Assembly: GCF_009795845.1 (NCBI RefSeq)
Contig: NZ_WTEX01000017.1
Span: 1-52,119, forward strand
DNA from: Gilliamella sp. Lep-s35
GTDB taxonomy: Bacteria > Pseudomonadota > Gammaproteobacteria > Enterobacterales > Orbaceae
Reading direction: 5' to 3'
DNA: 52,119 nucleotides
Made by a program: the position numbers and the translations under genes. The notes under the pieces were generated by a model that saw only the letters and a list, made by a program, of their open reading frames with translations, did no database searches and was not told the origin of the DNA. Positions 1-52,119 of this stretch are shown piece by piece (within the stretch, counting starts at the first letter, position 1; every line of letters begins with the position of its first letter).

Positions 1-13
1 CTGTTTCTTCTTT

Positions 14-22
14 TTAAAGAGC
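14..22 (-). promoter_or_regulatory. boxA antitermination element of a probable rRNA leader
   Basis: On the minus strand these bases read GCTCTTTAA, matching the core of the boxA element found before 16S rRNA genes in gammaproteobacteria. It lies about 55 nt downstream of a strong rRNA-type promoter on the same strand. The 16S gene itself would lie off the left edge and is not visible. Confidence 0.65.
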
Positions 23-82
23 TGACAGCTTTTAATTAACCCAACATTTCGCTGTTTTACTTCGCTGTCTCAAGGGTTGCGT

Positions 83-111
83 ATATTACTCACTTCACTT
101 GTGAACGTCAA
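83..111 (-). promoter_or_regulatory. Strong rRNA-operon-type promoter reading out of the window
   Basis: On the minus strand there is a -35 TTGACG (106-111), a 17-bp spacer and a -10 TAATAT (83-88). A short discriminator ACGCAACCC follows. Upstream (about 113-150) alternating A and T tracts resemble an UP element. With boxA at 14-22 this is the architecture of an rrn P1 promoter. Transcription would start near position 75 and run leftward, away from oriC. Confidence 0.7.
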
Positions 112-174
112 CCCCTATTTTAAAAAATTTTCTTTTTTTAGATTGAGTGATTTTTTTTTGCGCAAAACACGTCT

Positions 175-1356
175 TTATAAGGTTATTTTTAACTGTTTTA
201 CTACATTAATCGCTTTATTAAGTGCTTCTTTGACCGTTACCGCTTTAGCTAACGCAACTCCCATTCTTCTTATTCCTTTTACTTCTGGTTTACCAAATAG
301 ACGTAAATCAGTTTGTGGCTCACTTAATGCTTTATCTAAATTAGCAAAAGAAACTTGTTTTGAATTCCCCTCTACCATTAAAACGGCTGAAGCGCTTGCC
401 CCATATTGTTCAATAATAGGAATAGGTAGTCCTAATATTGCTCTAGCATGTAATGCAAATTCAGATAAATTTTGTGAAATAAGTGTAACCATACCAGTAT
501 CATGAGGACGAGGAGAAACTTCGTTAAACCAAACTTGATCGCCTTTAACAAATAGTTCTACACCAAACAAACCACGCCCTCCTAAGGCATCGGTTATTTT
601 AGTTGCAATATCTTTTGATAAGTTTAATGCCTTGTTAGACATTTGCTGTGGTTGCCAAGATTCTCGGTAATCGCCTTTTTCTTGACGATGTCCGATAGGT
701 TCACAAAATGAAACCCCATGAATATGCCTAACAGTCAATAAGGTTACTTCATAATCAAAATCAATAAAGCCTTCAATAACAACTTTTCCACCACCTGCTC
801 GCCCACCTTCTTGCGCATATTTCCATGAGGACTCAATATCCGCTTCACTTTTTAATAACGATTGCCCTTTACCTGAAGAGCTCATAACAGGCTTAACCAA
901 ACAAGGAAAACCAAGTTCTTTAACCGCAGCTTTATACTCTGCTTCATTTGATGCAAACCGATAAGGGGATGTTGGTAAGTTTAATTCTTCGGCGGCAAGT
1001 CGACGGATACCTTCTCGATTCATGGTCAATTGTGTAGCTTTTGCGGTAGGAATAACAGTAAATCCATTTTTTTCCAATTCAACTAATGTATTGGTTGCTA
1101 TTGCCTCTATTTCAGGAACAATATAATCAGGTTTTTCTGTTTCAATGATTTTTTTTAAAGCATCACCATCTAACATATTAACAATATGGTAACGATGAGC
1201 AACTTGCATTGCTGGCGCATCGGGATAGCGATCTATTACAATGACTTCACAGCCCAATCGTTGTAATTCAATAACAACTTCTTTAGCTAGTTCACCTGCA
1301 CCACAAAGTAATACTTTAGTTGAAGTCGGTGATAACGGGGTGCCTAATCTTGTCAT
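175..1356 (-). CDS. purT: Formate-dependent phosphoribosylglycinamide formyltransferase (GAR transformylase 2)
   Basis: Cytosolic ATP-grasp enzyme that formylates GAR with formate and ATP, the third step of purine synthesis, independently of folate. The 393-residue length matches E. coli PurT (392). The N-terminal nucleotide-fold motif [11 protein letters not shown] begins near residue 16, the ATP-grasp loop with [12 protein letters not shown] spans about 155-166, and the metal/ATP site [11 protein letters not shown] is at 278-288. The ATG is at 1354-1356. It lies downstream of purA on the same strand, but a hairpin terminator separates them, so it probably has its own promoter in the 88-bp gap. 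An rRNA-type promoter begins just beyond its stop. Confidence 0.97.
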
Positions 1357-1404
1357 AATTACCTTTATGCTTATATCTATTAGCCTATATATTCCAAAAT
1401 AAAA

Positions 1405-1425
1405 AATCGGGATATAATCCCGATT
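1405..1425 (-). terminator. Rho-independent terminator after purA
   Basis: Arms AATCGGGAT (1405-1413) and ATCCCGATT (1417-1425) flank a 3-nt loop. On the minus strand the stem is followed by a T-rich run (complement of 1396-1406). It should end the hfq-hflX-hflK-hflC-purA transcript. Confidence 0.8.
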
Positions 1426-1444
1426 ATTTTAATATAAAACTAAA

Positions 1445-2746
<1,302 letters not shown>

Positions 2747-2762
2747 TTATCTACTCACTCAC

Positions 2763-3689
2763 TTAATTATTAGATTTTAATTTCATATACTGCAAAAACT
2801 TACTGTCAGAGCTAATAACCATGACATCATTACCAGTAAAGCTTTGTTCATAAGCTTTCAAACTACGGATAAAACTAAAAAATTCTACATCGTTGCTAAA
2901 TGCATCAGCATAAATTTTAGCCGCGTTAGCATCTCCTTCACCACGAATAGCTTGAGATTGTCGTTCAGCTTCAGATAATATTTTTGCTACTTCTAGTGTA
3001 GCTTCTGCCTGTATTTCATTCGCTCTCTTAGCATCTTGAGAATATTGATTATCTTTCATTTTATCATAAATAGATTTAGACTCATCTTGAGGAAAATCAA
3101 TTTTCTTTATACGAATATCAACAACTTCAATACCAAAAGATTTCATGCTTATTTTATTACTTTCAAAATCTTTTTCAGCCCCATTGGTAATATTTTCTAC
3201 TGATTTATTTTCAACAGTTTCCTGAATAGGACTATTTAAGGCATTTTTGATGGTCGTCAAGATAGAATTATGAGAACCATTAAGAATATCAGTAGCATTT
3301 AGTTTGCCAATTTCAGATTTTAAACAACTATTTAATCGAACTAACAATAAATTTTCAACATTATTATTTCCTATAATAGCTTCGTAGTATCGATTAAAAT
3401 CAACAACCCTCCACTGTACAAAATAATTAACAACTAAATCTTTATTTTCACGAGTTACGAATTTTTGATCCTGATCTATATTATTTGAATTATTAATAGT
3501 TTGGATTTTAGCATCAATAACTTTGACCTTATCCATTCCTGGAATTTTAAAATGCAATCCAGGATCAGATAATTTTATAATTTTATTAAATCGTAAAACA
3601 ACACCACGAGTCCCTTCTTCGACAACATAGGCACTAGAAAAAAACATACCAACTAAGATCAATATTATAGGAATTAATAATTTGCGCAT
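2763..3689 (-). CDS. hflC: Protease modulator HflC (band-7/SPFH protein)
   Basis: Membrane partner of HflK; the HflKC complex surrounds FtsH and modulates turnover of membrane proteins. The chosen start encodes MRKLLIPIILIL and is preceded by AGGAG at good spacing; an in-frame start 18 codons upstream would overlap hflK and lacks that site. This gives 308 residues (E. coli 334). An N-terminal membrane anchor (about 4-22) is followed by the SPFH domain and an Ala/Glu-rich coiled coil around NEIQAEATLEVAKILSEAER. It is co-transcribed with hflK, with only about 10 bp between the genes. Confidence 0.95.
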   Translation of the reverse strand: MRKLLIPIILILVGMFFSSAYVVEEGTRGVVLRFNKIIKLSDPGLHFKIPGMDKVKVIDAKIQTINNSNNIDQDQKFVTRENKDLVVNYFVQWRVVDFNRYYEAIIGNNNVENLLLVRLNSCLKSEIGKLNATDILNGSHNSILTTIKNALNSPIQETVENKSVENITNGAEKDFESNKISMKSFGIEVVDIRIKKIDFPQDESKSIYDKMKDNQYSQDAKRANEIQAEATLEVAKILSEAERQSQAIRGEGDANAAKIYADAFSNDVEFFSFIRSLKAYEQSFTGNDVMVISSDSKFLQYMKLKSNN

Positions 3690-3699
3690 ATTTATCTCC

Positions 3700-4917
3700 T
3701 TACTTTCCCATAAATCGCGGAGTCCGCGCAGTATTGCCAACATTGGATTTATTGGTGTTGTCTTTAGTCTCTTTAGATAATTCCTGTGTTGTCTGAGACT
3801 GATCTTTTACTGCTTCAGAAGAATTCGGCATATCTTTACTATTTGAGTTTGATAAAGTACCCGACTTATAATTTTCTTCATTTTTATTTTTTAATAGCTG
3901 TTCTACTGGTAAAACCATTAAACTCCCACTTTTATCATTAACTATAATTTTGCTGGTTTTAGCTAATATTCTTTCCATTGTTTCAATATATAAATATTCT
4001 TTTGTAAGTTCTGGCGCTACTTTATATTGTGGTAAGATTTTTTCAAAACGAGCAACATCACCAGCCGCTTCAAGCTCCACTTTTACTTTGTATGCATTTG
4101 CATTAGCTAGCGTAACAGCAGATTGAGCTTTTGCTTCTTCAATTTGTTTGTTCTTTTTACTAGTAGCGTCATTTATTTTTTGTTTTTTATCTTCTTGAGC
4201 TTTTATAACATCATTAAAAGCTTCTTGTACAGTTTTAGAAGAGCTAACTGATTGAAAACTAATATCTACTATACTAATTCCCATATCATAATTACTGATA
4301 ATATTAGTTAATTCATCTTTTATACGGTTTACTAACACTGAACTGCCATTAGTAAAAACACCATTCATTCCAGATTGATCAAATTCAGTACGCAAAGCAC
4401 TATCTGCTGCTTGTTGTAGACTATCTTTAACATTAGTGACATTAAATAAATATTTAATAGGATCACTGATACTATATTCTACCTTCATTTCAACAAAGCC
4501 TAAATCATCACCGGTTGTTATCATAAAACCATCTAGATTAAAATTGCGCGCACTTTGTGTATCAACTTTATACACTTTATCAATTAAAGGTAGATTCCAA
4601 TTTAATCCAGGTTGAATAATTTCGTGTTGAACTTTACCAAAGCGAGTAACCACTCCACGTTCATTTTGATTGATAGTATAAAAACCACTCATCCCCCAAA
4701 TTATAACTAGTAAAATAACTACAGATAGAATAATTTTAGTGGTATCCATCGGTAATTTAATCCCAGATCCACCTCTATTATTACCAAAATTACTTTTTTT
4801 AAAGAAGTCTTTAACTTTATCAAATAAACCATTAGACGAATTATTAGTTGGTTTTTTGTTATTATTACCCCATGGATCATTATCTTGTCCGTTGTTACCG
4901 GGCTGATTCCACGCCAT
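3700..4917 (-). CDS. hflK: FtsH protease modulator HflK
   Basis: Partner of HflC in the periplasm-facing complex that regulates FtsH. The start MAWNQPGNNGQDNDPWG matches the usual Gly/Asn-rich N terminus of HflK and has a GGAG upstream, so I reject an in-frame ATG five codons earlier. It has 405 residues (E. coli 419). Order: a low-complexity cytoplasmic N terminus (1-60), one membrane helix near 62-80, an SPFH domain from ERGVVTRFGKV, a Lys/Ala-rich coiled coil (QEDKKQKINDATSKKNKQIE) and a polar Asn/Ser tail. It follows hflX by about 20 bp in the same operon. Confidence 0.96.
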   Translation of the reverse strand: MAWNQPGNNGQDNDPWGNNNKKPTNNSSNGLFDKVKDFFKKSNFGNNRGGSGIKLPMDTTKIILSVVILLVIIWGMSGFYTINQNERGVVTRFGKVQHEIIQPGLNWNLPLIDKVYKVDTQSARNFNLDGFMITTGDDLGFVEMKVEYSISDPIKYLFNVTNVKDSLQQAADSALRTEFDQSGMNGVFTNGSSVLVNRIKDELTNIISNYDMGISIVDISFQSVSSSKTVQEAFNDVIKAQEDKKQKINDATSKKNKQIEEAKAQSAVTLANANAYKVKVELEAAGDVARFEKILPQYKVAPELTKEYLYIETMERILAKTSKIIVNDKSGSLMVLPVEQLLKNKNEENYKSGTLSNSNSKDMPNSSEAVKDQSQTTQELSKETKDNTNKSNVGNTARTPRFMGK

Positions 4918-4939
4918 ATTTATATGCTCCATTTAACAA

Positions 4940-6235
4940 TTAGTTACTATTTTGCTTATTGATTAAGTATAACAGATCTGGCTCTTGTTTACAGAGACGA
5001 TTCCATTCAATTAAAGGCATTCTCACATCCAAATGAAAACTACCATCATCATTAATAAATTCATGCTCTACCGCATTTAGCTGATAAAAACGGCTTCTAA
5101 GCCTTGCTAAATAAGATGGTAAGCTCAATTGACAAACTTGAATTTGTTTAGAAAGTCTTTCTTTTAATGCAATAAATAAAAGATCTAATCCTAAACTATT
5201 TTGCGCTGAAATCCAAACTCGAATTGGCATACCATGTTCATCTCGATCAATAGTTGGTTGCTTACCTTCTATTAAATCAATTTTATTCATAACAAGTAAT
5301 GTAGGAATTTCATGAGCATTAATTTCAAGCAGCACTTCATCAACAGCATGCATATTATCCAATAAATTAGGATCTGCTGCATCAATGACATGTAGTAACA
5401 ATGTTGCTTCTTGTGTTTCAAGTAATGTTGCTTTAAAAGCCGCAATAAGATCATGAGGTAAATGACGAATAAAGCCTACAGTATCAGCTAAAACAACCTC
5501 ACCAACATCATCAACCATAACCCTTCGTAGCGTTGGATCAAGTGTAGCAAATAGCTGATTAGCAGCATAAACATCGGCATTTGTTAATGCATTAAATAGT
5601 GTTGACTTACCAGCATTAGTGTAGCCAACTAAAGATACTGTTGATAAATCAGCTTTATTTCTTGATTGACGATTTTGATTACGCTGTTTTTCAACTTTAG
5701 CAAGTCTTGATAAAATTAACTGAATACGATGACGAATCAAACGCCTATCTGTTTCTAATTGAGTTTCACCTGGACCACGTAAACCAATCCCGCCTTTTTG
5801 ACGTTCTAAATGCGTCCAACCTCGAACTAAACGAGTCGAAAGATGTTGTAACTGTGCTAACTCAACTTGCAATTTACCCTCATGCGTCCTAGCTCTTTGG
5901 GCAAAGATATCAAGAATTAATCCTGTTCTATCAACAACGCGACATTTGCACAATTGCTCTAGATTACGTTCTTGAGAGGGAGTTAAAGTGTGATTTACTA
6001 AAATAACAGAAGCATCGAGTTGTTTAACTTTTTCAGCTATTTCTTGTGCCTTACCTTCACCAATAAAATATTTGGTCTGAGGGGCTTTTCTTGAGGTTGT
6101 TACAATATCGAGAACATCTATTTGAGCTGAAGAAACCAAAACCTCAAACTCTTTAAGATCCCCAATATCACTTTCTTGAGGAAAGAATACATGGACTAAC
6201 AAGGCGGTTTCACCGCCTTTATATCTTTCAAACAA
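4940..6235 (-). CDS. hflX: Ribosome-associated GTPase HflX
   Basis: GTPase that binds the 50S subunit and splits stalled 70S ribosomes, notably after heat stress. It has 431 residues (E. coli 426). The N-terminal HflX domain includes [12 protein letters not shown] (about 55-66) and [14 protein letters not shown] (about 148-161). The G domain starts with GYTNAGKS (204-211), continues with DTVGFI and has the G4 motif NKID near 317. It sits between hfq and hflK in the classic order, 20 bp after the hfq stop. Confidence 0.97.
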
Positions 6236-6255
6236 TCAGATTCTCCACCAAAATA

Positions 6256-6501
6256 TCAACTTTCGTCTTCCTCTTGAGGTTGAGATACCAATCCAGAAAT
6301 AGGTCTAGATGGTACAACTGTTGAGATAGCATGTTTATAAACCATTTGGCTAACAGTATTTTTTAACAAAATAACAAATTGATCAAAAGACTCAATTTGA
6401 CCTTGCAGCTTAATACCATTAACTAAATAGATAGATACAGGAATATGTTCGCGACGAAGCAAATTTAAATAAGGATCTTGTAATGACTGCCCTTTTGACA
6501 T
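6256..6501 (-). CDS. hfq: RNA chaperone Hfq
   Basis: Hexameric Sm-like protein that pairs small RNAs with mRNAs. The start [13 protein letters not shown] is the canonical Hfq N terminus; the frame stays open upstream but that stretch is not Hfq-like. It has 81 residues against 102 in E. coli: the Sm core (about 7-67, including [19 protein letters not shown] and [13 protein letters not shown]) is complete, while the C-terminal tail is short and ends in acidic EEDES. A 243-bp gap to miaA implies its own promoter, and a hairpin lies in the leader at 6535-6567. Confidence 0.97.
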
Positions 6502-6534
6502 AAGTTTATCCTTCAAAATAATTAAATGAATATA

Positions 6535-6567
6535 AAAAATACATTTATAAGTAATCAATGTATTTTT
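6535..6567 (-). promoter_or_regulatory. Leader hairpin upstream of hfq
   Basis: Arms AAAAATACATT (6535-6545) and AATGTATTTTT (6557-6567) can pair around an 11-nt loop. The structure ends 34 nt before the hfq ATG and is flanked by A/U-rich sequence. Hfq is known to repress its own mRNA in E. coli, so this could be an autoregulatory site; that role is inference. Confidence 0.35.
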
Positions 6568-6744
6568 ACATACCGTTTTCAGATACATCTTTAGTATCTA
6601 CCAAAATAACATAAAAAGCACGTTTCTTGAACCAATCAACTAAAATTTATGCACAAATAACTAAATTTTTACAAAAATGTACATAATTATACAAACAATA
6701 GAATTTAAAATTCTACACTTCGACTACCTATAAAAACTATTTTT

Positions 6745-7656
6745 TTATAATATTTTTTGGATAATTAAGTCTATATTATCATTATTTATCCATGTAATAG
6801 GCTGCTTCCAACCACGAAGCCAAGTAATCTGACGTTTAGCTAACTGACGAGTGGCGCAAATACCTTTAAAAACCATTTCATCATAACTGGTATCACCATT
6901 TAAATATTCCCACATTTGACGATAACCTACACAACGAATAGAAGGTAAATTTAAATGCAAATCTGATCGCTGCATAAGCGCTCTAACTTCATTTTCAAAT
7001 CCTTGATCGAGCATTTGTAAAAAACGTTGCTCAATATGCTCATGTAATTGAGATCTATCTTGTGGCATAATAGCAAATTGCATAATATCATATGGTAATG
7101 CTTCACCATTTTCTTGTGTAAGTTCTGTTAGGCTTTTACCTGAAATTAAATAGACCTCTAAAGCACGATTAAGTCGCTGGGGATCGTTAGGATGAATTCG
7201 TTCAGCTGAAATCGGATCGACTTTTTTTAGATCTTCGTGGATTGCTTGCCAACCTAATTTATTGGCTTTTTCCTCTATTTGCTTACGAATTTCGCTATTA
7301 GCTGAAGGAAGCGGAGAAAGACCTTCAATTAAGGCTTTAAAATAAAGCATTGTACCGCCTACTAATAGAGGAATTCGCCCCTTTTCCAATGATTTTTCAA
7401 TTTCAATCAATGCATCCTGTCGGAAATTTGCAGCTGAATAACTTTCTGCTGGATCGCAAATATCAATCAATTTATGTGGATACTTTTTTTGTTCTTCTTT
7501 AGTTGGTTTTGCAGTACCAATATCCATACCACGATAAATTAGAGCTGAGTCGACACTAATAATATCAATAGGATAACGATCATAAAGCATCATAGCAAAT
7601 GCCGTTTTACCAGAGGCTGTTGGCCCCATTAATGAAATAATTTTTGGTTTATTCAT
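6745..7656 (-). CDS. miaA: tRNA dimethylallyltransferase
   Basis: Transfers the dimethylallyl group of DMAPP to N6 of A37 in tRNAs reading UNN codons; its product is the substrate of MiaB, encoded at 19.3 kb. It has 303 residues (E. coli 316). The P-loop GPTASGKT is at 11-18, [16 protein letters not shown] carries the catalytic region, and LVGGTMLYF and the C-terminal [14 protein letters not shown] tRNA-binding segment are present. The ATG overlaps the mutL stop by 4 bp, indicating translational coupling. A 6502-6744 gap separates it from hfq. Confidence 0.98.
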
Positions 7657-9503
7657 GATAAAACTGATTGAGTTAAAAATTGTATATCAATCGGATATAA
7701 AAATGATTCTTGTTGTAACAGATTAATATCCACTTGTTCTAACTGAGCAAGCAACGGAATCACGTTAGCCACACTCCAATTTACTGCATAATTATCATCA
7801 TACTGACTAGCTAACCAAGCTGCAATTTGAGTTGTTTCGAAAAAATCCTTTTCTGACGATGAGATAAAAGCGATTAAAGCAGGTAACACTTGTTGCCAAT
7901 TCATAGCTCGCAACATTTTAGGAACATTTTGCAAATACAGTTTTGCTTTATCAATATAAAAATCAAAACCTAAAAAATTCAACTTTTCTTGATAAGAAAA
8001 AAGAACTTTCTGCTCTTTATGATTAATTAAAATGGTTAATGGAATAAGCAATTTTTCAGAGTCTTGTGATAATAACTTAATCTCAGTAACTTTTTGTTGA
8101 GCAATAGATAATTTCATTAACATTAATTTTTGTTGATTATCTTCATATTTTTCAAGTAAGGCTATATCGGGCTGAATAACCGTTAATACCCGACCAAATT
8201 GTACTAATGATGAGCTATCAAGTTGCTGTTGTAATGCTTGTAGCGGCATACTTCGTTTTGGAAATAATGATTCAATAACCGCTTTTTGTGGTTCAGTTAT
8301 TTCATTTTCTTCCTTTACTAAAATTGGTTTTTCAAGCTCAGATGGTACGACGTCTTGAAAAGGTTCAACATGAACTAACTGACCATACAATGTATTTTCT
8401 TTAGCATAATTTTTTATTTTTTTTGTTGGTTTGTTACTTACCTGATAAGATTTGGGGATCGTTTGTTGATTAAAAATATTCTCCCCAGCAGCTTGTCGAT
8501 TGGGCGTTATTGTTAGCTTTTCTTCTGTTACTGGTAGATTCGAATCAAGAGCCATAACAATAGCTTGATAAACAAAATCATGCACTAATCTAGCTTCATG
8601 AAAACGAACTTCATGCTTAGCTGGATGAACATTAACATCAACTTGCTTAGGATCAATTTGTAAAAAAATCACATAGTTTTGTTGTTCATTAGTTCGACTA
8701 ACATAAGCTTGACGTAACGCATGATTAAGTAATTTGTCTTTGATAACACGGCCATTAACATAAAAATATTGTATTTCATTAACTTCATTACTTGCCACCC
8801 AACCCTGAATAAGTAAATCATCGTGCTGCCAATCAAGTTTTATCGCTTTTTGCATAAAAGATCGACCACATACTAATTCAACTCTTTTTTCAAGGGAAGA
8901 TAAACGATACTGTTTTACTAATTTACCATTATGTTGCAAAGTAAAAGTCACATCAGGACGAGATAGCGCAATACGCCGAATAAACTCCTCAATATGCATA
9001 AATTCAGTTTTTTCTGTTTTTAAAAAACGGCGTCTTGCAGGCGTATTGTAAAACAAATCAAGTACTTCAACAGTCGAGCCAACAGGATGTGCAGTAGGTT
9101 TAATCACCGGCTCCATATCCCGTCCTTCAGCATAAACTTGCCATGCCTCAGATTGCTCTAAAGTGCGAGAAGTTAATGTCAACCTAGCAACCGAGCTAAT
9201 ACTTGCTAAAGCCTCACCACGAAAACCAAGACTAATAATCGCATCTAAATCATCTAATGAGCTAATTTTACTGGTTGCATGGCGTGCAAGGGCTAAAGCT
9301 AATTCATCTTTCGCTATACCACAGCCATTGTCACGAATACGAATTAATTTACAACCGCCTTGCTCAAGTTCAATGTCAATTTGAGTACTACCCGCATCAA
9401 GGCTATTTTCAACTAACTCTTTAATAACAGAAGCAGGACGTTCTACCACCTCACCCGCTGCAATTTGATTTGCTAATTGAGGAGAAAGAATATGAATTGC
9501 CAT
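7653..9503 (-). CDS. mutL: DNA mismatch repair protein MutL
   Basis: GHKL ATPase that links MutS recognition to strand incision. It has 616 residues, the same size as E. coli MutL. ATPase motifs are clear: [10 protein letters not shown] (29-38), DNGCGI (about 58-63) and [10 protein letters not shown] (about 93-102). The N-terminal transducer region includes [14 protein letters not shown]-like sequence near 153-166. The C-terminal dimerisation domain (about 430-616) lacks the DQHAxxER endonuclease motif, as expected for a Dam/MutH organism. It shares a base with amiB and overlaps miaA, so all three are one operon. Confidence 0.98.
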
Positions 9504-10270
9504 TAATGCTGTTCTCCAAATTTTGGATTTTGTTTAACGTAATTTTCTATACCTTGGTAGATAGCTTTAGCAATCTTATTTTGATGAGCATTACTACTTA
9601 GTAAGCGTTCTTCACCTTCGTTAGAGATAAAACCAACTTCAACTAAAATCGATGGGATATCTGGCGAACGTAATACGCCTAAGCTTGCATGTTCTGGAGC
9701 TGATTTGTGTAGCTTTGTTATCCCTTTCATTTCTTTTAATACTTGTTTTGCTAACTCATACCCCACTCGTTGAGAATAAGAAAATTGGAGATCTAATACG
9801 GCTTGACTTAAATGAGGATCATGATCATCGCTAAGCGCATCACCTGCCCCACCAAGTAATTGTGACTGTTTTTCATCTTGTTCAAGCCAACGACCAAGTT
9901 CTGTGTCAGCACGTTTAGTTGACAATACCCAGATCGAAGCACCTGTTGCATTCCGATTTGGTGCAGCATCAGCATGAACTGAAATTAATAAATTAGCTTT
10001 ATTTTTTCGAGCTATTTCAGAACGCTGTGAAACAGAGATAAAATGATCATTGCTACGGGTTAATACCCCTTTAAAATTGGGATCTTTATTTAGCAAGTTA
10101 GTAAGTTTTTTAGCGATTGAAAGCGTAACGGTTTTTTCATATAACTTATTTTTCCCTATAGCACCCGAATCTTTGCCGCCATGACCTGCATCAACAGCAA
10201 TCACCACTTTAGCGGCACAGGCAGAACTACAAAGCAGTAATAATATAAAAAAAGTAAATAGTTTTTTCAT
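9503..10270 (-). CDS. amiB: N-acetylmuramoyl-L-alanine amidase, minimal AmiB-type
   Basis: Periplasmic zinc amidase that cleaves septal peptidoglycan cross-bridges during cell separation. A signal peptide (about 1-19, ending CSSACAA) leads directly into the Amidase_3 fold: [13 protein letters not shown] (27-39, zinc His30), YEKTV (zinc Glu), SVHADA and the catalytic [10 protein letters not shown]. At 255 residues it has neither the AMIN domain nor the C-terminal LysM repeats of E. coli AmiB (445). The symbol rests on synteny (tsaE-amiB-mutL). A regulatory insert around [24 protein letters not shown] is present, so EnvC-type activation is plausible. Confidence 0.9.
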
Positions 10271-10293
10271 TGTCTTTATGTTGTTTATTTCTA

Positions 10294-10764
10294 TTATGAT
10301 AAATTAATAATCTCACGACCTTTTTCGCTTATAGCCTGAACGCAAGCAGTACGTTCAAGCGCCAAATAAGTCAAATGAATTTCAAGATCCGCGCTTGGCA
10401 AGATCCCATTTGCTTGCTGTGGCCACTCAATCAAACAAATTGATCGCGAAGAAAAATATTCACGAATCCCCATATACTCTAATTCTTCTGGATCGCAAAG
10501 CCGATATAAATCAAAATGGTAAACTGAAAAATCATCAAATTGATAGGGTTCAACTAATGTATAAGTTGGACTTTTTACGTTACCTACATGACCTAATTGT
10601 TGCAAAAAACCACGACTAAAAGTTGTTTTACCTGCACCAAGATCGCCAATTAAATAGATAACAATTGTATCATCATGCTTGGACAAATAGTTTAAACATA
10701 GTTTGGCAAGTTTACTACCAAACAAAATTGTTTGTTGCTCATTGCTTAAAATAACTGGTTTCAT
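10294..10764 (-). CDS. tsaE: tRNA threonylcarbamoyladenosine biosynthesis ATPase TsaE
   Basis: P-loop ATPase that works with TsaB and TsaD to make t6A37 on ANN-decoding tRNAs; TsaC, which makes the activated intermediate, is encoded nearby at 11.3 kb. The start MKPVILS gives 156 residues (E. coli 153); an in-frame start 22 codons upstream is unlike the family. Walker [10 protein letters not shown] is at 40-48, PTYTLVEPY and YHFDLYRL follow, and LIEWPQ near 110 is the Walker B-like segment. First gene of the tsaE-amiB-mutL-miaA operon. Its ribosome site is weak. Confidence 0.95.
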
Positions 10765-10840
10765 GATGAATTCTTTGCTCAATAAATAGTTCTTATTATA
10801 TACTAATAACATCAAAGATGTACTAACCAAAATGAGCTTG

Positions 10841-10886
10841 ATTTTGTAAAAAAGTTTCAGGTAATCCTACGTTTCAGTATAAAAAG
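10841..10886 (+). repeat. Dispersed intergenic repeat, copy A
   Basis: Contains AAAAAAGTTTCAGG, then 8 nt, then CGTTTCAGTATAAAAA. The same layout (AAAAGTTTCAGG, 8-9 nt, CGTTT, A-rich end) occurs at three other intergenic places in the window. This copy is between the divergent tsaE and tusB genes and abuts the tusB start. Confidence 0.5.
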
Positions 10887-10894
10887 TGAAAATA

Positions 10895-11176
10895 ATGCTA
10901 CATACTATATCAACAGCAAACCAATCAGCCATAAATCTACAATTAATATCAGATCAAGATGTTGTATTGTTCTGGCAAAATGGCGTTATTCTGGCTATAC
11001 AAAATAACCCATTATTAAATGACATTATAAAAAAAACTAAACACTGTTACGTCATCAACAGCGATATAGAAGCCCGAGGAATAAGAAAAATTATTGATTC
11101 AAGGCTTAAAATTATCAATATGCAACAAGTTGTTGAACTTACAACTAACCATTTTCCACAAATGAACTGGGAATGA
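10895..11176 (+). CDS. tusB: Sulfurtransferase complex subunit TusB
   Basis: Small DsrH-family subunit of the TusBCD heterohexamer, which relays sulfur from TusA to TusE for 2-thiolation of U34 in tRNAs. The canonical N terminus MLHTI and the C terminus QMNWE (QMAW in E. coli) identify it; the middle has NSDIEARGI where E. coli has NEDLIARGL. I chose ATG at 10895 (93 residues, E. coli 95); a GTG three codons earlier is possible. Unusually, it is alone here, while tusC and tusD are at 41.8-42.7 kb. In E. coli the three genes are adjacent. Confidence 0.9.
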   Translation: MLHTISTANQSAINLQLISDQDVVLFWQNGVILAIQNNPLLNDIIKKTKHCYVINSDIEARGIRKIIDSRLKIINMQQVVELTTNHFPQMNWE

Positions 11177-11294
11177 CCATAGGGCATAATACTAAAACTA
11201 CCCAGTTTTAAAAAGCATGAATCATGCAAATTTGCAAAACCTAAAACCTAAGTTTAATATAAATCTCAATTGTACTCAGCTCGTATTCAAATTT

Positions 11295-11858
11295 ATGGCT
11301 AATTTATTAACACTATCGGAAATCAATAATTATTTAAAAAATGGTGAAGTAATTGCTTACCCTACCGAGGCCGTTTTCGGTCTAGGGTGTGATCCTGATT
11401 GTGAATCAGCCGTATTAAAACTGTTACAACTAAAACAGCGCTCAGTAGATAAAGGCTTAATTTTAATTGCCAGCCATTACCAACAATTGATCCCCTATAT
11501 AAATGAATTAGCTATTACTAATGAACAAAAACAGTTAGCACTTACTAACTGGCCTGGTCCTATTACTTGGGTTTTTCCTAAAAATACAAAAACACCTTAT
11601 TTTTTGACTGGTAAATTCGACACCATAGCAGTACGAGTCACCAATCATCCCTTAGTTTGTAAACTATGCGATCTTTATGGCAAACCGATAGTTTCAACCA
11701 GTGCTAATTTATCGAATTATTCTCCTTGTAAAACAGCCATCGAAGTAGCCAAACAATTTGGCCAAAATTTTCCGATTTTAGCAGGCGAAACAGGTAATAG
11801 ATTACAGCCTTCTCAAATCAGAGATATTCAAACAGGTAACATTATTCGACAAGGATAG
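11295..11858 (+). CDS. tsaC: Threonylcarbamoyl-AMP synthase
   Basis: Makes threonylcarbamoyl-AMP from threonine, bicarbonate and ATP, the first step of tRNA t6A37 synthesis. YrdC fold with [15 protein letters not shown] near the N terminus, [16 protein letters not shown] (the KR-S-K-G active-site signature), [11 protein letters not shown] and [12 protein letters not shown]. The start [10 protein letters not shown] gives 187 residues (E. coli 190); an upstream ATG in frame would add 26 residues unlike the family. It ends 4 bp before anmK, so the two are probably co-transcribed. Confidence 0.95.
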
Positions 11859-11862
11859 ATAT

Positions 11863-12969
11863 ATGCAAAATTTATATATTGGTGTGATGTCGGGAACCAG
11901 CATGGATGGAATTGATATTGCTATAGTTAATATTACCGCAAAAAATGTCACATCAATAGCGAGTAGTTGCTACCCAATGCCCACCAACTTAAAGCAGAAA
12001 CTATTAACATTATGTGAAACAAAGCAAACCACATTACAAAATTTGGGTGAATTAGATCATCAACTTGGTCAATTATTTGCTGATAGTATCAATCAATTTT
12101 TAAAAGACAATAAAATAGATAAACAACAAATAAAAGCAATTGGTTGCCACGGGCAAACCATTTACCATGCACCAAACGGTGAAAATCCATTTACCTTACA
12201 AATTGGTGATGCCAATATTATCGCTGCAAAAACAGGCATAACCACCATAGCTGATTTTCGTCGAAAAGATATGGCTTATGGCGGGCAAGGAGCACCACTA
12301 GTCCCCGCTTTTCATAAAGCGGTGCTACAAGATCCACAAATCAATCGTGTAGTATTAAATATAGGAGGAATTAGTAACATTTCAGTATTAATTCCTAACC
12401 ATACTGTTATTGGTTACGATACAGGTCCAGGAAACGTACTGCTTGATTGCTGGATAAATCAAAATCTAGGTAAAAGCTATGATAAAAATGGACTATGGGC
12501 AAAAACAGGAAAAGTAAGTCAAGACTTATTGAATAAATTATTTGATGAAGATTATTTCAAAATACCAGCACCTAAAAGTACAGGGCGCGAGTTATTTAAT
12601 TTACCATGGTTACATAAAAAATTAACAGGAACGGATTTAAAAGCAGAAGATATTCAAGCAACGCTCGTTGAATTAACTTCTTTATCAATTGCAAATGAAA
12701 TCAAAAAATTATCTATATTAAAAACATTACCTTGTGAGCTTTTAGTCTGTGGTGGAGGCGCTAAAAATCCACTTATTATGCAAAGATTATCAACATTATT
12801 ACCATCATGGTTAGTAGCAACAACAGATACTAAAGGCATAAATGGTGATGATATGGAAGCAATAGCTTTCGCTTGGCTTGCTTATTGCCGAATCAACAAC
12901 ATTCCATCAAACATTCCAGAAGTGACAGGGGCAAGCCAAGCTGTTTGTTTGGGGGTTATTTATCAATAA
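11863..12969 (+). CDS. anmK: Anhydro-N-acetylmuramic acid kinase
   Basis: Phosphorylates and hydrolyses 1,6-anhydroMurNAc recycled from peptidoglycan to MurNAc-6-phosphate, which feeds the GlcNAc-6-P pool used by NagA/NagB. It has 368 residues (E. coli 369). The diagnostic GVMSGTSMDGID is at 7-18; GCHGQTIYHAP, DFRRKDMAYGGQGAPLVPAFH and GYDTGPGN (sugar/ATP sites) and CGGGAKNP follow. It lies 4 bp after tsaC. The link to the nag cluster at 37-41 kb is functional rather than positional. Confidence 0.97.
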   Translation: MQNLYIGVMSGTSMDGIDIAIVNITAKNVTSIASSCYPMPTNLKQKLLTLCETKQTTLQNLGELDHQLGQLFADSINQFLKDNKIDKQQIKAIGCHGQTIYHAPNGENPFTLQIGDANIIAAKTGITTIADFRRKDMAYGGQGAPLVPAFHKAVLQDPQINRVVLNIGGISNISVLIPNHTVIGYDTGPGNVLLDCWINQNLGKSYDKNGLWAKTGKVSQDLLNKLFDEDYFKIPAPKSTGRELFNLPWLHKKLTGTDLKAEDIQATLVELTSLSIANEIKKLSILKTLPCELLVCGGGAKNPLIMQRLSTLLPSWLVATTDTKGINGDDMEAIAFAWLAYCRINNIPSNIPEVTGASQAVCLGVIYQ

Positions 12970-12992
12970 ACTAAAAAATATATAAATATCGA

Positions 12993-13772
12993 TCAAATCA
13001 ATCCGAATTTTTGTAATGCCTTAGCAATACCATCATTATCATTGGTATCTGTAACAAACTCAGCTTTTTCTTTTAGTTCATCAACAGCATTACCCATGGC
13101 AATAGGATGATCAACCGTTAAAAACATTTCAAAATCATTCATACCATCACCAAATGCATAAGTTGGCACATCAGTGAACCCTTTATTTTGTAATAACTGA
13201 GTAATACCATAACCTTTAGATCCACCACGATTAAAAACATCTACACAGTAAGGTGTATTACGAATAAAGGTTAGCTCAGGAAAAACATCTTGATAAAGCT
13301 CCTCTCCAGATTCACAAAGTAATAAAAGCATTTGAACAGGTGATTTTAAATAAATCTGATCATCAACTGGCGGAACTTGTTCTTTAATAAAATGGTAGAA
13401 TTTTTGGGTAGATTGGCTATCTTGTGACACTCGCATCATTTCGTAATTATAAAAAGACAGTGCAATACCTGTTTGCTGTTTAGAATATTGATACAATCGA
13501 TCGATAACTTCCGTATCAATATCATTAGTAAAAACTTTTTCACCTTTATATAAAACCACTTGACCGTTCATACCAATAATCGAATCAATTTTAGTTTTTT
13601 TCATTAAATCAAAAACTTCACAAGGCGTTCTACCTGTTGCAATTATTGGAGTAATATTATTTTGTTTTAATTTTTTTATAGCTTCAAGAGAACTAGACAA
13701 TACATCAATTTGACTATTAAACAATGTCCCATCTAAATCAAAAAAAACAATCGCCTCAGGTTTTTTATTCAT
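12993..13772 (-). CDS. Cof-type HAD-IIB family phosphatase
   Basis: Probable cytosolic sugar-phosphate or related phosphatase. All HAD motifs are present: motif I FFDLDGTLFNS (nucleophile Asp12, acid Asp14), motif II IIATGR, motif III Lys in GGSKGYGI, and motif IV FGDGMNDFEMF. The C2B cap lies between motifs II and III (about 85-185). At 259 residues it is typical of the Cof/YbiV/YidA group; the substrate cannot be read from sequence. It ends convergently with anmK, 23 bp away, and starts one base after the hda stop, suggesting an hda-HAD transcript. Confidence 0.88.
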   Translation of the reverse strand: MNKKPEAIVFFDLDGTLFNSQIDVLSSSLEAIKKLKQNNITPIIATGRTPCEVFDLMKKTKIDSIIGMNGQVVLYKGEKVFTNDIDTEVIDRLYQYSKQQTGIALSFYNYEMMRVSQDSQSTQKFYHFIKEQVPPVDDQIYLKSPVQMLLLLCESGEELYQDVFPELTFIRNTPYCVDVFNRGGSKGYGITQLLQNKGFTDVPTYAFGDGMNDFEMFLTVDHPIAMGNAVDELKEKAEFVTDTNDNDGIAKALQKFGLI

Positions 13773-13773
13773 A

Positions 13774-14457
13774 TTACAAATCCAAAATATGTTTAATAAA
13801 AGGGATAGTTAACTTACGTTGTTGCGCTAATGTTGCTACTTCAAACTTTTCTAATAAAGAAAACAGTGTACGCATATCACGATTAACACGTTTTAATAAA
13901 AATAACCCAACTTCTGTTGATAATTCAAACCCACTTAATTGTGCTCTTAATTGTAAAGCTTTAAGCTTATCATCATCACTAAGTTCTTTTAATTGATAAA
14001 CTTGTCCCCAAGATAACCTTGAAACCAAATCAGGTAGTATAAAAGAAATTTGTTTAGGTGGTCTGCTTGCGGTTATCAATAATTTACTTACATTTTTTTC
14101 AGTCAAACGATTAAATAAATCAAAAATTGCCTCTTCCCAATCTCTATGACCTGCTATTGCATCGATATCATCTAAACAAACTAAATCATAATTATCTAAT
14201 CCCTGTAAAATTTCAGGGACTAAATGATAATACTGTTTTAGCGGAATATAACTAGCTAATTTATGTTGGCTTGATGCATGTAAAAGGTGAGTTCGACCCG
14301 CAGCACTAGCCGACCAAATATAAAAGACATTAAAACCTTCTCTACCTAACAAAGTTTGCAATGACTCAAACAGTAATCGATTATCACCGATATAAAAACT
14401 ATCAAAAGTTTCATTATTAGGTAATGAAAAAGGCAAAGGTAGCTGCGAAAGAGTAAT
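13774..14457 (-). CDS. hda: DnaA inactivator Hda
   Basis: AAA+ DnaA homologue that, bound to the DNA-loaded beta clamp, stimulates hydrolysis of DnaA-ATP (RIDA) and so prevents re-initiation. From the proposed ATT start at 14457 it has 227 residues. The clamp-binding motif QLPLPF is at 5-10 (E. coli QLSLPL), the sensor/arginine-finger segment is around LVSRLSWGQVYQL, and the C terminus RKLTIPFIKHILDL is family-typical. A strong GGGAGG (14465-14470) sits 7 nt before the ATT; no ATG or GTG lies at a sensible place. The frame stays open to 14592, but that stretch is AT-rich and not Hda-like. It is directly beside oriC, unlike E. coli, where hda follows uraA. Confidence 0.9.
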   Translation of the reverse strand: MTLSQLPLPFSLPNNETFDSFYIGDNRLLFESLQTLLGREGFNVFYIWSASAAGRTHLLHASSQHKLASYIPLKQYYHLVPEILQGLDNYDLVCLDDIDAIAGHRDWEEAIFDLFNRLTEKNVSKLLITASRPPKQISFILPDLVSRLSWGQVYQLKELSDDDKLKALQLRAQLSGFELSTEVGLFLLKRVNRDMRTLFSLLEKFEVATLAQQRKLTIPFIKHILDL

Positions 14458-14599
14458 AAAATAACCTCCCAATATAAATAAAATTATACTAAGTATAAAT
14501 TTGCTTTTATAAAAATCAATCACTTTTATAGAAAAGAAAAACATCCTACTTTTTAAATCATTTAATATGTATTTTAAGTAGCATAAATACAAGCTAATT

Positions 14600-15157
14600 T
14601 ATCCATTAATAAAGAAAATAAAAATAACTAAATTATTCAGCTAAACAAATAGAATAATTTTAAGCTTTATAAAATTATTTCATGTAAATAATAAGATCAT
14701 AAAAAAGAGTAGATCACTCACCTAAGAGTAAAATAAAAGCAATAAAAGATAAAAATTTAAGCAAATGAATTTATTTTTTGTGGATAACTCTGTGATAAAA
14801 CGAGATCAAAAGTTGTGATAAGCCTATTAATAACCTAAAAAACAAAATCAACTGTGAATAAAAATAGAACTTATCAACAGAATTAAAATAAAAAAGATCC
14901 GATCAATTAACAGAATTAGATGATCAATAAGATCCTATAAAATAATTATAAAAACGAGTTATCAACAAAAAGGATCCACAGTAATAATAATAAAAATAAA
15001 AAGATCATCTAAAAGATCTTATTTTATTTAGATCGCGATCAAAATAGATCATTTGACGTAATCAAAAAGATGAGTAAAATTCCCTACGCTAAATAAACCA
15101 AATCACCCGATCTAAAATAGAGATCACCTGTACACAAAATAAATACGAGGCTTTTTT
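14600..15157. other. oriC: Probable chromosomal replication origin oriC
   Basis: A non-coding AT-rich stretch between hda and mnmG, the usual oriC position in enteric relatives. I count 15 GATC sites between 14695 and 15125. A perfect DnaA box (TTATCCACA on the minus strand) is at 14779-14787. Near-boxes are TTATCAACA at 14871-14879 and 14959-14967 and TTATTCACA (minus) at 14853-14861. AT-rich GATC-bounded segments at 15003-15050 resemble 13-mer unwinding repeats. Gene polarity diverges from here. Origin function is inferred. Confidence 0.88.
14779..14787 (-). promoter_or_regulatory. Consensus DnaA box
   Basis: TGTGGATAA on the plus strand, i.e. TTATCCACA on the minus strand, identical to the high-affinity consensus. 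It lies in the probable oriC, about 320 bp upstream of the proposed hda start. Confidence 0.85.
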
Positions 15158-17050
15158 ATGTTTTATCCAGATCTTTTTGATGTCATCATCGTCGGCGGCG
15201 GCCATGCCGGAACAGAAGCAGCCATGGCATCAGCAAGAATGGGACGAAAAACACTACTTTTAACCCATAATATCAATACATTAGGACAAATGTCTTGCAA
15301 CCCAGCCATTGGCGGTATAGGTAAAGGCCACTTGGTTAAAGAAATTGACGCCATGGGTGGTTTAATGGCTCAAGCTATTGATCATGCAGGGATCCAATTT
15401 AGGATCTTAAACAGTAGCAAAGGTCCTGCTGTTAGGGCTACACGAGCGCAAGCAGATCGATCCCTTTATTGTAAAGCAATTAGAACGGCACTTGAAAACC
15501 AAGAAAACCTTATGTTATTCCAACAATCAGTTGAAGATGTGATCATTGAAAACGATCAGATCATTGGTGTTAAAACCCAAATGGGAGTTTCATTTAAATC
15601 TAAAGCTGTAGTATTAACAACAGGCACATTTTTAGATGGAAAGATCCATATAGGACTTGATAATTATAGCGGTGGACGAACAGGTGATCCAGCTTCGATT
15701 GATTTATCAAAATCATTACACCAATATCCATTTAGAATGGGACGATTAAAAACAGGTACTCCACCCCGTATTGATGGAAGAACAATTGATTTTTCAAAAT
15801 TAGGCACACAATATGGTGATGATCCTGTGCCAGTTTTTTCATTTTTAGGTAATTCAAATGATCATCCAAAACAGATCCCTTGTTATATCACTAGCACAAA
15901 CGAAAAAACACACGATATAATTAGATCTAATTTAGATCGCAGCCCAATGTATACAGGGATCATTGAAGGTGTAGGACCAAGATATTGCCCATCAATCGAA
16001 GATAAGATCATGCGTTTTGCAGATCGTAATTCTCATCAGATCTATTTAGAGCCTGAAGGATTAGATAGCAATGAGATCTACCCAAATGGGATCTCTACAA
16101 GTCTGCCATTTGATACCCAGCTTGCTTTTGTTCGTAGCATGAAAGGGCTCGAAAATGCCAATATCGTTAGACCTGGTTATGCGATTGAATATGATTATTT
16201 TGATCCAAGGGATCTTAAGCCAACACTTGAAAGTAAAGTGATCAAAGGTTTATTTTTAGCTGGGCAAATCAATGGCACAACAGGCTATGAAGAAGCAGCC
16301 GCTCAAGGCATGCTAGCAGGTTTAAATGCAGCTCGTTTTGCGTATGATCAAGATCAATGGCATCCAACACGGGATCAAGCTTACTTAGGTGTACTAGTAG
16401 ATGATCTTTGCACTCTTGGTACTAACGAACCATATCGTATGTTTACTTCACGTGCTGAATATCGTTTAATGTTACGTGAAGATAATGCAGACATTCGTTT
16501 AACGGAAATTGGTCGTAATCTTGGTATGGTAGATGACTATCGTTGGCAGCGTTTTAACGAAAAATTCGAAGCCATTGAGCAAGAAAGAGCACGTCTGCGT
16601 GATATATGGGTTCATCCTCATATAGAAACCATTAACGAAGTCAATGCAGTATTAAGCGCTAATTTAACCAAAGAAGCCAACGGTGAAGAACTACTTAAAC
16701 GGCCTGAAATGAGTTACCAAACTCTAAAATCACTTTCGCTATTTGCTCCTGGATTATCTGATATACAGGCTGCTGAACAGGTTGAAATTCAAGTTAAATA
16801 TGACGGTTATATTAAACTGCAAATTGAAGAAATTGAACGTCAAAAGCGCAATGAAGAAACATTAATCCCGGCACATATTGATTATGCGGAAATATCAGGA
16901 TTATCCAACGAAGTGGTTGCTAAATTAAAACAACATAAACCGGTTTCTATAGGGCAAGCTTCGCGCATATCGGGAATAACGCCTGCTGCCATTTCAATGT
17001 TATTAGTTTATTTAAAAAAGAAAAATTATGTTAAAAAAGAGACTCACTAA
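15158..17050 (+). CDS. mnmG: tRNA uridine 5-carboxymethylaminomethyl modification enzyme MnmG (GidA)
   Basis: FAD protein that with MnmE installs the cmnm5/nm5 group on wobble U34. Its product tRNAs are also the TusBCD/MnmA 2-thiolation targets. It has 630 residues (E. coli 629). The FAD-binding motif [11 protein letters not shown] begins at 12, GGRTGDPAS and [16 protein letters not shown] hold the catalytic Cys-proximal region, and [15 protein letters not shown] is a GidA signature. It sits next to oriC as in E. coli. The first 1.25 kb of the gene is unusually dense in GATC. rsmG starts within its last codons. Confidence 0.98.
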
Positions 17051-17627
17051 TCTAATTGATCAAACAGATCTTTTGATCACTGAATCACAAATAGATCAAT
17101 TGATCCATTACGTTGAAATGCTTAATAAATGGAATAAAGCTTACAATTTAACAGCTGTACGAGATCCTAATGAAATGTTAGTCAAACATATTATGGATAG
17201 CTTAATGGTATCACCTTATTTAACAGGAAAAACCTTTATTGATGTAGGAACGGGTCCTGGATTACCAGGTGTTCCACTCGCAATTATTAACCCAGATAAA
17301 CAATTTGATCTAGTTGATAGTTTAGGTAAGCGTATTCGTTTTTTAAAGCAGGTTCAGTTTGAATTAAAACTAACAAATATCAACCCAATACAAAGCCGAA
17401 TAGAAGAGTATAACGATAAAAAGTTTGATGGAGTTATTAGCCGAGCTTTTGCCTCTTTGCAAGATATGCTTAATTGGTGTAAGCACCTTCCTGATCAACA
17501 CGGATTTTTTTATGCTTTAAAAGGAAGTGATATAGATCCTATTCCTGAAGGTTTTACGCTTAAACAATATATTAAATTGACTATTCCAGAATTAAATGCT
17601 GAAAGATGTTTAGTTATTATTAAATAA
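17028..17627 (+). CDS. rsmG: 16S rRNA (guanine527-N7)-methyltransferase
   Basis: SAM-dependent methyltransferase making m7G527 in 16S rRNA (the former GidB). It has 199 residues (E. coli 207). The SAM motif [12 protein letters not shown] is at about 70-81, and [10 protein letters not shown] and KG in YALKGSD are family signatures. The ATG overlaps mnmG by 23 bp, so expression is coupled. In E. coli the atp operon follows; here a convergent amidase gene does. Five GATC sites crowd its first 75 bases. Confidence 0.97.
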
Positions 17628-17676
17628 TTTTATACTAACAGCTTATTTAACTTTAAGTATCTTTATAAAATTATTT
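17622..17676. terminator. AT-only bidirectional hairpin between rsmG and amiC
   Basis: Thirteen-base perfect arms AAATAATTTTATA (17622-17634) and TATAAAATTATTT (17664-17676) flank a 29-nt loop and overlap both stop regions. With only A-T pairs it is weak, but its place between convergent genes suits a shared terminator. Confidence 0.4.
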
Positions 17677-18906
17677 TTTACGTTTTTTAATATAATCTTT
17701 GATTCCATCAAAGATCGCCTTTGATACTTGATTTTGAAAAGCAGCTGTTTTTAATTTTTTCTCTTCAGCTGTATTACTAATAAAAGCCGTTTCGACTAAA
17801 ATAGAAGGGATATCAGGTGCTTTTAATACAGCAAAGCCTGCTTTTTCAAGAGACGGCTTATGTAGCTTATTAACTTTTTTCATTCTATTTAAAATTGCAT
17901 TACCAAGTAACACTCCATTACTTAGCGTTGTTTTTTGAACCAAATCTAAAATAGTATTATCTAAATATTTATCACCGCTGCGGCTAACGCCTCCTATTTG
18001 ATCGGCTTCATTTTGTGTTTGCGCTAAATAACTGGCTGCCGAACTACTTGCTCCACCCGTTGATAATGCAAAAACAGATGAACCACCTACAGAACGATTA
18101 GCAAAAGCATCTGCATGAATAGAAATAAACAGATCTGCATGAAGTGATCGGGCTTTAGCAACACGTACTTTTAATGGAATAAATACATCTTCATTACGTG
18201 TCATATAGACTTTTATATTCGGTTCTTTTTTAAGTAAATTATAAGTACGACGCGCAATTTGTAAAACGATATCCTTTTCGCGTGTTTTATTGTAACCAAT
18301 AGCACCTGGATCTTCTCCACCATGGCCAGGATCGAGTACCACAATAACCGGAGCATTTTTATTTTTATTAGTTGTTGATTTTATTTCAGATTGTTTTTTA
18401 TTTAGATCGCCTTTTTTATATTCTTCTAAAAGCGCAAGTAAAGGGTCGTCATCGGTGCTTGAAGCTGGTTTAGAAGGATAAAGATCCATCACTAAGCGAT
18501 GTTTAAATTTTGCTATAGGGGACAAAGTAAAAGTATTAGGTTTTACACCCTGTTTTAATTCGATCAAAATTCTAACAGTTTTTGGGTCACGTTGAGCAAC
18601 ACGTATCGATTTAATATAAGGATCATGCTTTAATACTTTTGAAGAAATACTTTTTAAGATGGGATTTAAATTAATATTGTTAATATCAATAGCGATCCTG
18701 TTAGGATTACTCAATAAAAAGTTTTTATATTTTAAGCTGATATTTGATTCTAAAGTGATTCTTGTATAGGTTGATGATGGCCAAACACGTACAGCGATAA
18801 TTTGTGCCATTGTTGCAGCAAAGCCTATACGAGTGACAGATAATAAACAAGTCGCAATAATACCTTTAACTAATAGGCGCTTTGTAGGACTAAATGTCTT
18901 TGACAT
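17671..18906 (-). CDS. amiC: N-acetylmuramoyl-L-alanine amidase AmiC
   Basis: Periplasmic septal zinc amidase, activated by NlpD in E. coli. From ATG 18906 it has 411 residues (E. coli 417); a GTG five codons upstream is an alternative. Order: signal region, AMIN domain (about 32-145, starting [18 protein letters not shown]), linker, Amidase_3 domain with [35 protein letters not shown] and [10 protein letters not shown]. Similarity to AmiC runs end to end. E. coli AmiC has a twin-arginine signal; here the equivalent is PTKRLLVKG, with Lys-Arg. With AmiB at 9.5 kb, the window has two septal amidases. Confidence 0.94.
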
Positions 18907-19347
18907 ACTTGAGCTAAACACTTTACTTTCTATATGAGTTAGTCGCGAATAATAACATAAAAGATAAAGATCTTAAAAAGAATGATTCTTATCTTCGTCT
19001 ACTTTTTATAAATAACAGATTAATTTTTTTATACTATAGCTAAATTAATATTTAATAAATAATTTTATTTTTTACTTAGCTTAGCATCAAAAATGCGTTT
19101 CATAATAACATAAATAATAAAACGCATAAAAAAAGAATTTAAAAGAGTTATTTTTATATTAAAACGTATAATGTTCCTGAAACTTTTTGATAGAATTTTC
19201 AGAAATTAAAAAAATTATCTAATGCTTTGTATTGTCATTTTTTATTTTATTATAGACCCTACAATAACAAAAGATTACAATATGGCACGCTAAAATCGCG
19301 GATTTAAACCCGTTTTCATTTTAACAATTAATATAGCTGAGTTATTG
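18907..19347. other. Non-coding interval amiC-miaB
   Basis: About 440 bp between divergent genes with no plausible coding frame. It holds an inverted repeat with arms ATGCGTTT (19093-19100) and AAACGCAT (19120-19127) and one copy of the dispersed intergenic repeat on the minus strand (19150-19195). Promoters for both genes should lie here; I could not fix them with confidence. Confidence 0.6.
19150..19195 (-). repeat. Dispersed intergenic repeat, copy B
   Basis: On the minus strand: ATCAAAAAGTTTCAGG, then 9 nt, then CGTTTTAATATAAAAAT. It shares the AAAAAGTTTCAGG core with copies at 10841 and 26702, and the CGTTT block and A-rich end with all three other copies. Confidence 0.5.
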
Positions 19348-20775
19348 ATGAGCAAAAAATTACATATCAAAACTTGGGGCTGCCAAATGAATGAGTATGA
19401 TTCAACAAAAATGGCAGATCTCCTTGAGTCTACCCACGGGTTAACCTTAACAGATAATGCTGAAGAAGCTGATATCTTATTACTTAACACTTGTTCTATT
19501 CGGGAAAAAGCTCAAGAAAAAGTCTTCCACCAATTAGGTCGTTGGAAAAATCTAAAACAACATAACCCAAATATCATTATTGGTGTAGGTGGTTGTGTTG
19601 CTTCGCAAGAAGGTGCCCATATTCGTAAACGTGCGCCATTTGTGGATATTATTTTTGGACCACAAACTTTTCACCGTTTACCAGAAATGATAGAACAGAT
19701 AAAAAGTGGTAACGGCAATCATGTGGTTGATGTAAGCTTTCCTGAAATAGAAAAATTCGATCGATTGCCGGAACCGCGTAGCGAAGGTCCAACAGCATTT
19801 GTTTCTATTATGGAAGGATGCAATAAATATTGTACTTACTGCGTTGTGCCTTATACTCGAGGCGAAGAAGTCAGCAGACCTTGTGATGATGTAATTTATG
19901 AAATTGCTCAACTTGCTGAACAAGGTGTGCGAGAAGTAAATTTACTTGGACAAAATGTTAATGCCTATCGTGGGCCAACGTTTGATGGTGATATTTGTTC
20001 ATTTGCTGAATTATTACGTTTAGTTGCAGCTATTGACGGAATTGATCGCATTCGCTTTACTACTAGTCATCCAATCGAATTTACTGATGATATTATCGAT
20101 GTTTATCGTGACACCCCTGAACTGGTAAGTTTTTTACATTTACCAGTTCAAAGTGGATCAGATCGTATATTAAATCTAATGAAACGAACGCATACAGCAC
20201 TTGAATATAAATCGATTATTCGCAAACTTCGTAAAGTTCGTCCTGATATTCAAATTAGCTCTGACTTTATTGTTGGTTTTCCTGGGGAAACACAAGAAGA
20301 CTTTGAACAAACCATGAAGCTTATTGCTGATGTAAATTTTGATTTAAGTTATAGCTTTGTCTATTCAGCTCGTCCAGGCACACCAGCAGCTGAAATGGAA
20401 GATAACGTATCAGAAGAAGAGAAAAAACAACGTCTGTACATTCTTCAAGAACGAATCAATCAACAAGCCATGCAGTTTAGTCGCCGAATGTTAAATACGG
20501 TACAACGTATTTTAGTTGAAGGACCGTCTAAAAAAGATCTGATGGAATTAACAGGTCGAACTGAAAACAATCGAATTGTTAATTTTGAAGGACGTCCTGA
20601 TATGATCGGTAAATTTGTTGATGTTGAAATTACTGATGTTTACCCAAATTCACTACGTGGTAAAGTCATCCGCACCGAAGATGAAATGGATTTACGTGTA
20701 AATGAGTCGCCAATGTCAGTGATATCGCGAACTCGAAAAGAAAACGATTTAGGTGTTGGTATTTATCAACCATAA
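19348..20775 (+). CDS. miaB: tRNA-2-methylthio-N6-dimethylallyladenosine synthase
   Basis: Radical-SAM methylthiotransferase that converts i6A37 (made by MiaA, 6.7 kb) to ms2i6A37. It has 475 residues (E. coli 474). The UPF0004 domain carries cluster ligands Cys12 ([11 protein letters not shown]), Cys49 and Cys83; the radical-SAM cluster is C158-x3-C162-x2-C165. A C-terminal TRAM domain starts near QRILVEG. I use ATG 19348; a TTG directly before it is in frame. Three genes (zinc-ribbon protein, ybeZ, mrdA) follow on the same strand with short gaps. Confidence 0.97.
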
Positions 20776-20814
20776 AAAAATAAAATTTATTAAATAAAAG
20801 GATAAGGAGGAAAA

Positions 20815-21294
20815 ATGTTTATTATTTTTGGTAGTCGTGGTAGAGAAGTTAACGAACGTAGTGGGCAATTTAATTGTCCAAATTGCTGTTCGCAACAAAA
20901 CATTAATACCGATGAAAAACAGCAAAAATACACACAAATAAAAGTAGCAAAATATTTTACGTTGTTTTTTATTCCTATTTTTAGTTATCAAACATTAGGA
21001 CGTTATATCAAGTGTAATGAATGTAATAGTGATTACAATGAAAAAGCGCTTGAATATATACCGCCAACATTTGAAGAACAAATTGCATCATATGTTGAGC
21101 AAGAGTTAAAAAGCGGAACGCCTATTTCAATGTTAGTCAATAAATTAAAAGCGCAAGGGTTGGATGAAAGTCAATCAACAAGTGCAGTTAACAATGTTGT
21201 TAACGGAAATATCGTATCTTGCCATCAGTGCAATATGGACTTTTTAAAAGGCATTGAAAAGTGTCCTTTGTGTGAAGGACATATTAGTAATTAA
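20815..21294 (+). CDS. Zinc-ribbon domain protein of unknown function
   Basis: A 159-residue cytosolic protein with two candidate zinc sites. Cys21/Cys24 (CPNC) pair with Cys67/Cys70 (CNEC) around a hydrophobic strand FTLFFIPIFSYQTLGRYIKC; Cys136/Cys139 (CHQC) pair with Cys150/Cys153 (CPLC). The first half resembles short zinc-ribbon proteins of the zinc_ribbon_15 type. The middle (82-128) looks helical. Start ATG 20815 follows AAGGAGG closely. It lies between miaB and ybeZ, where E. coli has no gene. I do not know its function. Confidence 0.8.
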   Translation: MFIIFGSRGREVNERSGQFNCPNCCSQQNINTDEKQQKYTQIKVAKYFTLFFIPIFSYQTLGRYIKCNECNSDYNEKALEYIPPTFEEQIASYVEQELKSGTPISMLVNKLKAQGLDESQSTSAVNNVVNGNIVSCHQCNMDFLKGIEKCPLCEGHISN

Positions 21295-21318
21295 TATTAA
21301 TGATTAGAGGACTTATCT

Positions 21319-22338
21319 TTGAATATTACGACAAATGAAACCATGTTAGAACCTGCTGATAATCAGCGTCTTAATAGTCTTTGTGGTCCTTATAATGATA
21401 ATATTAAACAGCTAGAGCGCAGACTTGGTATTGAAATTAATCACCGTGGTAATTTATTTGCAATAACGGGTGATAGTATCTGCGTTCAAGCGACTATTGA
21501 TATTTTACAATCTCTTTATAAAAATACTAAAATCAAAGAAAAAGTTGTTGATATTGAGCCTGAACAAATACATCTAGCAATAAAAGAGTCAGGTGTTTTA
21601 CAAAAAAAAAGTGAACACTTACCAGCTTATATTGATCATCAAGGCGGAAAGCTAGTGATGATTAAAACCAAACGGGGTATTATCAAACCTCGAACAGCCA
21701 ACCAAGCCCAATATATTGCCCATGTTTTAGATTATGACATCTCGTTTGGCATAGGGCCTGCAGGAACAGGTAAAACCTATTTAGCGGTGGCAGCAGCAGT
21801 TGATGCGCTCGAAAAACAGCAAATTCGCCGCATTGTACTAACCCGGCCAGCTGTTGAAGCTGGCGAAAAGCTAGGCTTTTTGCCAGGTGATTTAAACCAA
21901 AAAGTGGATCCTTACTTACGTCCACTGTACGATGCCTTATTTGAAATGCTTGGTTTTGAAAAAGTCGAAAAACTGATTGAAAAAAGCGTGATTGAAGTTG
22001 CACCACTTGCCTATATGCGAGGGCGTACCCTTAATGATGCTTTTATTATTCTTGATGAAAGTCAAAACACCACAATTGAACAAATGAAAATGTTTTTAAC
22101 CCGTATCGGCTTTAATTCTAAAGCAGTAATTACTGGTGATATTACCCAAATTGATTTACCTCGCCATCAAAAATCGGGATTACGTCATGCGATTGAAGTA
22201 CTAAGCAAAGTTGATGAAATTAGCTTTAATTTTTTCAATAGCGAAGATGTGGTACGCCATCCAGTAGTAGCTAAAATTGTTAATGCTTATGATAAATGGG
22301 AACAACAACATAAACCACAAACAGAAAAAAGCATTTAG
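21319..22338 (+). CDS. ybeZ: PhoH-like ATPase YbeZ (PhoL)
   Basis: PhoH-family P-loop ATPase thought to work with the endoribonuclease YbeY in rRNA and ribosome maturation. It has 339 residues (E. coli 346). Walker A GPAGTGKT is at 146-153 and FIILDESQNT is Walker B. The start is TTG at 21319 with AGAGGA 7-8 nt upstream; the resulting MNI...LEPADN...LCGP aligns with the E. coli N terminus, so I prefer it over a downstream ATG. miaB-ybeZ synteny is kept but ybeY does not follow. Confidence 0.94.
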   Translation: MNITTNETMLEPADNQRLNSLCGPYNDNIKQLERRLGIEINHRGNLFAITGDSICVQATIDILQSLYKNTKIKEKVVDIEPEQIHLAIKESGVLQKKSEHLPAYIDHQGGKLVMIKTKRGIIKPRTANQAQYIAHVLDYDISFGIGPAGTGKTYLAVAAAVDALEKQQIRRIVLTRPAVEAGEKLGFLPGDLNQKVDPYLRPLYDALFEMLGFEKVEKLIEKSVIEVAPLAYMRGRTLNDAFIILDESQNTTIEQMKMFLTRIGFNSKAVITGDITQIDLPRHQKSGLRHAIEVLSKVDEISFNFFNSEDVVRHPVVAKIVNAYDKWEQQHKPQTEKSI

Positions 22339-22348
22339 TAGAAAGAGT

Positions 22349-24298
22349 ATGATTACCCCTATCTCAAGTAAAAAAAAGAAAACGAATATTCGAGATCATT
22401 CAGCTGAAGCAAACTTGTTTTTACGCCGAGCACTGTTTTCTTTTATTGTGATTATTATTTTGATTATCGTATTGATTACAAAATTAGCTGATTTACAAAT
22501 TTTGAATTATCGTTATTACACAACAAAATCTAATGATAATCGTATCGAAATTATCCCTATTCCACCAAATCGAGGCATGATTTATGATCGTAATGGTACA
22601 CCATTAGCGATTAATAAAATTACTTATCAATTAAATATCATTCCCGATAAAACTAAAAACCTCAAAGAACAATTTGAGGAATTAAAAAAAATTATTGGCT
22701 TGACTGATGAAGATATTGAACTTTTTCAAAAAGAGCGACGCAATTATAGAGCTCATCGCCCAGTACCACTAAAAGATAACTTGACCGAAAAACAAATAGC
22801 TCGTTTTGTGGTAAATCAACATCGTTTTCCGTTTGTTTCCATTGTTGGTATACAGCACCGTTATTATCCTTATGGGGCATCACTGACCCATATTCTTGGT
22901 TATATTTCTAAAATTAATAGTCAAGATAAACAGCGCTTAGAAGATGCAAATAAAACTAGTGATTATGTAGCTACTTTTAATATTGGAAAAATGGGTATAG
23001 AAAAATATTACGAAGATTTATTGCATGGAACTCCTGGTTATGAAAAGGTTGAAGTTAATAGTCGAGGACGCATTGTTCGTCAACTGAATAAAAAACCACC
23101 TCAAGCAGGTGAAGATATCTATTTATCTATTAACCTTAAATTACAACTTTATATTGAGCAATTATTGGCTGGACGTAAAGCAGCGGTAGTAGCTATTGAT
23201 CCTAACAATGGTGAAATTTTAGCTTTAGTTTCTAGTCCAAGTTATGATTCCAACTCATTTGTTGGCGGTATATCGAGTGCTAAATATAGCGAGTTACTAA
23301 AAGATCCTAGTAAACCACTTTTCAATCGTGCTTTATTAGGGACTTATCCACCAGCCTCGACTGTTAAACCATTTATTTCTATTGCAGCCTTAAGTGAAGG
23401 CCTAGTTACACCAAAAAGTGTGGTTAATGATCCAGGTTGGTGGCAATTACCAGGCACAGAACGACGTTATCGTGATTGGCTAAAATCGGGGCATGGTCGA
23501 GTTGATGTATTAAAAGCAATTGAAGAATCGGTTGATACTTATTTTTATCAAGTTGCTTATGATATGGGCATTGATCGCTTAAATTTATGGATGAGTAAAT
23601 TTGGTTATGGTAAGCGAACAGGCATTGATATATCTCCAAACGAAGAAACGCGAGCAGTAATGCCTAGTCGTGAGTGGAAAATAAAACGACATAAAAATTC
23701 TTGGTTGCCAGGTGACACCATTCCAGTTGGTATAGGACAAGGTTATTGGACTGCAACGCCTATCCAAATGGCTAAAGCATTAACAACATTAATTAATAAT
23801 GGTAAAAGTTATACTCCCCATTTTTTATTATATAAAAGGAGTGATATTTTAACTTCAAATAAACATCAACCAATAATTAATCCTGAAAAATATCTAGAAG
23901 ATAATAGCTTAGTTGATGTTAAATCAGATTATTGGGAGCTGTCTAAAGAAGGTATGCATCGAGTTATGTTTGGTGCACGGGGAACAGCACGCAAAATTTA
24001 TACTGATGCAAAATATCAAGCAGCAGGTAAATCGGGAACTGCACAAGTTTATGGCTTAAAGCAAGATGAAATCTATAATGCTCATAAAATTCCAGAACAT
24101 CTGCGTGATCATGCATTGTTTATTGCTTACGCTCCTTATGATAAGCCAAAAATAGCTTTAGCTATTGTTTTAGAAAACGGTGGAGGTGGTAGCTCAAATG
24201 GTGGCGCTGTGGCGCGTAAAATCTTAGATTATTACTTGTTAGGTAATAATTCCACTGAGCTAAATGAACCATTAACCAATACAGGAACAGAGGACTAA
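22349..24298 (+). CDS. mrdA: Penicillin-binding protein 2, elongasome transpeptidase
   Basis: Class B PBP that cross-links peptidoglycan during lateral elongation with RodA. From ATG 22349 it has 649 residues (E. coli 633). Order: basic cytoplasmic N terminus, one membrane helix ([17 protein letters not shown]), the PBP dimer domain starting [15 protein letters not shown], and the transpeptidase domain with the SxxK serine in PPASTVKPF and the KTG-type motif in [11 protein letters not shown]. Two bases separate it from mrdB. Its start is just after the ybeZ stop. Confidence 0.96.
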
Positions 24299-24300
24299 TA

Positions 24301-25407
24301 ATGAATAATATTAAAAAGAGTTTTTGGCAAAAAATACATATTGATCCCCTGTTTTTTTTATTTATTACGTTATTGCTTGGCTATAGTCTTTATATTCTTT
24401 GGAGTGCCACAGGGCAAAGTGTCGATATGATACAAAAACGAGTAATACAAATATTGCTTGGTTTTGTTGTGATGATAGTGCTAGCACAGTTTTCACCCAG
24501 AACTTATGAAAAATGGGCGCCGTATCTATATGTTGTTTGTATTTTGATTTTATTACTGGTGGATATTTTTGGTTATACTAGTAAAGGTGCACAACGTTGG
24601 TTGGATTTAGGAGGGGTGCGTTTTCAACCTTCTGAAATTGCTAAAATAGCTGTACCACTAATGGTTGCTAAATTTATTCACCGAGATGGGTGTCCACCGC
24701 CATTTAAAACTACGCTACAAACACTTACCATAATTGGTGTACCAACATTACTGGTTGCTATGCAACCCGATTTAGGGACTGCTATATTAATTATCATGTC
24801 AGGTATTTTTATTATATTTTTAGCAGGCATAAACTGGCGTTATATTCTTATTGCGCTAATTTTAATTGCTATATTTTTACCTATTATGTGGTTCCATTTA
24901 ATGCATGATTATCAGCAAAAACGCGTACTTATATTCATCAATCCTGAACTGGACCCAAACGGAGCTGGCTATCATATTATTCAATCTAAAACAGCAATTG
25001 GATCGGGTGGTATATGGGGAAAAGGTTGGCTTGAAGGCACACAATCGCAACTTGAATTTTTACCTGAGCGACATACCGACTTTATTTTTTCAGTTATCGC
25101 TGAAGAGTTTGGTTTTATTGGCTCTATTATTTTATTAATTTTGTTTTTATGTTTAATTGTGCGAGGGCTGTTTATTGCTTCGCAGGCGCAAACAACCTTT
25201 GGACGGATCCTTTCTGGTGGGCTTATTTTAGTCTTTTTTATTTATGTGTTTATTAATATTGGTATGGTTAGTGGAATATTGCCAGTAGTTGGTGTACCAT
25301 TACCGCTAATAAGTTATGGTGGCTCTTCTTTAGTGGTCTTAATGGCTGGTTTTGGCATTATTATGTCTATCCACACACATCGATACATGTTATCTAAAAA
25401 TATTTAA
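24301..25407 (+). CDS. mrdB: Peptidoglycan glycosyltransferase RodA
   Basis: SEDS-family glycosyltransferase that polymerises lipid II with PBP2 in the Rod complex. It has 368 residues (E. coli 370) and about ten membrane helices. SEDS signatures: [17 protein letters not shown] near 98-114, QPDLGTA near 155 and the C-terminal [16 protein letters not shown]. It is immediately downstream of mrdA and 14 bp before dacA, forming an mrdA-mrdB-dacA unit; E. coli has rlpA before dacA, which is missing here. Confidence 0.97.
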
Positions 25408-25421
25408 CGGAATTTAAATAA

Positions 25422-26603
25422 ATGAAAAAGAAATTTAAATTATCTTTTGCTTTATTAGTGCTTACAATTTGTTCATCAGTATCAGCTGAAATCGCTTTCC
25501 CTATTCCTGCTATTCCACAATTAGACGCTGAAGCTTATATTTTAATTGATGCAAAATCAGGTGAAATTTTAGCTCAATATAATGCCGAGCAGCAGCGCGA
25601 TCCGGCAAGCTTAACTAAAATGATGACCAGTTATGTGGTGGGGCAAGCATTACAATCAGGTCGCATAAAAAATGATGATATGGTTGTTGTCAGTAAAGAT
25701 GCATGGGCAACGGGCAACCCTGTTTTAAAAGGATCATCATTGATGTTTTTAGAGGTCGGTAAAACAGTATCAGTTTCTGATCTTAATAAAGGTATTATCA
25801 TCCAATCTGGCAACGATGCTTGTATTGCAATGGCAGAACATGTTGCAGGAAGCCAAGGTGCATTTGTTAACCTAATGAATGATTATGCAAAAAAAATTGG
25901 GTTAAACCATACACATTTTGAAACCGTTCATGGGCTTGATGCGCCAGGGCAATACACAACAGCTAAAGACATGGCTTTTTTAGGGCAAGCATTGATTCGT
26001 GATTTACCAGAAGAATATTCTATTTATAAACAAAAAGAATTTACCTATACCCTATCAAAACCACAACTTAATCGAAATGGATTACTTTGGGATACCACAT
26101 TAAACGTTGATGGAATAAAAACAGGACATACTAATGCTGCTGGCTATAACTTAGTTGCTTCAGCGGTTGATGGCAATACTCGTTTAATCTCAGCGGTACT
26201 AGGTGGACGAACCTTTAAAGGGCGTGAAGCAGAAAGTAAAAAGCTCTTAGTCTGGGGTTTCCGCTTCTTTGAAACCGCAAATCCTGTAAAAGCAGGTAAT
26301 CCACTTGCGACTGAATCAATTTGGTATGGTGATCAAAACAAAATTCAACTTGGTTCACTTAATGGCGCTTATGTAACGGTTCCAAAAGGTCGTTCTGCGG
26401 ATGTACAAGTTAAATATACAATCGATGATTATATCTATGCCCCAATCACTAAAGGCAATACAGTGGGCAAAATGCAATTTTTATTAGACGGCAAAGTTAT
26501 CAACGAACAACCACTTGTTGCTTTACAGAATATAGAACAAACAGGATTCTTTGGTGGAATATGGGATTGGATAGGTTTGCAGTTCCATAAGTTATTTAAC
26601 TAG
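25422..26603 (+). CDS. dacA: D-alanyl-D-alanine carboxypeptidase (PBP5/6 type)
   Basis: Class C PBP that trims the terminal D-Ala of peptidoglycan pentapeptides. It has 393 residues (E. coli 403). A signal peptide ends at about SVSA22. Active-site motifs: SLTK (63-66), SGN (129-131) and KTG in [13 protein letters not shown]-terminal beta domain is followed by an amphipathic anchor [16 protein letters not shown], which docks PBP5 to the inner membrane. It is the last gene of the elongasome unit. Confidence 0.95.
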
Positions 26604-26615
26604 TTTTTATTGCTA

Positions 26616-26645
26616 TTGTTCTGTAAGAATAAGCTTACAGAACAA
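26616..26645 (+). terminator. Hairpin after dacA
   Basis: Perfect 12-bp arms TTGTTCTGTAAG (26616-26627) and CTTACAGAACAA (26634-26645) with a 6-nt loop, 13 nt after the dacA stop. There is no U-tract on the plus side, so it may protect the 3' end or terminate weakly. Confidence 0.5.
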
Positions 26646-26701
26646 CCTTATCCTCATCAAAATAATATTATCTGGTCAACAGAACAAAGAAAAATAACCC
26701 A

Positions 26702-26748
26702 ATTCTGTCAAAAAGTTTCAGGAAAGCATAACGTTTAAGTAAAAAAAC
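26702..26748 (+). repeat. Dispersed intergenic repeat, copy C
   Basis: TGTCAAAAAGTTTCAGG, then 9 nt, then CGTTTAAGTAAAAAAAC. It is the closest copy to the apparent consensus and lies between dacA and the yagU-like gene. The rest of the 320-bp gap (26604-26922) has the dacA hairpin and no coding frame. Confidence 0.5.
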
Positions 26749-26922
26749 AAAAAATTCTGTTTAAATTGATAAAAATTAACTATCCGAAAACACTTTATAA
26801 ATAATTCCACCAATTATTACAATAACTTTTACTCCCTCCAATCTTATTTATTTTTCTTTTATCCAAAATTGCATAGGAGTATAATTTGAATATATATTTA
26901 TTATAACAATGGAAACTTAAGT

Positions 26923-27477
26923 ATGTTTGGAAATAAAACAAATCGTCAAGTAATTATTTGGACAACAATCATTGGTGGTTTTATTAGTGCTTTAGTTAAA
27001 TGGGGATCAGAGGTTAATATGCCACCGCGCGTTCCAGGTGAAATTTCGCCACCAGCGGCACATATTGATGCATGGCTCGGTTGGCTAGGGATTGATTCTC
27101 ATTCACTAGATTATATTTATCAAACAGCGACTGTTTCTGGTGCTGTTACGCTTTATCACTGGTTATTCAGTTTTGCTTTTGCCTTTGTTTATGTAGCAGG
27201 TGCGTATTACTGGAATAAAATCCGCCTATGGTATGGCGCTGTTTATGGTACGGTTATTACTATCTCTATGCATGGCTTTTTAATTCCATTACTTGGTTTT
27301 CGTCACCCCGCTTATGATGCCGAAGGTACAGTTGGTTGGTTATGGAATTTAAATGGTTATGAGCTTTGGAGCGAAATTTTAGGTCATATTTATTGGGGAG
27401 CATCGATCGAAGTATGTATGATTGCAGTACTTGCTCACTTTTCAAGACCTATTCATGGCGAGTGGCGTCAAAAATGA
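26923..27477 (+). CDS. YagU-like DUF1440 inner-membrane protein
   Basis: A 184-residue protein with four predicted membrane segments: VIIWTTIIGGFISALV near 9-25, ALYHWLFSFAFAFVYVAGAYY near 76-97, YGAVYGTVITISMHGFLIPLLG near 105-126 and LGHIYWGASIEVCMIAVL near 152-170. KWGSEVNMPPRVP matches the E. coli YagU signature KWGAEVPLPPRSP, and the C-terminal EILGHIYW matches EIFGHLVW. YagU has been linked to acid resistance in E. coli; that role is uncertain here. It stands alone with its own terminator. Confidence 0.78.
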   Translation: MFGNKTNRQVIIWTTIIGGFISALVKWGSEVNMPPRVPGEISPPAAHIDAWLGWLGIDSHSLDYIYQTATVSGAVTLYHWLFSFAFAFVYVAGAYYWNKIRLWYGAVYGTVITISMHGFLIPLLGFRHPAYDAEGTVGWLWNLNGYELWSEILGHIYWGASIEVCMIAVLAHFSRPIHGEWRQK

Positions 27478-27500
27478 TTTAAAGTTATAGAATTAGTAAT

Positions 27501-27537
27501 AAATCCTACTATTTAGTGATAGTGGGATTTTTTATTT
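27501..27537 (+). terminator. Rho-independent terminator after the yagU-like gene
   Basis: AAATCCTACTA (27501-27511) pairs with TAGTGGGATTT (27520-27530), with one G-U pair and an 8-nt loop, followed by a T-rich run. Confidence 0.8.
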
Positions 27538-27540
27538 TAT

Positions 27541-27565
27541 TTGATATAAAAAAAAACTATATCAA
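27541..27565. promoter_or_regulatory. LysR-type operator candidate upstream of metE
   Basis: Arms TTGATAT (27541-27547) and ATATCAA (27559-27565) flank 11 nt, the T-N11-A geometry of LysR-type regulators, about 87 bp before metE. MetR, a LysR-type protein, activates metE in E. coli, but the arms do not match the TGAA-N5-TTCA consensus, so the assignment is tentative. Confidence 0.3.
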
Positions 27566-27651
27566 CCAATAAAAAACAAGAATTATTCAATATCAATTTT
27601 TTTTGTTATCTTTTTTATCACTAAAGAAAAACGATAAAAAGGAAATAAAAA

Positions 27652-29925
27652 ATGAATACTGCTGTTATTGGATACCCTCGAGTTGGTAAACTTCGTGAAC
27701 TTAAATTTGCAACAGAAGCCTATTTTAAAGGTAATAAAACACAAGCTGAATTATTAAACGAAGCTAAAGCGCTACGTGCTGAACATTTAAAGCAACAAGC
27801 GTCACAAAAAATCGCGTTTATTTCATCTAATGATTTTTCATTTTATGATGCGGTATTAGATACAGCATGTTTACTTAATGTCATTCCACAACGTTACCAA
27901 GATCTTGGTTTGCCTGAACTTGACCGCTATTTTGCGATGGCGCGTGGTTATCAAGGCGTAAAAGGCGACGTTCGTGCGCTTGCAATGAAAAAATGGTTTA
28001 ACACCAATTACCACTATTTAGTACCTGAAATTGAAGATTCAGTACAAATCAAATTAGCGGGCTGTAAACCATTTGACGAATATCAAGAAGCTAAAGCACT
28101 AGGCATTCAAACCAAACCAGTTGTGGTTGGGCCATTAACATTTTTTAAATTAGCGCAGTATTTAGGTAAAAAACAGCTTGTTGATTTTAAAGCCGATATT
28201 ATTAAAGCTTATCAAGACATCATCCAAAAATTCACAACACTTGGTGCTGAGTGGATCCAAATTGATGAACCTATTTTAGTCACTGACCTAAATAAAGACG
28301 ATATCGCTTTATTTACCGAACTTTATCAAGCCATTTTATCGGTAAAAGGACAAACTAAGATTGTTTTACAAACTTATTTTGGTGATATACGTGATTGTTA
28401 TAAAGAACTTATCGCTTTACCTTTTGATGGTATTGGACTTGATTTTGTTGAAGGTAAACAGTCATTAACTTTGCTTGAAAATAATGGCTTTCCTGCTGAT
28501 AAAGTGTTATTTGCTGGTGTGGTTAATGGCAAAAATATTTGGAAAAACAATTACCAAAAAACCTTAGCATTACTTGGTAAAATCAAACAAAAAGCCGCAA
28601 ATATTGTAATCAATACTTCTTGTTCATTACTGCATGTTCCTTATACATTGCAAAATGAGACCAAATTAACCATTCAACAACGTGCTTATTTTGCTTTTGC
28701 TCAAGAAAAGCTACAAGAACTTGCTGAACTTGGTCAATTATTTAAAGAAGCAAACGCTGAAAATAATGCCGCTTATAAAGCTAACCAAACATTATTTACT
28801 CGTGAGCGTGAGGGCGCAAACCAAGCGGTACGTCAAAAAGTGGCTGCATTAAAAGATTCAGACTTTACTCGTTTACCTGAATTTTCAGTGCGTGAAGAGG
28901 CGCAGAAAAAGGCCTTTAATTTGCCACTATTACCAACCACTACAATTGGATCATTCCCACAAACGCCTGATGTACGTTTAAATCGTGCAAAATTCAAAAA
29001 AGGCGAAATTTGCTTAAATGAATATACTGAATTTAATAAACAAAAAATTGCGCAGTGCATCAAATTACAAGAAGAAATTGGCATTGATGTGTTAGTTCAT
29101 GGTGAATTTGAACGTAATGACATGGTCGAATATTTTGGCGAAAGTTTGAATGGCTTTGTCTTTACTGAAAAAGCATGGGTACAATCTTATGGTACACGTT
29201 GCGTTAAGCCACCAATTGTTTGGGGTGATATTTCACGCTCTAAACCGATTACCGTTGAATATTCAAAATATGCACAAAGCCTGACTGATAAACCAGTAAA
29301 AGGCATGTTAACAGGCCCTGTGACTATTCTTAATTGGTCATTCCCACGGGAAGATATTTCACAAAAAGAATCAGTATTCCAAATTGGATTGGCTATTGGT
29401 GATGAAGTGTTAGATCTTGAAGCTGCAGGCATTAAAGTTATCCAAATTGACGAAGCTGCATTAAAAGAAAAACTACCACTACGTAAAGCCGATTGGAACA
29501 GTGAATACCTTGATTGGGCGATCCCTGCATTTAGATTGGTACACAGCAAAGTACAAGCTGATACGCAAATCCACACCCATATGTGTTATAGCGAATTTGC
29601 TGATATTATTAAAGATATTGATGCAATGGACGCTGATGTTATTTCGTTCGAGGCTTCTCGCTCTAATTTACAATTGATTGATGTACTAAATGCAAACAAT
29701 TTTAAAACCGAAGTGGGGCCAGGGGTTTACGACATCCATTCACCACGCGTACCACCAGTAGCCGAAATCAAAGCAACGATTGAAAAGTTACTAGCGAAGA
29801 TTGATAACCAAAAATTATGGATCAATCCAGACTGCGGCTTAAAAACGCGTGGCGAGAAAGAAGTGGTTGAAAGCTTGCAACACCTTGTTCAAGCCACTTT
29901 AGAAGTAAGAAAAACACTGAACTAA
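27652..29925 (+). CDS. metE: Cobalamin-independent methionine synthase
   Basis: Transfers the methyl group of 5-methyl-THF-triglutamate to homocysteine. It has 757 residues (E. coli 753). The N-terminal domain opens with [14 protein letters not shown]. The C-terminal catalytic domain has [26 protein letters not shown], and zinc ligands in HTHMCYSEF and NPDCGLKTR. It precedes metF on the same strand, the direct supplier of its methyl donor; E. coli keeps these genes apart. An AAAGGA ribosome site lies before the ATG. Confidence 0.98.
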
Positions 29926-29986
29926 GCACTGTTTTTACAAAGTTATTGTGTTTTTTTAATGCATTGAACTTTGCTTAGCTTTACAC

Positions 29987-30012
29987 TTCCGCCGCCTATT
30001 TTGGCGGCGGAA
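29987..30012 (+). terminator. GC-rich hairpin between metE and metF
   Basis: Perfect arms TTCCGCCGCC (29987-29996) and GGCGGCGGAA (30003-30012) with a 6-nt loop. No U-run follows on the plus strand, so it may lower read-through into metF or stabilise the metE 3' end rather than terminate fully. Confidence 0.6.
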
Positions 30013-30056
30013 ACGTCAATAAGGGAAATAAGCGACCTAACCAATGGATAAAATAA

Positions 30057-30932
30057 ATGAAAACAAATCTATTATTTAATAAAAAAACTGTTTTCTCCTT
30101 TGAGGTTTTTCCACCTAAAAAAAACTCGCCATTAGAGACAATTTATAGCACCTTACGGGAACTTGGCTACTTCAAACCTGACTTTATCAGTGTCACTTAT
30201 GGTGCAGGTGGTAGCTTAAATGGCCAAACCACCATTGATATTGCCCACTCACTCAAACACACTTATGGCATTGAAAGCGTTGCTCATTTGCCGGGGATTA
30301 ATTTTGATAAAGCTGAAATGCAAAAAATCCTACATGACCTTAAATGTGCAGGAGTTGATAATGTGCTTGCTTTGCGTGGTGACATCAGCCCGAATGTGCA
30401 ACCTAAAGATGACTTTCGCTTTGCCAGTGAACTGGTGACATTCATTAAAGAAAACGGTGATTTTAACGTGATTGGCGCATGCTATCCCGAAGGACACCTT
30501 GAAGCAGCAACACTAAAACAAGATCTGCTCCATTTAAAAGAAAAGGTCAATGCAGGTACCGATCAACTTATTTCACAGCTATTTTTTGATAATGACTACT
30601 TTTATGCCTTTTTAGATAAAGCTCGTGATATTGGCATTAATGTGCCAATAGAAGCAGGTATTATGCCAGTAACTAATAAAAACCAAATTGAGCGCATGGT
30701 GTCTATGTGTGGGGTGAATTTACCTAAAAAATTCAAACAAATGATGGCAAAATACGAACATCATCCAGAAGCATTTCGTGATGCTGGCATTGCTTACGCA
30801 ATTGATCAGATTGTTGATTTGGTTTCGCAAGATGTCGATGGCATTCACTTATACACCATGAACAATAGCTACATAGCAAGACGCATTAGCGAAGCAGTAT
30901 CTACATTGCTAGCGGTACCAAAATCGGAATAG
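30057..30932 (+). CDS. metF: 5,10-methylenetetrahydrofolate reductase
   Basis: FAD enzyme reducing 5,10-methylene-THF to the 5-methyl-THF used by MetE. It has 291 residues (E. coli 296). FSFEVFPPKK near the N terminus carries the catalytic Glu; SVTYGAGGS, LALRGD and GACYPEGHLEA are family signatures; the C-terminal GIHLYTMN is typical. It is 131 bp downstream of metE, behind a GC-rich hairpin. Confidence 0.97.
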   Translation: MKTNLLFNKKTVFSFEVFPPKKNSPLETIYSTLRELGYFKPDFISVTYGAGGSLNGQTTIDIAHSLKHTYGIESVAHLPGINFDKAEMQKILHDLKCAGVDNVLALRGDISPNVQPKDDFRFASELVTFIKENGDFNVIGACYPEGHLEAATLKQDLLHLKEKVNAGTDQLISQLFFDNDYFYAFLDKARDIGINVPIEAGIMPVTNKNQIERMVSMCGVNLPKKFKQMMAKYEHHPEAFRDAGIAYAIDQIVDLVSQDVDGIHLYTMNNSYIARRISEAVSTLLAVPKSE

Positions 30933-30972
30933 TGAATATAAAAACAGGAAAGTATAAACAATGATTTATAAT

Positions 30973-31049
<77 letters not shown>

Positions 31050-31063
31050 TCAAAGTGATAGAT

Positions 31064-31091
31064 ATCTTATAGTAATAAAATAATAAAGCAA
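31064..31091 (-). promoter_or_regulatory. Candidate promoter of the initiator tRNA gene
   Basis: On the minus strand TTGCTT (31086-31091), a 16-bp spacer and TAAGAT (31064-31069) lie 15 bp upstream of the tRNA 5' end. Moderate match to sigma-70. Confidence 0.4.
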
Positions 31092-31213
31092 GGACTATTT
31101 AGCTAAAATTTGCTATTTTTAAAAATTATTGAGTAAATACAGATTATTTTTCACATAAATACAAAATTAAATAAAATTTTTTAACAATAACTTTAGTTTT
31201 TTGTTAAAGCTCA

Positions 31214-31324
31214 TGTAGAAATTCCTCGCGTTGTTTACAGTAATTTGAAAAACACTGTAATAAATATCCATAAAAAAAACAATTAACGTCTTATCACAAA
31301 CAAAATATGGGCTGATATTATAAA
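31214..31324 (+). repeat. 112-bp inverted repeat, left copy
   Basis: About 94% identical by eye to the reverse complement of 35049-35160. It begins TGTAGAAATTCCTCGCG and ends GGGCTGATATTATAAA. No coding frame is evident. It directly abuts the transposase remnant that follows. Confidence 0.85.
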
Positions 31325-31673
31325 GAAAATAACTGTCACCAATTTGGCTAAACGCTTTATAGCCAGTAGCCTAGCCATTTATAATGAGCTAAAAAAGCCC
31401 GATGAAATTTTTTTGTCCTTTTAATTAGTAAATAGTAAACAAGCAAAAATTTTGCCAACTCACCTTCCAACAAACCAATGGAAAAACTACAAGGATGATA
31501 CTAACTTTGAATTGAGGTGTAGCATAATCAGCAATTATTTAGTTGATGCAAAGGATAGACAATAAAAACTTAAATGATTGATTAATTTTTATAATACGGT
31601 TAAACCGCATAAAACGATTTCAGGAAAAACGCCTTATGCGGTTTTAGCAGATTATTTTAACCATGAAGTGTAA
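31323..31673 (+). pseudogene. Degenerate integrase-core transposase remnant, copy 1
   Basis: Starts with an HTH-like segment translating to KKITVTNLAKRFIASSLAI and ends with TVKPHKTISGKTPYAVLADY...FNHEV then a stop (31596-31673). The end resembles the PH...GKTP C terminus of IS481/IS3-type transposases. The two parts share a frame, but the middle has stops and is far too short for the DDE core, so it is an internally deleted relic. A second relic with the same two ends is at 47322-47650, and similarity continues past the stop (AACTTGGTGTTTT). Confidence 0.65.
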
Positions 31674-31709
31674 ACAACTTGGTGTTTTCCTACAGGTTTT
31701 ATTAGTAAA

Positions 31710-32084
31710 TTATAATCCTTTAGGGTTTTCACCGTATTGGTTGCTACCTGGTGTTGAGTCCATGCATGCGAAAACCAATAAAACAATTGCACCAATAAAT
31801 GGAACCAAAGCAACTAATGCCCACCAACCAGATCTATCTGTATCATGTAAACGTCGTACTGTAACAGCCAAACTTGGAAGAAATAATGCTGCCCAAACAA
31901 CAAAACTAATAATATTTGTTACTGACACTAAAGAGGTACTAATTGAAACAAGGATCACGCTGACAATACTTAAAGCAATATTTAAAAGAAAACTGAAAAG
32001 CATAAACATCCAATACTCTTGACGGCGAGCTCGCCCATTAAAATTTGTATAATTTTGTTTAATACAACTAATAAACCAATTCAT
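31710..32084 (-). CDS. DUF805 family inner-membrane protein, copy 1
   Basis: A 124-residue YhaH/YhaI-like membrane protein. It opens with MNWFISCIKQNYTNFNGRAR, contains the DUF805 signature RRQEYWMF, then three membrane segments (about 28-50, 55-72, 88-108) with [17 protein letters not shown] between them, and ends [14 protein letters not shown]. Function unknown. It is the first of a tandem pair with 32467-32802; both carry the same N and C termini but the hydrophobic middles have diverged. Confidence 0.85.
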   Translation of the reverse strand: MNWFISCIKQNYTNFNGRARRQEYWMFMLFSFLLNIALSIVSVILVSISTSLVSVTNIISFVVWAALFLPSLAVTVRRLHDTDRSGWWALVALVPFIGAIVLLVFACMDSTPGSNQYGENPKGL

Positions 32085-32331
32085 CCTTATATATATCCTT
32101 TTTGATAAGTTTTGAAAAAATAATTTAGAGTTTGTTATTCTAATGAAAAAAAATCGAAAATAAAACTAATTTTTATCATTAAATTGAATATTTTTTATTT
32201 TTTATCAATTTTATATTGCCTATAAGGCTGTTGATTTCAGGTTTTCATAAAGTGATAACTAAGTTAGAATCATCGCTCAGTGGTTATTTATACTAGCTAA
32301 CAGATTATAGAAAATAACACTGAGGCCCTCC

Positions 32332-32511
32332 ATGAAAATAGTTGAAGTTAAACACCCCCTCGTCCGTCATAAAATTGGTTTAATGCGTGAACAAGATATT
32401 CGCACCAAAGAGTTTTGCGATTTTGATAGTGAAGTTGGTAGTTTGGTGACTAGGCTAATTAACAAACTACATCCCTTTAGGGTTTTCACCATATTGGTTA
32501 GGACCAGGAGT
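32332..32511 (+). pseudogene. upp: Truncated duplicate of the upp 5' end
   Basis: The first 36 or so codons match upp at 33020 ([20 protein letters not shown], then a drifting stretch to SEVGSL). After that the frame runs into the antisense of the second DUF805 gene and ends at 32512-32514. Drift in codons 20-33 (for example [10 protein letters not shown] for [10 protein letters not shown]) suggests no selection. The leader and hairpin of upp are duplicated with it, so a transcript may still be made, running antisense to the second DUF805 gene. Confidence 0.85.
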
Positions 32512-32802
32512 TGAATCGGTACACATAAGTTTTAATAGCGTATAAGGTGTTGCAGTCCAAAAGTACCAACCCGGTTTATCAACATCATGCAAACGGCGTA
32601 CTGTAACTGCGAAATTAGGAACAAATAAAGTCAATGTCAAGCTCAAAGTTAAAACGAGATTATTTTTCATCATATTATCAATAATTATCATCAAAATAAT
32701 TAGAACAATGTAGATCGAAGAGAACATCCAATATTCTTCACGGCAAGCTCGCCCATCAAAATTTGCATAATTTATTGTAATACAATCAATAAACCAATTC
32801 AT
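32467..32802 (-). CDS. DUF805 family inner-membrane protein, copy 2
   Basis: A 111-residue paralogue of the protein at 31710-32084. It keeps [44 protein letters not shown] and the C terminus [15 protein letters not shown]. The middle membrane segments are shorter and different. It arose with the truncated upp by tandem duplication of a unit of roughly 700 bp. Function unknown; it lies antisense to any transcript from the duplicated upp leader. Confidence 0.82.
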
Positions 32803-32961
32803 TCCCTATCCCTTTTTATTTAATAACTGACAACGATTCTAATGAAAATAAAACGAAAATTAAACTGATTTTTATTGTTGATATTTTTACTAATATTTAC
32901 ACTGTCGATAACCTGTTGATTTCAGGTTTTCATAAAGTGGGTATCTGTGTTAGAATTACCT

Positions 32962-33010
32962 CTCAGTGGTTATTTATACCAACTAACAGATTATAGAAAA
33001 TAACACTGAG
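32962..33010 (+). promoter_or_regulatory. Leader hairpin of upp
   Basis: CTCAGTGGTTATTT (32962-32975) can pair with AAAATAACACTGAG (32997-33010) around a roughly 21-nt loop, ending 9 nt before the upp ATG and overlapping its ribosome-site region. The same arms are kept in the duplicate leader at 32276-32324. Such a position suits translational or attenuation control by pyrimidine status; the mechanism is inference. Confidence 0.5.
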
Positions 33011-33019
33011 GTTCCCTCC

Positions 33020-33646
33020 ATGAAAATAGTTGAAGTTAAACACCCCCTCGTCCGTCATAAAATTGGTTTAATGCGTGAACACGATATTAGCACCAAAGAC
33101 TTCCGCGATCTTGCCAGTGAAGTTGGTAGTTTATTAACTTATGAAGCAACGGCTGATCTCCCTACTGAAAAAGTAACCATAAATGGTTGGTGTGGGCCTG
33201 TTGAAGTTGAGCAAATTAAAGGTAAAAAAATTACGGTTGTGCCTATTTTGCGTGCAGGCTTAGGTATGATGGATGGTGTGCTTGAGCATATTCCAAGTGC
33301 GCGTATTAGTGTTGTGGGGTTTTATCGTAACGAAGAAACGTTAGAACCTGTTCCTTATTTCCAAAAACTAACCTCGGATATTGAAGAGCGAATGGCTTTA
33401 GTTGTTGATCCAATGTTAGCAACAGGTGGGTCCATGGTGGCAACCATTGATTTGCTTAAAAAAGCTGGCTGTAAAAATATTAAAGTATTAGTGTTAGTGG
33501 CAGCGCCAGAAGGTATCAAGGTATTAGAAAAAGCGCACCCTGACGTTGAACTTTATACCGCATCGATTGATGAAAGATTGAACGAAAAAGGTTATATATT
33601 GCCAGGACTTGGCGATGCTGGGGACAAAATCTTCGGCACAAAATAA
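33020..33646 (+). CDS. upp: Uracil phosphoribosyltransferase
   Basis: Salvages uracil with PRPP to UMP. It has 208 residues, equal to E. coli. The PRPP-binding loop [12 protein letters not shown] is near 131-142, [18 protein letters not shown] near 69-86 and [17 protein letters not shown] at the C terminus. A hairpin terminator separates it from the uracil permease gene uraA; the two are otherwise the standard pair. Its 5' end and leader were copied upstream. Confidence 0.98.
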
Positions 33647-33661
33647 AATCTCAATTTTTAG

Positions 33662-33682
33662 ACCGGTTTATCCGGTTTTTTT
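33662..33682 (+). terminator. Terminator/attenuator between upp and uraA
   Basis: ACCGG (33662-33666), loop TTTAT, CCGGT (33672-33676), then a run of T. The short stem may allow read-through into uraA. Confidence 0.6.
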
Positions 33683-33739
33683 ATGCTTGTAAATCAAGCA
33701 AGTTAGATAACAAACTTAGTTAAGTAAGAGAGGCGAGAT

Positions 33740-35008
33740 GTGAGCGATATCACAACAAATAAAACAAAAAATATAACATCACAGCATAAGCATTCATGGC
33801 AAGATATTTTTACTGGCGCACAGATGTTATTTGTCGCCTTTGGGGCTTTGGTATTAGTTCCTCTTTTAACAGGATTAAACCCAAATGTAGCTCTTTTTAC
33901 TGCTGGTGTTGGTACGTTGTTATTTCAATTGACAACCAAAGGTAAAGTTCCTGTATTTTTAGCGTCATCGTTTGCTTTTATTGCCCCTATCTCATTTGGT
34001 GTTGCACAATGGGGCATTCCTGCCACTTTAGGCGGTTTAGTGGCTGCGGGTTTTGTTTTTATGTTTTTTGCTTTTTTAGTAAAAATCAATGGTAGCCATG
34101 TTATTGACCGTATATTACCACCAGTTGTAACTGGTCCAATTATTATGGTTATTGGTTTATCACTTGCACCTGTTGCGGTAGGAATGGCAATGGGTAAAGA
34201 CATTAAGATGCCAGTCGAAAATTATAAATTGATTATAATATCAATGGTTTCACTATTAACGACTTTAATTGTGGCAATTTGGGCAAAAGGATTTCTAAAA
34301 TTATTACCTATTATTTCAGGTATTGTGGTGGGATATATATTGTCTTGTTTATTTGGCATTGTCGATTTTCAACCTGTTATTAATGCGCCATGGTTTAAAG
34401 TGCCTGATTTCACGTTTCCTGAGTTTCATTGGCAAGCAATTTTATATATGATTCCAATTGTTATTGCACCAACCATTGAACATGTTGGTGATATTATGGC
34501 GATTGGTTCGGTAACGGGTAAAGATTATACTCGTGATCCTGGTTTGCAACGCACATTATTAGGTGATGGGCTTGCAACTTCGGCTGCTGGTCTTTTTGGT
34601 GGACCGCCTTGTATTACTTATGCTGAAGTGATTGGCGCTGTAACCTTAACCCGAAATTTTAAAACGCGAGTAATGACATGGGCTGCTGTTTGGGCTATTT
34701 TAATGTCTTTTGTCGGTAAGATTGGTGCATTTTTAAGTTCAATTCCAACGGTGGTTATGGGCGGTATTATGGTGTTGCTATTTGGCTCTATTGCATCAGT
34801 AGGTATTAATATTTTAATCAAACATAAAGTCGATCTGTCTGTATCACGTAATATGTGTATTGTTTCATTGGTTTTGGTGTTTGGTATTGGTGGCATGATT
34901 TTTGACTTTGGATCATATGCATTACAAGGTATAAGCTTATGTGGAATTTTAGCCATCGTGTTAAATCTGATCCTACCTAATCAAGAAAAGTCGACAGATA
35001 CTTATTAA
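33740..35008 (+). CDS. uraA: Uracil:proton symporter
   Basis: NCS2-family inner-membrane transporter importing uracil for Upp. It has 422 residues (E. coli 429) and 14 predicted membrane segments. Signatures include the segment APTIEHVGDIMAIGSVTG (catalytic Glu in TIEHVGD near 254) and GGPPCITYAEVIGAVTLT. The start is GTG at 33740 behind GAGAGGCGAG; the ATG two bases earlier is out of frame. hda, its E. coli neighbour, is instead at 14 kb. Confidence 0.97.
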   Translation: MSDITTNKTKNITSQHKHSWQDIFTGAQMLFVAFGALVLVPLLTGLNPNVALFTAGVGTLLFQLTTKGKVPVFLASSFAFIAPISFGVAQWGIPATLGGLVAAGFVFMFFAFLVKINGSHVIDRILPPVVTGPIIMVIGLSLAPVAVGMAMGKDIKMPVENYKLIIISMVSLLTTLIVAIWAKGFLKLLPIISGIVVGYILSCLFGIVDFQPVINAPWFKVPDFTFPEFHWQAILYMIPIVIAPTIEHVGDIMAIGSVTGKDYTRDPGLQRTLLGDGLATSAAGLFGGPPCITYAEVIGAVTLTRNFKTRVMTWAAVWAILMSFVGKIGAFLSSIPTVVMGGIMVLLFGSIASVGINILIKHKVDLSVSRNMCIVSLVLVFGIGGMIFDFGSYALQGISLCGILAIVLNLILPNQEKSTDTY

Positions 35009-35048
35009 ATTCCCCATATATCGTTGGTTATCTTTATCGCCAACGATA

Positions 35049-35160
35049 TTTATAATATCAGCCCATATCTTGTTTGTGATAAGACATTAATTTTGTTTTT
35101 TTATGGATATTTATTACATTGTTTTTCAAATTACTGTAAACAACGCGAGGGATTTCTACA
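35049..35160 (-). repeat. 112-bp inverted repeat, right copy
   Basis: Reverse complement of the element at 31214-31324 with about seven differences. It lies 40 bp after the uraA stop. No transposase sequence adjoins this copy. Confidence 0.85.
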
Positions 35161-35453
35161 ACTAAGTGATTGGCAAGCTTGCTGATATAAGATACCTCAT
35201 AATCCACTGATTATTGTTTGAATTCGATACTAAATTTTGACCATGATGATATTGGTCTCCTATGATTTTTGTTTCTATCATGGAGGTGACTTCCGTCCAC
35301 TTTTTTGGTGAGGATTAGTTTTTCAATATATAACACACGTTATCATTCCCCCTTATATAAAAATAATTCTTATCTTACTTGTTTTATGGTGATATTTTGT
35401 TTTAATAGATAAAAATATCGTTTTATATAACCTTTACTTATTGGAAATAAATT
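35161..35453. other. asd upstream region
   Basis: A non-coding leader of about 290 bp. A stem can form between TCCTATGAT (about 35261-35269) and ATCATGGA (about 35277-35284), followed by further short stems. I see no match to the lysine riboswitch. The asd promoter and any lysine-linked control should be here. Confidence 0.4.
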
Positions 35454-36557
35454 ATGAAAAATGTTGGTTTTGTCGGTTGGCGTGGAATGGTGGGGTCTGT
35501 GCTTATGCAACGTATGGTTGAAGAGCATGATTTTGATTATATCAATCCTGTTTTCTTTTCTACTTCTCAAGCTGGTCAAGCAGCCCCAACTTTTGGTGGA
35601 AAAACAGGTATATTACAAAGCGCAGATAATATTGATGCTTTAAAAGCATTAGATATTATTGTTACTTGCCAAGGTGGTGATTATACCTCAGAGATTTACG
35701 CAAAATTACGCGCAACAGGTTGGCAGGGTTATTGGATTGATGCAGCTTCAACGTTACGCATGGAAGATGGTGCAATTATTGTTCTTGATCCTGTAAACAA
35801 AGCTAATATTCATGCTGCTTTAGATGGCGGTATTAAAACTTTTGTAGGCGGTAACTGTACGGTTAGTTTGATGTTAATGTCATTAGGTGGGTTATTTGCT
35901 GAAAATCTTATAGATTGGGTTTCTGTTTCCACTTATCAAGCGGCATCTGGTGGTGGTGCTCGCCATATGCGTGAGCTATTAACTCAAATGGGTATGCTAA
36001 ATGCCGAAGTAGCAAAAGAGCTACAAGATCCGCATTCCTCTATTTTGGATATTGAGCGTAAAGTGACACAAAAAATGCGTGATGGTAGTTTACCTACAGA
36101 TAATTTTGGTGTCCCACTTGCTGGAAGTTTAATTCCTTGGATCGATAAAGCGCTAGATAATGGACAAAGTAAAGAAGAGTGGAAAGGGCAAGCCGAAACC
36201 AATAAAATTTTGGGAACAAGTCAGATTATTCCTGTTGATGGACTTTGTATTCGTATTGGAGCTTTGCGTTGTCATAGTCAATCGTTTACGATTAAATTGA
36301 AAAAAGATATTAGTGTGCCAGAAATTGAAAAGCTTCTTGCTGCGCACAATGATTGGGTAAAAGTCGTTCCTAATGATCGTGAAATTTCAATGCGAGAATT
36401 AACTCCTGCAGCGGTTACAGGTACGTTAACCACACCTGTTGGGCGTTTACGTAAATTGAATATGGGTAAAGATTATTTGTCTGCTTTTACTGTAGGTGAC
36501 CAACTATTATGGGGTGCTGCAGAACCACTGCGTAGAATGTTACGCATTTTAGCTTAA
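35454..36557 (+). CDS. asd: Aspartate-semialdehyde dehydrogenase
   Basis: Reduces aspartyl phosphate to aspartate semialdehyde, the branch point to lysine, meso-DAP, threonine and methionine. It has 367 residues, equal to E. coli. The NADP motif [17 protein letters not shown] begins at 5; the catalytic Cys is in GGNCTVSLM near 135; [12 protein letters not shown] and the C-terminal [13 protein letters not shown] are typical. It stands alone between its leader and a bidirectional terminator. Confidence 0.98.
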
Positions 36558-36587
36558 TTTGTCGTAGCTCAAACTTAATTAAAAAAG

Positions 36588-36607
36588 CCCGAATTATCGG
36601 GTTTTTT
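36588..36607. terminator. Bidirectional terminator between asd and nagC
   Basis: CCCGA (36588-36592), loop ATTA, TCGGG (36597-36601), preceded by A-run and followed by T-run, so it works for both converging genes. Confidence 0.85.
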
Positions 36608-36624
36608 ATATATGGTAAAGTATA

Positions 36625-37851
36625 CTATAGATTCTCTTCAAGTAATGTCATCAGTAGTGAACCATTAAATAAAGCTTGTTGCACTAATGCAAATGCACCA
36701 ATTGCCGACCTATCATCTAGCGGTGAGCAAGTAATGGTAAGATTTTTGCGTAGTTCTTCTAGACTTTGTGCATTTAGCGCACTATTTACTGCATTTAGTA
36801 AGATTTCGGGTGATTTAGTTATTTCACCAGCTAATACGATGCGTTGAGGATTGAAAATATTAACCATAATAGCAACCGCTCTGCCAAGATTTTCACCCGC
36901 ATCTTTGACAAGTTTGATGGCAAGTTCATCGCCTTGATTAGCATATTGACAGATATGATTGATATCGCATTGCTCGGCAGTAAGTTTTGAAATATAACCT
37001 TGTTCAATCATCTGTTTAGCACGGTGTTCAATAGCTTTATTAACGACACGATTTTCTAAGCAACCGAAGTTACCACAATGACAACGTTCACCTAATGCAT
37101 CTACTTGAATATGCCCTACTTCACAAGCGCTTTGATTGTGATTTGTTAATAATTGCTGATTAACAATAACACCAGAACCTACTCCCCGATGAACACGAAT
37201 TAATATAGAATCATCGACATTTTGGGTTGATCCAAAATAACTTTCAGCTAATGCTAAGCTTTGAATATCATTCCCAACAAAAATGGAAACATTAAAGTGT
37301 TTTTGTAGTATGTCGGCTAAAGCCCATTCTTTTACTTGAATATGTGGCGTATAACGGATAATACCATTGACTGAATCAATTAATCCCGGTAATACAATCG
37401 ATATCGCGACTAAACATTTTATTTTCTTGCTATTTTCTTGAATAAAATCTTTAATTAATTCAATTAAATAGTCTTGTACCTGTTGCTCGGTAAAGTTAGT
37501 AAGCGGATATCTTTTTGATACTAAACATTTTGCACCTAAATCAAATAGCTCTATTGTGACATGTGAACGGCTTAATTGCACCGCAATGGCTTGATATTGT
37601 CCATATTTTGCTTCAATTGAAACCGCAGGGCGCCCGCCTGTTGATTGCTGAGCATCGACCTCTTTAATTAGTTTATTTTTAATCAGTTGGCGAGTTATTT
37701 TGGTAATACTTGCTGGAGCCAATTGGCTAATTTCAGCCAATTGAATACGAGAAAGTGGTGCTTGCTGAACAATTAAGCGATAAATCATTGCATAATTTAG
37801 TTGTTTAATTAATTCAGCATTACCCACTAAGTTCAGATAATTAAATGTCAT
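36625..37851 (-). CDS. nagC: N-acetylglucosamine repressor NagC (ROK family)
   Basis: Represses the nag genes and is released by GlcNAc-6-phosphate. From ATG 37851 it has 408 residues (E. coli 406). An N-terminal winged HTH (SRIQLAEISQLAPASITKITRQL, quoted in part) is followed by a ROK domain with the zinc motif GHIQVDALGERCHCGNFGC. A TTG eight codons upstream is possible but the E. coli alignment favours the ATG. It is last in the nagB-nagA-nagC operon, 13-36 bp after nagA. Confidence 0.95.
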   Translation of the reverse strand: MTFNYLNLVGNAELIKQLNYAMIYRLIVQQAPLSRIQLAEISQLAPASITKITRQLIKNKLIKEVDAQQSTGGRPAVSIEAKYGQYQAIAVQLSRSHVTIELFDLGAKCLVSKRYPLTNFTEQQVQDYLIELIKDFIQENSKKIKCLVAISIVLPGLIDSVNGIIRYTPHIQVKEWALADILQKHFNVSIFVGNDIQSLALAESYFGSTQNVDDSILIRVHRGVGSGVIVNQQLLTNHNQSACEVGHIQVDALGERCHCGNFGCLENRVVNKAIEHRAKQMIEQGYISKLTAEQCDINHICQYANQGDELAIKLVKDAGENLGRAVAIMVNIFNPQRIVLAGEITKSPEILLNAVNSALNAQSLEELRKNLTITCSPLDDRSAIGAFALVQQALFNGSLLMTLLEENL

Positions 37852-37887
37852 ATATTGCTCAATATTCTTAATCAATTATCTGATATT

Positions 37888-39030
37888 TTAGCGACTCATC
37901 TCTCCGTTAACAACCGTTTTAGCGATTGAAAAATCACGATTAAAAATAACAAGATTTGCAATTTTTCCTTCACTAATACTGCCAAGCTCTTTATCCACAC
38001 CGATTGCTTTAGCAGGGTAAAGTGTTGCCATTCTTAATGCTTCATCTAAGGCAATACCAACATATTCAACTGCGTTTTTTACCGCTTCAATCATGGTTAA
38101 TGATGAACCACCCAATGTGCCATTTTCATCAACACAACGACCATCTTTATAATAAATGGTTTTACCTGCAAATACGCCTGATTCTAAATTAGAAGCAGCA
38201 AGCAGCATCGCATCAGTAATTAAAATTAAGTGATCTTGTTTGATTTTATGACTATTGCGAATATTTGCCCAACTAACATGTTGACCATCGGCAATGATAC
38301 CAACATAAACTTCTGGTTCATCATAAATTGCGCCAACTACACCAGGTTCTCGCCCTGAAATATAAGGCATAGCATTAAATAGATGCGTTCCTAAACGAAT
38401 GCCATCATTAAAGCCACGACGGCAGTCATCATAATGACCATTTGAATGACCAACCGAAACATGAATGCCTGCATTAACTAATTGCTTGATGAAATGGCTT
38501 TCAACTCTTTCTGGAGCTAACGTAATGATTTTAATTACATCAGCATTTTCACAAAGGAAATCAATCATTTCTTGTGACGGCTGTCGAATAATATTTTCGT
38601 CATGAATTCCTTTTTTTTCAGGGCTGATATAAGGTCCTTCAAGATGCAACCCAAGTGCTTGATTAGGATGCGTAGCTAAGTATTCACGCATCACTTTAAC
38701 TGCCTTTATCATAAATTCATCAGTTGATGTAATTAACGTAGGTAAATAGCTAGTGCAACCAGAAATAAGGTTTGTGGCCTGCATGGATTGTAATGTTTCA
38801 ACGCTCAATGCATCAAGCGTTTCATTAAATTGCACACCACCGCAACCATTAACTTGGATATCAATAAATCCTGGCGCCACAATTGCACCTTGTAGATTTT
38901 CAATTTTGATATCTGTAGGTAATTGGTTTTGTTTACAGACTTTTGTAATTTTATCACCATCAATAATAACAGCGTGGTTATCAAGGATCTCATAACCTGT
39001 ATAAAGACGGCAATTTGTTAATGCATACAT
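37888..39030 (-). CDS. nagA: N-acetylglucosamine-6-phosphate deacetylase
   Basis: Metal-dependent amidohydrolase yielding GlcN-6-P and acetate from GlcNAc-6-P, from dietary or recycled wall sugars. It has 380 residues (E. coli 382). Motifs: [30 protein letters not shown] (metal Glu), [25 protein letters not shown] and ITDAM with the catalytic Asp. It is 11 bp after nagB. Confidence 0.98.
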
Positions 39031-39041
39031 TGATTTATCCT

Positions 39042-39848
39042 TTATAAAATGGTCACTTTAAGATTATTCGCTTCCATTTGTTTAAAATATTTTAGCGTTT
39101 TTACTTTAAGATCATCAGTACTTGGTTCATCACAAACAATAATTGATGCAGGATGCATTTGTAGAGCACTGACAGTCCAAAGGTGATTAACGGCTCCTTC
39201 AACACCAGCTTGTAATGCTAAACTTTTGTTATGGCCACAAACTAATAAAATAACTTCCTGAGCATCCATTAAAGTTGCAACACCAATGGTTAACGCATGT
39301 TTTGGTACTTGATTCACGTCATTATTAAAAAAGCGAGAATTAGCAATGCATGTATCTTCTGTTAATGTCTTGATGCGTGTGCGCGAACAAAGTGAAGATC
39401 CTGGTTCATTAAAAGCGATATGCCCATCTTGACCTACACCCCCAACAAAAATATTAATTTTACCGTAAGCTTTGATCTTTGCTTCATATTGACGGCACTC
39501 TTGATCAATATCTGGCGCATTACCATTTAATATATGGATATTGTTCTTATCAATATCAATATGATTGAAAAAATTTTCGTACATAAATGTGTGGTAACTT
39601 TGAGGATGCTCCTCTGGAATACCAACATATTCATCCATATTAAAGGTTACAACATGTTTAAAGCTGACGTTACCTGCTTTATATTGTTTAATCAATTGTT
39701 GATACATAACTAATGGTGAACTACCTGTTGGCAGCCCCAATAAAAATGGACGATCTGCAGTAGGTTTAAACTCATTAATTTTATTAACAATGCGCTGTGC
39801 AACCCAGGCACCGACTTCTTGTGCGTTTTCTAAAGGAATAAGTCTCAT
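39042..39848 (-). CDS. nagB: Glucosamine-6-phosphate deaminase
   Basis: Converts GlcN-6-P to fructose-6-P and ammonia. It has 268 residues (E. coli 266). [10 protein letters not shown] is the phosphate loop, [10 protein letters not shown] carries the catalytic Asp, and [17 protein letters not shown] carries the active-site His. First gene of the nagBAC operon, divergent from nagE across a 246-bp control region. Confidence 0.98.
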
Positions 39849-39945
39849 GTGTTGTTACCTCTTGTAATATAATTAAAAACTTTTTTCTTGAAATAAAATA
39901 TGTTGTCTTTATTTTACTATATTAAACTAATTAATCAAAAAAAAT

Positions 39946-39961
39946 GGTGATTTAAATCACA
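39946..39961. promoter_or_regulatory. CRP-cAMP site between nagB and nagE
   Basis: GTGATTTAAATCAC (39947-39960) is a perfect palindrome matching the TGTGA-N6-TCACA CRP pattern except one outer base. It is central in the divergent control region, like the CRP site of E. coli nagE-nagB. Confidence 0.7.
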
Positions 39962-39971
39962 AAAAAAGAAT

Positions 39972-39992
39972 AATTAATTTGCGAAGTAAAAT
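39972..39992. promoter_or_regulatory. Candidate NagC operator
   Basis: The minus strand reads ATTTTACTTCGCAAATTAAT, an AT-rich partial palindrome with a TTCG centre as in NagC sites. A second candidate with AAATAAA/TTTATTT arms lies about 39890-39915. Both are between the nagB and nagE starts, where NagC loops DNA in E. coli. Confidence 0.4.
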
Positions 39993-40094
39993 AAATAATA
40001 TAGAGTGAAATAATAATACTTAATTATCATCGCTTAAAGATGTAAAATTTTATTACTTTTTATGTACCCCTAATAACTATATGAGGTTAAACTT

Positions 40095-41588
40095 ATGGGA
40101 ATTTTAGCTTACATGCAACGTATCGGGCGTTCATTGATGGTGCCTGTAGCAGTTCTGCCTGCTGCTGCAATACTACTAGGAATTGGGTATTGGATCGATC
40201 CTAATGGCTGGGGGCAAAATAGTATTGTTGCCGCTTTTTTAATTAAATCTGGTGGTGCTATTATCGATAATATGCCAATTTTATTTGCTATTGGTGTTGC
40301 TTATGGAATGTCTAAAGATAAAGATGGCGCAGCTGCACTTTCTGGTTTGGTTGGTTTTTTAGTGGTAACCACCTTACTTTCTCCAAATTCTATTGCATTA
40401 TTTAATGGTATTGACACAAAAGCTGATGACTGGTTAAAGCAAGTTCCAGCTGCATATGGTAAAATAAACAATCAATTTATTGGTATTATTGTTGGTATTA
40501 TTGCGGCCGAACTTTATAATCGCTTTAGTCGGGTTGAATTACATAAAGCACTATCTTTTTTTAGTGGAAAAAGATTAGTGCCAATTGTTGTTTCAGTTGT
40601 GATGCTATTAGTTTCTGCTGTTTTATATTTTATCTGGCCAACGATTTATGATGCACTAGTTGCGTTTGGTAAATATATTAAAGAATTAGGATCTGTGGGT
40701 GCCGGTATTTATGGATTCTTTAACCGCTTACTTATTCCTGTTGGTTTACACCATGCCTTAAACTCCGTATTCTGGTTCGACGTGGCAGGTATCAACGATA
40801 TTCCTAACTTCCTAGGTGGGCAAAAATCAATTGAAGACGGTTTAGCTACAGTTGGAATTACAGGTCGTTACCAAGCTGGGTTTTTCCCTGTTATGATGTT
40901 TGGTCTGCCTGGTGCCGCGTTAGCTATGTACCATACGGCTAAAAAAGGCAATAAAGATAAAACTGCATCAATCATGTTAGCTGCTTCTTTTGCTGCATTT
41001 TTTACTGGTGTAACCGAACCGCTTGAATTTGCTTTTATGTTTGTTGCACCTGTACTTTATGTTTTACATGCGATTTTAGCGGGTATTTCACTTTATATTG
41101 CAGCAGCAATGCAATGGATAGCAGGATTTGGCTTTAGCGCTGGCTTAGTCGACATGTTACTTTCAAGCCGTAATCCGCTTGCAGTCCATTGGTATATGTT
41201 AATCCTTCAGGGTCTAGTATTCTTTGTGGTCTACTATGTAGTATTCCGTTTTGTAATTGTAAAATTCAATCTTAAAACCCCAGGCCGTGAAGATGAAGAT
41301 ACGACTGTTTCGTCAACTGAAAGTACCCAGAAAAAACAAGTCATTGGAGATACATCTAAACTTGCTGAACAATATCTAGCGGTTGTTGGTGGGAAAGAAA
41401 ACCTTACTAACATTGACTCTTGTATTACCCGTTTGCGTTTAGGTGTAAATGATTCAGAATTGGTTGATGAACAAGCAGCTAAAGCACTTGGCGCGATGGC
41501 TGTGATCAAACTCGGTAAAACAGGTGTGCAAATTATTGTTGGTACTCAGGCCGAAAAAATTGCCGATGAGATGAAAAAACTTGTTTAG
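40095..41588 (+). CDS. nagE: PTS N-acetylglucosamine transporter subunit IICB
   Basis: Inner-membrane transporter that imports and phosphorylates GlcNAc to GlcNAc-6-P. The EIIC domain (about 1-375) starts MGILAYMQRIGRSLMVPVAVLPAA and includes GVTEPLEF; the EIIB domain (about 415-497) has the phosphorylated Cys443 in IDSCITRLRLGV. It has 497 residues, whereas E. coli NagE is 648 with a fused EIIA domain; here EIIA is absent and must come from elsewhere, such as Crr. Divergent from nagBAC. Confidence 0.94.
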   Translation: MGILAYMQRIGRSLMVPVAVLPAAAILLGIGYWIDPNGWGQNSIVAAFLIKSGGAIIDNMPILFAIGVAYGMSKDKDGAAALSGLVGFLVVTTLLSPNSIALFNGIDTKADDWLKQVPAAYGKINNQFIGIIVGIIAAELYNRFSRVELHKALSFFSGKRLVPIVVSVVMLLVSAVLYFIWPTIYDALVAFGKYIKELGSVGAGIYGFFNRLLIPVGLHHALNSVFWFDVAGINDIPNFLGGQKSIEDGLATVGITGRYQAGFFPVMMFGLPGAALAMYHTAKKGNKDKTASIMLAASFAAFFTGVTEPLEFAFMFVAPVLYVLHAILAGISLYIAAAMQWIAGFGFSAGLVDMLLSSRNPLAVHWYMLILQGLVFFVVYYVVFRFVIVKFNLKTPGREDEDTTVSSTESTQKKQVIGDTSKLAEQYLAVVGGKENLTNIDSCITRLRLGVNDSELVDEQAAKALGAMAVIKLGKTGVQIIVGTQAEKIADEMKKLV

Positions 41589-41634
41589 TCAATTAGTATA
41601 AAATAAGAACCAAATTAAATAAAACTAATGTAAC

Positions 41635-41680
41635 AATCCACTCTATTTAAATAAGCAAAAAATAGAGTGGATTATTTATT
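41635..41680 (+). terminator. Terminator after nagE
   Basis: Perfect 14-bp arms AATCCACTCTATTT (41635-41648) and AAATAGAGTGGATT (41660-41673), 11-nt loop, then ATTTATTT. Confidence 0.75.
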
Positions 41681-41841
41681 TGATTTAACTTTACAGACTC
41701 TTTGCTTTATTTATAAACGCTCCAGTATTTTTTTTATTAAAAACAATCAAATAAAAACTTCAATAAAATCAATGTCTTTTGACCGATTTTTTTAGATATA
41801 AGCGTGTTGTTGTGGTATAAGGTTTTGCTTTCAATATAAAA

Positions 41842-42195
41842 TTAGAATCGCAAAATCACATCTTTAGTTGTTAATAGTTGATTTAATAACTGGGTATTAA
41901 TGACTTTACTTGGAATGTTTCTGGCTATTTGGGTTAAGTTTCTTGATTTCAGTGAAGATTCACAGACATATACATCATCAATATCATAAAGTTCAAGCAT
42001 GTTTAATGTCGCAATATAATCTCGCATTAAAATGTGATCAGGTTGTTGATTTGGTAATAAATGAAAGACACCATCATCGACAAAAAAAACAGAAACATGA
42101 TTAATAGCTGATGTGGCTAATGCGATATCAAGTGCTTCTCGACCTTTGGCATTTCCATGAGGTGGTGAGCTGATAATAATTGCTAGTTTTTTCAT
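41842..42195 (-). CDS. tusC: Sulfurtransferase complex subunit TusC
   Basis: DsrF-like subunit of TusBCD, the sulfur relay for mnm5s2U34 synthesis. It has 117 residues (E. coli 119). ISSPPHGNAKGREALDIALA near the N terminus and VFFVDDGVFHLLPNQQP are family signatures. It is 12 bp after tusD. tusB does not follow; it is at 10.9 kb. Confidence 0.95.
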   Translation of the reverse strand: MKKLAIIISSPPHGNAKGREALDIALATSAINHVSVFFVDDGVFHLLPNQQPDHILMRDYIATLNMLELYDIDDVYVCESSLKSRNLTQIARNIPSKVINTQLLNQLLTTKDVILRF

Positions 42196-42207
42196 TTCAG
42201 TCTTAAT

Positions 42208-42576
42208 TTAAAATTGAATGGTTCGATCGGTTGTTGAGATTGATTCGCCAAGCTCACCAAGACCGGTTAATTGAAAATGATTAGCTAGGTTATTTTTGAT
42301 AACACCGCGTCTCTGCGCAGCTGCAACACAAATAGTTAACGTTAAGGTGTGTGTTTTTGCTAATTCTTGCCATGCTGAAACTAAATCAAACTCATCGCTA
42401 GCAGGATCTGTATAGCTATTGCCATTATAAACACCATCGGCATAAAAAAAGATGTTTTTAATCTGATGAGGAGTATTAGACAGTAAAGCTTGAGCAAATT
42501 GGTATGCGCAATAAGCAGATTGGGTCCCATAAGCAGGACCCATAATAATAAGTGTGTAACTTAATGAATCGATCAA
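42208..42576 (-). CDS. tusD: Sulfurtransferase complex subunit TusD
   Basis: DsrE-like subunit carrying the catalytic Cys (in TICVAAAQRRGV, matching Cys78 of E. coli). GPAYGTQSAYCAYQFAQAL, FFYADGVYNGN, DPASDEFDLVSAW and the C terminus DRTIQF are diagnostic. The start is uncertain: no ATG lies near the family N terminus, so I propose TTG at 42576 (LIDSLSYTLIIMGPAYG), giving 122 residues (E. coli 128). In-frame ATGs farther upstream (to 42666) would overlap the end of fkpA. The fkpA-tusD-tusC neighbourhood is partly shared with E. coli. Confidence 0.88.
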   Translation of the reverse strand: MIDSLSYTLIIMGPAYGTQSAYCAYQFAQALLSNTPHQIKNIFFYADGVYNGNSYTDPASDEFDLVSAWQELAKTHTLTLTICVAAAQRRGVIKNNLANHFQLTGLGELGESISTTDRTIQF

Positions 42577-42592
42577 GTGAGTCAGCTGCTTG

Positions 42593-43384
42593 TTATTCTG
42601 CTTGTTCAGGCTCTGATACTGGTTCTTCCCTTGGATCTTCATTTGTGTCATTTTTATCACTATCAATACCTAGTAATTCAACTTCAAACACTAATGTTGA
42701 TGCAGGTTCGATTCCTGCTTTATTTTCTTGACCTGGAATGCTTTGATCACCATAAGCTAAATCTGGTGGTACGACAAGTTTAATTTTTCCACCAACACCA
42801 ATCAATTGAATTCCTTCAGTCCAACCTTTTATCACCCCATAAAGAGGGAATTTAGCCGGTTCACCACGATCATAAGAACTGTCAAATTTACGTCCATCAG
42901 TTAAAGTGCCTGTATAATGAACGATAACGGTATCATTTTCTGTTGGATGTTGCTCTGAACCATTTTCTAAAATTTGATAAAGCAAGCCTGATTTAGTTTT
43001 TTTAACGCCATCTTGTTTAGCAAATTCTTCACGGAACTTGTCACCAGTAGCTGTGTTTTCGGTTTTTTGTTTTTCAAAACGCGCTTTGCTTTCTTCTTGA
43101 ATTCGTTTGCCAAACGCATTTAAAATGGTTTTAACCTCATCTTTGCTTAGTTGTGATGCACCGTTAAATGTTTCATTAAAACCGCTGATTAAATATTCTT
43201 GATCTGGTTTAACTTCATTTTGTTCTAAACTTTCTTTCATATATGTTGCAAACGAAGAGCCTAATGCATAGGCTTCTTTTTGTGAATCAGTTGAAAGAGT
43301 TACCTTATCTGATTTTTTATCACATCCTGCTAATGCCAATACAATTGCACCACTTATTAAGGTCATTTTAATTAATGATTTCAT
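42593..43384 (-). CDS. fkpA: FKBP-type peptidyl-prolyl isomerase FkpA, lipoprotein form
   Basis: Envelope PPIase and chaperone. It has 263 residues (E. coli 270). An N-terminal dimerisation domain (QKEAYALGSSFATYMKESL onward) precedes the FKBP domain with VIVHYTGTLTDGRKFDSSYDRG, GWTEGIQLIGVGGKIKLVVPP and ASTLVFEVELL. Unlike E. coli FkpA, it has a lipobox LALAGC21 followed by DKK, so it should be lipid-anchored. The acidic tail EEPVSEPEQAE is poorly ordered. Its stop is 16 bp before the proposed tusD start. Confidence 0.93.
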   Translation of the reverse strand: MKSLIKMTLISGAIVLALAGCDKKSDKVTLSTDSQKEAYALGSSFATYMKESLEQNEVKPDQEYLISGFNETFNGASQLSKDEVKTILNAFGKRIQEESKARFEKQKTENTATGDKFREEFAKQDGVKKTKSGLLYQILENGSEQHPTENDTVIVHYTGTLTDGRKFDSSYDRGEPAKFPLYGVIKGWTEGIQLIGVGGKIKLVVPPDLAYGDQSIPGQENKAGIEPASTLVFEVELLGIDSDKNDTNEDPREEPVSEPEQAE

Positions 43385-43547
43385 TCTACTTCTCCAAGTT
43401 AGAAATTCTTTTATATAGTTAATTGAGTTATTATATATTATTTAATGCAAGATAATATAGTGTTTACAAATCATTTATTTAATAAAGCTATGTCATTGTG
43501 CTTTTTATAAAATAGGATAAGTCATATTTTGTAATTTTAAATCATCC

Positions 43548-43577
43548 TTGAGTGAAAGTGGTATCCTCAGTTATAAT
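43548..43577 (+). promoter_or_regulatory. Promoter upstream of fabZ
   Basis: TTGAGT (43548-43553), 18-bp spacer, consensus -10 TATAAT (43572-43577), 40 bp before the fabZ start. It would drive fabZ-lpxA-lpxB-rnhB. Confidence 0.65.
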
Positions 43578-43617
43578 GCACAAAATTTATAGTAAATAAT
43601 GTATAAGGATAGCTATT

Positions 43618-44064
43618 TTGACTACCGAACTTAATACCCTTGATGTTGAAGAAATCATCAGTTTGTTACCTCATCGTTATCCATTTTTAATGGTTGATCG
43701 CGTACTTAGTTATGAAAAAGGTAAAACATTAAAAGCCATCAAAAATGTCACGGTTAATGAACCTTTCTTCCAAGGACACTTCCCTAATAAACCCATTTTT
43801 CCTGGTGTTTTAATTCTAGAAGCCATGGCGCAAGCAACTGGCATTTTAGCATTTAAAAGTATTGAAGAGCTTTCACCTGGGCAGCTTTATTACTTTGCGT
43901 CAATCGATAAAGCACGCTTTAAACGTCCAGTTGTACCAGGCGATCAAATTGTGTTAGATGTTGAATATATTAAAGAACGTCGAGGCATTGCGCTATTCCA
44001 TGGTGTTGCAACCGTTGATGGTAAATTAGTTTGTGAAGCTGAAATGATGTGTGCTCGCAAGTAA
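43618..44064 (+). CDS. fabZ: 3-hydroxyacyl-ACP dehydratase FabZ
   Basis: Hot-dog dehydratase of fatty-acid elongation; it competes with LpxA for 3-hydroxymyristoyl-ACP. It has 148 residues (E. coli 151). Catalytic His54 ([11 protein letters not shown]) and Glu68 (LEAMAQ) are present. The start is TTG at 43618 with AAGGAT 8 nt upstream; E. coli fabZ also begins at TTG. E. coli has lpxD upstream; here the upstream gene is divergent fkpA. Confidence 0.97.
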
Positions 44065-44107
44065 CATCGATTTTAGAGTATCTCCAAAGCAGTATTAAGG
44101 AACAGCT

Positions 44108-44887
44108 ATGGCAACAGAAATACACCCTAGTTCAGTAATTGAAAAAGGGGCAAAGATTGGTGAAAACGTCAAAATTGGGCCTTTTTGTTTTATTGGTGAA
44201 CATGTTGAAATTGGTGATGGAACTTTTTTAAAATCGCATGTTGTCGTCAATGGACATACCAAAATTGGTAAAGATAACCAAATTTATCAATTTGTTTCAA
44301 TTGGTGAAGTAAACCAAGATTTAAAATATCGTGGAGAACCAACGCGCACTGAAATTGGCGATCGTAATATGATTCGCGAAAGTGTGACAATTCATCGTGG
44401 CACAGCTCAAGGAGGCGAGCTAACACGTATTGGTAGCGATAATCTATTGATGATTAATGCTCACGTTGCTCACGACTGTCATATTGGTAATCGTTGTATT
44501 TTAGCCAATAATGCAACGTTAGGCGGACATGTTCAATTAGATGATTATGTCATTATTGGTGGTATGACTGCTATTCATCAATTTTGTGTAATTGGATCGC
44601 ATGTTATGGTTGGTGGCTGTTCGGGCGTTGCGCAGGATGTTCCACCTTATGTTATTGCTCAAGGCAATCATGCCACTCCACATGGTGTCAATTACGAAGG
44701 TTTAAAACGTCGCGGGTTTAGTAAAGATGCTTTGCAGGCGATTCGTAATACTTATAAGATCCTTTATCGAAATGGCTTGACGTTAGATGAAGCTAAAATT
44801 GAAATCGAAACCATTGCAAAACAACATCCTGAAGTTCAACTGTTTGTTGACTTTTTTACTCGTTCTACACGAGGCATTATCCGTTAA
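44108..44887 (+). CDS. lpxA: UDP-N-acetylglucosamine acyltransferase
   Basis: First enzyme of lipid A synthesis. It has 259 residues (E. coli 262). The N-terminal left-handed helix is built of hexapeptide repeats ([20 protein letters not shown] and on), with the catalytic His near 122 in [11 protein letters not shown]; a helical C-terminal domain follows ([12 protein letters not shown]). The lpxB ATG shares a base with its stop. Confidence 0.98.
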
Positions 44888-46038
44888 TGACCAATAAACC
44901 ATTAACTGTAGCTTTAGTCGCTGGAGAAACCTCTGGCGACATTCTTGGTGCAGGTCTAATTCGTTCACTCAAACATCATCATCCTGATATTCATTTTGTT
45001 GGTATTGCTGGTCCTAAAATGCAAGCCGAAGGCTGTGAAGTTTGGTATGAAATGGATGAGTTATCAGTGATGGGTATTGTTGAAGTCTTGGGGCGATTAC
45101 GCCGAATTTTAGCAATTCGCAAAGATATTACTAGACGTTTAATTGCACTTAAGCCTGATATATTTATTGGCATTGATGCACCTGACTTTAATCTTTCTTT
45201 AGAAGGTAAGTTAAAACAAGCAGGCATTAAAACAATCCATTATGTGAGTCCATCGGTTTGGGCTTGGAAACAAAAACGCGTTTTCAAAATTAAGCGTAAT
45301 ACTAATCTTATTTTAGCTTTTTTACCTTTTGAAAAAGCCTTTTATGATAAGTTTGATGTTCCTTGTCGTTTTATTGGTCATAAAATGGCAGACGATATCC
45401 CACTTAACCCAGATCAAACAGCAATACGCAAACAATTAGGTATTCCATTAAATTGTCGTTGCTTAGCTTTATTGCCAGGCAGCCGTCATGCTGAAGTAAC
45501 ATTATTATCAGCTCCCTTTTTAAGGGCAGCACTGTTATTACGCCAACGCTACCCAGATTTGCATATTTTAGTACCTTTAGTTAACGCAAAAAGACGACAA
45601 GAATTTGAGCAGATTAAAACAGACATTGCTCCCCAACTTGAAATGCAGTTATTAGATGGTCATGCCCGCGAAGCAATGATTGCAAGTAATGCGTCAATCT
45701 TGGCTTCGGGCACTGTGGCATTAGAATGCATGCTAGCTAAATGCCCAATGGTTGTTGGCTACAAAATGAAGCCATTTACTTTTTGGCTTGCTAAAAAATT
45801 GATTAAAACATCTTATGTTTCATTACCGAATATTTTAGCGGGTAAAGAGATTGTACCAGAATTATTACAACAAGATTGTACTCCTGAAAATATTGTTAAT
45901 CGCATTATCCCTTTTTTAGAAGGCGATAATGTAGAGCTAAAACAGACATTTTTATCTTTGCATAATCAAATTCGTTGTAATGCTGATAAACAAGCTGCTA
46001 AAGCTGTGCTTGATGTATTAAAGGAGCCACATTGCTAG
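44887..46038 (+). CDS. lpxB: Lipid-A-disaccharide synthase
   Basis: Peripheral membrane glycosyltransferase joining UDP-diacylglucosamine and lipid X. It has 383 residues (E. coli 382). [16 protein letters not shown] near 9-24, [28 protein letters not shown] and [11 protein letters not shown] are family signatures. It overlaps lpxA by one base and rnhB by seven, indicating tight coupling. Confidence 0.98.
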
Positions 46039-46622
46039 AGTTTACCTATCCAGATGCTACTTTAATTGCAGGGGTTGATGAAGTTGGGCGAGGTCCGCTT
46101 TGTGGCGATGTTGTTACCGCTGCAGTTATTTTAGATCCTAACAAGCCCATTAAAGGGTTAACTGATTCTAAAAAACTCACTGAAAAAAAACGAGAACATC
46201 TATTTGATATTATTAAACAAGAGGCACTAGCTTGGTGTATTGCAAGAGCATCAGTTGATGAAATTGATAAATTAAATATATTGCATGCCACCATGCTTGC
46301 AATGCAACGGGCGGTATCAGGATTACCCATAAAACCCAATTTTGTATTAGTTGATGGCAACCGTTGTCCTGATTTTGGCATCCAAACTCAAGCGGTTATT
46401 AAAGGGGATTTGTTGGTTGCAGAAATCAGTGCTGCTTCAATTCTAGCTAAAGTTACTCGTGATCGTGAAATGGTTGAGCTTGATAAATTATATCCACAAT
46501 ACGGTCTTGCTAAACATAAAGGCTATCCAACCAAAGCTCATTTAGCAGCAATAAAAGAACATGGTATTAATCATTTATACCGTAAAAGTTTTGCACCAGT
46601 TAAGAGTTTAGCATTATTTTAA
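46032..46622 (+). CDS. rnhB: Ribonuclease HII
   Basis: Removes ribonucleotides from DNA and RNA-DNA hybrids. It has 196 residues (E. coli 198). Catalytic acids Asp16-Glu17 are in [12 protein letters not shown], another Asp is in LVDGN near 108, and [13 protein letters not shown] carries the fourth. The start is TTG at 46032 with AAGGAG 6 nt upstream. Last gene of the lpx unit; dnaE, which follows in E. coli, is absent. Confidence 0.97.
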
Positions 46623-46623
46623 T

Positions 46624-47223
46624 TCACCATTGTTTATCAACCGTTGTTAGCAGTGGTGAATTAAACATAGACACGGGTGAAATAACCGTTTCTTGATAGG
46701 GGATCTTATTTCCATAACGTTTTTTTATTTTTTGTTTAACGGCTGGCGATGAAAGATTAAATTCTTTGATAGTTTGCAATTGGCCTATTTTTAATTTAAG
46801 GGCTCTATTATAGATCTTCCAGACTAATTCTGAGCAATAAATATAACGATCATCCCATCCAAACCAAATATCATATGGTTTATTTTCAAACGTTTGTGCA
46901 ATTTTTTTTAAATTGTTAACCTCATTATTAGACAGATTATGATCTTTTAAACGCTTAATTATATACTTTTTATTTTTACCACGCGCAATCCAACTATTCA
47001 GTGGTGTATAAACAACTTTGTTGGCAGCTTCGAAAACATATGGTTTGCCATTTTTAATCAAAATGATGCCCATATGGCTATATGGCGAGTTTGTTGCTTG
47101 TTCAACAGCCAGGCTTTGTCTTGATTGTGAAGATTGAAAAATAATATCTCCATCTTTGGGTGTATAGCTAGCAATACTTATAAAACTAGCAATCAACAAG
47201 GTAAGCATAAAAATAAAACGCAT
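46624..47223 (-). CDS. YiiX/YebB-like permuted NlpC/P60 (C92) peptidase
   Basis: A 199-residue exported protein with a signal peptide (about 1-18). It has the circularly permuted papain-like arrangement of the YaeF/YiiX group: the His in SPYSHMGIIL, an acidic EAANKVV segment, and the Cys in RYIYCSELVWKIY. GDIIFQSSQSRQ near residue 25 matches the usual GD(I/L)(I/V)FQ start. Such enzymes are proposed to cut peptide or lipid amide bonds in the envelope; the substrate is unknown. It converges with rnhB. Confidence 0.82.
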   Translation of the reverse strand: MRFIFMLTLLIASFISIASYTPKDGDIIFQSSQSRQSLAVEQATNSPYSHMGIILIKNGKPYVFEAANKVVYTPLNSWIARGKNKKYIIKRLKDHNLSNNEVNNLKKIAQTFENKPYDIWFGWDDRYIYCSELVWKIYNRALKLKIGQLQTIKEFNLSSPAVKQKIKKRYGNKIPYQETVISPVSMFNSPLLTTVDKQW

Positions 47224-47269
47224 TAGGGTTACTTAGAAAACTTACAATATATTGAAGTATAAAACAAAT

Positions 47270-47303
47270 TAGCTACTTATAAAAATACATTTATAAGTAG
47301 CTA
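47270..47303. repeat. Perfect 14-bp inverted repeat upstream of the YiiX-like gene
   Basis: TAGCTACTTATAAA (47270-47283) and TTTATAAGTAGCTA (47290-47303), 6-nt loop. It lies 47 bp upstream of the minus-strand yiiX-like start. No U-tract follows; it may be an operator or the end of a lost mobile element. Confidence 0.5.
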
Positions 47304-47321
47304 TTGAAGGAAAAAGAGAGA

Positions 47322-47650
47322 AAAATAACAGTTACTGATTTGACTAAATACTTTATGGTCAGTCGCTAGACCATTGATAACGAACTAAAACCTACTGCCA
47401 TTTTTGTCAAAAACTTTCAGGAACGCACTGCGTTTATGTAAAAAATCTAAAAAAATCAGACTTAAGTTATAAAAAACTAGCCAAGCAATAAAAAACAGCA
47501 GCCCCACATTAAGTGTGGCGATTTATTGGTTTATTTTGCCGGTTATTTTGTAAAAAATATTCAGGAATCTATACCGTTAAACCGAATAAAGCGATTTCAA
47601 GCAAAACGCCTTATGCGTTTTTAGCGAATTATCTTAACCATGAGGTGTGA
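47322..47650 (+). pseudogene. Degenerate integrase-core transposase remnant, copy 2
   Basis: Begins KITVTDLTKYFMVSR, then a stop, then TIDNELK, and ends TVKPNKAISSKTPYAFLANY...LNHEV then a stop (47573-47650). Both ends match the relic at 31323-31673. The middle holds a copy of the dispersed repeat (47401-47446) and a small stem CCACA/TGTGG near 47505-47519. An AAGGA-like ribosome site remains before the N-terminal part. Clearly non-functional. Confidence 0.65.
47401..47446 (+). repeat. Dispersed intergenic repeat, copy D
   Basis: TTGTCAAAAACTTTCAGG, then 9 nt, then CGTTTATGTAAAAAAT. This copy lies inside the transposase remnant, whereas copies A-C are in ordinary intergenic gaps. The remaining 47451-47869 stretch has the relic's 3' end and no intact gene. 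Confidence 0.5.
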
Positions 47651-47869
47651 AAACTTGGTGTTTTTCTGCAAATTAACCATCAGTTTATGATTTGGTTTTT
47701 CTTCTATTTTTATTAGAAGTAAGCTTTATTAAGCTATTTTATTAGAATATTAAGTTGCAATATTTTGCTCAAAAGTTATTATATTTTTCCACTTTATTTA
47801 CAATTAGGGCTATCGTAATGATAGTCTTCAACTTTACCAATTAACTAATTTGGACAATAGGTTTTATTG

Positions 47870-48631
47870 ATGGGATTTAACTGGGATCTTATACAAAATT
47901 ATTTACCAATGTTTATTGATGGCGCAATAATGACGGTGACTTGCACTGTTGTTTGTGTGGTGCTTGGGACTTTTTGGGGCTTAATATTAGGTATTTACCT
48001 AGTTGCTCAATGTCGGCATGGTATTTTTAAATATGTGCTGTGTTTACTGGTTAGGTGGCCAACTAAAATTTATGTTAGCGCCATTCGTGGCACACCATTA
48101 TTGGTGCAGATAATGGTGATTTATTATGTTTTTATGTCTTTTTTGTTACATCCTAATAATGGAATTTTATTGTCAAATTATTTTATTTCGTCACAATTGG
48201 CGCAACATTTGTTTATTAAGTATAGTGCATTTATTTCGTGTATTTTGGCGATTACTTTGAATGCTAGTGCTAATATTTCTGAAATATTTCGTGCAAGTAT
48301 TGAGTCTATCGATAAAGGGCAAATGGAAGCTGCCCGATCGCTCGGTATGGGGTATGTCAGTACAATGATTAAAGTCATTTTGCCTCAAGCCTTTCGCCGT
48401 ATGTTACCGCCTTTGGGCAATAATGCGATTGCTATTTTAAAAGATTCGTCATTAGGTTCCGTTATTGGACTGATGGATTTGGCTTATACAGCTCGTATCG
48501 TAGGTGAGATTAATTCGGTTTATGTTGAGCCTTATTTTGTTATTTTGCTTTTTTATTGGACAATGACATTTTTATTATCACTTCTTGTAAAATATATGGA
48601 AAAAAGGTTAAGAAAAAGTGATTCACATTAA
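47870..48631 (+). CDS. Amino-acid ABC transporter permease (HisM/GlnP type)
   Basis: Polar amino-acid uptake permease. From ATG 47870 (a TTG is directly before it) it has 253 residues with five or more membrane segments. [17 protein letters not shown] near 70 and the EAA loop [21 protein letters not shown] near 160 are diagnostic; the latter contacts the ATPase. No substrate-binding protein gene is next to it; upstream lies transposase debris. The partner ATPase gene overlaps its end by 14 bp and is defective. Confidence 0.88.
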
Positions 48632-49322
48632 AAATCTACAAAAGCAGTTTGGTAATATCCATGTATTACGTGGTATTTCTTGTGATATCCAAGAAAAAGA
48701 AGTTATTTCTATCATTGGTCCATCGGGTTCGGGTAAGAGTACTTTTTTGCGTTGTATTAATGCGTTAGAAGATATCACATCAGGCGAAATTATTGTTAAT
48801 GGTTTTAACGTGCTTGATCCTAAAACCAATATTAATCGTTTGCGCGAATCAGTTGGTATGGTGTTTCAGCGTTTTAATTTGTTTCCTCATATGACTGTGT
48901 TGCAAAATTTGATTTTAGCGCCTATGGATGTGAAAAATATGGCGAAAACCGATGCCATTGCTAAAGCCGAAAGTTTGCTTGTTAAAGTCGGTTTGATTGA
49001 TAAGATTGATGCTTACCCAAGCCAACTGTCGGGCGGCCAACTGCAACGTGTGGCAATTGCTAGGGCTTTGATGATGGATCCTGCTGTGATGTTATTTGAT
49101 GAGCCTACACTTGTTAGCGAGGTGCTTGCTGTTATGAAGTCGCTAGCACAAGAAGGAATGACGATGATTGTTGTTACCCATGATATGGGGTTTGCAAGAG
49201 AGATGTCTAACCGTGTGATTTTTATCGATCAAGGAGTTATTCAAGAACAAGGTTCGCCAGAACAGATTTTCAAAAATCCACAAAATGAACGAACACAGTT
49301 ATTCTTAAGTAAAGTACTATAA
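48618..49322 (+). CDS. Amino-acid ABC transporter ATP-binding protein with D-loop deletion
   Basis: GlnQ/HisP-type ATPase. It has 234 residues; the family norm is about 240. Walker [10 protein letters not shown] (34-42), Q-loop [13 protein letters not shown], signature LSGGQLQR, Walker B VMLFDEPT and H-loop VTHDMGF are present. After DEPT the sequence goes directly to LVSEVL; relatives have the D-loop SALDPE between them, so six residues are missing in frame. The D-loop couples the two ATP sites, so activity is probably lost or crippled. GTG start inside the permease gene. Confidence 0.85.
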
Positions 49323-49373
49323 TTATTTTGTTCTTGATTATTAAAAATAAAAAAAACATTCAATTTAGAACGG

Positions 49374-50421
49374 TTTTAGATTGATGACAAACCTCGATAT
49401 AATTCGGGGTTTATTTTTTTATTTAAACCATAAACAGGATTTTTAATTTGGATTTTATTAAATAAATTAAAAAACAGCCTAAAAAAACGTAACAAAAATA
49501 GCTTTATCGCTATTTTCTTGATATTTTGAGCCGTTGCGGCCAATAAACACTGCATTTGAACCTGTGCTCTTCCCCTAAATCTTGCATAGCGATGTCCGTG
49601 GTGTTGTTTAGCATCAGCAAAGCTGCACTCTACGGTCTCTTTTCGCCGAGCATAGACTTTTTTACCCCACTGACTTAAACGAATCTCATTGGCTTTCTCT
49701 TTATCTGCTTCCCAGATATGGCGTGTGATGACTTTCTGTGTATTTTTACTCTGTGTACACTGTGACAATAACGGACAGACTTTGCAGGTTGCTGCATCAG
49801 AATGATAATGACGATAACCTTATATTGACTGGGCTCAACAATACGCTGCTCATTACGTGCCTTGCCTTTATTGGCATTTGCTTTTAGGTGAGTACTGTCC
49901 GTATATAAAACCCGACCACTTATCAACCCTTTGGCAATGGCTTGCTCAACAATATTATCAAAAATCTGCTGATAAATTTCACTATCATTAAACCGACGGC
50001 GACGATTTTGGCTGAGTGCCTAGGCATCAATCACTTTTTCGGTTAAGCCCATTCCCAGAAACCAACGGTAAGCTAAATTGACCTGAATTTCCTGAACCAG
50101 ACGACGCTCACTGGGGATACCAAAAAGATACCCCAATAGCATAATTTTAAACAGTCTGACCGGATCTTCTGCCGGACGACCGTTATTAGGCCAATAAAGT
50201 GGTGTTACCGCTTCTCGAATAAATTCAAAATCAATGACTTTAGCTATTTTACGAACAAGGCGATTTTGAGGGACAAGCGCATCTAACGAAATTTGCTCTA
50301 CTTTTTCGGGTGTCGCTGGCGTTGGTTTTTTTAGCATCGAAAAATTCCTTTTAATAATGGACTCTTCTCTATTAGATCAAAGAACTCGCCAAAAAGCGAG
50401 TTCTTTGTCATCAATCTGAAA
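49374..50421 (-). mobile_element. Defective IS1182-family insertion sequence
   Basis: Bounded by imperfect inverted repeats: TTTTAGATTGATGACAAA (49374-49391) and TTTGTCATCAATCTGAAA (50404-50421), with two mismatches in 18. Each end also has a hairpin: CTCG/CGGG near 49393-49411 and the strong AAAGAACTCGC/GCGAGTTCTTT at 50379-50406. The internal transposase is broken. I could not make out a clear target duplication. Confidence 0.75.
49376..50337 (-). pseudogene. IS1182-family transposase, broken
   Basis: The N-terminal part (50337-50020) starts MLKKPTPATPEKVEQISLDA and has LFKIMLLGYLFGIPSERRL; it stops at a TAG after EKVIDA. The frame continues ALSQNRRRRFNDSEI to TDSTHLKANANKGKARNEQ (about 50017-49840). 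A frame change follows into SDAATCKVCPLLSQCTQSK and KKVYARRKETVECSFADAK to the end. About 320 codons remain of an expected 450-480, and the missing part includes most of the DDE core. Stop, frameshift and internal deletion show a dead copy. Confidence 0.85.
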
Positions 50422-50444
50422 GGGCTATATTGCCCTTTTCTTTG

Positions 50445-51167
50445 CTAAAATGAATAACGAACACCAATTGTTAAATCAGTTGTGCTAAGTTTTAATGATG
50501 AATTTGAGCTATTATCATTAGTTGATACACTTACTTTTCCTCCGTAAGTATATCGAGCCTGTAAATCTGTAGACCAATTGTCCGTTATTTTATAAGAAGC
50601 CCCAATACCTGCAGAGTAGGCAAAGCGAGTTTTGCTTTTGGAATCAGTATCGGCATCCTCGTTGTCTCCGCCTTTTACCAGTCCTGTTCGTTCATATTTC
50701 AAAAATGCAGTACCAACACCTAGTGATGCATAAGGTGTGAAATCAGTTCCTGTATCAATATCATAATAGGTATTTAACATTAATGTATTCATACGTGTTT
50801 TTATGCGTAAATAATAATTAGCAGTTTGCGCATCTCCATCGTCATCGATATATGACACATTTCGCGAATTGGTATTTTTATTTAAATTACCACGTTTAGT
50901 AAACATCAATTCAGTGCGAATAGGGATACTAAATTGAGGTTTAAAGTTATATCCAATTCCTACACCGCCACTAAGGACTGTTTTATTTTGAGATCCAAAT
51001 CTTAAATGACTAGGATTTATATCATCCTCATTAAAGTGATGCTCTATGCTTTTTGCTTTTAGCCAACTTGCACCTATTTGACCATTAATATAAAGGCCTG
51101 ATGTTTCTGCATAAGAAAAACTACTTATACTTGTTAAAAAAGTTATTGTAATTAACGATTTCTTCAT
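50445..51167 (-). CDS. Outer-membrane beta-barrel protein (Ail/opacity-like)
   Basis: A 240-residue protein with signal peptide MKKSLITITF...SYA (cleaved about residue 20). It has alternating amphipathic strands (GLYINGQIGASWLKA, VLSGGVGIGYNFK, FTPYASLGVGTAFLKYE, FAYSAGIGASYKI, WSTDLQARYTYGG) and ends LTIGVRYSF with the terminal Phe needed for BAM assembly. About eight strands and long polar loops (NEDADTDSKSK) fit the OmpX/Ail/opacity class. Role unknown; adhesion is possible. AAGGAA ribosome site. Divergent from the XRE regulator. Confidence 0.82.
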   Translation of the reverse strand: MKKSLITITFLTSISSFSYAETSGLYINGQIGASWLKAKSIEHHFNEDDINPSHLRFGSQNKTVLSGGVGIGYNFKPQFSIPIRTELMFTKRGNLNKNTNSRNVSYIDDDGDAQTANYYLRIKTRMNTLMLNTYYDIDTGTDFTPYASLGVGTAFLKYERTGLVKGGDNEDADTDSKSKTRFAYSAGIGASYKITDNWSTDLQARYTYGGKVSVSTNDNSSNSSLKLSTTDLTIGVRYSF

Positions 51168-51340
51168 TTTTATTCCTTATTTTGCCGAAATTGACTTTTA
51201 AAAGTATAAATTAAAAACGCAAAATCATCAATAATTGATTTGTTTATTTAATTTTGTATCAATAAAAGATATTTAATAAAAAGACTAACATCTCGACAAT
51301 AAATACCAATTTAAATTTTAGTTATGAGCAAAGACAATTA

Positions 51341-51724
51341 ATGGCAAAAGTACCTGTATCTGATATAGATAAAAAAGTAGGAAAGCGCATACAGCACTGT
51401 AGAAAAGAAAATAATTTAACTATAGCTGAGTTATCTGAACGAGTTGAGTTATCAACTCAGCAATTATCTCGCTACGAAAGAGGGATTAATAAAATTAATC
51501 TGGATCATTTAACTAAAATTGCACATAAATTAAATACACCAATAAGTTGGTTTCTTATTGATGAAGAACAAAGTTATATCTTTAATAGTTCCAATAAAGT
51601 AAGTGAAAACAAAACGGGATATTATTCTACACAAAATGACCTAAAAGCCCGTTTATTACAACGTTGGGATATGTTATCAGTTGAACAAAAACGGGCAATT
51701 ATCATTTTGATTGATACAATGTAA
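51341..51724 (+). CDS. XRE-family transcriptional regulator, MrpJ-like
   Basis: A 127-residue DNA-binding protein. The HTH (about 13-67) reads GKRIQHCRKENNLTIAEL and STQQLSRYERGINKINLDHL, then NTPISWFL. This layout recalls the MrpJ-type regulators of fimbria-bearing enterics, which have the QQxSRYERG-IN pattern. A C-terminal helix (RLLQRWDMLSVEQKRAIIILIDTM) may serve dimerisation. It may control the divergent barrel gene; the 173-bp gap would hold both promoters. That link is inferred. Confidence 0.82.
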   Translation: MAKVPVSDIDKKVGKRIQHCRKENNLTIAELSERVELSTQQLSRYERGINKINLDHLTKIAHKLNTPISWFLIDEEQSYIFNSSNKVSENKTGYYSTQNDLKARLLQRWDMLSVEQKRAIIILIDTM

Positions 51725-51738
51725 TAAAAAATAAGTTT

Positions 51739-52119
51739 TTATTTTAAGATTTTAAAACCCTTTGGAGCTTTGTTAGACGTTTTTAAATGATAGGGTGATA
51801 TATATAAATCAGTAATTGTTTCACCTTTATAGGTCATGATTTCATATATATCAATAACATTACTAATATTATCAGCACCTGTACTTCCTATCCTTTTCCA
51901 ACTTATTTTTGCACCATTATTTAAACATAGATGAGATAAGTAATCTTCAATTCCCTGTATGCTATTCACAAGAATAGGATTAGTAATACTTAAATCAAAT
52001 TCACCAAAAGCTTGTGCTATTTTTGAATGGCAACAAAGCAAATCGACATCGTTATAGCATAACAAAACTATGTCAATATTTAGGATTATCAAGATATTAT
52101 GCTTATTATCAGTGTAAAT
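51739..52119 (-). CDS. Unrecognised protein, N terminus cut by the window edge
   Basis: The frame is open from the stop at 51739 to the last base, so the true start lies outside; a TTG at 52092 is the first possible start inside but has no clear ribosome site. At least 126 residues are visible. The sequence has a hydrophobic strand (IVLLCYNDVDLLCCHS), then SITNPILVNSIQGIEDYLSHL and an apparent beta-rich end with NVIDIYEIMTYKGETITDLYI and YHLKTSNKAPKGFKIL. I do not recognise the family. It converges with the XRE gene, 14 bp apart. Confidence 0.55.
   Translation of the reverse strand: MYTDNKHNILIILNIDIVLLCYNDVDLLCCHSKIAQAFGEFDLSITNPILVNSIQGIEDYLSHLCLNNGAKISWKRIGSTGADNISNVIDIYEIMTYKGETITDLYISPYHLKTSNKAPKGFKILK

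Follow-up and report, generated by a model that had tools for sequence, protein, structure and literature searches.

GATC sites in excess of codon expectation across mnmG in Gilliamella: a putative extended SeqA-binding array beside oriC

The origin of Escherichia coli is kept from firing twice by proteins that read GATC, and the protein known to read GATC clusters at origins is SeqA. In the stretch of DNA analyzed here (52,119 nucleotides from the gut bacterium Gilliamella sp. Lep-s35; the window), GATC sites are dense in an oriC-like region and continue for more than 1 kb into the neighboring gene, mnmG. What maintains these sites in the codons of a housekeeping gene, and why do they stop before the gene ends? 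The features concerned are as follows; xxG/ATC denotes a GATC formed by a codon ending in G and the Ile codon ATC, with the slash marking the codon boundary.

13774..14592, reverse strand: hda, the left neighbor of oriC; no GATC; NCBIfam Hda match from residue 48
14695..15157, no strand: oriC-like intergenic region; 15 GATC, AT-rich, DnaA-box-like sites at 14779, 14853, 14871, and 14959
15158..17050, forward strand: mnmG (gidA), 630 amino acids; NCBIfam TIGR00136, 953 bits (cutoff, 525)
15171..15379, no strand: quiet stretch in mnmG, codons 6 to 74; no GATC, xxG/ATC near background
15380..16406, no strand: dense GATC block formed via codon choice, mnmG codons 75 to 416
16407..17057, no strand: GATC-free gap in the last third of mnmG; xxG/ATC at 5 of 373 places across 31 genomes
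17028..17627, forward strand: rsmG; five GATC at 17058 to 17105, where enrichment resumes; 151 GATC versus 76.5 expected over 16 genomes
17671..18921, reverse strand: N-acetylmuramoyl-L-alanine amidase gene (AMIN and Amidase_3, Pfam); 183 GATC versus 126.5 expected over 16 genomes

The origin lies where the sequence-only reading had placed oriC, because the cumulative GC-skew minimum of the window falls at 15307 and four DnaA-box-like sites span positions 14779 to 14967 in a scan with a pattern that we take to be that of the DnaA box. The nearest named mnmG match was 98% identical over 630 residues, which puts the genome near Gilliamella. The name rsmG follows the earlier reading and synteny with E. 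coli. The listed hda open reading frame (ORF) probably starts some 47 codons too early, because the NCBIfam match begins at residue 48; in E. coli, the hda product inactivates DnaA.

A direct count gave 29 GATC starts in positions 15170 to 16404. The next site is at 17058, followed by 17067, 17075, 17094, and 17102 (five in 48 bp at the start of rsmG), so the counts of the sequence-only reading (29, none until 17058, and five in about 50 bp) were exact. The intergenic origin and mnmG together hold 44 GATC in 14695 to 16403, and the best 1,235-bp window starts at 14896 with 34. Elsewhere, in a sample of 272,602 bases (about 11% of the same genome) plus the window outside 14600 to 19000, the densest 1,235-bp stretch had 12 GATC and the mean was 3.4; the sample thus contained no stretch of similar density. 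Clusters of three GATC numbered 83 genome-wide, against 15 for a reversed-word control, and 16 of the 83 lie within 2.2 kb at 14896 to 17105 (50 of the 83 places were listed, including all of those on this contig). Other GATC clusters in the genome include five sites in 70 bp at G000:C19:111270-111339 and one at G000:C16:16576-16829.

Part of this density comes from the protein. Under a null that fixes the protein and draws codons from the usage of 269 sampled genes (83,715 codons), codons 1 to 416 of mnmG carry 28 GATC (the site at 16403 spans codons 416 and 417) versus 11.8 expected (z = 8.6), and codons 417 to 630 carry 0 versus 0.33 expected. The highest z value among the 269 sampled genes was 3.2. 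Ranked among all 256 tetramers in codons 1 to 416, GATC had the highest excess (28 versus 11.9; z = 8.6); the runner-up, ATCA (z = 4.4), shares ATC with it. Chance and base composition are ruled out by this ranking and by the sample maximum of 12 against 29. The protein alone predicts about 9.5 GATC per kb in the first part, so the protein sequence accounts for part of the density there and for most of the lack of sites in the last part. About 16 GATC in the first part are extra, given 28 observed and 11.8 expected.

The sites arise by three routes: GAT/C, which is forced or nearly so where Pro, His, or Gln comes after Asp; xGA/TC; and xxG/ATC, where both codons must be ones seldom used in this AT-rich genome. 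In the sampled genes of the source genome, the last route was taken at 119 of 4,087 places (2.9%). In the source mnmG it was taken at 12 of 24 places in the first part and 0 of 12 in the last (Fisher P = 0.0025), in 16 Gilliamella genomes at 183 of 395 in codons 1 to 416 and 2 of 192 beyond, and in 31 genomes of the genus at 360 of 771 before the edge and 5 of 373 after it. The sequence-only reading had described an abrupt stop at 16404. As a pure edge of selection this had to be corrected, since the last third of the protein offers only 12 xxG/ATC places and no GAT/C places and would hold only 0.33 GATC by expectation. With opportunity accounted for, however, the loss of codon-level selection stands (360 of 771 versus 5 of 373): the edge is real, though it looks starker than it is. 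At Ile columns invariant in the 31 genomes, xxG/ATC occurred at 8 of 155 places in codons 1 to 74, 321 of 527 in codons 75 to 416, and 2 of 279 in codons 417 to 630, which reveals a second quiet stretch at the 5' end of the gene. Codon identity across the 31 genomes was 0.78 and 0.71 in the two 25-codon bins of the first 50 codons (15158 to 15307) and mostly lower in later bins (0.56 to 0.73, the last four codons excepted); this conserved, nearly GATC-free start perhaps reflects the translation start or an extended origin element.

Codon usage and expression level could in principle give such a pattern as a by-product, and the protein does set the 9.5 sites per kb noted above. We consider this account extremely improbable. 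In codons 50 to 400 of 16 Gilliamella genomes, residues that allow a codon ending in G had one in 215 of 362 cases when Ile followed but in 275 of 3,411 when another residue did, and Ile was encoded by ATC in 183 of 216 cases if the preceding base was G, against 21 of 162 for any other base. ATC is thus frequent only after G, and xxG only before Ile, which rules out a general bias toward ATC or toward codons of highly expressed genes; the z value of 8.6 likewise rules out protein sequence plus codon usage as a full account. The word GATC is favored, not its codons, and the proposal of the sequence-only reading that selection acts beyond the protein sequence is borne out by this context effect and by the xxG/ATC frequencies (183 of 395 versus 119 of 4,087).

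The sites have been both maintained and repeatedly gained. Eight xxG/ATC sites are retained in 14 to 16 of the 16 Gilliamella genomes despite a median difference of 54% at four-fold sites between pairs, and codon identity in the 31 genomes was 0.81 in the 43 columns that hold GATC versus 0.63 in the 458 others. A single parsimony reconstruction over 41 Orbaceae, with ties resolved toward absence at the root, gave 66 gains and 38 losses at 25 sites of the first part and 7 gains and 0 losses at 12 sites of the last part. Individual sites turn over, and density is kept. No spacing signal was detected: 15 neighboring gaps were ≤31 bp versus 12.9 expected when 28 of the 43 possible sites were drawn randomly (P = 0.10), R at a helical phase of 10.5 bp was 0.28 versus about 0.19 for random draws (no support for tuning), and first-part occupancy did not cluster around the nearest protein-fixed GATC (rho = -0.27; P = 0.23). 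Density therefore seems to be the property that is retained.

Conservation in close relatives, which the sequence-only reading had proposed as a check, was found in Gilliamella. The first part of mnmG had z values of 7.1 to 12.0 in 16 of 16 genomes (median, 9.25), and the minimum exceeds the highest value among the 46 SeqA-encoding genomes compared from outside the family (6.2). We identified 34 genomes of the same genus; the set of 31 used above comprises the source genome and 30 of these, with G088 (in-frame TAA) and G113 (no match) left out. The mnmG of G088 (G088:C3:15223-17112) is recorded with one in-frame TAA. Strains ESL0727 and ESL0721 (G105 and G106; loci L149 and L150) bear the genus label and were counted as other Orbaceae. 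The xxG/ATC counts also exclude L058/G118 (gene split over contigs). Within the family, xxG/ATC was high in a second genus, g2 (17 of 31 and 16 of 29), in the two ESL strains (9 of 24 and 19 of 27), and in one genome of g4 (12 of 27); it was low in the genus of Orbus hercynius (4 of 25, 7 of 28, 0 of 28, and 2 of 24) and in Zophobihabitans (3 of 24). The Zophobihabitans locus (L145) has 3 GATC in the 500 bp before mnmG and no more than 4 per 500 bp in the left 6 kb, and its origin may lie elsewhere.

The genome encodes the proteins expected of a GATC-reading system, and a search for dam, seqA, and mutH, as the sequence-only reading had suggested, recovered all three. SeqA matched PF17206 and PF03925 above cutoff, i.e., the oligomerization and DNA-binding domains, and fell slightly below the cutoff of its NCBIfam equivalog (181.8 versus 185). 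Dam matched TIGR00571 with 282.7 bits (cutoff, 114.85) and missed the cutoff of the PRK10904 equivalog (398 versus 441); its gene adjoins damX-like, rpe-like, and gph-like genes (names from our own reading of the ORFs). Because MutH is encoded, a dense supply of nicking sites for mismatch repair near the origin has to be weighed, and in phage heteroduplexes fewer GATC sites meant less repair (PMC3306285). According to that paper's title, frameshift rates in E. coli are independent of nearby GATC content (PMC3306285), and mismatch repair would need no array on one side of oriC only. We regard this explanation as very unlikely.

Outside the Orbaceae, enrichment of the first part of mnmG is associated with SeqA. 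The median z value was 2.3 in 46 SeqA-positive genomes versus 0.3 in 11 SeqA-negative genomes (Mann-Whitney P = 0.00016, a statistic that ignores phylogeny). The comparison leaves out L014 (a Gilliamella metagenome-assembled genome [MAG], 67% complete), L029, L050, and L063 (z = 3.1, 3.9, and 2.3), and L082, an Alkalimonas MAG in which no SeqA was found and whose z value of 2.0 runs counter to our reading; with L082 among the negatives, their median was 0.4 (P = 0.0002). For xxG/ATC, the SeqA-negative set of 12 included L082 and the 46 SeqA-positive genomes included E. coli. Having SeqA is not enough for enrichment, since 10 of the 46 SeqA-positive outsiders had z values of <1 and Orbus hercynius encodes SeqA yet has xxG/ATC at only 4 of 25 places.

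Around oriC, the excess in Gilliamella is polarized. Rightward, the observed/expected ratios (up to 16 genomes) were 2.45 for mnmG, 1.97 for rsmG, 1.45 for the amidase gene, whose weak enrichment marks the outer end of the gradient, and 1.08 for miaB; leftward, they were 0.27 for hda, 0.93 for a HAD hydrolase gene, and 0.68 for anmK. These genomes are related, and ratios summed over them are not independent tests. For hda (7 GATC versus 26.2 expected over 16 genomes), depletion is only suggestive because the median z value per genome was only -1.4; the safe statement is that hda is not enriched. In a 250-bp profile built on mechanically called ORFs, which may include non-gene frames, also over oriC, GATC was high from 0 to 1,250 bp, at background from 1,250 to 1,750 bp, and raised from 1,750 to 2,500 bp and in parts of 2,750 to 3,500 bp; the corresponding profile of other Orbaceae used four of five loci, with L058 left out. 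Farther left, 3.3 to 4.9 kb from oriC (10294 to 11858), tsaE and tsaC had ratios of 1.62 (9 genomes) and 1.59 (10 genomes), with xxG/ATC near expectation (6 versus 3.8 for tsaC and 4 versus 2.5 for tsaE). The array does not explain this excess, and not every nearby excess belongs to the array.

A rearrangement that gave oriC a different left neighbor may account in part for the one-sidedness: hda lies beside oriC in the window and in the two ESL strains, whereas seven other Orbaceae loci have it on the mnmG side, about 4.6 to 6.1 kb away from the start of mnmG. In six of those seven, a polA-like ORF (name read from the ORF start) lies on the left. SeqA-positive genomes outside the family are two-sided (45 of 46 loci met the codon minimum; L072 was dropped): the 500-bp bins left of the mnmG start had ratios of 1.75 and 2.24 and the four bins to the right 1.7, 1.71, 1.44, and 1.41, with smaller rises at -2,500 (1.34), +2,500 (1.27), and +3,000 (1.42). 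In the 11 SeqA-negative genomes, no bin shown exceeded 1.30 and the largest z value was 1.5. The two-sided pattern points to the origin rather than to one operon, and so speaks against the idea that Dam and SeqA act on these sites to couple mnmG and rsmG transcription to the cell cycle. That enrichment lies on the mnmG-rsmG side and returns at the start of rsmG would suit such regulation, but the sites lie deep in coding sequence and a weak excess reaches the oppositely oriented amidase gene. Transcriptional control is, in our judgment, an unlikely purpose of the array.

We therefore turn to the origin itself. Selection for an extended putative SeqA-binding GATC array beside oriC, mainly in mnmG codons 75 to 416, is probably the correct explanation, and under it rsmG and the next gene would also be selected to carry GATC, more weakly than mnmG. 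The sites of the array would be Dam methylated; as the replication fork leaves oriC, the array would become hemimethylated and SeqA would load. E. coli SeqA binding broadly tracks GATC density (PMC3749930), and in vitro SeqA reportedly requires pairs of sites separated by two to three helical turns and binds cooperatively, with mixed evidence for cooperativity in vivo (PMC5145175). The array could then multiply or stabilize SeqA at the adjacent origin; on the mnmG side, this arm may lengthen or strengthen sequestration, the cohesion of sister origins, or both.

A narrower form holds that the array serves mainly the cohesion or segregation of sister origins, with SeqA tethering the new origins, and not the timing of initiation. 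In E. coli, oriC and late-splitting loci bind at least 10-fold more SeqA than the other loci tested, cohesion depends on SeqA, and oriC cohesion falls by about 60% without it (PMC3749930). An extension on one side, away from the DnaA boxes, would also suit a tether better than a block to DnaA. Sequence does not separate timing from cohesion, and we hold the narrower form only tentatively.

The array model does not predict the quiet stretches within the array. One-sidedness, quiet stretches, and the state of dnaA could be joined in a single picture. The dnaA gene of the source genome (L151:2003-3891) has 2 GATC from -500 to +100 and 3 in the gene, with no cluster (one genome, start codon as listed), whereas that of E. 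coli has 9 and 15. In this picture, the origin of the Gilliamella branch would be a one-sided composite in which mnmG also serves as an arm of 1.25 kb that loads SeqA and has quiet stretches at fixed places, a rearranged, GATC-poor hda lies opposite, the dnaA promoter lacks a cluster, and SeqA control is concentrated on the arm. We regard this composite as rather doubtful.

How does the locus compare with known origins? The sequestration region of E. coli oriC has 11 GATC acted on by SeqA and Dam (PMC13337833). The origin in the window resembles it in its clustered GATC (15 sites in oriC), its four DnaA-box-like sites, and its flank of mnmG and rsmG on one side, and the genome likewise encodes Dam and a two-domain SeqA; it differs in the dnaA promoter, an accessory feature, with 2 versus 9 sites. 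In Klebsiella, a GATC peak of ~34 sites/kb at oriC is the highest of the genome and is slowly remethylated (PMC9684165). The highest sampled GATC density in the source genome is also at oriC, but the description of the Klebsiella peak concerns the oriC region and no 1.25-kb extension into mnmG (PMC9684165). The closest precedent is DistAMo (Sobetzko et al. 2016), in which genes flanking oriC were GATC rich beyond codon redundancy only in genomes that encode Dam, and whose authors propose that this may strengthen the binding of SeqA at the origin (PMC4786541). Together with the mild excess in E. coli mnmG codons 1 to 416 (16 GATC versus 10.4 expected; z = 2.4), this contradicts the assumption of the sequence-only reading that enteric enrichment is confined to about 250 bp.

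Gilliamella shares with the DistAMo genomes an encoded Dam and a GATC excess over a synonymous-codon null. It differs in strength, with first-part z values of 7.1 to 12.0 under our own null against mean values of 3.3 and 1.8 for the two oriC neighbors in DistAMo (PMC4786541), the z definitions being different, and in its internal silent gap and its GATC-low left neighbor, hda, so that only one direct neighbor of oriC is enriched. Enrichment of both neighbors is a group average in DistAMo, not required of each genome, and we class Gilliamella as a variant. The DistAMo main text (PMC4786541) contains none of the names Gilliamella, Frischella, Orbus, and Orbales, and no Orbaceae case was among the papers listed in our literature searches, where the one entry that combines Gilliamella, oriC, and GATC concerns Francisella.

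The kind of phenomenon is thus already known from Dam-positive gammaproteobacteria, where it is weaker; what is new is its strength, its near one-sidedness, the silent gap, and its restriction to part of the Orbaceae. Given this prior art, the finding is a strong, polarized lineage variant of a known phenomenon. It provides a strong natural case in which the position of an unrelated housekeeping gene has exposed its codons to DNA-level selection.
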